Assembly: GCA_030840805.1 (NCBI GenBank)
Contig: JAVEDU010000078.1
Span: 1-35,269 of the forward strand
Length of the DNA stretch: 35,269 nucleotides
Direction: 5' to 3'
Origin: Actinomycetota bacterium
GTDB taxonomy: Bacteria > Actinomycetota > Actinomycetes > Mycobacteriales > HKI-0501
The first letter of the stretch is position 1. Every line of letters begins with the position of its first letter. Under the pieces are notes generated by a model that saw only the letters and a program-made list of their open reading frames with translations, did not search any database and had not been told where the DNA came from. The position numbers were made by a program, and so were the translations under genes. This document shows, piece by piece, positions 1 to 35,269 of this stretch.

Positions 1-25
1 GCGGCGCAGCTACTGCGGTGTTCGT

Positions 26-1054
26 CTACTGCGGCGCGTCGTCCACCCGGGTCTCGCGCCGCCGGGCGAGCTGCGCCAGCGACACCGCGATCACCAGCGC
101 GCCGCCGTAGAAGAGCTGCTGGACGTAGCTCTGCGCGCCGAGGAGCTGGAGCCCGGTGATGCCGGTGGCCAGGAAGTACACCGCGATGAACGCGCCCCAG
201 GCGTTGAACCGCCCCGGGATCACGCTCGTCGCGCCGAGGAAGACCGCGGCGAACGAGGGGAGGAGGAACGACAGGCCCGAGGTCGGGTCGGCCGACCCGG
301 TCGTCCCGGCGTAGACGGTCCCGGCGACGCCGGCCAGCAGGGACGAGGTGAGCAGCGCGCCGACCCGCAGCCGGCCGACCCCGATCCCGCTGAGCCGCGC
401 GACGCTGCGACCCCGGCCGACGAACAGCATCCGCTTGCCCAGGGCGGTGTGCTGGAGGACGTACCAGAGCACCGCGCACAGCACGAGGCCGTAGTAGAAG
501 GCGAGCGGCACGCTGAAGAGCTGCGTGCCGATGACCGCGTTCACCAGGGACTCCGAGATGCCGCTGATCGTCGTCGAGTTGCTGATCCACAGGATGAGGC
601 CCTGGATCACGGTCCCGGTGCCGAGGGTGACGATCAGCGAGTCCACCCCGAACAGCACGATGATCGTGCCGTTCAGCAGCCCGACCAGCAGGCTCGCGAC
701 CAGCGCGACGAGGATCGACGTCCCGATCGACCAGTCGTGGTTGACGTTGAGGATCCCGATGACCATCGCGGACAGCGAGGCCACCGCGGCGACCGACATG
801 TCGAAGTCGCCGCAGACCAGCGGCAGCACCAGGCTCAGCGTGAGGATGAACGGCACCGCCTGCGAGCCGAGGATGTTCGCGCCGTTCGCGACCGTGAGGA
901 ACGTGTCGGGCAGCAGCACGCCGAAGATCACGACGACGACGAGCCAGGCGAACGGGAGGGCCCCGGCCTGGGCCCAGTCTCCGAGGGACCTGCGGTGGAC
1001 GGCGGTGACTTCGCCCTGGCCGGCGGAGTTCCGCGTGGCGGCGGGGACGGACAT
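26..1054 (-). CDS. ABC transporter permease, ribose/RbsC type
   Basis: Integral membrane subunit of a ribose-type (CUT2-like) ABC importer, 342 aa. The chain is a run of hydrophobic segments beginning near residue 33, with the family's C-terminal block around FLLPSFAAVFLGAT and a short charged tail. The start is an ATG preceded by AGGAG at a good distance. It is the third gene of a leftward operon, 52 bp after the ATPase gene. Family members move pentoses, autoinducer-2, nucleosides and other small polar molecules, so the substrate cannot be read from this subunit. The neighbouring hydantoinase/DUF917 genes suggest a nitrogen-containing heterocycle rather than a sugar; that is inference. The stop lies 26 bp from the window edge, so further operon genes may follow outside. 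Confidence 0.9.
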   Translation of the reverse strand: MSVPAATRNSAGQGEVTAVHRRSLGDWAQAGALPFAWLVVVVIFGVLLPDTFLTVANGANILGSQAVPFILTLSLVLPLVCGDFDMSVAAVASLSAMVIGILNVNHDWSIGTSILVALVASLLVGLLNGTIIVLFGVDSLIVTLGTGTVIQGLILWISNSTTISGISESLVNAVIGTQLFSVPLAFYYGLVLCAVLWYVLQHTALGKRMLFVGRGRSVARLSGIGVGRLRVGALLTSSLLAGVAGTVYAGTTGSADPTSGLSFLLPSFAAVFLGATSVIPGRFNAWGAFIAVYFLATGITGLQLLGAQSYVQQLFYGGALVIAVSLAQLARRRETRVDDAPQ

Positions 1055-1106
1055 GCTCGCTCCTGACGGGAGTTTGGCTGGTGTTGCACGGGTTTTGGTC
1101 GTGGAG

Positions 1107-2705
1107 CTAGAGGGCCTCGGCCGGGGACCGGCGGTAGAGCACGTCGGTCAGTCCGGCCTTCGTGACGTCGTCCCCGGTCACCTCGTCGGTGATCGTGCCC
1201 CTCCGCAGGACGAGCACCCGATGGCACAGCTGGGCGAGCTGTTCGAGGTCCGAGCTGGCGCAGAGCACGGTGCAGCCCCGCGCGGCCACCTGACTGATGA
1301 GCGCGAAGATCTGCTCGCGGGCCCCGATGTCCACGCCCTGGGTGGGCTCGCTGAGCATCAGCACCCGCGGCTCGGTGACGAGCCACTTCGCCAGCAAGGC
1401 CTTCTGCTGGTTGCCCCCGCTGAGCGACGAGTAGGGCAACCGGGGCTCCGGCGGCCGGACGTCGAGATCGCGCAGCAGGCCGCCGGTGTGGGCGTGCAGC
1501 TTGCGGTTCGTCACGCGGGCGGGGCCGCCGGAGCGGCGGAGGGACAGCAGCGCGACGTTCTCGCCGACCGTCAGCGACGGTGCGCTCCCGTCGGTGGCCC
1601 GCTCGGCGGGGATGAGCGCGAGCCCGGCGCGGACCGCCTTCGCCGGCGTGAGCCTGGTGAGGTCGAACCGGTCACCGTCGAGCGACAGCACACCCCCGGT
1701 GGCGCGGTGCGACCCGAAGAGCAGGTGGGGGATCTCCTCGAAGCCCGAGCCGATCACGCCGGTGAGGCCGAGGATCTCGCCGCGGCCGATCGAGAACGAG
1801 ACATCCCGCACCAGCGGACCGCGCAGCTTCTCGACGTGCACCCCGGCCGCGGGGTCGGCGGGTTCGGCGGGCCGGGCGGTGGCCCGGGCCGCCGCGACCG
1901 ACCGTCCGACGATGAGCCGGACCAGCCCGTCGTGGGTGGTGTCGGCGGTGTCCACGCTGCCGGCCATCACGCCGTCCCGGAGCACGCTGACCCGGTCGGT
2001 CACCTGGAGGACCTCGTCGAGGTCGTGCGAGACGAACAGCACGCCCGCGCCCTGCGTCGCGACGTTGCGCATCAGGGTGAAGAGCTGCTCCGCCTCGGCC
2101 CGGGGGAGGAATGCCGTCGGCTCGTCCAGGACGAGGAGACCACGGGTGTCCGCGCCGAGCCGGCCGGCCGCGCGGGCGATGGCGAGCTGGGCCCGGGCGA
2201 GCCGGGAGATATCGCGGACCAGGGCCGACGGGTGGAGTCCCAGCCCGAACCGGTCGAACAGCTCACGGGCCCGGGTGGCCTCCCTGCGGGCCCGCAGCGG
2301 CGACAGGCCGCGCCGGAATGCGAGGTCGTTGGCGAGCAGGTTCTCCAGGACCGTGAGGGACGGGATGAGCGCGAGATCCTGGTGCACGAACTCCAGCCGA
2401 TGCTGGCGCCGTTCCCGGGGGGCGAGGGGCAGCGCCACCTGCTTGCCGTCGAGCTCCAGGGTGCCGCCGTCGGGCGCGTGGAACCCGGCCAGCACCTTGA
2501 TCAGGGTCGACTTGCCGGAGCCGTTCTGACCGAGCAGGCCGTGGACCTGGCCGGCGTCGACCCGCAGGTCGACGTCGTTCAGCACCCACGTCGAGCCGAA
2601 GCGCTTCCGGAGACCGGTGAGCTGCAGGATCGGCGTCGAGGTGGGCGTACCCGTGCCGGGCGTGCCACGGCGGTGCCTCGCCCGGCCGTCTTCGGGATCG
2701 GTCAT
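1107..2705 (-). CDS. ABC transporter ATP-binding protein, double-NBD RbsA/MglA type
   Basis: Two fused nucleotide-binding domains (532 aa) that energise the importer. NBD1 has an intact Walker A (GQNGSGKST, about 59-67), Walker B (LLVLDEPT) and H-loop (LFVSHD), but its signature, normally LSxGQ, reads ISRLAR near 165-170. NBD2 has a good signature (SSLSGGNQQK, about 426-435), but its Walker A is replaced by GVIGSGFEE and its Walker B Asp is Ser452 (VLMLSEPT). A degenerate second Walker A is usual in this family; the Ser452 change and poor first signature are additional. The ATG overlaps the stop of the binding-protein gene (ATGA), indicating translational coupling. Confidence 0.93.
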   Translation of the reverse strand: MTDPEDGRARHRRGTPGTGTPTSTPILQLTGLRKRFGSTWVLNDVDLRVDAGQVHGLLGQNGSGKSTLIKVLAGFHAPDGGTLELDGKQVALPLAPRERRQHRLEFVHQDLALIPSLTVLENLLANDLAFRRGLSPLRARREATRARELFDRFGLGLHPSALVRDISRLARAQLAIARAAGRLGADTRGLLVLDEPTAFLPRAEAEQLFTLMRNVATQGAGVLFVSHDLDEVLQVTDRVSVLRDGVMAGSVDTADTTHDGLVRLIVGRSVAAARATARPAEPADPAAGVHVEKLRGPLVRDVSFSIGRGEILGLTGVIGSGFEEIPHLLFGSHRATGGVLSLDGDRFDLTRLTPAKAVRAGLALIPAERATDGSAPSLTVGENVALLSLRRSGGPARVTNRKLHAHTGGLLRDLDVRPPEPRLPYSSLSGGNQQKALLAKWLVTEPRVLMLSEPTQGVDIGAREQIFALISQVAARGCTVLCASSDLEQLAQLCHRVLVLRRGTITDEVTGDDVTKAGLTDVLYRRSPAEAL

Positions 2706-3868
2706 CCAAGGCCCCAGAGCTTCAGGTAGTTCTGCTCCAGGTCCCCGTAGCCCTTGTTCACCGTGGGGGGCGTGCCGGCCTCGCCGACGTTGGTCTTGTC
2801 GAAGACGCGGATCGGCACGACCTCGTTGCGGGACGGCTCCATCCCGGCGAGCAGGCGGAACGCGTTGTCCATCGCGGCGAACGCGATGCCCTCGAGGCTC
2901 TCGCCGACGTCCATGGCGACGGTGTCACCGGACTGGATGTCCTTGAGCACCGCCGGCGTGCCGTTGAACGTGACGACCTTGACCTTGCCCTTCTTCCCCG
3001 CCGCGGTGATGCCGGCGACGGTGTAGGTGGACAGGTTGTCGTACAGCGGGAGGATGTAGTCGATCTTCGGGTTCCGGACCAGCTCGGACTGGACGGTCGA
3101 CTGCACCGAGGTCGTCCACTTGCTGATCGGCACGTTCACGTAGGTGGCCTTGCAGCTCGGGCAGACCGTGGCGAGCTGGTCCTTGATCGCCGCCTCCTGG
3201 CCCGGGCTCGGGCCGGCGTCGTCGGACTTGATGACCAGGATCTGGGCCGTGCCCTTGGAGTCGACGGCGATCCAGTCCACGTTCGCGCGGGACGCGACCT
3301 GGTACGGCGCCGCAACGTACGCGTCGACGCCGGACACGCAGTCGACGCTCAGCTCACCGCACTCGGGGGCGTTCTTGGCCGAGGTGTCCCAGAACATGGT
3401 GACCTCGACGGGGATGCCCGCAGCCCTGGCCGCCTTGATCTGCGGCTGCAACGCACGCGGATCGGTGCCGCCGCTGAGCAGGATCAGGTCGACCTTCTTG
3501 GCGATCGCCTGGTTCATGCCGGCGACCCACTGGTTCGGCTGTCCCTCGTTGCTGTAGACCTCCATGGCGATGCCGGCCTTGGCGGCCACCTTCTGCAGCG
3601 CCTTGATGATCTCGTTGTTGTACTCGTTCGTCGTCAGCAGCGGCAGGACGAAGACCTTCTTGCCGCGCAGCTTCGACACGTCGACGGCCGGGCCCGGGGC
3701 GACGAACTTCGGGAGGGCCTTGAGGTCGGCGACCCGCTGGGCGGCACCCGCGTCGATCTTCGCGGAGCCGCCACCCGAGGTGTCGGTCGTGCCGCCGGAG
3801 GTGGAGCAGGCGCCCAGCGTCAGGGCCAGGGCCACCGCGGCGGCCACCCGCACGAGCGGAGATCTCAT
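2702..3868 (-). CDS. Substrate-binding lipoprotein of ribose-type ABC importer
   Basis: Solute-binding lipoprotein, 388 aa. I chose the ATG at 3868 because AAAGGA sits just upstream and the protein then starts with a classic lipoprotein signal: positive n-region, hydrophobic core and LGAC lipobox with Cys21. A Ser/Gly/Thr-rich linker follows, then a periplasmic-binding-protein type I fold of the RbsB/sugar-binding class with alternating beta/alpha segments and a hinge. Four cysteines (CGELSVDC and CPSC regions) could form extracytoplasmic disulfides. First gene of the leftward importer operon, divergent from the DUF917/pucR operon. The ligand is unknown; context favours a hydantoin-like or other N-heterocyclic compound. 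Confidence 0.92.
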   Translation of the reverse strand: MRSPLVRVAAAVALALTLGACSTSGGTTDTSGGGSAKIDAGAAQRVADLKALPKFVAPGPAVDVSKLRGKKVFVLPLLTTNEYNNEIIKALQKVAAKAGIAMEVYSNEGQPNQWVAGMNQAIAKKVDLILLSGGTDPRALQPQIKAARAAGIPVEVTMFWDTSAKNAPECGELSVDCVSGVDAYVAAPYQVASRANVDWIAVDSKGTAQILVIKSDDAGPSPGQEAAIKDQLATVCPSCKATYVNVPISKWTTSVQSTVQSELVRNPKIDYILPLYDNLSTYTVAGITAAGKKGKVKVVTFNGTPAVLKDIQSGDTVAMDVGESLEGIAFAAMDNAFRLLAGMEPSRNEVVPIRVFDKTNVGEAGTPPTVNKGYGDLEQNYLKLWGLG

Positions 3869-3880
3869 GGGTCGTCCTTT

Positions 3881-3958
3881 CGACGTGCGCGCGCCGGGGC
3901 GACGGGCTCGCATCCCCCCGGGAGGGCAGCCCGCGACGTGCGCGACGCGACGGGCTGG
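3881..3958. repeat. Imperfect direct repeat in importer leader
   Basis: CGACGTGCGCG occurs at 3881-3891 and 3934-3944, each followed a few bases later by CGACGGGCT (3900-3908 and 3949-3957). The two units lie between the putative promoter and the start of the binding-protein gene, so they would be in its 5' untranslated leader or act as tandem operator sites. No known riboswitch class is recognisable. Chance similarity in such G+C-rich DNA is possible. Confidence 0.35.
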
Positions 3959-3988
3959 TCCGTGGTCAGTGCCACGACCTCTTGCCGC

Positions 3989-4017
3989 AACTTAGCGTCA
4001 CCATTCCGTCCACTCCA
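3989..4017 (-). promoter_or_regulatory. Putative promoter of importer operon
   Basis: On the minus strand TGGAGT (4012-4017) and TAAGTT (3989-3994) are 17 bp apart, a weak match to a housekeeping -35/-10 pair in the divergent intergenic region. Two TGCAC motifs (4041-4045 and 4057-4061) lie between it and the divergent DUF917 gene and are candidate regulator sites. Weak evidence: consensus matching only. Confidence 0.28.
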
Positions 4018-4104
4018 TGTGCGGCCTGCCACTTCGAGAGTGCACGCAGGGCGTATTGCACAGGGCCCGCGTTGTCCGCGGGGGCCGGCTGAGACACTGT
4101 GGGG

Positions 4105-5163
4105 ATGACGACGGTCCGCGCCCGCGACATCGACGCCCTCGTCGTCGGGGTCTCGCTGCTCGGTTCGGGCGGTGGCGGGGACGCGTCGTCGTTCACCCAC
4201 GTGCTCCGCCAGCGGCTGGGGGACGGGGAGATCGTGCTGCACCCGCCGGCGGCGCTCGGCGACGCCCGTACCGTGCCGGTCGGCATGGTGGGCGCCACGA
4301 GCGTCTTCGCCGAGAAGCTGCCCAGCGGAGGGGAGCTCCGGTCCGCCGTGATGGCCGTGGCGCGCTGGACCGGTGAGGCCCCGGAGGCGGTGATGGCGGT
4401 CGAGGCCGCCGGACTCAACGGCGTCACCGCGCTCGTCGCGGCCCTCGACCTCGGACTGCCGTACCTGGACGCCGACCTCACCGGCCGGGCCCTGCCCCGG
4501 CTGGACCAGTCGACCTGGGCGGCGCTCGGGCGGCCGGTGGCCCCCGCCGCCCTGTGTGAGCCCGCCGGCCAGACCGTGGTGGTGGCCGACACCGACGCGA
4601 CCGGGCTGGAACGGACCCTTCGGGCGGTCCTCGGCGAGGTCGGCGGCTGGGCCGGGCTCGCACTCTCGGCCGCGCCGGCCCATGCCGCCGCGACCGACGC
4701 ATGCACCGGGACCCTCGGGCGCGCCCTCGAACTGGGCCGGGCCCACGGCGCGCTGCGGATGATGGCCGAGTCGGCGGAGGTGGCCGAGGCGTTCGGCGGG
4801 CGCGCGCTGGCGGACGGGCGCATCTACGACATCACCCGGCACGGCACGGCGGCCGGTTACGCCGGCGCCAGCGTCACGGTGCTGGACCGCTGCGGTGCGG
4901 TGGTCCGGCTGGAGGCGGAGAACGAGTTCCTGCTCGCCCTCGTCGACGGCGAGCCGGTGGCCAGCTGTCCCGACCTGCTCTGCGTCCTGGACCGGCGGAC
5001 GGCGCGCCCGCTGGCCGTCGACGCGGTGCGCCGCGGCGACGAAGTGCTCGTCGTCGTCCTCCCGGCCCCGCCGTGGTGGGCCGAGCACGGCCACCTCGAC
5101 CTGGTCGGCCCGTCCGCGTTCGGGCTGGACTGCCCGCCGCTGCTGCTCGGGGCCACCTCGTGA
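4105..5163 (+). CDS. DUF917 (S-methyl-thiohydantoin desulfurase-like) family protein, copy 1
   Basis: DUF917/S-Me-THD family protein, about 352 aa. It has the N-terminal glycine-rich motif LLGSGGGGDASS, a MVGATSVFAEK segment and a central AGLNG...GLPYLDADLTGRALP block, all in family order. The ATG at 4105 is preferred; a GTG at 4099 is in frame. The family is tied to hydantoinase_A proteins, and some members are described (from memory) as removing sulfur from thiohydantoins in ergothioneine-type catabolism. This copy departs from the common ME-GG-N and DGD-MGRAFPELQ motifs that the second copy (6742-7833) keeps, so it probably has another substrate or a partner role. Its stop overlaps the GTG start of the PucR regulator. 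Confidence 0.85.
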   Translation: MTTVRARDIDALVVGVSLLGSGGGGDASSFTHVLRQRLGDGEIVLHPPAALGDARTVPVGMVGATSVFAEKLPSGGELRSAVMAVARWTGEAPEAVMAVEAAGLNGVTALVAALDLGLPYLDADLTGRALPRLDQSTWAALGRPVAPAALCEPAGQTVVVADTDATGLERTLRAVLGEVGGWAGLALSAAPAHAAATDACTGTLGRALELGRAHGALRMMAESAEVAEAFGGRALADGRIYDITRHGTAAGYAGASVTVLDRCGAVVRLEAENEFLLALVDGEPVASCPDLLCVLDRRTARPLAVDAVRRGDEVLVVVLPAPPWWAEHGHLDLVGPSAFGLDCPPLLLGATS

Positions 5164-6734
5164 CCACCGTTCACGGGGTCGCCCTCGCCGCGCTGCTCGA
5201 CCACCCGGACTGGGCGGAGGTGGCCGTCCTCGCCCCGCTTCCGGAACCGTCGCCGGTCGTCCGCGCGGTGTCGGTCGTCGCGGACCTGCGGAGCCGGCCG
5301 GAGCAGCTGCCCGGCCACCTGCTCGCGGTCGTGGTGTCCGGCGACCGGAGCGACTGGCGGCTCGACGCCCTGCTGCACCGGGCCGCGGCGGCCGGCGCCC
5401 GCGCGGTCCTGCTCCCCACGACCGAGCCGCTGCTCCGTGGCAGTGCGGCGCTGGCGGCCCGGGTGCGGATGCCGGTGCTGGGGTCGGACGCCCCGCTGGA
5501 TGCCGCGCTGGCCGCCCGCGCCCTCGTCGCGGAGGGGGAGCGGTACACCGCGGAGCTGGTGCTGCGGACGACCGAGGCGTGTGTGCGGGCCCGGGCCGGC
5601 GTGGACGGGGTGCTCAGCGCGGCGGGCGCGGTGCTCGGCCGGCCGGTCGCGCTCCTCGACGGCAGCGGCAGCGCGGTCGTCGGCGCGGACCTGCTCGACG
5701 CGCCGGAGCGGGCGGCGGTACGGGAGGCGGTCGGCGCCTCGGCGGCGTCGGCACGGGCGGCGTTCCGCCTCGAGCTGACCGGCGGCGCGGAGCTCCTCGC
5801 CCATCCCGTCCCCACGGAACAGTCGGACACGCGGATCTGGCTCGCCGTCCGGCTGCCGCACCGGCTCCCGGTGGAGAGCGCGGCGGTCGCGGCGGCGCTG
5901 TCGGTGGCCGCCGCCGTCACCGGCCAGCAGCTGAGCGTCCGGCGGCTCGCGGTCGAGCGGGACGCCCGCAGCCGCGCCTCGCTGCTCGGCGAGCTGCTGC
6001 ACACACCCGGGGAGATCTCCACCAGTACCCGGCGGCGGGCCCTGGATGCCGGCTGGCGCCTGGACGGCTGGCACATCGGCGTCCAGCTCGACGCCGGTCC
6101 CGACGTCGACGCCGTGGCGCTGCGGCCCGACCTGGTCGCCGCGCTCGCCGAGCAGGGCCTCGACCCGGTCGTCGTCGAGCAGGGCGACGGCTGGTCGGTA
6201 TGGACCACGGTGTTGCGGGAACCCGAGGCGGCCGAGATCGAGGCGCATGCGGCGGCCGTCCGGCGAGCCCAGCGCCGGCTCGCCCCGGCGGTGCCCACCT
6301 CGGTGGGGGTCGGGCGGGCCCACGCCGGGCCGCTCGGGCTCGCCCGCACGCTGGGCGAGGCGGGCGAGGCCGCCCGCCTCGCCGCCAGCCGGGTGCCGAG
6401 CGGGAGGTTCCTGCACGTGGACCGGCTCGGCCTCGGCCAGATGCTGCTCGCCTGGACCCGGACCGACACGTTCCAGCCGGCTGCCCGGTCGCTGCTCGCG
6501 CCGTTGCAGGGTCAGCCCGGCGACCTGCTCCAGATCCTGACGACCTATCTGGACGCGGAGTCGTCGGTCACCGAGACGGCCGCCGTGCTGGGCATCCACC
6601 GCAACACCGTGGCCACCCGGGTCAGGCGGATCCAGGAACTGCTGGACATCGACCTGGCCGACCCCGACGAGCGCCTGGCGCTGCACCTCGCGTGCCGAAC
6701 CACGTGGACACCGCAGCCCGCCGAGGAGTGGTGA
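5160..6734 (+). CDS. PucR-family transcriptional regulator
   Basis: Transcription factor of the PucR/CdaR class, 524 aa. The C-terminus carries the PucR helix-turn-helix, with SSVTETAAVLGIHRNTV followed by a TRVRRIQELL helix; the middle resembles the degenerate GGDEF-like CdaR domain, and the N-terminal 120 residues resemble a PucR-type ligand domain. The GTG at 5160 overlaps the preceding stop (GTGA), giving coupled translation with the DUF917 gene. Known relatives activate purine, sugar-diacid and other catabolic genes in response to substrate or nitrogen state. Here it probably controls the flanking importer and hydantoinase operons. It ends 7 bp from the convergent operon. Confidence 0.9.
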   Translation: MTTVHGVALAALLDHPDWAEVAVLAPLPEPSPVVRAVSVVADLRSRPEQLPGHLLAVVVSGDRSDWRLDALLHRAAAAGARAVLLPTTEPLLRGSAALAARVRMPVLGSDAPLDAALAARALVAEGERYTAELVLRTTEACVRARAGVDGVLSAAGAVLGRPVALLDGSGSAVVGADLLDAPERAAVREAVGASAASARAAFRLELTGGAELLAHPVPTEQSDTRIWLAVRLPHRLPVESAAVAAALSVAAAVTGQQLSVRRLAVERDARSRASLLGELLHTPGEISTSTRRRALDAGWRLDGWHIGVQLDAGPDVDAVALRPDLVAALAEQGLDPVVVEQGDGWSVWTTVLREPEAAEIEAHAAAVRRAQRRLAPAVPTSVGVGRAHAGPLGLARTLGEAGEAARLAASRVPSGRFLHVDRLGLGQMLLAWTRTDTFQPAARSLLAPLQGQPGDLLQILTTYLDAESSVTETAAVLGIHRNTVATRVRRIQELLDIDLADPDERLALHLACRTTWTPQPAEEW

Positions 6735-6741
6735 GCCGGCC

Positions 6742-7833
6742 TCAGGCGGCCGAGGTGCTGCCGTCGAAGCGCACCGGGTCGACCTCGTACCCGAAGTAGC
6801 GCGGCCCGACCAGCTCGATGCCCGCGGGGCTGTGCCAGCGCTCGTCGCAGGGCGCGGACACGACGCTCACCCGGTGCCCGTACCGCAGCGCCTCGGTGGT
6901 GACCGGCTCGCCGGTGTCGGTGTCGAGCACGACGATGAGGTCCGGCGAGGTGACCAGGAGCTGCCCGTCGAGCTCCGCGAGCAGGTGCTCGTTCTGGAAG
7001 TGCAGCACCATCCGGCTGCCCTTCTGATCGCCGAGCCCCTCGACGATCGCCTCGCCGCGGGCGAACCCGGTAGCGGTACGCCGCGCCACGTCGAGGACCT
7101 TGCCGGTGTGCAGCACCCGGCCGCCGAGGCGGTCCGCCACCGCGCGCACCGGGTCGTGGTGCTCCGCGCGCGCCCGCTCGATCGTCCGGCCGAGGTCGAG
7201 GCAGAGGCTGAGCGTGCCGGGCACGAAGTTGTCCCGCACCTGCGCGCCGGTCATCGCGTACAACGAGACGATCGTCGCGCAGCCCATGTCGATGGTGGCC
7301 GACCGGGCGAGCCGCTCCGCCCAGTGGTTGTCGATCGTGTCGAGGACGCCCTTGTTGCCCTTCTCGTCCACGATGGACATCGGCGTGGCCTGGATGCCGC
7401 CGAGGGTGGGCAGCACCATCTGGAGCTCGGGGAAGGCCCGCCCCATCGCGTCGCCGTCGATGAGCGGCAGCCCGAGCCGCGCCGCCGCGACGAACGGCAC
7501 GGTGGAGTTGACTCCGCCGGCCTCCATGCACGCGACGTGCGTCGGCGTGCGTCCGAGGTACCGGGCGAGCGTCTCCAGGGCCGTCGCGATCTGGTCCACG
7601 GACGGGATCTTCTCCACCATCACGGTCGGCGCGCCCATCATCGCGATGGGCAGGACGCAGGCGTCCGCCGGCACGCTCTCCACCGGCACCACGTCGACCT
7701 CACCGTGCTGCGCCAGCGCGCGCTCGGCCAGCAGTCGCCCGATGTGCGGGTCGCCGCCGCCACCGCCGCCGAGGACCGCCGCGCCACGCGCGAGCGGGAC
7801 GAGGTCGGCCTGGGTCACTCGCATCGCACTCAC
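6742..7833 (-). CDS. DUF917 (S-methyl-thiohydantoin desulfurase-like) family protein, copy 2
   Basis: DUF917 family protein, 363 aa, with canonical motifs: VLGGGGGGDPHIG near the N-terminus, then MMGAPTVMVEK, CMEAGGVNSTVP and DGDAMGRAFPELQM. The start is the GTG at 7833, which overlaps the hydantoinase stop (GTGA) and has GGAG upstream; an ATG at 7824 is less well placed. Position directly behind a HyuA-type gene is the classic family context, and (from memory) some eukaryotic and bacterial proteins fuse the two domains. Likely a cytosolic enzyme acting on the same heterocycle as the hydantoinase. The exact reaction is not established by sequence. Confidence 0.9.
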   Translation of the reverse strand: MSAMRVTQADLVPLARGAAVLGGGGGGDPHIGRLLAERALAQHGEVDVVPVESVPADACVLPIAMMGAPTVMVEKIPSVDQIATALETLARYLGRTPTHVACMEAGGVNSTVPFVAAARLGLPLIDGDAMGRAFPELQMVLPTLGGIQATPMSIVDEKGNKGVLDTIDNHWAERLARSATIDMGCATIVSLYAMTGAQVRDNFVPGTLSLCLDLGRTIERARAEHHDPVRAVADRLGGRVLHTGKVLDVARRTATGFARGEAIVEGLGDQKGSRMVLHFQNEHLLAELDGQLLVTSPDLIVVLDTDTGEPVTTEALRYGHRVSVVSAPCDERWHSPAGIELVGPRYFGYEVDPVRFDGSTSAA

Positions 7834-9386
7834 TGCTGCTCCATCCGAAGGTCCCCGACCGCCTTGCAGCGGATCCGGGTGGCATTGCCGGGAAGGTAGG
7901 GGATCGGCACCTCGTCGAAGTCCGCGACCGCGACCGTCGACGGGTCCGCGCCGGCGGCGACGGCCCGGTCGACCGCCTCCTGCCGGGCCTCGTCGACCAC
8001 TGTGTCCCGGGCGCCGGGGGCGATCGAATAGATCCGGTCCACGACACCGCCGACCTGGGCGATCGCCGCGCCGATGGCGTTGGCCACCGCGAAGTGCTCC
8101 GGCCGGTGCACGGTGCCGCAGCCGGGCAGCTCGTCCGGCAGCAGGATCGACCCGCCGCCGACCGCCACCACGGGGAGAGGCTCGCTGGAGGTGCGCATCC
8201 GCTCGACCGCGTCGGCGACATCGGCGCCGATCCGCTCCAGCGCGGCCGCGACGAACGCGGGGTCGAGATCGGCGACCCGGGAGCGGTCGCCGATGTCGGC
8301 CCGGCCGGAGGCCACCGCCACGTCGGTGGCGGTCAGCGTGTCGCCGCCGAAGACGCGGGCCAGCTCGGTCAGCCGGTACCCGACGGAGTCCGGGCCGACC
8401 GTGACGCCGCCGGCGGTGGCCCGGACCAGGCTGCCGCCGCCGATGCCGATGCTCAGCACGTCCGGCATCCGGAAGTTGGTCCGGATGCCGGCGACCGTGA
8501 CCTCGGTGGTGGCCTCGCGGGGGAAGCCGTTGGTCAGCACGCCCACGTCGCTGGTGGTGCCGCCGACGTCGACCACCGCGCAGGTCTGGAACCCGGAGAG
8601 GATCGCCGCTCCGCGCATCGAGTTGGTCGGGCCGGAGGCGAACGTCGACACCGGGTACCGGCGGGCGTAGTCGACGTCCATCAGCGTGCCGTCGTTCTGG
8701 CTCAGGTACAGCGGGGCGGCGATGCCGTGCCCGGCGACCGAGTCGGCCAGGCCGTCCACGATCGTGGTCGCGAGCTCGCGCAGCGCCGCGTTGATGATCG
8801 TCGCGTTCTCCCGCTCGAGCAGCCCGATCCGGCCGATCTCGTGCGACAGCGAGATCGCCACGTCCGGGCCCAGCTCCTCGGTGAGGATCTCCGCGGCCCG
8901 CAGCTCGAACTCGGCGTTGACCGGCGAGAAGACCGAGGAGATGGCGACCGTGCGTACCCCGTGGGCGATCATGTCGCCGGCGTGCCGGCGCAGCTCGTCC
9001 TCGTCCAGCTCGGTGATGTGCCGTCCGTCGAACTCGTGGCCGCCGTGCGCAAGGTACGCGCGGCCGGCGATCGCGTCCACCAGCCGCGACGGCCAGTCCA
9101 CCATCGGCGGCAGCGAGCTCGTGGCCGGCAGCCCGAGGCGCAGCGCGGCCGTCGGCGCGAGCCGCCGGGCCTCGATGAGGGCGTTGACGAAGTGGGTGGT
9201 GCCGATCATCACCGCGCCGACCCCGGCAGGGTCGAACGGGCGCTGCGCCTGCAGGCTGTCCAGGGCCGTGACGATCCCGGACGTGACGTCCTGGGTCGTG
9301 GCGGCCTTGGCCCCGGCCAGCACGGTGGTGCCGTCCACGAGGACTGCGTCGGTGTTCGTGCCACCGACGTCGATACCGATACGCAT
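7830..9386 (-). CDS. Hydantoinase/oxoprolinase family protein (HyuA-type)
   Basis: ATP-dependent hydantoinase/oxoprolinase A subunit, 518 aa. The N-terminus IDVGGTNTDAVL is the Hydant_A_N phosphate-binding motif. GTTHFVNALIEA, VVDVGGTTSDVGVL and VAVGGGSILLPDEL follow, the signature of the actin-like ATPase fold. The ATG at 9386 begins the conserved domain directly and has GGAG upstream. Family members open hydantoin, 5-oxoproline or N-methylhydantoin rings using ATP. No HyuB-type partner is present in the window; the DUF917 gene is coupled to it instead. The 112 bp gap after the racemase gene holds no recognisable element. The substrate is unassigned. Confidence 0.93.
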   Translation of the reverse strand: MRIGIDVGGTNTDAVLVDGTTVLAGAKAATTQDVTSGIVTALDSLQAQRPFDPAGVGAVMIGTTHFVNALIEARRLAPTAALRLGLPATSSLPPMVDWPSRLVDAIAGRAYLAHGGHEFDGRHITELDEDELRRHAGDMIAHGVRTVAISSVFSPVNAEFELRAAEILTEELGPDVAISLSHEIGRIGLLERENATIINAALRELATTIVDGLADSVAGHGIAAPLYLSQNDGTLMDVDYARRYPVSTFASGPTNSMRGAAILSGFQTCAVVDVGGTTSDVGVLTNGFPREATTEVTVAGIRTNFRMPDVLSIGIGGGSLVRATAGGVTVGPDSVGYRLTELARVFGGDTLTATDVAVASGRADIGDRSRVADLDPAFVAAALERIGADVADAVERMRTSSEPLPVVAVGGGSILLPDELPGCGTVHRPEHFAVANAIGAAIAQVGGVVDRIYSIAPGARDTVVDEARQEAVDRAVAAGADPSTVAVADFDEVPIPYLPGNATRIRCKAVGDLRMEQQ

Positions 9387-9498
9387 GCTGCGCGATCTCC
9401 GATTCGTGGGGTCAGACGGGGGGCGCCGCGCCGGGGCGGGCGCACGGCCCGGGTGGCGCACCGATCGGCACGCCGCCCGAGGGCCGATGGGCACGGGC

Positions 9499-10218
9499 TC
9501 AGATGTTGCGTTCCTTGGCCGGCGGCGGCATGTAGGTGGCCCGGCTCGGCCGCACGCCGAGGCGCACCTGCGACTGGAGCCAGAGCAGCGCGGCTCCGGT
9601 CGGGTCGACGACCGGGACGTACACGTCGTCCGCCTCGAGCCGGCGCTGGAGCTCGGCCGCGACGCCGATCATGCCGGTGCAGCCGAGAACGATGACGTCG
9701 GCCTCGCCGGCGTCCACGGCGGCGCGGGCCTCCCGGTGCAGCCGGGTGAGCAGCTCGTCCGGCTCCTCCAGGGACAGCACGGGGATGTCGACCACCCGCA
9801 CCGACCGGCACCGGTCCGTGAGGCCGTATCGGCGGGTCAGGCTGCGGATCATCGGAACGACGTTCTGCAGCACGGTGACGATGCCGACGTGCTCGCCGAG
9901 GGAGAGCGCGGTGAGCATGGCCGGCTCGAAGCCTCCGACCACGGGGATGTCGACGATCTCGCGGGCCGCGTGCACGGCCGGGTCACCGAAGCAGGTGATG
10001 AAGACGCCGTCCGCGCCGTTCTCGGCGGCGAGCTTGACCTGCTCGAGGATGCCGGGGCCGGCCAGGGCCTCGTCGTACTCGGACTCGATGGACGCGGTGC
10101 CGCGGGTGATCCGCACGACGTCGATCTCCACCCCGGGGCCGGCCCAGGCGGCGACCTCCTTGCGGACGTTCTCCGCGAAGTCCTCGCCGATGAGCGGGCT
10201 GACGACCGTGAGCTTCAT
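9499..10218 (-). CDS. Aspartate/glutamate/hydantoin racemase family protein
   Basis: Cofactor-independent racemase of the Asp/Glu/hydantoin superfamily, 239 aa. The catalytic cysteine pair is visible: Cys76 in VFITCFGDP and Cys180 in VIVLGCTGMIG, each at the end of a beta strand in a two-lobed fold. The ATG at 10218 is chosen because GGAGG lies 6 bases upstream; a TTG at 10224 is in frame. It opens the leftward operon with hydantoinase and DUF917 and would interconvert enantiomers of a 5-substituted hydantoin or related acid so both can be degraded. A maleate-isomerase-like activity is an alternative within the same superfamily. Confidence 0.9.
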   Translation of the reverse strand: MKLTVVSPLIGEDFAENVRKEVAAWAGPGVEIDVVRITRGTASIESEYDEALAGPGILEQVKLAAENGADGVFITCFGDPAVHAAREIVDIPVVGGFEPAMLTALSLGEHVGIVTVLQNVVPMIRSLTRRYGLTDRCRSVRVVDIPVLSLEEPDELLTRLHREARAAVDAGEADVIVLGCTGMIGVAAELQRRLEADDVYVPVVDPTGAALLWLQSQVRLGVRPSRATYMPPPAKERNI

Positions 10219-10484
10219 GTGCAACCTCCAGTGACGGACCTGTGGTCATCTTGCGTCACGGAGGTCGAGCGACGAAGGTGCCGATTGCCCTGGATCGCCT
10301 TCCGTGAGTGCGACTTGCACAGGCTGGCCCGCCCTCGGCACAGGCAGCAGGCCCAGCCAGCGGACCTCCCGGGGCAGCCGCTCGAATGTCACACCGCTCC
10401 GGCCGTCCCACGCGCGCCAGCCACATCGCGGCCGGACGACGTGCCGAGCCCGCCGGCGGAGGCGTTCCGGCGGTGGTTCCCGGG

Positions 10485-12218
10485 CTACCGCGGGCGGCTC
10501 CCCGGCTGACCCAGCGGTCCCGTCGCCGGGGTGAGCCGCCCGCCGGACAGCCAGCCCGTGCCGCCGTGGTCGTGCCCTGCCGCCGCCGGGAGGAACGACA
10601 CCTGGGCGGCCGCGTACAGCAGGGTCGGGCCGTCCGGTGGCCCGTGCCGGACGGCCCGCCACGCGCGGTATCCCGCCGCGGACGGTGCCTCGCCGGGGAA
10701 CGCGCCGGCGAGGGCGGCGACGTACTGCTGGGCCGGGAGGCCGTACGGGTCGAAGCCGAGCGCCACGACCGCTCCCGAGCTGTATTCGAGCAGGCGGCCG
10801 GCGGCGAGCCAGGGCGCGAGGTACACGCCGCCGGGCGGCACCGTCCCCGCGAGCAGGCGCCGCAGCGCCGCGTCGGCGCCGTCCCAGCCCGCCACGACGA
10901 CGTCGGCGCCGCCGGTCCCGGGCCGGAGGCCGTGCGCGGCCGCGGCGGCCCGGACGACGCCGGCGGCGGCCCGCGAGCGCGGCGACGCGTCGGCGGTGAC
11001 CCGCAGCGCCCGGATGCCGCGGCCCGCAAGGAACGCCACCGTCCGGCGCAGCGCGGCGGCGTCGCCCGCCGCGAGCCGGTCGGCGGGGCACGACGTCACC
11101 GGCGCGCTGCTCCCGGCCAGCAGCGCGCCCAGCGCGGCGCTCGCACACTCCGGCCCGTCCGGCCCGGTGAGGGACGGCCCGGGCGTGCCACCGGTGTCGA
11201 CGCGCACCGCGGCGCGTACACCGGGGTGGCCGACCCAGAGCCGGGAGCGGCCGGGCGGCAGCGTGACGACCGCCCAGCCGCCGTGGGTCCCGGCGCGAGC
11301 CCCCGCCGGTACGGACCCGGTGGGGGACAGTCCCACCGTGAGGGTGTGCATCGCGTGCACCCCCACGTGGACGAGGTTCGACCCGGGGCGCTGCGGGAAG
11401 ACCGCGACCGGCACCGTCTCGTCCCCCAGCCGTACCGTGCGGAGCAGTGGCACCCCCGTCGCCGGGGGCGGCGGCGGGAGCGGCAGGCCCGCGAGCGCGG
11501 AGCCGGCCGCGGTCGCCGCGGCGAGGACGGCCAGACCCAGCCGGCTCGCGGCGCGCGGGCGGCGGCGCCGCCACACCGCGGCGCCCGCGGCGGCCGCGAG
11601 CACGAGCAGCGACGCCTTCCCGAGCACGACACGGCCGAACCCGGACCCGGTGCTGGCGGCGTCCGGTCGCAGCCCGTCCAGCCACACCGCGGCGAGACCG
11701 GTGACGAGGACCGTCACCACCGCACCGACGGCCGCGGGCGCGAGCCGCCGCAGGGTCCCGCCGCGCCTGCCACGGCCGGCGGACGCGACCAGCACCGCGG
11801 CCCCGAGCCACACCACCGCCGCGGCCGTGTGCGCCACGGCGACGAGCCGCCCCGCGGTCCCCGTGCCGGCCGTCGTCTGGCACGCGAGCACGGCGGTCAG
11901 TACCGCGCCGCAGACGACGGCGAGCCTGTCCCGCGCCGGGCCGAGCGCGGCGCCCACCACCAGCAGGCCCTGCAGGGCGGCGAGCGTGGGGGTCGTGCCG
12001 CGGACGGGCACGGCCAGCAGCGTGCCCGCGCAGGCGGCCGCCGCGGCTCCGAGCACCGCCCGGTCGAGGCCGGGCCGCGGTGGCCCGGCCGGCGACCGGA
12101 GCAGCGGCCGGAGCAGTGCCGCTCCCGCCACCGCCCCACTCGCCGACACGACGACGGCCCGGAGCGCCGCGGGACCCCACGCGCCGACGGTGCCGGCCAG
12201 GTCGGCGAACCCGGACAC
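10485..12218 (-). CDS. CopD-like multi-pass membrane protein with extracytoplasmic domain
   Basis: Membrane protein, 577 aa. The first 250 residues contain about eight hydrophobic segments, including VAHTAAAVVWLGAAV, which matches the CopD copper-transport consensus. The rest is a soluble domain with alternating beta/alpha pattern (ADVVVAGWDGADAALRRLL, GVYLAPWLAAGRLLEYSS) reminiscent of a type I periplasmic binding protein, ending in a tail with HDHGG. The start is the GTG at 12218, 7 bp after the SBP56-like stop, so the two form one operon. The copper role rests on the CopD half only; the function of the C-terminal domain is unknown to me. Confidence 0.75.
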   Translation of the reverse strand: MSGFADLAGTVGAWGPAALRAVVVSASGAVAGAALLRPLLRSPAGPPRPGLDRAVLGAAAAACAGTLLAVPVRGTTPTLAALQGLLVVGAALGPARDRLAVVCGAVLTAVLACQTTAGTGTAGRLVAVAHTAAAVVWLGAAVLVASAGRGRRGGTLRRLAPAAVGAVVTVLVTGLAAVWLDGLRPDAASTGSGFGRVVLGKASLLVLAAAAGAAVWRRRRPRAASRLGLAVLAAATAAGSALAGLPLPPPPPATGVPLLRTVRLGDETVPVAVFPQRPGSNLVHVGVHAMHTLTVGLSPTGSVPAGARAGTHGGWAVVTLPPGRSRLWVGHPGVRAAVRVDTGGTPGPSLTGPDGPECASAALGALLAGSSAPVTSCPADRLAAGDAAALRRTVAFLAGRGIRALRVTADASPRSRAAAGVVRAAAAAHGLRPGTGGADVVVAGWDGADAALRRLLAGTVPPGGVYLAPWLAAGRLLEYSSGAVVALGFDPYGLPAQQYVAALAGAFPGEAPSAAGYRAWRAVRHGPPDGPTLLYAAAQVSFLPAAAGHDHGGTGWLSGGRLTPATGPLGQPGSRPR

Positions 12219-12225
12219 GATCCCG

Positions 12226-14046
12226 CTACCGAATGTCCGCGTCGGCGACGACGAACAGTTGCGAGTGCGGCTTCGCCGGACCCGCGGCCCCGTGCGGCCA
12301 CACCGTCCGGTCGAAGTCGACGCACGGCGTGCCCTTCTGCTCGTCGCGGAACGTCGGGTCGAGCGTCAGCGCCCCGCCCCGTCCCACGTCCACCACGCAG
12401 ACGCGGTGGTCGCCGTCGAGCCCCGTCCGCGCGACGAAGTAGTCGGCGTACGACAGGCGCCGCACGTCCGTGGTCTCGTGGAAGTACCCGTCGGCGCCAC
12501 GCGCGAAGTTGTCGAGCGTGCCCCAGTGCGGCCCGCCGCTCGTCGTGTCGTGCACCGGCAGCACGCTCGCGACCGCCGGGCAGTCCGCCTCGTTCCCGCC
12601 GCCGTAGATCTCGTCGGCGGTGTCGATCGAGCAGGCGGGCGTGGACCCGGAGGCGAGCAGCTTCCGGATGTCCAGCGCGTACACCATCTTCGGGGACCCG
12701 GGGTCGGCCGGACCCGTCACGCCCGGCTTGCGGCCGATGACCGCGTGGTACAGGTACCGGTCGTCCAGGCTCGTCTGCACCCAGCCGCCGCCGTCGCAGC
12801 CCGCGAGCTCGGTGCCGGTGGGGTCCAGCCGCCGGGCCGCGGTCGAGTCGTCGAAGACCTCGCGCCACCGCGGGTGCGCCGCGGTGAGGTCGGGCGTGTA
12901 GTAGATCGCGCCGCCGCACATCGTCGCGGCGAACGCGCCCCGGTGCCGCGGCAGGTTGGTCACGGTGGTCTCCATGACGGCCTGCGGTTCCTCGTGCGCC
13001 GGGTTCGCCTCGACCCGGGGGCCGTCCGGCAGCGTGGCCACCGACGTCAGCCGGGGAGTGTTCCGGTGGGTGATGTCCCAGATCCGGACGGTGTTGCGGG
13101 TGACGTACGGGCTGGGCGGCTTCACCGGGTCGAGGATGATGTCGCGCGGCTCGGCGTAGTCGCTGGTGACCATCCGGTCCAGGTCCTCGCGCACCTGGAT
13201 GCCGTGCGGGTTCGCGCACGTCGGCACCCCGACCGCCGGGATCGAGACGCACTTCACCGGGTCCTCCGCGGTGGCCTGCGCGGCGGGCACCTGGGACAGC
13301 ACCGTCCCGGTCGGTCCGAGCCGGACGACCTCGCCCGGGGTGCCCCCGTACCCGTTGCCGAGCCGGACCTGCCCGTCGGAGTACGTGCACGCACCGGGGA
13401 GGACGGGGCCGCCCATGTACGTGCCGTACGCCGTGCCGTCGCGCAGCACCCAGAACGCGTCGGGGATCGAGCCGCACGCCGTGTCGGTGGGCAGCGTGAC
13501 GCCGGACAGCCGGAGCAGCGGCAGCGCGGACGTGTCGAGGACGTACGTGAAGCTGGAGAAGAGCCCGCCCGCGTAGATGCGGTCACCGCGGTGCCAGAGG
13601 TACTGCATGTGGTGCGGTTCGTTCTCCGGTACCGGGCCGAGCGTCACGGTGTTCACCACGCGGCCGTACGTGGGGGAGCCGCGGTCCGCGTCGATCACCG
13701 CGAAGAAGTCCTGGCCCGGCAGGACCGCGGCGGGCTCGGGCAACGGCAGCGGTGCCGCGAGCGCGTCGCCGGTGGTGTCGGCGGCGTTCCGATCGCCCGC
13801 CCACACGACGAGGTACTCCTTGCGGGCGTGCCCGGCCGTGCCCGCGGACCGGGCGCCGGGCGTGTCGACGAGGTGGTTCGTCGCCGTGAACACCGTCCCG
13901 GCGGTGCTGTGCACGGCCGACGTCACGACGGCGACTAGTTCGACGGGGCTCGCGGCGGTGGCCGGGCCGGCGGAGCCCGGCACCACGGCGAGGACGAGCG
14001 CGACCAGGCCGGCGAGTGCGCCGGCGGGGCGCGGGGACACCGACAT
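12226..14046 (-). CDS. Secreted SBP56/methanethiol-oxidase-like beta-propeller protein
   Basis: 606 aa with a Sec-type signal peptide (hydrophobic residues 10-25, likely cut near ATAAS). The body resembles the SBP56/SELENBP1 family: EPHHMQYLWHRGDRIYAGGL (His145, His146), NPHGIQV (His281), SDYAEP, SLDDRYLYHAV, and a C-terminus with GALTLDPTF and GPAKPHSQLFV (His594) that parallels GGLKLNPNF and GPALAHELRY of the animal protein. The family's CSSC motif is absent. Bacterial members are Cu-dependent methanethiol oxidases (established for Hyphomicrobium), which fits the downstream CopD-like gene. Identification is from motif order, so a divergent non-enzymatic propeller is possible. Confidence 0.72.
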   Translation of the reverse strand: MSVSPRPAGALAGLVALVLAVVPGSAGPATAASPVELVAVVTSAVHSTAGTVFTATNHLVDTPGARSAGTAGHARKEYLVVWAGDRNAADTTGDALAAPLPLPEPAAVLPGQDFFAVIDADRGSPTYGRVVNTVTLGPVPENEPHHMQYLWHRGDRIYAGGLFSSFTYVLDTSALPLLRLSGVTLPTDTACGSIPDAFWVLRDGTAYGTYMGGPVLPGACTYSDGQVRLGNGYGGTPGEVVRLGPTGTVLSQVPAAQATAEDPVKCVSIPAVGVPTCANPHGIQVREDLDRMVTSDYAEPRDIILDPVKPPSPYVTRNTVRIWDITHRNTPRLTSVATLPDGPRVEANPAHEEPQAVMETTVTNLPRHRGAFAATMCGGAIYYTPDLTAAHPRWREVFDDSTAARRLDPTGTELAGCDGGGWVQTSLDDRYLYHAVIGRKPGVTGPADPGSPKMVYALDIRKLLASGSTPACSIDTADEIYGGGNEADCPAVASVLPVHDTTSGGPHWGTLDNFARGADGYFHETTDVRRLSYADYFVARTGLDGDHRVCVVDVGRGGALTLDPTFRDEQKGTPCVDFDRTVWPHGAAGPAKPHSQLFVVADADIR

Positions 14047-14250
14047 CGGGGTCTCCTGGGGAGGACGGCCGGGCGCCGCGACACGGGCCCGGCGACGGGA
14101 CTGTCGAGGGTGAGGACGCCCGCGGTGGACCGCGGGCCGGGGCGCGTCAGGAACAGACCGTCGCCGGACACCACTCGTCGAAGGCGTACTGGCGGCGCGT
14201 CGGCCAGAACGGCTCGAGGACGCGCAGACCCGGACCCATGGGGCATGGGT

Positions 14251-14572
14251 CTACCGCCTCGCGGACCCGGACACAAGGGTTGTCGCGGGACGGATCACCA
14301 CCGCACCAGCTTGCTCCACGCGGTCGACGTCGAACTCCGCCGAGGTACCCGTACCGGCCGTGTGCCCGCACCGCGTCGAGCCGATCTCCGCGTCCGCCTC
14401 GAGGTGGCACCGCTCGCCCCGCCTCGTGCGGCCGGATCGGCACGCCCCGACTCTCCCGCTCCTGCGCATACCGCAGCGCGTGCTCGAGCGCTGCCGCCCG
14501 GGCCGCACCGGGGACCGGACGGGCCGGCGGTCGGTCGAGCAGATGAAGACGACGTACCGGTACAGGTTCCGG
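14251..14572 (-). pseudogene. Probable decayed small gene, broken reading frames
   Basis: No intact gene is supported between 14047 and 14710. In the minus strand, protein-like sequence with G/C-rich third positions jumps between frames: NLYRYVVFICSTDR (about 14530-14572), then ALEHALRYAQERESRG and VPIRPHEAG in another frame, then AEFDVDRVEQAGAVVIRP ending at TAG 14251 in the first frame. At least two frame changes are needed to read it through. I do not recognise the family. Either a gene in decay or sequence indels; chance is not excluded. An ATG at 14469 would give a 72-aa open frame from the last part. Confidence 0.35.
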
Positions 14573-14710
14573 GTGGACCGGTCTGAGGTCGCCCGCCGCC
14601 GAGGAGGCGGACCTCGACGAGCTCGGGGAGGAGGACCGGTGACCGGGGGTTCCCCGGGCAACCGCGAGGGAACATCCAGGGAGCCGAAGACCGGTTCCGC
14701 ACCCAAAGGA

Positions 14711-14740
14711 GAAGCCCCAGGTCGTCTGACCTGGGGCTTC
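14711..14740 (-). terminator. Intrinsic terminator of Gly-Cys-Val tRNA operon
   Basis: A perfect 13-bp stem, GAAGCCCCAGGTC paired with GACCTGGGGCTTC around a 4-base loop, begins 5 bases after the end of tRNA-Val. On the minus strand it is followed by a pyrimidine-rich CTCCTTT run, as expected for a rho-independent terminator. Confidence 0.85.
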
Positions 14741-14745
14741 TTCGG

Positions 14746-14817
14746 TGGGCGATACTGGGATTGAACCAGTGACCTCTTCCGTGTCAAGGAAGCGCTCTCC
14801 CACTGAGCTAATCGCCC
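14746..14817 (-). tRNA. tRNA-Val (GAC anticodon)
   Basis: Cloverleaf of 72 nt: acceptor GGGCGAT paired with ATCGCCC plus discriminator A, D arm TAGCTCAGTGGGAGAG, anticodon stem CTTCC/GGAAG with loop TTGACAC (anticodon GAC), T arm with GGTTCAATCC. CCA is not encoded. Last gene of the leftward tRNA operon, 15 bp after tRNA-Cys. Confidence 0.96.
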
Positions 14818-14832
14818 TGGCTGTGGGTTCCG

Positions 14833-14903
14833 AGGTGGAGACGGGATTTGAACCCGTGTAGACGGCTTTGCAGGCCGTTGCCTCGCCTCTCGGCCACTCC
14901 ACC
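14833..14903 (-). tRNA. tRNA-Cys (GCA anticodon)
   Basis: Cloverleaf of 71 nt: acceptor GGTGGAG/CTCCACC, anticodon stem ACGGC/GCCGT with loop CTGCAAA (anticodon GCA), T arm with GGTTCAAATCC, and U73 as discriminator, an identity element of tRNA-Cys. CCA is not encoded. Middle gene of the operon. Confidence 0.96.
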
Positions 14904-14930
14904 GGAGTGAGGCCCGGAAAGACCTCTCCG

Positions 14931-15003
14931 AGCGGACGACCGGGTTCGAACCGGCGACCTCAACCTTGGCAAGGTTGCGCTCTACCAACTGAGCTACGTC
15001 CGC
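14931..15003 (-). tRNA. tRNA-Gly (GCC anticodon)
   Basis: Cloverleaf of 73 nt: acceptor GCGGACG/CGTCCGC, D arm TAGCTCAGTTGGTAGAG, anticodon stem CAACC/GGTTG with loop TTGCCAA (anticodon GCC), T arm GGTTCGAACC, discriminator U. CCA is not encoded. First gene of the operon, about 33 bases downstream of the -10 box. Confidence 0.96.
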
Positions 15004-15035
15004 ACTTCGCGCCGCATCTCTGCGGTGCGGAATGA

Positions 15036-15065
15036 ACTCTATCCGAGCCGGTCGCCATGGTTCAA
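15036..15065 (-). promoter_or_regulatory. Promoter of tRNA operon
   Basis: On the minus strand TTGAAC (15060-15065) and TAGAGT (15036-15041) are separated by 18 bp, a good housekeeping-sigma match placed so that transcription would begin around 15029, some 26 bases before tRNA-Gly. Confidence 0.65.
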
Positions 15066-15126
15066 ACCAGGGGGGTACCCGGGGTGTCGGAAGGGTGATC
15101 GCGGGCGGGTCGGCGAGCATGGTCCG

Positions 15127-16032
15127 GTGACCGGACCACTCGTTCCGCCGCCCGATTCCCGCCGTCCCACGGCCGCCGACTGGCTGGCCCGCGGAACGCC
15201 CGATCGCGCCGACCTCGCCGTGCTGGGCGTCCCGACGTTCGCGACGAGCCGGCCGCGGACCGGGGCCCACGCGACGCCCGCGGCGATTCGGCGCGCGCTG
15301 GCCGGGTTCTCGACGTGGTCGGCGAGCCGTCGGCGGGACCTCGCCGACCTGGCCGCGGTCGACCTCGGCGACGTGGCCGACCCCGACCTGGAGGTCGACG
15401 GCGAGTGGCGCACGATGCACGCCGTCTCGGCGGCCTGCGCGCGAGCCGGCCTGACGGTGATCCTCGGCGGCGACGGCGCGGTCACCGCGCCCGCGGTGCT
15501 CGGGATGGCCGGGGACGATCTCGCCCACGCGGGCCTGGTCGCCCTCGACGCGCACCACGACCTCGCGGACGGCCGGTCCGCGGCCTCCTCGGTGCGCCGC
15601 CTGCTCGACGCCGGCCTGGCGGGCGTCCGCATCGCCCAGGTCGGGATCGCCGACTGGGCGCCGCGACGCGACGACGACGCCGCGGCCGCGCAGGGCGTGA
15701 CGGTGCTGTCGCGGGCGGAGGTGGAGGCACGGGGCGCCGCCGGTTCGATCCGCCGGGCGCTCGACGTCGCGGGTGCCGGCGGAGGGCCGGTCTACCTGTC
15801 CGTCGATCTCGGGGTGTGTGACGCCGCGGCGGTACCGGCCTGCGCCCGGGCGGTGCCGGGCGGCCTGACGGCGCGGGAGCTGCTCACGGCGGTCCACATC
15901 GCGGCCACCGACCCACGGGTACGGGCCATCGACCTCACCGAGGTGGACGCGCCCCGCGACACCGACGGGCGGACGGTACGGCTCGCCGCGCTGTGTCTGC
16001 TGGAGGGCGCGGCCGGTCTCGCCGCCCGATGA
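15127..16032 (+). CDS. Arginase/agmatinase/formiminoglutamase superfamily protein, non-canonical metal site
   Basis: Ureohydrolase-fold protein, 301 aa from the GTG at 15127 (the upstream open frame runs into the tRNA region and looks non-coding). Family blocks are in order: LGGDGAVTAPA (114-117 and after), VALDAHHDLADG (Asp141, His143, Asp145), VYLSVDLGVCD (Asp227), VPGGLTARELL and DLTEVDAPRD. Enzymes with a di-manganese centre have GGDH and SxDxD; here the His is Gly117 and the second Asp is Gly229. The second metal site is therefore probably lost or rebuilt, and hydrolysis of a guanidino or formimino substrate is doubtful. It lies alone between the tRNA operon and the convergent ssgB-like gene. 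Confidence 0.82.
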   Translation: MTGPLVPPPDSRRPTAADWLARGTPDRADLAVLGVPTFATSRPRTGAHATPAAIRRALAGFSTWSASRRRDLADLAAVDLGDVADPDLEVDGEWRTMHAVSAACARAGLTVILGGDGAVTAPAVLGMAGDDLAHAGLVALDAHHDLADGRSAASSVRRLLDAGLAGVRIAQVGIADWAPRRDDDAAAAQGVTVLSRAEVEARGAAGSIRRALDVAGAGGGPVYLSVDLGVCDAAAVPACARAVPGGLTARELLTAVHIAATDPRVRAIDLTEVDAPRDTDGRTVRLAALCLLEGAAGLAAR

Positions 16033-16046
16033 CAGGGACCGGGCGG
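16022..16046. terminator. Possible bidirectional terminator hairpin
   Basis: CCGCCCG (16022-16028) can pair with CGGGCGG (16040-16046), spanning the ureohydrolase stop and ending 9 bp before the convergent ssgB-like gene. There is no T-tract, so this is a weak candidate. Confidence 0.3.
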
Positions 16047-16054
16047 ACCCGGGC

Positions 16055-16486
16055 TCAGCGGCGGAGCAGCGCGCCCACGACCGCGTCGAGGTCCAGCTGA
16101 GCGGTCTCGCCGCCGGCGGGCACCTCGTCGAAGGTGCGCTGGAGGAAGCTCTCCAGCGTGCGCCGCGGCACCTCGAACAGCGCATGCCCGTCCGGGGACG
16201 TCAGCGCGAGGGCGACCACCGGACCCGACTGACCACTCCACGGCCAGACCCGCACATCGCCGATGCCGGCCGGTTCGCGCACCCCGTCGACCAGGAGCTG
16301 GCGTGCAAAGGACCACGAGACACACGGCTCGTCCACGCCCTCCGCGGCGGCGAACACGACATGGACCGCGTACGGGTCCGCCGGTTCGTATCGAAGGGTG
16401 GCCTGCACCTCGAGGGCGACGCCATCGGGCGCGACGAGGGTCAGGGCGACCTCCGCCTGGACCTGAGCTGGACTGGTCTGTCCCAT
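16055..16486 (-). CDS. ssgB: SsgA-like sporulation/cell-division regulator (SsgB type)
   Basis: SsgA-like protein, 143 aa from the ATG at 16486, chosen for the GGAGAAAGGTGG purine-rich region just upstream. Diagnostic family sequence is present: LRYEPADPYAVHVVF, SWSFARQLLVDGV, GDVRVWPW and LFEVPRRTLESFLQRTF. In Streptomyces SsgB recruits FtsZ to sporulation septa, and this small family is confined to morphologically complex actinomycetes. Single gene, convergent with the ureohydrolase and divergent from the sigma factor gene. The ssgB assignment over other SsgA-like paralogues rests on similarity and on being on the same backbone as thrS. Confidence 0.88.
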   Translation of the reverse strand: MGQTSPAQVQAEVALTLVAPDGVALEVQATLRYEPADPYAVHVVFAAAEGVDEPCVSWSFARQLLVDGVREPAGIGDVRVWPWSGQSGPVVALALTSPDGHALFEVPRRTLESFLQRTFDEVPAGGETAQLDLDAVVGALLRR

Positions 16487-16660
16487 CTGGCCCACCTTTC
16501 TCCTGGTGCCGCAGTGGCGGCATGCCCTCTTGGAATACCCGTTCTCGGGCAGCGGCAAACCACCAAACCTGCGGCTACCCTCGGGCGGAGCGAAGATTCC
16601 GGGTCATCCACCCATCCGTTCCGGCACCTGGTGCGAACGTCGGTAGTGAGGAGTCCGCCG

Positions 16661-17305
16661 GTGACCGAACCTCCGGCCCGTCCCGGGCGGCCGGACGGGA
16701 CGCCGCCTGGGCCGATCACGGGAGAGGCCGGCGACCGCGAGCTCGTCGCACGGCTTGCGGACCGGGACGGCGGGGCGCTGGATGCCCTGTACCAGCGGTA
16801 CGGGCGCCCGGCGTACAGCCTCGCGCTGCGGATCACCTCGGACAGCGGCTTCGCCGAGGACGTGGTGCAGGAGGTCTTCCTGGCGTTGTGGCGCGATCCG
16901 TCGCGGTACGACGCCGGGCGCGGGGGGTTCGCCTCGTGGCTGCTGTCGATGACGCACCACAAGGCGGTCGACGCGGTCCGCCGCGAAGAGTCGCTGCGGC
17001 GGCGCCGGCAGGCCGCCACCGACGACACGATGGCCATGATGGACGAGACGGGACCAGGTCCCAGTGTGGACGAGGAGGTGTGGACGGTGCTCCGCGGCGA
17101 ACGGGTCCGGGAGGCGCTCCGTGAGCTGCCCGGCCCGCAGCGGGAGGCACTGACCCTCGCGTACTTCGGCGGCTTCACCCAGCGGGAGGTCGCGTCGCTC
17201 ACGGACACTCCGTTGGGCACCGTGAAGACCCGCATGCTCGCCGGGATGCGCAAGCTGCGCGAGTCCCTCGGCGGCGGCCTGCGCGAGGGCGGTGCGGGGC
17301 TGTGA
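16661..17305 (+). CDS. ECF-subfamily RNA polymerase sigma factor
   Basis: Group IV sigma factor, 214 aa, starting at the GTG at 16661 with AGGAG upstream. Region 2 includes FAEDVVQEVFLALWRDPSRY and the DNA-melting/recognition helices around SMTHHKAVDAVRRE. Region 4 includes LTLAYFGGFTQREVASLT and TPLGTVKTRMLAGMRKL. The stop overlaps the GTG of the anti-sigma gene, so the two are translated together. The pairing with an RskA-type membrane anti-sigma resembles SigK/RskA or SigL/RslA circuits. Upstream, CCATCC (16612-16617) and GCGAAC (16633-16638) loosely resemble a SigK-type promoter, but the spacing is short. Confidence 0.93.
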   Translation: MTEPPARPGRPDGTPPGPITGEAGDRELVARLADRDGGALDALYQRYGRPAYSLALRITSDSGFAEDVVQEVFLALWRDPSRYDAGRGGFASWLLSMTHHKAVDAVRREESLRRRRQAATDDTMAMMDETGPGPSVDEEVWTVLRGERVREALRELPGPQREALTLAYFGGFTQREVASLTDTPLGTVKTRMLAGMRKLRESLGGGLREGGAGL

Positions 17306-18174
17306 CCGGCGAGATCGGGCGCGCCCCCCACGGCGACGGCCACGCGGCGTACGAGATCCTCGCCGCGGGCTGGGCACTGCACGCGCTGGAGCCGGACGAC
17401 GAGGAGCGGTTCGCCGCCCACCTCGCCGGGTGCGCCGAGTGCCGGCAGACCACCGCGGAGCTGGCGGACACGATCGGGGAGCTGGCCTACGCCGCCCCGG
17501 CCGTCGAGCCCCCGCCGGAGCTGCTCGACCGGCTGCGCGCGGCCGTCGCGGCCGAGGAGGCGCCGCGCCGGCCGCCGTCCCCGGCCGGCACCGGCAGCCG
17601 GTCGGTGCGGCCTGCCACGACGGGCCGGCGGGCTCCGGCCGGGGAGGCCGACGTCGTCCGGTTCCGGGGCAGGAGCCGGGGGGACCGCCGTGGACGGATC
17701 GGATGGATCGCCGCCGCGGCGGCGGTCGCCGCGGTCGTGGCGCTGGGCGGCTGGAACGTCTCCCTCCGGAACGAGGTCCGCGACCAGCAACGGATCGCCG
17801 CCCAACGGGACGCGATGCTGGAGCAGGTCATGCAGCCCGGCCGGCGGATGGCGGCCCTGAGTCCGGCGCCCGGTGACGGCAGCCCGGTCGCGTACGTGCT
17901 GACCCGTGGGGGGAACCTCGAGGTCGCCACCTCGGGGATGGCGGGCAACACGGCGGGGAAGACCTCGTTCTGGCTCTGGGGCATCTGGGACGGGAACACC
18001 CGTGCGCCGCTGGGGCGTTTCGACGTCAGCAACGGTGAGATGACCCTCCACAACCTCGGGCCGGTCCCGCCGAACATGGACACGGTGACCGTGTTCGCGG
18101 TCAGTAGGGAGCCCGGGACGGCAAGGCCCCGGTCGCCGTCTTCTATCGTGGCTCGTGGGTTGGTGGACAGCTGA
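17302..18174 (+). CDS. RskA-type membrane anti-sigma factor
   Basis: Anti-sigma factor, 290 aa, that would hold the ECF sigma factor at the membrane. The N-terminal ZAS domain has a His-x3-Cys-x2-Cys site (His40, Cys44, Cys47, in HLAGCAECR). A Pro/Arg-rich linker leads to one transmembrane helix (about 134-151). The extracytoplasmic part is the anti-sigma-K C-terminal domain (GKTSFWLWGIWDG, VFAVSREPG). In this class the outer domain is cut by regulated proteolysis in response to a signal, releasing the sigma factor. The GTG start overlaps the sigma stop, and its last 20 bases overlap the next gene. Confidence 0.9.
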   Translation: MTGEIGRAPHGDGHAAYEILAAGWALHALEPDDEERFAAHLAGCAECRQTTAELADTIGELAYAAPAVEPPPELLDRLRAAVAAEEAPRRPPSPAGTGSRSVRPATTGRRAPAGEADVVRFRGRSRGDRRGRIGWIAAAAAVAAVVALGGWNVSLRNEVRDQQRIAAQRDAMLEQVMQPGRRMAALSPAPGDGSPVAYVLTRGGNLEVATSGMAGNTAGKTSFWLWGIWDGNTRAPLGRFDVSNGEMTLHNLGPVPPNMDTVTVFAVSREPGTARPRSPSSIVARGLVDS

Positions 18175-18595
18175 ACCGGAACGGGGTGGACCGCTGAACG
18201 GGAACCATGGGCGGTCCGCTCCGGCGCGGCTGCTGCACCGGGTCCGGGGCACGCGCGTCGGACGCTGGTCCTTGAAGGTCGCCGTCGGGGTCTTCGGCGG
18301 CGCGCTGGTGGTGCTCGGCCTGATCATGGTGCCCGCGCCGGGACCGGGGTGGCTGGTGGTCATCGCCGGGCTGTCGGTGCTCGCGGTCGAGTACGCATGG
18401 GCGCGCCATCTGCTCGCGATCGTCAAGCGGCACGTCCGGTCGTGGACGCACTGGATCGGCGCGCGGTCGCTGGCGTTCCGCGCCGTGGTCGGGCTGGCCG
18501 GCCTGGTCGTCCTCGGCGTCGGCGCCTGGGTGTCGCTCAAGTACGTGGTCCACGTCGACGCCGTGCAGTGGGTGGGCAACCAGATCGGTTCGTGA
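18155..18595 (+). CDS. PGPGW-family membrane protein (TIGR02611 type)
   Basis: Small membrane protein, 146 aa, with the PAPGPGW turn between two hydrophobic segments (VAVGVFGGALVVLGLIMV and WLVVIAGLSVLAVEYAWA) and another hydrophobic stretch near 110-130. The family is known only as PGPGW putative transmembrane protein. The GTG at 18155 overlaps the anti-sigma gene by 20 bases and is the only ATG/GTG/TTG start in frame before the conserved core; no good ribosome site is visible. Overlap suggests it belongs to the sigma-factor operon. Confidence 0.8.
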   Translation: MGWWTAEPERGGPLNGNHGRSAPARLLHRVRGTRVGRWSLKVAVGVFGGALVVLGLIMVPAPGPGWLVVIAGLSVLAVEYAWARHLLAIVKRHVRSWTHWIGARSLAFRAVVGLAGLVVLGVGAWVSLKYVVHVDAVQWVGNQIGS

Positions 18596-18668
18596 CGGCA
18601 GCGGTGCGGGGGGGGCCCGAGCCCCTGCGCGGGGCCCTCGACGGGTCGGGTATCGTGTCACCGGTCGC

Positions 18669-18740
18669 GGGCGATTAGCTCAGCGGGAGAGCGCTCCGTT
18701 CACACCGGAGAGGTCACTGGTTCGATCCCAGTATCGCCCA
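18669..18740 (+). tRNA. tRNA-Val (CAC anticodon)
   Basis: Cloverleaf of 72 nt: acceptor GGGCGAT/ATCGCCC, anticodon stem CTCCG/CGGAG with loop TTCACAC (anticodon CAC), T arm GGTTCGATCC, discriminator A. CCA is not encoded. Nearly identical in body to tRNA-Val(GAC) at 14746. A TATCGT at 18651-18656 could be its -10 box, without a clear -35. Confidence 0.96.
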
Positions 18741-18747
18741 CCGCGAC

Positions 18748-18782
18748 GCAGAGGCCCTCCCCGGCACGGGGAGGGCCTCTGC
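18748..18782 (+). terminator. Strong hairpin terminator after tRNA-Val
   Basis: GCAGAGGCCCTCCCC pairs perfectly with GGGGAGGGCCTCTGC, a 15-bp stem starting 8 bases after the tRNA. No long T-run follows, which is common in G+C-rich actinomycetes. Confidence 0.75.
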
Positions 18783-18871
18783 GCTTCGGCGCTCCGATCG
18801 GTGTCGTGATCGGGTTCATTCCCGGCCTCCTGCTGCCGATGGGGTACCGAGGAGTCGGGGAGGCAGGGGCC

Positions 18872-21388
18872 GTGGCAGGCGATCGCAGTGGCAGGCGCAC
18901 GGACCGCGACACCCCGGACATCTCCGGGGCGCTCGACGAGGTCGTCTCCCGCGTCGCCGCCGACAGTGCCGTCCTGCTGCGGGCGCTGCTCGACAACATC
19001 ACCGGGGCCGTGTTCATCCGGGACGCCGAGGAGCTCCGGTTCCTGCTGGTGAACCGCGCGTTCGAACGCGCGGTCGGCATCCCCGCCGGGGAGATCCTGG
19101 GCCGTACGGCGCACGAGGTGTTCCCGGTCGACATCGCCGACGCCTATCGCGCGAACGATCTCGCCGTGCTGACCGCCGGGGCGTCCCAGACCACCGAGGT
19201 GTTCGCGCCCCACCCGGACGGGACCGCGCACCGGTACCTGTCACAGAAGTTCCCCATGGTCGGCAGGGACGGCCGCCCGTACGCCGTCGCCGGCATCTCC
19301 ACCGACATCACCGAGCTCGTCCAGACGCGGCAGGCGCTGGCCGAGTCCGAGGACCGGTACCAGGCGCTGGTGGAGGAGTCGCCGATCGGCGTGGTGGTCC
19401 ACGTCGACGGCGTGATCCGGTACGTCAACCGGGCGACGGCGCGACTCATCGGGGCCGCGGACCCGGGGGCCGTGATCGGCCGCGAGGTGTTCGACATGCT
19501 GCCCGCGGTCGAGCACGGCCGGGCCCGGCGGCGGACCGTCGAGTTCCTGGCCGGTGCGCCGGCGACGACCGGCCGCTGGCCGATCCGGACCGATGCCGGC
19601 GAGCTGCTGACGGCCGAGGTGACGGCGGTCGGCATCCGGTTCCAGGGTGAGGGCGCGATCCAGATGGAGATCCGCGACGTCACCGAGCAGGCCGAGGCCG
19701 AGGATCGGGTGCGGGCGAGCGAGGAGCGGTTCCGCACGGTCTTCACCAGTTCGCCGCTGCCGATGGCGGTGTCCGGGCCGGACGGGGTGCTCGCGGCGGT
19801 GAACGCGGCGCTCTGCACGATGCTGGGAATGACCGAGCCCGAGCTCCTCGGCCGTCGGCTCGAGGACCTCGCCGAACCGGGCGGCGCGTCGGACACCGGG
19901 GAGCGGCGCTTCCGGCACCGCTCCGGCGACACGGTGTGGGGCCTGCCGACGACGACGCCGCTGTCCGTCCGGGACGACGGCAGCAACACCCTGATCCAGA
20001 TCGAGAACGTCACCGCCCGCAAGACCGCCGAGGCCCTGCTGCGCCACCAGGCCGAGCACGACCCGCTCACCGGCCTGCCGAACCGCGGCACGATGAGCAG
20101 ATGGCTCACCGGCATCAGCCCGGACGAGCTCGCCGCGACCGCGGTGTTCTTCGTCGACCTCGACGGGTTCAAGCTGCTGAACGACTCGCGCGGGCACGCG
20201 GCCGGCGACTCGGTGCTGATCGAGGTCGGCCGGCGGCTCCGGGCGGCGGTCCGGCCGGACGACCTGGTGTCCCGGTTCGGCGGCGACGAGTTCGTCGTCG
20301 TCTGCCGCGGCCTGCCGGACGCCGACCACCGGGCGGCCATCGCCGGGCGGATCGAGGCCGCCCTGGCGGTCCCGGTCACGTACCAGGACGAGCTCGTCAC
20401 GGTGACCGCCAGCGTCGGCGTCGCGTACGGGCACACCGAGCTCGCCGACGCGACGGACCTGCTGCGCCGCGCCGATGCCGCGATGTACTCGGCGAAGCGG
20501 CTCGGCAAGGACCGGACCGAGGTGTACGACGACCACCTGCACGCCGCCGAGTCGTCCCGCGCCCGCACCGAGGCCGTGTTGCGGCATGCGCTGGACGAGG
20601 ACCGGGTCGTGGTGCACTACCAGCCGATCGTGGACCTCCGCAGCGGCGAGATCGCCGGTACGGAGGCCCTGGTGCGGCTGATCGACCGGGACGGACAGCT
20701 CGTGCCGCCGGACCGGTTCATCACGGTGGCGGAGGAGTCCGGCCTCATCGTCCCGCTCGGGACATACGTGCTGCGGCAGGCGTGCCGGCAGACCGCCGCG
20801 TGGCGCGCCGAGACCGGCCGCCCGCTGAGCATCGCGGTCAATCTCTCGCCGCGTCAGGCCGCCCGCTCCGACCTGCTCGTCACGGTGCTGAGCGCCCTGG
20901 AGGCGGCCCAGCTGGAGTGCTCCGCGCTCTCCCTGGAGCTCACCGAGAGCGCACTGCTGGAGGTCAACGACGCGACGCTCACCCAGCTCACGTCGCTGCG
21001 CGACCTGGGCGTGGGGATCGGGATCGACGACTTCGGTACCGGCTACTCCTCCCTGAGCTACCTGCGCCAGTTCCCGGTCACGTTCCTCAAGGTCGACCGC
21101 AGCTTCGTCCGCGGCGTGCCGGCGGTCGCCGACGACACCGCGGTGGTCGCCGCGGTCGTCGGGCTCGCCGGTGCGCTCGGCCTCGACTGCATTGCGGAGG
21201 GGATCGAGACCAGCGAGCAGCTCGGCACGCTCCAGTCCCTCGAGGCCGGGCTCGGCCAGGGCTTCCTGTTCTCCCGTCCGCTCCCCGCCTGCGAGCTCGG
21301 GACGCTCCTCACGGCCGGCCTGCCGGGCCTGTCCGCGACCGCCCCCGGGCCGGGGCCCACCACGCCTCCGGCCGTCGTCGGGCCGTAG
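18872..21388 (+). CDS. PAS-PAS-PAS-GGDEF-EAL c-di-GMP enzyme
   Basis: Soluble c-di-GMP turnover protein, 838 aa. The GTG at 18872 is chosen for the GGGGAGG site before it; upstream in-frame starts at 18806 and 18839 lack one. Three PAS-type sensor domains (about 35-150, 155-280 and 285-395) precede a GGDEF domain with an intact active site (FGGDEF, 470-474) and an inhibitory RxxD site (RPDD) five residues before it. The EAL domain has the key residues: EAL (598-600), NLSPRQ, ELTES, DDFGTGYSSL, LKVDRSF, IAEGIE and QGFLFSRPL. Both synthesis and hydrolysis therefore look possible. No transmembrane helices are seen. Monocistronic, after tRNA-Val. Confidence 0.95.
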   Translation: MAGDRSGRRTDRDTPDISGALDEVVSRVAADSAVLLRALLDNITGAVFIRDAEELRFLLVNRAFERAVGIPAGEILGRTAHEVFPVDIADAYRANDLAVLTAGASQTTEVFAPHPDGTAHRYLSQKFPMVGRDGRPYAVAGISTDITELVQTRQALAESEDRYQALVEESPIGVVVHVDGVIRYVNRATARLIGAADPGAVIGREVFDMLPAVEHGRARRRTVEFLAGAPATTGRWPIRTDAGELLTAEVTAVGIRFQGEGAIQMEIRDVTEQAEAEDRVRASEERFRTVFTSSPLPMAVSGPDGVLAAVNAALCTMLGMTEPELLGRRLEDLAEPGGASDTGERRFRHRSGDTVWGLPTTTPLSVRDDGSNTLIQIENVTARKTAEALLRHQAEHDPLTGLPNRGTMSRWLTGISPDELAATAVFFVDLDGFKLLNDSRGHAAGDSVLIEVGRRLRAAVRPDDLVSRFGGDEFVVVCRGLPDADHRAAIAGRIEAALAVPVTYQDELVTVTASVGVAYGHTELADATDLLRRADAAMYSAKRLGKDRTEVYDDHLHAAESSRARTEAVLRHALDEDRVVVHYQPIVDLRSGEIAGTEALVRLIDRDGQLVPPDRFITVAEESGLIVPLGTYVLRQACRQTAAWRAETGRPLSIAVNLSPRQAARSDLLVTVLSALEAAQLECSALSLELTESALLEVNDATLTQLTSLRDLGVGIGIDDFGTGYSSLSYLRQFPVTFLKVDRSFVRGVPAVADDTAVVAAVVGLAGALGLDCIAEGIETSEQLGTLQSLEAGLGQGFLFSRPLPACELGTLLTAGLPGLSATAPGPGPTTPPAVVGP

Positions 21389-21389
21389 C

Positions 21390-21430
21390 CCGTCCGGGCC
21401 GCTCCGCCGCCGCCCGCCACGGCCGGACGG
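21390..21430. terminator. Hairpin between convergent genes
   Basis: CCGTCCGG (21390-21397) pairs with CCGGACGG (21423-21430) directly after the GGDEF-EAL stop codon, in the gap before the convergent toxin-antitoxin operon. The loop is long and there is no T-run. Confidence 0.4.
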
Positions 21431-21525
21431 AGGGGGTCGCCGCCGAGCGGGCTGGACGGAGATCGTCCGGCGAGTCCCGCCGGGACCCTCGTCACGTGGC
21501 AGGGAGACCGACGGTTCCGACGTCG

Positions 21526-21822
21526 TCAGAGGTCCAGGGCGGCCCGGATGGCGGTGTCCAGCCGCTCGCGGGTGGCGGCGTCGACCGTGTCGACGTGCTC
21601 GGTGAGCCAGGGCCGGTACACCCGGGACAGGTCGGCCGCGTTGACCCAGCCGTGCCCGTCCACCGGGACGGTGAGGATGTCCTCGGGGTCCTCGGGGTGC
21701 ACGTCGGAGGCGATCAGCCACGGCCGCGCGGAGTCGTTGATGCCGTCCGAGGACACGATCACCACCACCCGGTGCCGCGGGGACGACGGAGGCGCGTAGC
21801 GCCACAGCTCACCCAGTCGCAT
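21526..21822 (-). CDS. Small MazF/PemK-like toxin candidate
   Basis: 98-aa protein starting at the ATG at 21822, inside the end of the upstream antitoxin gene (14-base overlap). The sequence MRLGELWRYAP then HRVVVIVSSDGIND, ARPWLIASDV, ILTVPVDGHGWVN and VYRPWL follows the strand order of MazF/PemK-type ribonucleases: an early strand with Arg, a VVVIVSSD core and a short C-terminal helix. Identity to any one family is not certain. The small size and overlapping antitoxin gene support a type II toxin. It would cleave RNA when the antitoxin is degraded; this is inferred, not shown. Confidence 0.65.
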   Translation of the reverse strand: MRLGELWRYAPPSSPRHRVVVIVSSDGINDSARPWLIASDVHPEDPEDILTVPVDGHGWVNAADLSRVYRPWLTEHVDTVDAATRERLDTAIRAALDL

Positions 21823-22033
21823 GCAGGTCCGCCTCGCCCGCCGCGCGCTCCCGCTCGTCCAGGCGGGCATCGGTGAGCACGGCCACCCTCGTACCGGTGC
21901 CGGTGCGCACCGCCTCCCGGCGGGCCGCCCGGTCGAGCCACACGCTGGTGGACAGGCCGGCCCGCGCGGCTGCCTTCTCGGCGAGGCTCACCGTGTGGGC
22001 GTCCAGCGAATACGTGACCTTCCGCTTCGCCAT
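21809..22033 (-). CDS. Small ribbon-helix-helix-like antitoxin candidate
   Basis: 74-aa protein from the ATG at 22033. MAKRKVTYSLDAHTVSL followed by a helix AEKAAARAGLSTSVWLDRAARREA looks like an N-terminal beta strand plus two helices, as in ribbon-helix-helix repressors, with a charged C-terminal tail (ARLDERERAAGEADL) that could wrap the toxin. Order (antitoxin first, overlapping toxin) is typical of type II systems, in which the antitoxin represses its own promoter. Confidence 0.7.
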   Translation of the reverse strand: MAKRKVTYSLDAHTVSLAEKAAARAGLSTSVWLDRAARREAVRTGTGTRVAVLTDARLDERERAAGEADLHATG

Positions 22034-22070
22034 GCCGCGCACCCTACCGGCGCATCCCCCCGGTCGCGTC

Positions 22071-22129
22071 GACCATGGGGAATCCGGCCCGACACGCGGG
22101 CGGGTCTGCCGAGGTCCCCATGATCAACG
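22071..22129. repeat. Dispersed palindrome-ended intergenic repeat, copy 1
   Basis: A 59-bp element starting GACCATGGGG and ending CCCCATGATCAACG, with inverted ends (CCATGGGG against CCCCATG) and a central TCCGGC...CACGC...TGCCGA block. Copy 2 is at 34008-34068. The copies share most bases allowing a 2-base length difference. This copy lies between the antitoxin start and the uraA-like gene and contains that gene's TGA stop (22124-22126). Confidence 0.6.
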
Positions 22130-23428
22130 GGGAGAGGGCACCGCGTCCCGGGCCCGCAGCGGCCGCAGCACCTGGTACGCCACGACCGCGCCGAACGTGC
22201 CCAGCGCGATGCCGCCGAACGCGAACCGGCCGAGCGTGAGCGTGACGTCCGCCGCCCCGATGATGAGCGCGGGTGCGGCCACGAAGAGGTTCAGCGGGTC
22301 GCGGAAGTCCACCCGGTTCTCCACCCAGATCCGGGCGCCGAGGACCGCGATGAGGCCGTACAGCACGATCCCGGCGCCGCCGAGCACGCCGGTCGGCACG
22401 GTCGCCACCAGCGCGCCGAACTTGGGGGAGAAGCCCAGCAGCATCGCCGTCACGCCGGCCACGACGTACGCGGCCGTGGAGTACACCCTGGTGGCCGCCA
22501 TGACGCCGATGTTCTCGGCGTACGTGGTCGTGCCGGACCCGCCGCCGCCGCCGGCCAGCGCGGTCGCCACGCCGTCGGCGGCGATCGCCCGGCCGGTCAC
22601 CGGACCGAGGTCGGTGTGGGTCATCGCCGCGACCGCCTTGAGGTGCCCGAGGTTCTCGGCGACGAGGACCACGACCACCGGCAGGAACAGCACCAGGACG
22701 GCCGGGTCGAAGGAGGGCGCCACGTACCCGTCCGGGCCGTGCGCGAACGGCAGGCCGAGCCAGGCCGCCTCGCGCAGCGCGGTGATCCGGGCCGGGTCGA
22801 TGTCCCCGTGCAGCGCGCCGACGACCCAGCCGAGGACCACGCCGAGCAGCACCGACAGGCGGCCGAGGACGCCGCGGAGCGCCACGCCGAACACGACCAG
22901 CGCCACCAGCGTCACCGTGCCCGGCAGCGGCTGGGCCGTGATGCTCTGCTTGGCGACCCCGGCCAGGTTCAGCCCGATGAACGCCACGATCACGCCGGTG
23001 ACCACCGGCGGCAGGAGGCGGTCCAGCAGCGCCGTTCCGGCGAGGTGCACCGCCAGTCCGGCGATCGCCAGCAGCACACCGGTGACGAGGATCCCGCCGA
23101 GCGCGGCGCCCATCCCGCCGTCGGACGCCTTCGCCGCGAGGATGGGCGAGATGAACGCGAACGAGGAACCGAGGTAGCTCGGCACCTGGCCGCGGGTGAC
23201 CGCGAGGAAGATCAGCGTGCCGAGGCCGGAGAAGAACAGCGTCGTCGCGACCGGGAAGCCGGTGAGCAGGGGCACCAGGAACGTCGCGCCGAACATCGCG
23301 AGCACGTGCTGCATCCCGACGCCGATCGTCAGCGGCCAGGAGAGCCGCTCCTCGGGCCGGACGACCTCCCCCTCGGTGATGTGCCGGCCGTCGCCGTGCA
23401 CCGTCCAGGTCGGCATGCGCAGTGCCAT
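22124..23428 (-). CDS. uraA: NCS2-family uracil/xanthine permease (UraA-like)
   Basis: Nucleobase:cation symporter-2, 434 aa, about 14 membrane segments. Family signatures are present: WPLTIGVGMQHVLAMFGAT with the QH motif, LVAENLGHLKAV with the substrate-binding Glu, and GSGTTTYAENIGVMAATRVYS, which matches the UraA version rather than xanthine permeases. Uracil is therefore the most likely substrate. The ATG has AAGGAGA upstream. Monocistronic; its last codons and stop lie in the dispersed repeat. It may feed pyrimidine salvage, but no pyr or upp gene is adjacent. Confidence 0.93.
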   Translation of the reverse strand: MALRMPTWTVHGDGRHITEGEVVRPEERLSWPLTIGVGMQHVLAMFGATFLVPLLTGFPVATTLFFSGLGTLIFLAVTRGQVPSYLGSSFAFISPILAAKASDGGMGAALGGILVTGVLLAIAGLAVHLAGTALLDRLLPPVVTGVIVAFIGLNLAGVAKQSITAQPLPGTVTLVALVVFGVALRGVLGRLSVLLGVVLGWVVGALHGDIDPARITALREAAWLGLPFAHGPDGYVAPSFDPAVLVLFLPVVVVLVAENLGHLKAVAAMTHTDLGPVTGRAIAADGVATALAGGGGGSGTTTYAENIGVMAATRVYSTAAYVVAGVTAMLLGFSPKFGALVATVPTGVLGGAGIVLYGLIAVLGARIWVENRVDFRDPLNLFVAAPALIIGAADVTLTLGRFAFGGIALGTFGAVVAYQVLRPLRARDAVPSPR

Positions 23429-23689
23429 CGTCTCTCCTTGTCCACGTCGGGCACCGCCGCTCCGGCGCCGATCGCCCGGCGCAGGTTATCCGGCGGGGCG
23501 GGGCGCTCCCGCCGGGAGGTGGAGAACGGGGCCCACCGGCGGGCGGCGGTGCCCCGGGGCGGTACGAGCCGAGGCGTTCCGTCCCGCCCGGCCGACGACT
23601 TGCGGGCCGCTCTCGACACGCGGGGGCCTCCGCGGCACTACGATCCACCCGCACCGGGCACCACCGTGCGCCGAGGACCGGAGGCAGCG

Positions 23690-24202
23690 ATGACCGAGGT
23701 CACGACCCCCCGGGGTCGGGTTCTACCCGACCCCGACGGGCATCGCGTCGAGTACCGCCGCACGGTGCCGGAGCCACCGGCGGAGCTGTGGGCGGCGCTC
23801 ACCGAACCGGCCCGGCTCGAGCGCTGGATCGGCACCTGGACCGCTGACGGCACCCCGGGCGTCGGCAGTACGGTCCAGTTCGTGATGCTCGCGGAGGAAG
23901 ACGCCGAGGCCGAGCCGGTGACGATCCGGGAGTGCGACCCGCCCCGGCTGCTGGTCGTCGACTGGCACGTTCCGGACGAGGCGATGTGGCGTGTCGAGGT
24001 CACCCTCACCCCGGCGGGCGGAGCCACCGACCTGCTGTTCGTCCAGCGGATGTCCGAACCCGAGGGGCTCGGCGAGGTCGGCCCCGGCTGGCACTACTAC
24101 CTGGACCGGCTCCAGGCTTCGCTCGCGGGCACGGACCTGCCGCGCTGGGACGACTACTACCCGGCCCTGCGGGACGCCTACGGACCGGCCGCCCGCGGAT
24201 GA
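23690..24202 (+). CDS. SRPBCC/AHSA1-domain protein
   Basis: 170-aa protein with an AHSA1-type START-like fold: [20 protein letters not shown], then [40 protein letters not shown] and a C-terminal helix ([15 protein letters not shown]). Such proteins bind hydrophobic ligands or act as co-chaperone-like stress proteins; the ligand is unknown. The ATG at 23690 has GGAGG upstream. Its stop overlaps the start of the GNAT gene (ATGA), so the two are one transcript. Confidence 0.88.
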
Positions 24203-24750
24203 CCGTTCCCGAGCTGCGGACCACCCGCCTCCAGCTGCGCCCGCTGCGGCCCGCCGACGCGGACGGCCTGCACGAGGCCCTCGGCCACCGGGAGGTCACC
24301 AGGTACCTCTCCGACGTGCCGCCCAGCCCGGAGCGGACCCGGATGATCGTCGAGCGCCTCTGCGCCGCGTCCTACCCGACCGGGATGGGGCACTGGGTGT
24401 GGCAGGAGCGCACCACCGGGGCGCTGGTCGGCCGGGGGTACCTGGTGCCGTCCCCGGTGGACCCGCGGGAGCGGCCCGAGGCGGGCTGGTTCCTGGGGCA
24501 TCGCTGGTGGGGTACCGGTCTGGCCTGCGAGGCGGGGCAGGCGATCCTGCGGTACGCGTTCGTGGCGCTCGCGTGCCCCGCGGTGATAGCGCGGGTCCAC
24601 CCGGACAACGCGGCGTCGCTCCGGCTCGCGGAACGCCTCGGGTTCCACGGCGGCGAGCCGCTCGGGGATGCCGCCAACCCGCGCCTGCTGATGGTGGCGC
24701 CGCGCCGCGCCGCGCCCGGTCGCGGATATCCGGTGGGGCACCCCGGATAG
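24199..24750 (+). CDS. GNAT-family N-acetyltransferase (RimJ/RimL type)
   Basis: 183-aa acetyltransferase. It begins [20 protein letters not shown], typical of RimJ/RimL relatives, and has [23 protein letters not shown] in the acetyl-CoA-binding A motif and [21 protein letters not shown] in the B region. The ATG overlaps the AHSA1 stop. The acceptor substrate (protein N-terminus or small amine) cannot be told. A 38-bp gap separates it from thrS. Confidence 0.9.
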
Positions 24751-24788
24751 CATCGTCGGGAACGTTGTCTACTGCACAGGGAGCCGTC

Positions 24789-26807
24789 GTGTCCGCACCC
24801 CAGCCCGCACCCGCCACCGCCGCCCTCGTGGTGCCGGCCGGGACGACGGCGCAGGCGGCGGTCGATGCCGCCGGTCTCCCCGTCACCGGGCCGAAGGCCG
24901 TCGTCGTGGTCCGGGACGCCGCGGGCCGCCTGCGTGACCTGGAGTGGGCCCCGGACGCCGACGCCGAGGTCGAGCCGGTGGTGATCGACTCCGAGGACGG
25001 CCGCGCCGTGCTGCGGCACTCCACCGCGCACGTGCTCGCGCAGGCGGTCCAGCAGCTCCACCCGGATGCGAAGCTCGGCATCGGCCCGCCGATCAAGGAC
25101 GGTTTCTACTACGACTTCGACGTCGAGATCCCGTTCACCCCCGAGGACCTCGCGGCCCTCGAGAAGAAGATGGGCGAGATCGTCAAGTCCGGCCAGCGGT
25201 TCCACCGCCGGGTCGTCGAGTCCGTCGACGCCGCGAAGAAGGAGCTGGCGCACGAGCCCTACAAGCTCGAGCTGGTGGACCTGAAGTCCGACGTGGACAC
25301 CAGCGAGGTGATGGAGGTCGGCGCGGGCGAGCTGACCGTCTACGACAACCTCGACCGCAAGTCCGGCGAGCCGCGCTGGGGTGACCTGTGCCGCGGCCCG
25401 CACCTGCCGACCACCCGGCACATCCCGGCCTTCAAGCTGATGCGGTCCGCCGCGGCGTACTGGCGGGGCAGCGAGAAGAACCCGCAGCTCCAGCGCATCT
25501 ACGGCACCGCGTGGGAGAGCCGGGACGCCCTCAAGGCGCATCTCGACCTGCTGGCCGAGGCCGAGAAGCGCGACCACCGCCGGCTCGGCGCGGAGCTGGA
25601 CCTGTTCAGCTTCCCGGACGAGATCGGCTCCGGGCTCGCGGTGTTCCACCCCAAGGGCGGCACCATGCGCCGGGTGATGGAGGACTACTCGCGCCGGGCG
25701 CACGAGCGCGCCGGGTACGACTTCGTCAACACCCCGCACATCACCAAGGGTCATCTGTTCGAGGTCTCCGGGCACCTGGACTGGTACCGCGAGGGCATGT
25801 ACCCCCCGATGCACCTGGACGAGGAACGGGACGCCGACGGCACCGTCCGGCGGCAGGGGCAGGACTACTACCTCAAGCCGATGAACTGCCCGTTCCACAA
25901 CCTGATCTTCCGCAGCCGGGGCCGGTCGTACCGCGAGCTGCCGCTGCGGCTGTTCGAGTTCGGCACCGTGTACCGGTACGAGAAGTCCGGCGTCGTGCAC
26001 GGCCTGACCCGCGTCCGGGGCATGACGCAGGACGACGCGCACATCTACACCACCCGCGAGCAGATGGCCGACGAGCTCAAGAGCCTGCTCCGGTTCGTGC
26101 TCGACCTGCTGCGGGACTACGGGCTGACGGACTTCTACCTCGAACTGTCCACCCGGGACCCGGCGAAGTCGATCGGCAGCGACGAGAACTGGGAGACGGC
26201 CACCGAGGCCCTGCGCGGTGCGGCGGAGGAGTCGGGGCTCGACCTGGTCCCGGACCCGGGCGGTGCGGCGTTCTACGGCCCGAAGATCTCCGTCCAGGCG
26301 AAGGACGCGATCGGCCGCACCTGGCAGATGTCGACCATCCAGGTGGACCTGAACCTGCCGGAGCGTTTCGACCTCGAGTACCAGGCCGCGGACGGCACCC
26401 GGCAGCGGCCGGTGATGATCCACCGCGCGCTGTTCGGCTCGATCGAGCGGTTCTTCGGGGTGCTGACCGAGCACTACGCCGGCGCGTTCCCGCCCTGGCT
26501 CGCGCCCGTGCAGGTCGTCGCGATCCCGATCACCGACGAGCACGTCCCGTACCTCCGGGACGTGGCCGCGCAGCTGCGTGAGGCCGGGATCCGGGTGGAG
26601 GTCGACGCCTCCGACGACCGGATGCAGAAGAAGATCCGGACGGCGCAGAAGCAGAAGGTGCCGTACATGCTGATCGCGGGCGACGAGGATGCTGGCAAGG
26701 GCGCCGTCAGCTTCCGGTACCGCACCGGTGAGCAGAAGAACGGCGTGCCGGTGGCGGACGCGGTCGCGGAGATCGTCGAGGCCGTCCGCGCGCGTACCCA
26801 GGTGTGA
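24789..26807 (+). CDS. thrS: Threonyl-tRNA synthetase
   Basis: Class II synthetase, 672 aa, that charges tRNA-Thr. The GTG at 24789 has AGGGAGCC upstream. Order: short TGS domain (1-65), editing domain with HSTAH (His77, His81), catalytic core with [29 protein letters not shown] and [23 protein letters not shown], motif 3 around [17 protein letters not shown], and a C-terminal anticodon-binding domain. No T-box leader fits in the 38-bp gap upstream, so threonine control must lie elsewhere. Its stop overlaps the start of the HIT gene. Confidence 0.97.
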
Positions 26808-27343
26808 CCGGGATGGAGCCGACACCGGACCAGGGGCTCGCGGACGGGTTCGAGCGGCTGTGGACACCGCACCGCCTGACGTACGTGGTCGGGCCAGGGC
26901 ACGGGGACGACGACTGCCCGTTCTGCGTCGTCCCCGGTCTCCCGGACGCCGAGGGCCTGGTCGTCGCCCGGGGCGAGCACGTGTACGCGGTGCTGAACCT
27001 GTACCCGTACAACCCGGGACACCTGATGGCCGTGCCGTACCGCCACGTCGCCGACTACACCGCTCTCACCGCCGAGGAGACGGTCGAGCTGGCCGCGTTC
27101 ACCCAGCGGGCGATGCGGACGGTGCGTACCGCGAGCGGGGCGCACGGCTTCAACATCGGGATGAACCAGGGGTCCGTCGCGGGCGCCGGGATCGCCGCGC
27201 ACCTGCACCAGCACGTGGTGCCGCGGTGGGGCGGCGACACCAACTTCATGCCGGTGGTCGGCCGGACGAAGGTGCTGCCGCAGTTGCTCACCGACACCCG
27301 TGAGCGGCTCGCCGAGGCGTGGGAGGCGGTCGGCGCCGGCTGA
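26804..27343 (+). CDS. HIT-family nucleotide phosphorylase/hydrolase (Ap4A phosphorylase-like)
   Basis: 179-aa histidine-triad protein. The triad [10 protein letters not shown] (His133, His135, His137) is intact, and CPFC near residue 38 plus [24 protein letters not shown] are typical. The closest known relative by order and motifs is the mycobacterial Ap4A phosphorylase Rv2613c, also next to thrS, which splits diadenosine tetraphosphate made by aminoacyl-tRNA synthetases. The GTG at 26804 overlaps the thrS stop (GTGA); an ATG at 26813 is in frame. Coupling to thrS fits removal of its Ap4A by-product. Confidence 0.9.
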
Positions 27344-27350
27344 CGTCGGG

Positions 27351-28023
27351 CTACGTCCCGAGGGAGAACCCGGCGGTGGCGGGCAGCAGCACGAAGACAA
27401 CCGGGATGGCGACGGCGACGGCGGCGGTCCCACCAGGTCGACGGCCCCGGGACGACACCGAGCACGGGCCCCGCGGCGTACGAGGTCGTGATGGGCGCGG
27501 GCGCCGCCTCGGTGGCTGCGGGCTCGGAGCTGTGAACTCTCCGGCCGAACGGGGCGAGCAGGAACAGGGCGCCGGACAGCCCGTAGAGCACGGCGGACAG
27601 GGGCGGCGGATACGCCTCGCCGAACGGCCGGAGGACCCCGCGGACGCCGCTGCCGATGATCACGGCCGGCAGCGCGATGCCGACGGCGAGCCGCGCGGCG
27701 GTGTTCGGCAGCAGCCGGGCCGGGCCGCGGCCCGGCCACGGCGTCCTCATCAGGGTCGCGAAGGCGGCGAGACCGGCGACGATCGCGGCCCCCAGGAGTG
27801 GGCTGCCGTCGGCGCGGCTCTCGCGGGAAGGGCCGGACCGGCGGCGGCGCCGGCTCGTCGAGCTCCCCGTGTCGGCTTCGGGGACGCCACGGTCCGGCGG
27901 ACGAAGCCCCCGCGGGGAAGGGGCGTCGGCGGTGGCCAGGACCGTGGGGTCGTGGGGCGTGGCACGCGCGGACGGCGCCCGCGTCGTCCCGGCACAGTCC
28001 GGTGGGTCGCCGAGTGGCGGCGA
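27351..28023 (-). pseudogene. Interrupted membrane-protein gene (frameshift)
   Basis: Minus-strand codons with strongly G/C third positions run from 28023 down to about 27430. They give a Pro/Arg-rich stretch followed by hydrophobic segments SPLLGAAIVAGLAAFATLM, LAVGIALPAVIIGSGVRG and LSAVLYGLSGALFLLAPFG. Near 27425-27440, at a slippery GGCGAC/GGCGGC run, the coding signal moves to another frame and continues as TAAVAVAIPVVFVLLPATAG to a TAG at 27351-27353, a plausible fourth membrane segment. No ATG, GTG or TTG is in frame above the ATG at 27750, so the start is also unclear. Either a decaying membrane protein gene or a sequence indel. No family is recognised. It is convergent with the HIT gene, 7 bp apart. 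Confidence 0.5.
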
Positions 28024-28470
28024 TCACGCCACAGGGCGTGACGGGGTCCGCCGGACCGGATCGCCGGAGCCGACCGTGGCGATCCCGGCGGGCTCACTCC
28101 GGCCGCGCGTCCGCCGTCGACAGCCGGGACCGGCGGCCTGGCGGAGTCCACTGTGGAGGCCCCAGTCGTCTCCGCGACGCCGGCAGCCCGTCGCGTCACA
28201 GCGTCCCGGAGCGCCGGGGCCCGATGCCGCACCTGTCGGGCCTCCCGCGCGGAGCGGCCCCACACCTGCAGGATCCGGTGGGAAGGTCCATCCTCGCTGT
28301 CCGCCGTCGACCCACCCCACGGGGAGCCGGCGCGGGTCTGCTCGGCTCGGCCCGGGTCGACGGCACACCGGAGGGACGGCCATCCCGCCGCCCGAGCGCC
28401 CCGCCGGAGGCGCCGCCCGAGCTGCCCGACCCCGGGCCCGTGCGACGCGGGCCAGGCCCCTGGGCGGCGT
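28024..28470. other. No gene seen between interrupted gene and EF-G2-like gene
   Basis: About 450 bases with open frames on both strands but no start, ribosome site or recognisable protein; third-position composition does not favour one frame. No RNA gene is visible. Confidence 0.45.
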
Positions 28471-28490
28471 CCCGGCGCGGCCGCGCCGGG
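28471..28490 (-). terminator. Perfect 20-bp palindrome after EF-G2-like gene
   Basis: CCCGGCGCGGCCGCGCCGGG is a perfect inverted repeat (8-bp stem with GGCC loop) beginning 3 bases beyond the EF-G2-like stop. There is no T-run, so it is a candidate actinomycete-type terminator or a protein-binding palindrome. Confidence 0.5.
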
Positions 28491-28493
28491 CGC

Positions 28494-30644
28494 TCAGCCG
28501 TGGTGGTCGTTCTTCGTCATCGCCGCGGCGAGGTGCTGCGGCATCGGCTCGTAGCGCACGAACGTCCGGCGGAACGTCGCCGTGCCCGACGTGAGCGAGC
28601 GCAGGTCGACCGCGTACCGGACCAGTTCGGTCGCCGGCACCTCGGCGCGGACCAGCGTGCGCTCGGCCTCGTCCGGCTCGGTGCCGAGCACGCGCCCGCG
28701 GCGGCCGGACAGGTCGCTCATCACCGGTCCGACATAGGCGTCCGGCACCCGGATGACGACCTCGTCCACCGGCTCCAGCAGCGACACCTGACCGGCGGCG
28801 GCGGCCTCCCGCAGCGCCAGCGCGCCGGCCGTCTGGAACGCCGCGTCGGAGGAGTCCACCGAGTGCGCCTTGCCGTCCACCAGCGTGACCCGCAGGTCCA
28901 CCAGCGGATGCCCGGACAGCACCCCGCGCTCCATCTGGGTGCGGACGCCCTTCTCCACGCTGGAGATGAACTGGTTCGGCACCGCGCCACCGACCACCTT
29001 GTCGATGAACTCGAAGCCGCCACCCACGGGCATGGGCTCCACCTCGATGTCGCAGACGGCGTACTGGCCGTGCCCACCGGACTGCTTCACGTGCCGCCCG
29101 TGGCCCCGGGCCGGTCCGGCGAACGTCTCCCGCAGCGACACCCGCACCGGCTCGGTGTCGAGGTCCGCGCCACCCGCGCGGAGCCGGTCCAGCACGACAT
29201 CCGCATGCGCCTCGCCCATGCACCACAGCACGAGCTGGTGGGTCTCCGGGTTGCGCTCCAGGCGCAGCGTCGGGTCCCCGGCGACGAGCCGGCCGAGGCT
29301 CTTGGCCAGCGCGTCCTCGTCGCTGCGCGTCTTCGCCACCACCGCGACGGGCAGCAGCGGCTCCGGCATCTCCCACGGCGCCACCAGCAGCGGGTCCTCC
29401 CGGTCGGAGATCGTGTCGCCGGTCTCCGCCGAGGTCAGCTTGGTCAGCGCGCACAGGTCGCCCGCGACCGCGTACGGCACCTCGCGGAGGTTCGCCCCGA
29501 GCGGCGAGTAGATGTGGGTCACCCGCTCGTCCACGTCGTGGTCGTCGTGCCCGCGGTCGGCCATGCCGTGCCCGGAGACGTGGATCGACTGCTCCGGCCG
29601 CAGCGTGCCGGAGAACACCCGGACCAGCGACACCCGCCCGACGTAGGAGTCGACGCTCGTCTTGACGACCTCCGCGACGAGCGGGCCGGCCGGGTCGGCG
29701 GTGATCGGGTCGTGCGGCGCGCCGTCGGGCCGCGTCACGGCCGGCAGGTCGTGCTCCAGCGGGGAGGGGAACGCGCTGGTCAGGAGTTCGAGCAGCGCCG
29801 GGATGCCGACGCCGGTCGTCGCGCTGACCGGCACCACCGGATAGAACGTGCCCCGGGCGACGGCCGTCTCCAGGTCCTCGACGAGCACCTTGGGGTCGAT
29901 GGTCTCGCCGTCGAGGTACCGGTCCATCAGGGTCTCGTCCTCGCTCTCGGCGATGATCCCCTCGATGAGGGCCGAGCGCGCCGTGTCGATCAGCGGCAGG
30001 TGCTCCGGGTCGGGGTCGCGGATCTCCGGGATCAGCCCGCCGGAGTGGTCGAACACCCGCTGGGACAGCAGGCCGATCAGCCCCGCGACCTGCTCGTCGT
30101 CGCCGTGCATCGGGAAGTACAGCGGCAGGACGCTGTCGCCGAACACCCGCTGGCAGATCGCCACGGACTCGTCGAAGTCCGCCCGCGCGTGGTCGAGCCG
30201 GGTGACGACCACGGCCCGCGGCATCCCGACGGCGGCGCACTCCTCCCAGAGCGCGACGGTCGCCGCGTCGACACCGTCCACAGCGGAGACCACGAACAGC
30301 GCCCCGTCGGCGGCGCGCAGCCCCGCCCGCAGCTCTCCGACGAAGTCCGCGTAGCCGGGGGTGTCGAGGAGGTTGACCTTCACGCCGTCGTGCAGGAGCG
30401 GCGCCAGGGCGAGAGCGACCGAACGCTGCTGCTTCACCGCCGCGGCGTCGTGGTCGCCGATCGTCGTGCCGTCGGTGACCTTGCCCGCGCGGCTGATCGT
30501 GCCGGTGGCGGCCAGCAGGGCCTCCACGAGGGTCGTCTTGCCGGAACCCGAGTGGCCCACCAGCACGACATTGCGTACGGCGGCCGGGTCATCACCTGCC
30601 AGACCCGCGGAACCCGCGGTGCCTTCGGTGCTCTTGCCCGCCAT
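28494..30644 (-). CDS. Elongation factor G-like protein (EF-G2 type)
   Basis: 716-aa translational GTPase paralogue with full EF-G domain order. The ATG at 30644 has GGGAGG upstream. The P-loop is GHSGSGKTT (30-38). Other motifs depart from EF-G: the switch I RGITI region reads RSVAL (74-78) without the conserved Thr, the switch II DTPGH is DTPGY (Tyr98 in place of the catalytic His), and NKxD is TRLD (148-151). Mycobacterial EF-G2 is reported to bind GTP without ribosome-stimulated hydrolysis, and these changes would fit that. It is probably a regulator or accessory factor, not the essential translocase. Divergent from the PI/PIM operon across 187 bp. Confidence 0.9.
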   Translation of the reverse strand: MAGKSTEGTAGSAGLAGDDPAAVRNVVLVGHSGSGKTTLVEALLAATGTISRAGKVTDGTTIGDHDAAAVKQQRSVALALAPLLHDGVKVNLLDTPGYADFVGELRAGLRAADGALFVVSAVDGVDAATVALWEECAAVGMPRAVVVTRLDHARADFDESVAICQRVFGDSVLPLYFPMHGDDEQVAGLIGLLSQRVFDHSGGLIPEIRDPDPEHLPLIDTARSALIEGIIAESEDETLMDRYLDGETIDPKVLVEDLETAVARGTFYPVVPVSATTGVGIPALLELLTSAFPSPLEHDLPAVTRPDGAPHDPITADPAGPLVAEVVKTSVDSYVGRVSLVRVFSGTLRPEQSIHVSGHGMADRGHDDHDVDERVTHIYSPLGANLREVPYAVAGDLCALTKLTSAETGDTISDREDPLLVAPWEMPEPLLPVAVVAKTRSDEDALAKSLGRLVAGDPTLRLERNPETHQLVLWCMGEAHADVVLDRLRAGGADLDTEPVRVSLRETFAGPARGHGRHVKQSGGHGQYAVCDIEVEPMPVGGGFEFIDKVVGGAVPNQFISSVEKGVRTQMERGVLSGHPLVDLRVTLVDGKAHSVDSSDAAFQTAGALALREAAAAGQVSLLEPVDEVVIRVPDAYVGPVMSDLSGRRGRVLGTEPDEAERTLVRAEVPATELVRYAVDLRSLTSGTATFRRTFVRYEPMPQHLAAAMTKNDHHG

Positions 30645-30831
30645 GTCGTGCCTCCCACCCCATCGGTGTCCGAAGCCTGAACCGATCCCACACCCCGGGT
30701 GGAGGCGAGACAAGCCCCGGCGGCGTCGCCGTGCACCGGAGCCCGAGCGGCGACGCCGTGACCGCTATCGTGTCAGCGATCCCGCGCCTGGCCGGGAGGT
30801 ACCCCGGCACAACCCTGCTGAACGGACGGTC

Positions 30832-31431
30832 ATGCTCAACGTGCTCGCGCGCGCACGCCTCTCGGCAGTTGTCGACCCGGTCGGCCGGGCCCTGGCCCGC
30901 GCCGGTGTCAGTCCCGACGTCATCACCGTCCTCGGCACGGTCGGTGTCGTGTTCGGGGCGGTGTGGTTCGTGCCCCGTGGCCACCTGTTCATCGCCCTGA
31001 TCGTCGTCGCCACATGCGTCCTCACCGACATGCTCGACGGCGCGGTCGCCCGGGCGCGCGGCGGCGGGACGAAGTGGGGCGCGCTGCTGGACTCCACGAT
31101 GGACCGGATCGCCGACGGCGCCGTGTTCGGCTCGCTGGCGTACTGGCTCGCGGTCTCCGACCGGCACCCGTCCGCGGTGGCCGCGCTGCTGTGCCTGATC
31201 GGGGCGTTCACCGTCTCGTACGTGAAGGCCCGCGCCGAGGGGCTCGGTCTCACCTGCAACGTCGGGATCGCCGAGCGGACCGAGCGGCTGCTCGTCGTGG
31301 GCGCCGGCGCGATCCTGGGCATGCTGGGCGTGCCGCATGCCCTGGACGTGTCGCTCTGGCTGCTCGCCCTGCTCTGCCTGATCACGATCGTGCAGCGGCT
31401 GCGCGAGGTTCGGCGGCAGGTCACCGCGTGA
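30832..31431 (+). CDS. pgsA: Phosphatidylinositol phosphate synthase (CDP-alcohol phosphotransferase)
   Basis: 199-aa membrane enzyme that joins CDP-diacylglycerol to inositol 1-phosphate, giving PI phosphate, the base of PI mannosides. The CDP-alcohol motif D66-x2-D69-G70-x2-A73-R74-x8-G83-x3-D87-x3-D91 is complete. Several hydrophobic helices follow. The assignment to PI phosphate rather than PG phosphate synthase relies on the downstream acyltransferase and PimA genes, the order seen in mycobacteria. The ATG at 30832 follows ACGGACGG. First gene of an operon in which each later gene overlaps the previous stop by 4 bases. Confidence 0.92.
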   Translation: MLNVLARARLSAVVDPVGRALARAGVSPDVITVLGTVGVVFGAVWFVPRGHLFIALIVVATCVLTDMLDGAVARARGGGTKWGALLDSTMDRIADGAVFGSLAYWLAVSDRHPSAVAALLCLIGAFTVSYVKARAEGLGLTCNVGIAERTERLLVVGAGAILGMLGVPHALDVSLWLLALLCLITIVQRLREVRRQVTA

Positions 31432-32348
31432 GAGGTGCCCGGCTGCTCGACCGGCTCACGGAGTCCGGCTACGCCGCGGGCTGGCGGCTCGTCCGCACCC
31501 TCCCGGCCCCGGCGACCCGGCCGCTCTTCCGCCGGGGCGCGGACCTCGCCGCGCGGCGGTCCGGGCAGGGCACGCGGCGGCTCCGGGCGAACCTCCGCCG
31601 CGTCGTCGGCCCCGCCGTCCCCGAGCCCGAGCTCGACCTCCTGGTCCGGGACGCGCTGCGCTCCTACGCCCGATACTGGCTCGAGGCGTTCCGCCTGCCC
31701 TCCGTGCCGCGCGACGAGGTGGTCCAGACCATGCGACTCGATCCCGAGGGCGTGGACCTGCTCGACCGGTGCCTCGCCGCGGGGCGCGGGGTCGTCGTGG
31801 CGCTCGGCCACTCCGGCAACTGGGACCACGCCGGTGCCTGGGCCGCCTACACCGGACGGCCCGTCGTCTCGGTGGCGGAGCGGCTGAAGCCGGCGGGCCT
31901 GTACGACCGGTTCGTGGCGTACCGGGAGTCGATCGGCATTTCGGTGCTGCCGCTCACCGGCGGGCGCCGGCAGCCCCTGGACGAGCTCGCGGAGCGGCTC
32001 CGGGCCGGTGAGCTGGTGTGCCTGCTCGCGGACCGGGACCTGTCCAGGCGCGGCGTCGAGGTGTCGTTCTTCGGCGGCCGTACCCGGATGCCCGCGGGGC
32101 CGGCGCTGCTGGCGCTGCGGACCGGGGCGCCGCTGCTCGTGGCGCGGCTGTGGTACGACGAGACGAGCAGCCGGGGCTCCATCGTCGGGCCGATCGCGGT
32201 CCCGGCCGGCGTCGACCGGCTGGCGCAGGTCGCCGCGATGACCCAGGAGGTGGCCGACTCGCTCGCCGAGGGCATCGCCGCCCATCCGCGGGACTGGCAC
32301 ATGCTGCAGCGGATGTGGCTCGACGAACCGGACGGTACCCCGGCGTGA
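31428..32348 (+). CDS. Phosphatidylinositol mannoside acyltransferase (PatA-like)
   Basis: 306-aa lysophospholipid-acyltransferase-fold protein of the lauroyl/PatA class. The catalytic HX4D is GHSGNWDHAG (His128, Asp133); VCLLADRDLSRRGVEVSFFGG and MPAGPALLALRTGAPL are the later family blocks. In mycobacteria PatA adds palmitate to the mannose of PIM1/PIM2 on the cytoplasmic face of the membrane. The start is the GTG at 31428 overlapping the pgsA stop. It sits between pgsA and pimA as in other PIM-making actinomycetes, which supports the PIM role over lipid A-type acylation. Confidence 0.92.
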   Translation: MRGARLLDRLTESGYAAGWRLVRTLPAPATRPLFRRGADLAARRSGQGTRRLRANLRRVVGPAVPEPELDLLVRDALRSYARYWLEAFRLPSVPRDEVVQTMRLDPEGVDLLDRCLAAGRGVVVALGHSGNWDHAGAWAAYTGRPVVSVAERLKPAGLYDRFVAYRESIGISVLPLTGGRRQPLDELAERLRAGELVCLLADRDLSRRGVEVSFFGGRTRMPAGPALLALRTGAPLLVARLWYDETSSRGSIVGPIAVPAGVDRLAQVAAMTQEVADSLAEGIAAHPRDWHMLQRMWLDEPDGTPA

Positions 32349-33505
32349 GGGTCGGCCTGGTCTCCCCGTACTCGTTCGACGTGCCCGGCGGCGTGCAGGC
32401 CCACATCCGAGATCTCGCCGAGGCGCTGATCGGCCTCGGGCACCACGTCAGCGTGCTCGCCCCCGCGGACGACGAGACCGTGCTCCCGTCGTACGTGGTC
32501 GCGGCCGGCCGGGCGGTGCCGGTGCCCTACAACGGCTCGGTGGCGCGGGTGGCCCTCGGCCCGATCTCGCTCACGCGGGTGCGGCGGTGGCTCCGGGAGG
32601 GGCATTTCGACGTCCTCCACGTCCACGAGCCGTTCGCGCCGAGCCTGTCGTTGCTGGCGTGCCTGGCCGCGCGTGGCCCGCTCGTCGCCACGTTCCACAC
32701 CGCCACCCCCCGGTCGCGCGCGCTCGCCGCGGCCGAGGGCGTGCTCCAGCCGGTGCTGGAGAAGATCAGCGGCCGCATCGCGGTGTCCGAGCTGGCCCGC
32801 CGGGTGCAGGTCGAGCATCTCGCCGGCGGCGGGGTCGAGATCCCGAACGGGGTGTCCGTCGAGCGCTTCGCGGGCGCCGCGCCGTTGCCCGGCTGGCCCG
32901 GGGACGGGGGTGCGCTCGGGTTCCTCGGCCGGTTCACCGAGCCGCGCAAGGGCTTCGGCATCCTCCTCGACGCGTTCTCGCGGCTGGCACCCGAGCGGCC
33001 CGGCCTGCGGCTGCTCGTGGCCGGGCCGGGCGACGCCGACGAGGCCCTCGCCGGTCTCGATCCCGCGTTGCGCGAACGGGTGGTGCTGCTCGGTCTCGTG
33101 TCCGACGAGGACAAGGCCCGGATGCTCCGCAGCGTCGACGTGTACGTCGCGCCGAACACGGGCGGCGAGTCGTTCGGGATCATCCTCACCGAGGCCATGG
33201 CCGCGGGGACCGCGATCGCGGCCAGCGACCTGGACGCGTTCCGCCGGGTGCTGGACGACGGTGCGGGCGGTGCCCTGTTCCGTACGGGCGACGCCGTCGA
33301 GCTCGCCCGCGTGCTCGGCGGGCTGCTCGACGACGCCGGCCGGCGGGAGGCGCTGTCGGCGTACGGGTCGACGGCGGTCGCGGCGTTCGACTGGCCGGTC
33401 GTCGCCCGCCGGGTGCTGGACGTGTACGACCTGGTGCTCGCCGCGGTCCCGGGCGAGGTGACCGGCGACGACGAGACGCTGCCGCTGCCGGAGGGCCTCG
33501 CGTGA
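32345..33505 (+). CDS. pimA: PI alpha-mannosyltransferase PimA-like
   Basis: 386-aa GT-B glycosyltransferase, family GT4. It starts VGLVSPYSFDVPGGVQAHI, the typical PimA N-terminus with a Gly-rich GDP-Man-binding loop, then VLHVHEPFAPSLS and VATFHTATPRSRA. The C-terminal half has GFLGRFTEPRKGF, VAGPGDADEALAGL and PNTGGESFGIILTEAMAAG with the E-x7-E sugar-nucleotide motif. It transfers the first mannose from GDP-mannose to phosphatidylinositol at the inner leaflet. The GTG at 32345 overlaps the acyltransferase stop. Confidence 0.94.
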   Translation: MRVGLVSPYSFDVPGGVQAHIRDLAEALIGLGHHVSVLAPADDETVLPSYVVAAGRAVPVPYNGSVARVALGPISLTRVRRWLREGHFDVLHVHEPFAPSLSLLACLAARGPLVATFHTATPRSRALAAAEGVLQPVLEKISGRIAVSELARRVQVEHLAGGGVEIPNGVSVERFAGAAPLPGWPGDGGALGFLGRFTEPRKGFGILLDAFSRLAPERPGLRLLVAGPGDADEALAGLDPALRERVVLLGLVSDEDKARMLRSVDVYVAPNTGGESFGIILTEAMAAGTAIAASDLDAFRRVLDDGAGGALFRTGDAVELARVLGGLLDDAGRREALSAYGSTAVAAFDWPVVARRVLDVYDLVLAAVPGEVTGDDETLPLPEGLA

Positions 33506-33993
33506 CGGTCGTGATCGTCAGCTTCCTCGTCGCCTTCGTGGTGGCCGCGTACCTGACCTGGACGGCGGGCCGGGTGGAACGGCTGCACGACCGCTGCGCC
33601 GCCGCCCGCGCGTCGCTCGACGCCCAGCTCGTCCGCCGGGCCGCCGCCGCGGCCGCGCTGGCGCGCGACCACGCCGAGGTACTGGGAGAGCGGGCCCACC
33701 TGCTCCGGGGCGCCGCGCAGGCCGCCCTGGACGCGGGGGAGGACGGCCGCGAGCTGGCGGAGAACGACCTCACCCGGGAGCTCCGGCACGTGCCGTGGAG
33801 CGGGACGGAGCCGGTGCTCGCCGACGTCGTCACCGCGAGCAGCCGGACGACGCTCGCCCGGCACATCTACAACGACGCGGTCCGGGACACCCTGGCGCTG
33901 CGCCGCCGGCGACTGCCGCGCGCGCTGCGGTTCGGGGCGAAGCACCCGTGGCCCCGGTACTTCGACATCGACGACGGCGCCTTCCCGCGCTGA
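33502..33993 (+). CDS. Small N-terminally anchored membrane protein, unknown function
   Basis: 163-aa protein starting at the GTG at 33502, which overlaps the pimA stop. One N-terminal transmembrane helix (VVIVSFLVAFVVAAYLTWTAG, residues 3-22) leads to a long Ala/Arg-rich helical part (VERLHDRCAAARASLDAQLV to ALDAGEDGRELAEND) and a basic C-terminus (RHIYND...RRRRLPRALRFGAKHPW). It resembles LemA-type single-helix plus coiled-helical architecture. Its place after pimA equals that of the Rv2609c-type gene in mycobacteria, whose product carries a NUDIX domain, but no NUDIX box is seen here. Probably part of the PIM operon; function unknown. Confidence 0.78.
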   Translation: MTVVIVSFLVAFVVAAYLTWTAGRVERLHDRCAAARASLDAQLVRRAAAAAALARDHAEVLGERAHLLRGAAQAALDAGEDGRELAENDLTRELRHVPWSGTEPVLADVVTASSRTTLARHIYNDAVRDTLALRRRRLPRALRFGAKHPWPRYFDIDDGAFPR

Positions 33994-34007
33994 CCCCTGC
34001 TCGCGAT

Positions 34008-34068
34008 GATCATGGGGTTTCCGGCGGACACGCCGGGGCGGTCTCTGCCGAAGACACCATGATCAACG
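34008..34068. repeat. Dispersed palindrome-ended intergenic repeat, copy 2
   Basis: A 61-bp relative of the element at 22071-22129: it begins GATCATGGGG and ends CCATGATCAACG, with the same TCCGGC...CACGC...TCTGCCGA centre. It lies between the PIM operon and pdxS, 94 bp before the pdxS start. Confidence 0.6.
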
Positions 34069-34161
34069 CCGACGGAAGAGGTGACGTGACTCTCGCCGGA
34101 GTCGGGTCCCCGCGGCAGTAGGATGGGTGCATCCGACGTCCCGTACGAAAGGCAGTGCGCC

Positions 34162-35082
34162 GTGTCCTCCCCGTCTTCCCCGACCCCGGCACGGCCCTCC
34201 GGCGAGGTGGGCACCGCCCGCGTGAAGCGCGGCATGGCGGAGATGCTCAAGGGCGGCGTGATCATGGACGTGGTCACTCCCGAGCAGGCCAAGATCGCCG
34301 AGGACGCCGGCGCGGTCGCCGTCATGGCGCTCGAGCGGGTCCCCGCCGACATCCGGGCCCAGGGCGGCGTCGCCCGCATGTCCGACCCGGACATGGTCGA
34401 GGGCATCGTCGCGGCGGTGTCGATCCCGGTCATGGCGAAGGCGCGGATCGGCCACTTCGTGGAGGCCCAGGTCCTGCAGAGCCTCGGCGTCGACTACATC
34501 GACGAGTCCGAGGTCCTCACCCCGGCCGACGAGGCGCACCACATCGACAAGTGGGCGTTCACGGTGCCGTTCGTGTGCGGCGCCACCAACCTGGGCGAGG
34601 CGCTGCGCCGGATCGCCGAGGGTGCCGCGATGATCCGCTCCAAGGGCGAGGCCGGTACCGGCAACGTCGTCGAGGCCACCCGGCACATGCGCGCGCTGCG
34701 GGCCGGCATCAAGCGGCTCACCACGCTGGACGAGAGCGAGCTGTTCGTCGCGGCCAAGGAGCTCCAGGCCCCGTACGAGCTGGTCAAGGAGATCGCCGCG
34801 ACCGGCACGCTGCCCGTCGTCCTGTTCACCGCGGGCGGCATCGCGACCCCGGCCGACGCGGCGATGATGATGCAGCTGGGCGCCGAGGGCGTGTTCGTCG
34901 GCTCGGGCATCTTCAAGTCCGGCGACCCGGCCAAGCGCGCCGAGGCGATCGTCAAGGCCACCACGTTCCACGACGACCCGGACGTGATCGCGAAGGTCTC
35001 CCGCGGCCTCGGTGAGGCCATGGTGGGCATCAACGTCTCCACGCTCCCCGAGAGCGAGCGCTACGCCACCCGCGGGTGGTGA
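34162..35082 (+). CDS. pdxS: Pyridoxal 5'-phosphate synthase lyase subunit PdxS
   Basis: 306-aa (beta/alpha)8-barrel enzyme that makes PLP from ribose 5-phosphate, glyceraldehyde 3-phosphate and ammonia supplied by PdxT. Conserved lysines are Lys93 in VMAKARIGH and Lys161 in [10 protein letters not shown], spaced 68 residues apart as in B. subtilis PdxS. GGVIMDVV near 31 and the phosphate loop [11 protein letters not shown] are present. The GTG at 34162 follows GAAAGG. No pdxT is in the window; a LacI-type gene on the other strand comes next, so pdxT must be elsewhere or beyond it. Confidence 0.97.
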
Positions 35083-35094
35083 CGCTCCGGTCCT

Positions 35095-35133
35095 GACGAC
35101 GGCCGCCACCCAGACCCGGAGGCGGCCGTCGTC
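35095..35133 (+). terminator. Hairpin terminator after pdxS
   Basis: GACGACGGCCGCC (35095-35107) pairs perfectly with GGCGGCCGTCGTC (35121-35133) around a 13-base loop, 12 bases after the pdxS stop. No T-run. Confidence 0.7.
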
Positions 35134-35194
35134 GTCCCGGGGACGGGGACCCCGATGGGTCGCGACGGAAGGACGAGGAAGAAGAAGGGGCGGA

Positions 35195-35269
35195 TCAGCG
35201 GGCGGGAGCGGTCGACTTGCGCTCGATGAGGACGGGCGGGTCCTGGACGAACACGTCGTGGGGCCTGGC
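35195..35269 (-). CDS. C-terminal fragment of LacI-family regulator
   Basis: Only the last 24 residues are inside the window, read from the right edge to TGA at 35195-35197. They end in the sequence PPVLIERKSTAPAR, which matches the common LacI/GalR terminus (LI-R-STA-P). This suggests a sugar-responsive repressor or activator convergent with pdxS. The rest lies outside, so the call is on a short match. Confidence 0.6.
   Translation of the reverse strand, partial: ARPHDVFVQDPPVLIERKSTAPAR

Follow-up and report, generated by a model that had tools for sequence, protein, structure and literature searches.

We identified a two-gene unit, conserved beyond chance and common to many actinobacteria, in the window, a 35,269-nucleotide stretch of actinobacterial DNA. 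The first gene encodes an exported beta-propeller distantly related to SBP56 and the second a membrane partner, and the gene neighbours suggest that the unit helps these bacteria obtain sulfur. The best explanation, which we put at about an even chance of being correct, is that it serves sulfur acquisition through an extracytoplasmic copper oxidase of thiols or sulfur. The computed evidence consists of homology and fold, invariant residues, gene pairing and neighbouring genes.

The propeller gene (12226..14046; 606 amino acids, ATG start) and the partner gene (10485..12218; 577 amino acids, GTG start) both lie on the reverse strand, as do all features given below, with the partner 7 bp downstream. 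An ORF check confirmed both reading frames and the gap as described in the initial annotation. The N-terminus of the propeller (approximately residues 1-34; 13945..14046), where pLDDT is below 50, resembles a Sec signal peptide by eye, in line with the protein having been called exported. Conservation of the neighbourhood, proposed earlier as a check on the pair, was found: the partner gene follows the propeller gene in 80 of 83 loci. In locus L039 the contig stops 90 bp downstream of the propeller, in L046 a partial partner sits at the contig end, and in L105 no partner was found beside the propeller. The partner of L037 is split across two ORFs. Propeller identity is 52-68% across the 80 listed loci, out of 184 relatives in the genome collection, and 48-50% for six Streptomyces plasmid propellers. 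Within the order, 25 of 298 genomes carry the propeller, the window's genome among them. The three annotated plasmid records examined label both genes "hypothetical protein". Loci were inspected with the Streptomyces lavendulae plasmid matches H2 and H3 and the G868 locus set aside. The racemase, hydantoinase and S-Me-THD genes flanking the pair in the window had no match at E 1e-20 in 93 compared loci and were therefore left out of the unit. A promoter and terminator scan found nothing.

Four alignments were used. The first combined 11 loci from the set of 26 (L003-L028) with three from plasmids and the window. The propeller alignment (n = 39) comprised 38 of the 80 listed loci and the window, and the partner alignment (n = 40) 39 of the 80 and the window; the latter omits all Pseudonocardia and Actinomycetospora partners, whose N-termini are long or uncertain, and three Streptomyces plasmid loci. 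The SBP56 alignment held 13 of the 20 SBP56 loci L112-L131.

The propeller is distantly related to SBP56 but falls outside both SBP56 and MtoX by curated cut-offs. It scored 17.2 bits against SBP56 (PF05694; gathering cut-off 34) and 21.3 bits against the MtoX profile NF052453 of NCBIfam (cut-off 650). In all, the five proteins with scores given, the window propeller among them, reached 17-24 bits against the same PF05694 cut-off. No family outscored SBP56 for the window propeller, and PF05694 matched 38 of the 39 aligned propellers at E 0.01 (best E 1.3e-5), whilst the deep relatives L140 and L141 had zero Pfam matches. Profile-profile comparison with 13 true SBP56 proteins supported homology across most of the length (hhalign probability 92.6, E 4.5e-7, 352 columns; diversity is low in both profiles). 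The SBP56 label of the initial annotation thus stands as a distant relationship, from profile-profile and fold comparisons, but not as family membership. In PDB searches, single window proteins retrieved nothing useful by sequence, and the propeller profile placed the SBP56 structure 2ECE second (E 0.091), behind an unrelated proteinase (E 0.081). The predicted model has the propeller fold of 2ECE, probably with seven blades, and 2ECE was its top Foldseek match (E 5.8e-16; next match 3.1e-10), aligning at Z 29.1 over 378 residues with 20% identity. Many propellers gave a similar Z, and 1l0q (Z 31.1) and 7bid (Z 29.9) exceeded 2ECE, which would fit a different propeller enzyme, lactonase-like or of unknown type, whose conserved site is structural. 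This is very unlikely: the Foldseek E-value of 2ECE is over five orders of magnitude better than that of any other match, 2ECE leads the 50 VIA rows in both aligned residues and identity, and the site residues align by sequence.

All 91 core rows share eight invariant propeller residues; at least one genome is counted twice among these rows (L153 and L035). The His145-His146 pair (13609..13614), invariant in these rows and in three of three deep relatives, aligns with the HH pair of SBP56. Glu359 (12970..12972) aligns with SBP56 Glu253, which we equate with human E252, and His594 (12265..12267) with the C-terminal His439, equated with MtoX His412. All four residues aligned with SBP56 site residues in each of three MAFFT modes. 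His281 (13204..13206) does not vary in any of the 91 core rows and aligns beside the SBP56 Asp189 position, whilst His507 (12526..12528) stands where SBP56 has Gln370. Asp196 (13459..13461) is also invariant in core rows, with an uncertain register against SBP56; three MAFFT modes did not reproduce a by-eye register equating it with SBP56 His139. The deep relative L142 lacks D196, H281, E359 and W422.

Activity of human SELENBP1 is reported to need H73, H74 and E252 (PMC10362175), and H89, H90, H140 and H412 have been proposed as the copper ligands of MtoX (PMC5739008). By motif, H145, H146 and H594 are the counterparts of H89, H90 and H412, three of the four. At the fourth position the three MAFFT modes placed no histidine, the MtoX sequence itself being outside the alignment. 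Of the four histidines initially proposed to cluster, H281 is an extra, although either it or H507 could stand in for the fourth copper histidine. The HH pair and H594 are present and CSSC is missing, as first described: the CSSC/CSAx motif that follows HH in canonical SBP56 (common, not universal) is absent from the window propeller. Propeller cysteines are even in number and fall into five co-occurring pairs (91 of 91 core rows). Since they occur only in this way, the propeller probably has no free cysteine.

The sulfur neighbourhood was missed in the initial annotation. A YeeE/YedE-type transporter (PF04143) neighbours the propeller in 45 of 83 loci, though in none of 19 Amycolatopsis loci. 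At the genome level PF04143 is present in 21 of 25 propeller genomes, with none in the other four, and in 5 of 110 genomes that lack the propeller (9 of 110 with the fragmentary over-cut-off matches of G037, G083, G097 and G116). Kinship among the genomes means that this co-occurrence is overstated. PF04143 had no match in the window's own genome. In five of seven Streptomyces loci, the gene immediately downstream encodes a nitrite/sulfite reductase, and cysD, cysN and cysH lie close by; L030 has cysD as its sole cys gene and L031 has none. The L148 Streptomyces reductase had its best scores, below cut-off, with nitrite-reductase families, so its "sulfite" label rests on the cys context. A gene for an MBL-rhodanese protein was found near 11 of 83 loci. 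EF-Tu is a relative of CysN, and most of the seven Amycolatopsis loci with cysN matches hold, by eye, rpsL/fusA/EF-Tu-like genes; these matches were therefore not taken as sulfur genes.

We also considered selenium handling, in which the transporter would be a YedE-type selenium protein. The L054 transporter scored higher for YedE/FdhT (130.9 bits; NCBIfam cut-off 350) than for TsuA (76.6 bits; cut-off 400), both far below cut-off, and human SELENBP1 is reported to bind selenium (PMC10362175). However, selD was over cut-off in just 16 of 28 propeller or deep-relative genomes (the window's is among these 16), and selenium was not adopted as the main reading for this reason. Sulfate-assimilation genes at five Streptomyces loci also speak against selenium, which we regard as a highly improbable explanation.

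The partner was initially described as a CopD-type protein. Its predicted model does contain a CopD-like membrane region of eight long helices (residues 3-244; 11487..12212) with His130 in HTAAAVVWLG, but it scored 25.2 bits against CopD (PF05425; cut-off 32.1; residues 155-232), and its conserved portion is the C-terminal beta-sandwich and binding-protein lobe rather than the CopD helices. CopD matched 5 of the 40 aligned partners at E 0.01, and CopC had no match in the window partner. Membrane helices are absent in all eight Nocardioides rows of the alignment, and three Streptomyces partners have only about two. CopD copper delivery thus cannot be general.

The beta-sandwich spans residues 258-341 in the model (11196..11447) and precedes a type I periplasmic-binding-protein lobe (residues 350-566; 10521..11171) in which Cys358 and Cys377 are kept in 39 of 40 partners. 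The fold of the lobe was recovered at Z 15.8 (rmsd 2.8, 196 residues), with a Foldseek E of only 5.7e-3. Its structure matches run from approximately residue 350 (247 in some rows) to 566-577, at Z 12.8-15.8 over 193-220 residues. A PDB profile search with the partner returned a single unrelated chain (E 0.91). The family's Met/His-rich C-terminal loop (10551..10607; GHDHGG in the window) is present in 38 of 39 partners. Peripla_BP_6 matched 2 of 40 aligned partners, and the deep relative L140 adjoins a single ORF combining CopC, CopD and Peripla_BP_6, the last over cut-off (52 bits). Such a lobe, the neighbouring transporter and the lack of a free cysteine for Cys-based reaction are consistent with a propeller that is a non-catalytic binder or relay capturing a sulfur compound (thiosulfate, sulfane sulfur or a copper-thiol), with the partner lobe relaying or sensing. 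We consider this unlikely, though the most serious competitor, because the propeller retains site residues of an oxidase family: the HH pair, a Glu and the C-terminal His. The lobe, moreover, aligns across just 196 residues of chains of approximately 360, which makes a classical ligand cleft doubtful.

Copper context was found in two of three deep relatives. In addition to the L140 fusion, the copper chaperone gene PpoB2 lies beside L142, near which a Csp1-like Cys-rich protein scored below cut-off. The copper link of the initial annotation is supported by this context and by the conserved site histidines, but not with CopD delivery as a general feature. These genes, the Met/His-rich loops and the precedent of B. 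subtilis YcnJ, reported as CopC-CopD-YtkA (PMC13344008), would also suit a copper-homeostasis unit for uptake, storage or the loading of other cuproenzymes, to which the sulfur neighbours are secondary. Such a role is distinctly unlikely, as the pair persists where helices are lost and transporter and cys neighbours occur in several lineages.

For the preferred oxidase unit we infer copper loading, catalysis, substrate, docking and import as follows. The exported propeller would bind copper at one pore mouth via His145, His146, His507 and His594, with D196, H281 and E359 close to the site, the clustering of the histidines being judged from strand positions alone. It may oxidise a small sulfur compound, e.g. 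methanethiol or a different thiol. The partner would tether the propeller to the membrane through its extracytoplasmic beta-sandwich and binding-protein lobe, whilst the CopD-like helices and Met/His-rich segments would handle copper in lineages keeping helices, including the window's. Released sulfur would be imported, via the YeeE/YedE-type transporter where present, and then assimilated.

Taken together, and somewhat short of an even chance, this may be an undescribed actinobacterial sulfur-scavenging system outside the membrane. Its oxidase would be copper-dependent, of the SBP56 superfamily and devoid of free cysteine; a CopD/binding-protein fusion in the membrane would hold and load it, and in many lineages a YeeE/YedE-type importer or sulfate-assimilation genes would be coupled to the system. 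If so, these actinobacteria own a copper route to sulfur compounds beyond the membrane, and an SBP56-type site can function in the absence of the cysteines believed to carry sulfur in Rhodobacteraceae enzymes (PMC10936201). CopD fusions would also serve more enzymes than respiratory oxidases, those reported as studied with the B. subtilis fusion (PMC13344008). The proposal offers two widespread, unannotated families a function that can be tested.

Literature searches found nothing on SBP56 together with actinobacteria and CopD, nothing on DUF6239, and nothing joining selenium-binding protein, Streptomyces, gene cluster and sulfate adenylyltransferase. Among known systems, the propeller shares with SBP56/MtoX its fold and the aligned HH pair, one Glu and C-terminal His, and a signal peptide has likewise been reported for Hyphomicrobium MtoX (PMC5739008). 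It differs in having no CSSC, no His counterpart to PHTVHC, the extra invariant H281 and H507, and co-occurring cysteine pairs. Its CopD/binding-protein partner replaces SCO1 and MauG; neither SCO1/SenC nor MauG was among ten neighbour clusters scanned, where most neighbours are without annotation. In the neighbours scanned, the gene context is unlike mtoX-SCO1-MauG, as the initial annotation proposed; the annotation's interpretation overall is partly supported. The neighbour transporters differ from TsuA/SoxT-type YeeE/YedE transporters in that the three tested fall well short of the NCBIfam cut-offs for TsuA and YedE/FdhT. With type I periplasmic binding proteins (LivJ/AmiC-like) the partner shares a fold from approximately residue 350 to 566-577, but it is fused to a membrane bundle, has about one lobe and carries two conserved cysteines and a Met/His-rich loop. 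It resembles YcnJ and CopC-CopD proteins in its CopD-like helix bundle and extracytoplasmic C-terminal region, whereas it has no CopC, its C-terminus is a beta-sandwich and binding-protein lobe, and Nocardioides partners do without helices.

The 606-aa propeller gene (14046-12226, minus strand) is followed after 7 bp by the gene for its 577-aa membrane partner (12218-10485, minus strand, GTG start). By eye, the N-terminus of the propeller resembles a signal peptide. Its nearest Pfam family is SBP56 (17.2 bits, cut-off 34) and its nearest NCBIfam is MtoX (21.3 bits, cut-off 650), and the partner comes closest to CopD (25.2 bits against 32.1). The initial annotation had described an SBP56-like protein with a CopD-like partner. 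The resemblance holds for both proteins, but as these scores lie under the SBP56, MtoX and CopD cut-offs, neither label formally applies. Homology, pairing and neighbours of the unit were computed across its relatives. The partner gene follows the propeller gene in 80 of 83 loci; two exceptions are cut by contig ends (L039 and L046) and one, L105, has no partner. Directly upstream of the window propeller, on the same strand, is a tRNA-Gly, tRNA-Cys and tRNA-Val cluster (14744-15003, minus). Asp/Glu racemase, hydantoinase/oxoprolinase and S-Me-THD-like genes come after the pair, also on the same strand (6742-10224, minus), and are not next to the pair in the relatives compared.

The kinship of the propeller was examined by structure and by profile. 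The SBP56 structure 2ECE was the top Foldseek match (E 5.8e-16; runner-up 3.1e-10) to an AlphaFold model built from 39 sequences (pLDDT 82.4, pTM 0.86). A second structural aligner gave 2ECE a Z of 29.1 (rmsd 3.1 over 378 residues, 20% identity), with the longest alignment and highest identity among 50 rows. Two other propellers, 1l0q (31.1) and 7bid (29.9), exceeded it in Z, so Z is not decisive by itself. The propeller profile matched that of 13 true actinobacterial SBP56 proteins with a probability of 92.6 (E 4.5e-7 over 352 columns; diversity was low in both profiles). It also picked up the stretch around HH in the true SBP56 genes of three genomes (G314, G365 and G492). The window propeller is a distant SBP56 relative; its family is better described as a variant of the SBP56 kind than as part of SBP56 itself. 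Elsewhere in the window genome, close to a contig end, a fragment resembling a canonical SBP56 gene (G000:C70:59589-59711; SRPHTVHC stretch) contains an internal stop codon and looks like a decayed copy.

The partner model (pLDDT 89.6, pTM 0.82) has three parts: a set of eight long helices, a beta-sandwich and a lobe of alpha/beta type. This last part resembles type I periplasmic binding proteins (Z 15.8, 196 residues) and the helices resemble cytochrome bd and similar bundles (Z up to 17.4), a common arrangement; Foldseek alone was weak (best E 5.7e-3). This kinship is made firmer by the ORF adjoining the propeller of the deep relative L140, which matches CopC (51.3, cut-off 23.3) and Peripla_BP_6 (52.3, cut-off 31.7) and falls just under the cut-off for CopD (31.3 against 32.1). 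The C-terminal region is the conserved one across 40 partners; the helical region is missing from all eight Nocardioides rows among them. The partners on the three Streptomyces plasmids show two hydrophobic segments. Five of the 40 match CopD, five DUF6239 and two Peripla_BP_6, and seven, including the window, retain His130 within an HxxAxxxWxG stretch. A loop close to the C-terminus carries at least two Met/His in 38 of 39 partners (L033 ends before it), averaging 17% Met/His versus 2.2% elsewhere, a composition that fits copper handling. Immediately upstream of another deep propeller relative, L142, is a PF09948 copper chaperone gene (173 bits). Adjoining both is a gene whose Cys-rich product has a weak likeness, under cut-off, to the Csp1 copper storage family (L142:5682-6128, minus).

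In 45 of the 83 loci, spanning 11 named genera, the pair has a PF04143 transporter as a neighbour (on the opposite strand in L076 and L089); the one neighbour tested scored 211 bits. Of the 25 genomes of the order that carry the propeller, 21 have a PF04143 match: in 13 it is no more than 3 kb from the propeller (on the opposite strand in six of them), and in the other eight it is at a different place in the genome. Across 121 sampled genomes, 17 had PF04143 over cut-off. Strong matches (E under 1e-40) occurred in 8 of 11 propeller genomes versus 5 of 110 others (Fisher p 2e-7, uncorrected for kinship; sample assumed to be G000-G120). The window's own genome has no PF04143 match. Other neighbours recur: a rhodanese protein (domain over cut-off, metallo-beta-lactamase match sub-threshold) is near 11 of the 83 loci and a SufS-like aminotransferase near 10. 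In a sampled Streptomyces-like genus, where 5 of 246 genomes have the propeller, four loci were taken (L148-L151). In these and the Streptomyces plasmid locus L029, cysD, cysN and cysH are close to the pair and directly after the partner comes a gene that is annotated in L029 as nitrite/sulfite reductase. The L148 reductase scores best against nitrite-reductase families, all under cut-off, so a sulfite-reduction role rests on the cys context. Of the other plasmid loci, L030 has cysD only and L031 no cys gene.

The three plasmid copies are also near AfsR/SARP regulators and apparent biosynthetic genes (a VlmB-like protein and an iron-containing redox enzyme), so the unit may also be carried along with a natural-product cluster. 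Two small proteins recur downstream of the unit. One, about 77 aa long and apparently secreted (VDEPDTS..N.WTFAPLGVPVFGL; L110:13856-14089 and 24 other loci), was seen in Saccharopolyspora and in one or more Amycolatopsis. The other has 164 aa with a single hydrophobic segment and lies downstream of the partner (L080:10049-10543 and 14 other loci), in Amycolatopsis in the six loci listed. The one example of each checked had no Pfam match.

The simplest account, in which we infer copper, catalysis, substrate and docking, is that the unit oxidises a small sulfur compound outside the cytoplasm in a copper-dependent way and serves sulfur acquisition. The propeller would be the oxidase, held in place by a membrane partner descended from copper proteins. 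As the window host has no PF04143 match, it would use another uptake route, or the product would have to cross the membrane unaided, for instance in the form of sulfide.

Bearing on a putative metal site, eight propeller residues (H145, H146, D196, H281, E359, W422, H507 and H594) are invariant in all 91 core rows of the alignment. All eight are retained in the deep relatives L140 and L141, and only H145, H146, H507 and H594 in L142. In the model each of the last six of the eight, D196 to H594, occupies position two or three of its strand; the six strands are taken to lie innermost in successive blades, and this placement fits the ring expected at one mouth of the pore. Three MAFFT modes agreed in aligning H145/H146 with the HH pair of a true SBP56, E359 with Glu253, H507 with Gln370 and H594 with the C-terminal His439. 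They placed H281 adjacent to Asp189 and left the counterpart of D196 uncertain.

The ten cysteines of the window propeller form five pairs whose two members occur or are missing together in every one of the 91 core rows; the cysteine count of the mature protein is always even (2, 4, 8 or 10), suggesting no free cysteine. Because pairs 191-220 and 550-575 nearly co-vary, the precise pairing is only suggested. A cysteine-persulfide reaction has been proposed for Rhodobacteraceae enzymes (PMC10936201); the co-occurring pairs and even counts make such chemistry unlikely in the propeller. Activity of human SELENBP1 requires H73, H74, H137, H140, D189 and E252 (PMC10362175), and H89, H90, H140 and H412 are the ligands proposed for Hyphomicrobium MtoX (PMC5739008). 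When these residues are mapped onto the SBP56 alignment by motif, three of the four proposed copper histidines of MtoX have counterparts in the propeller.
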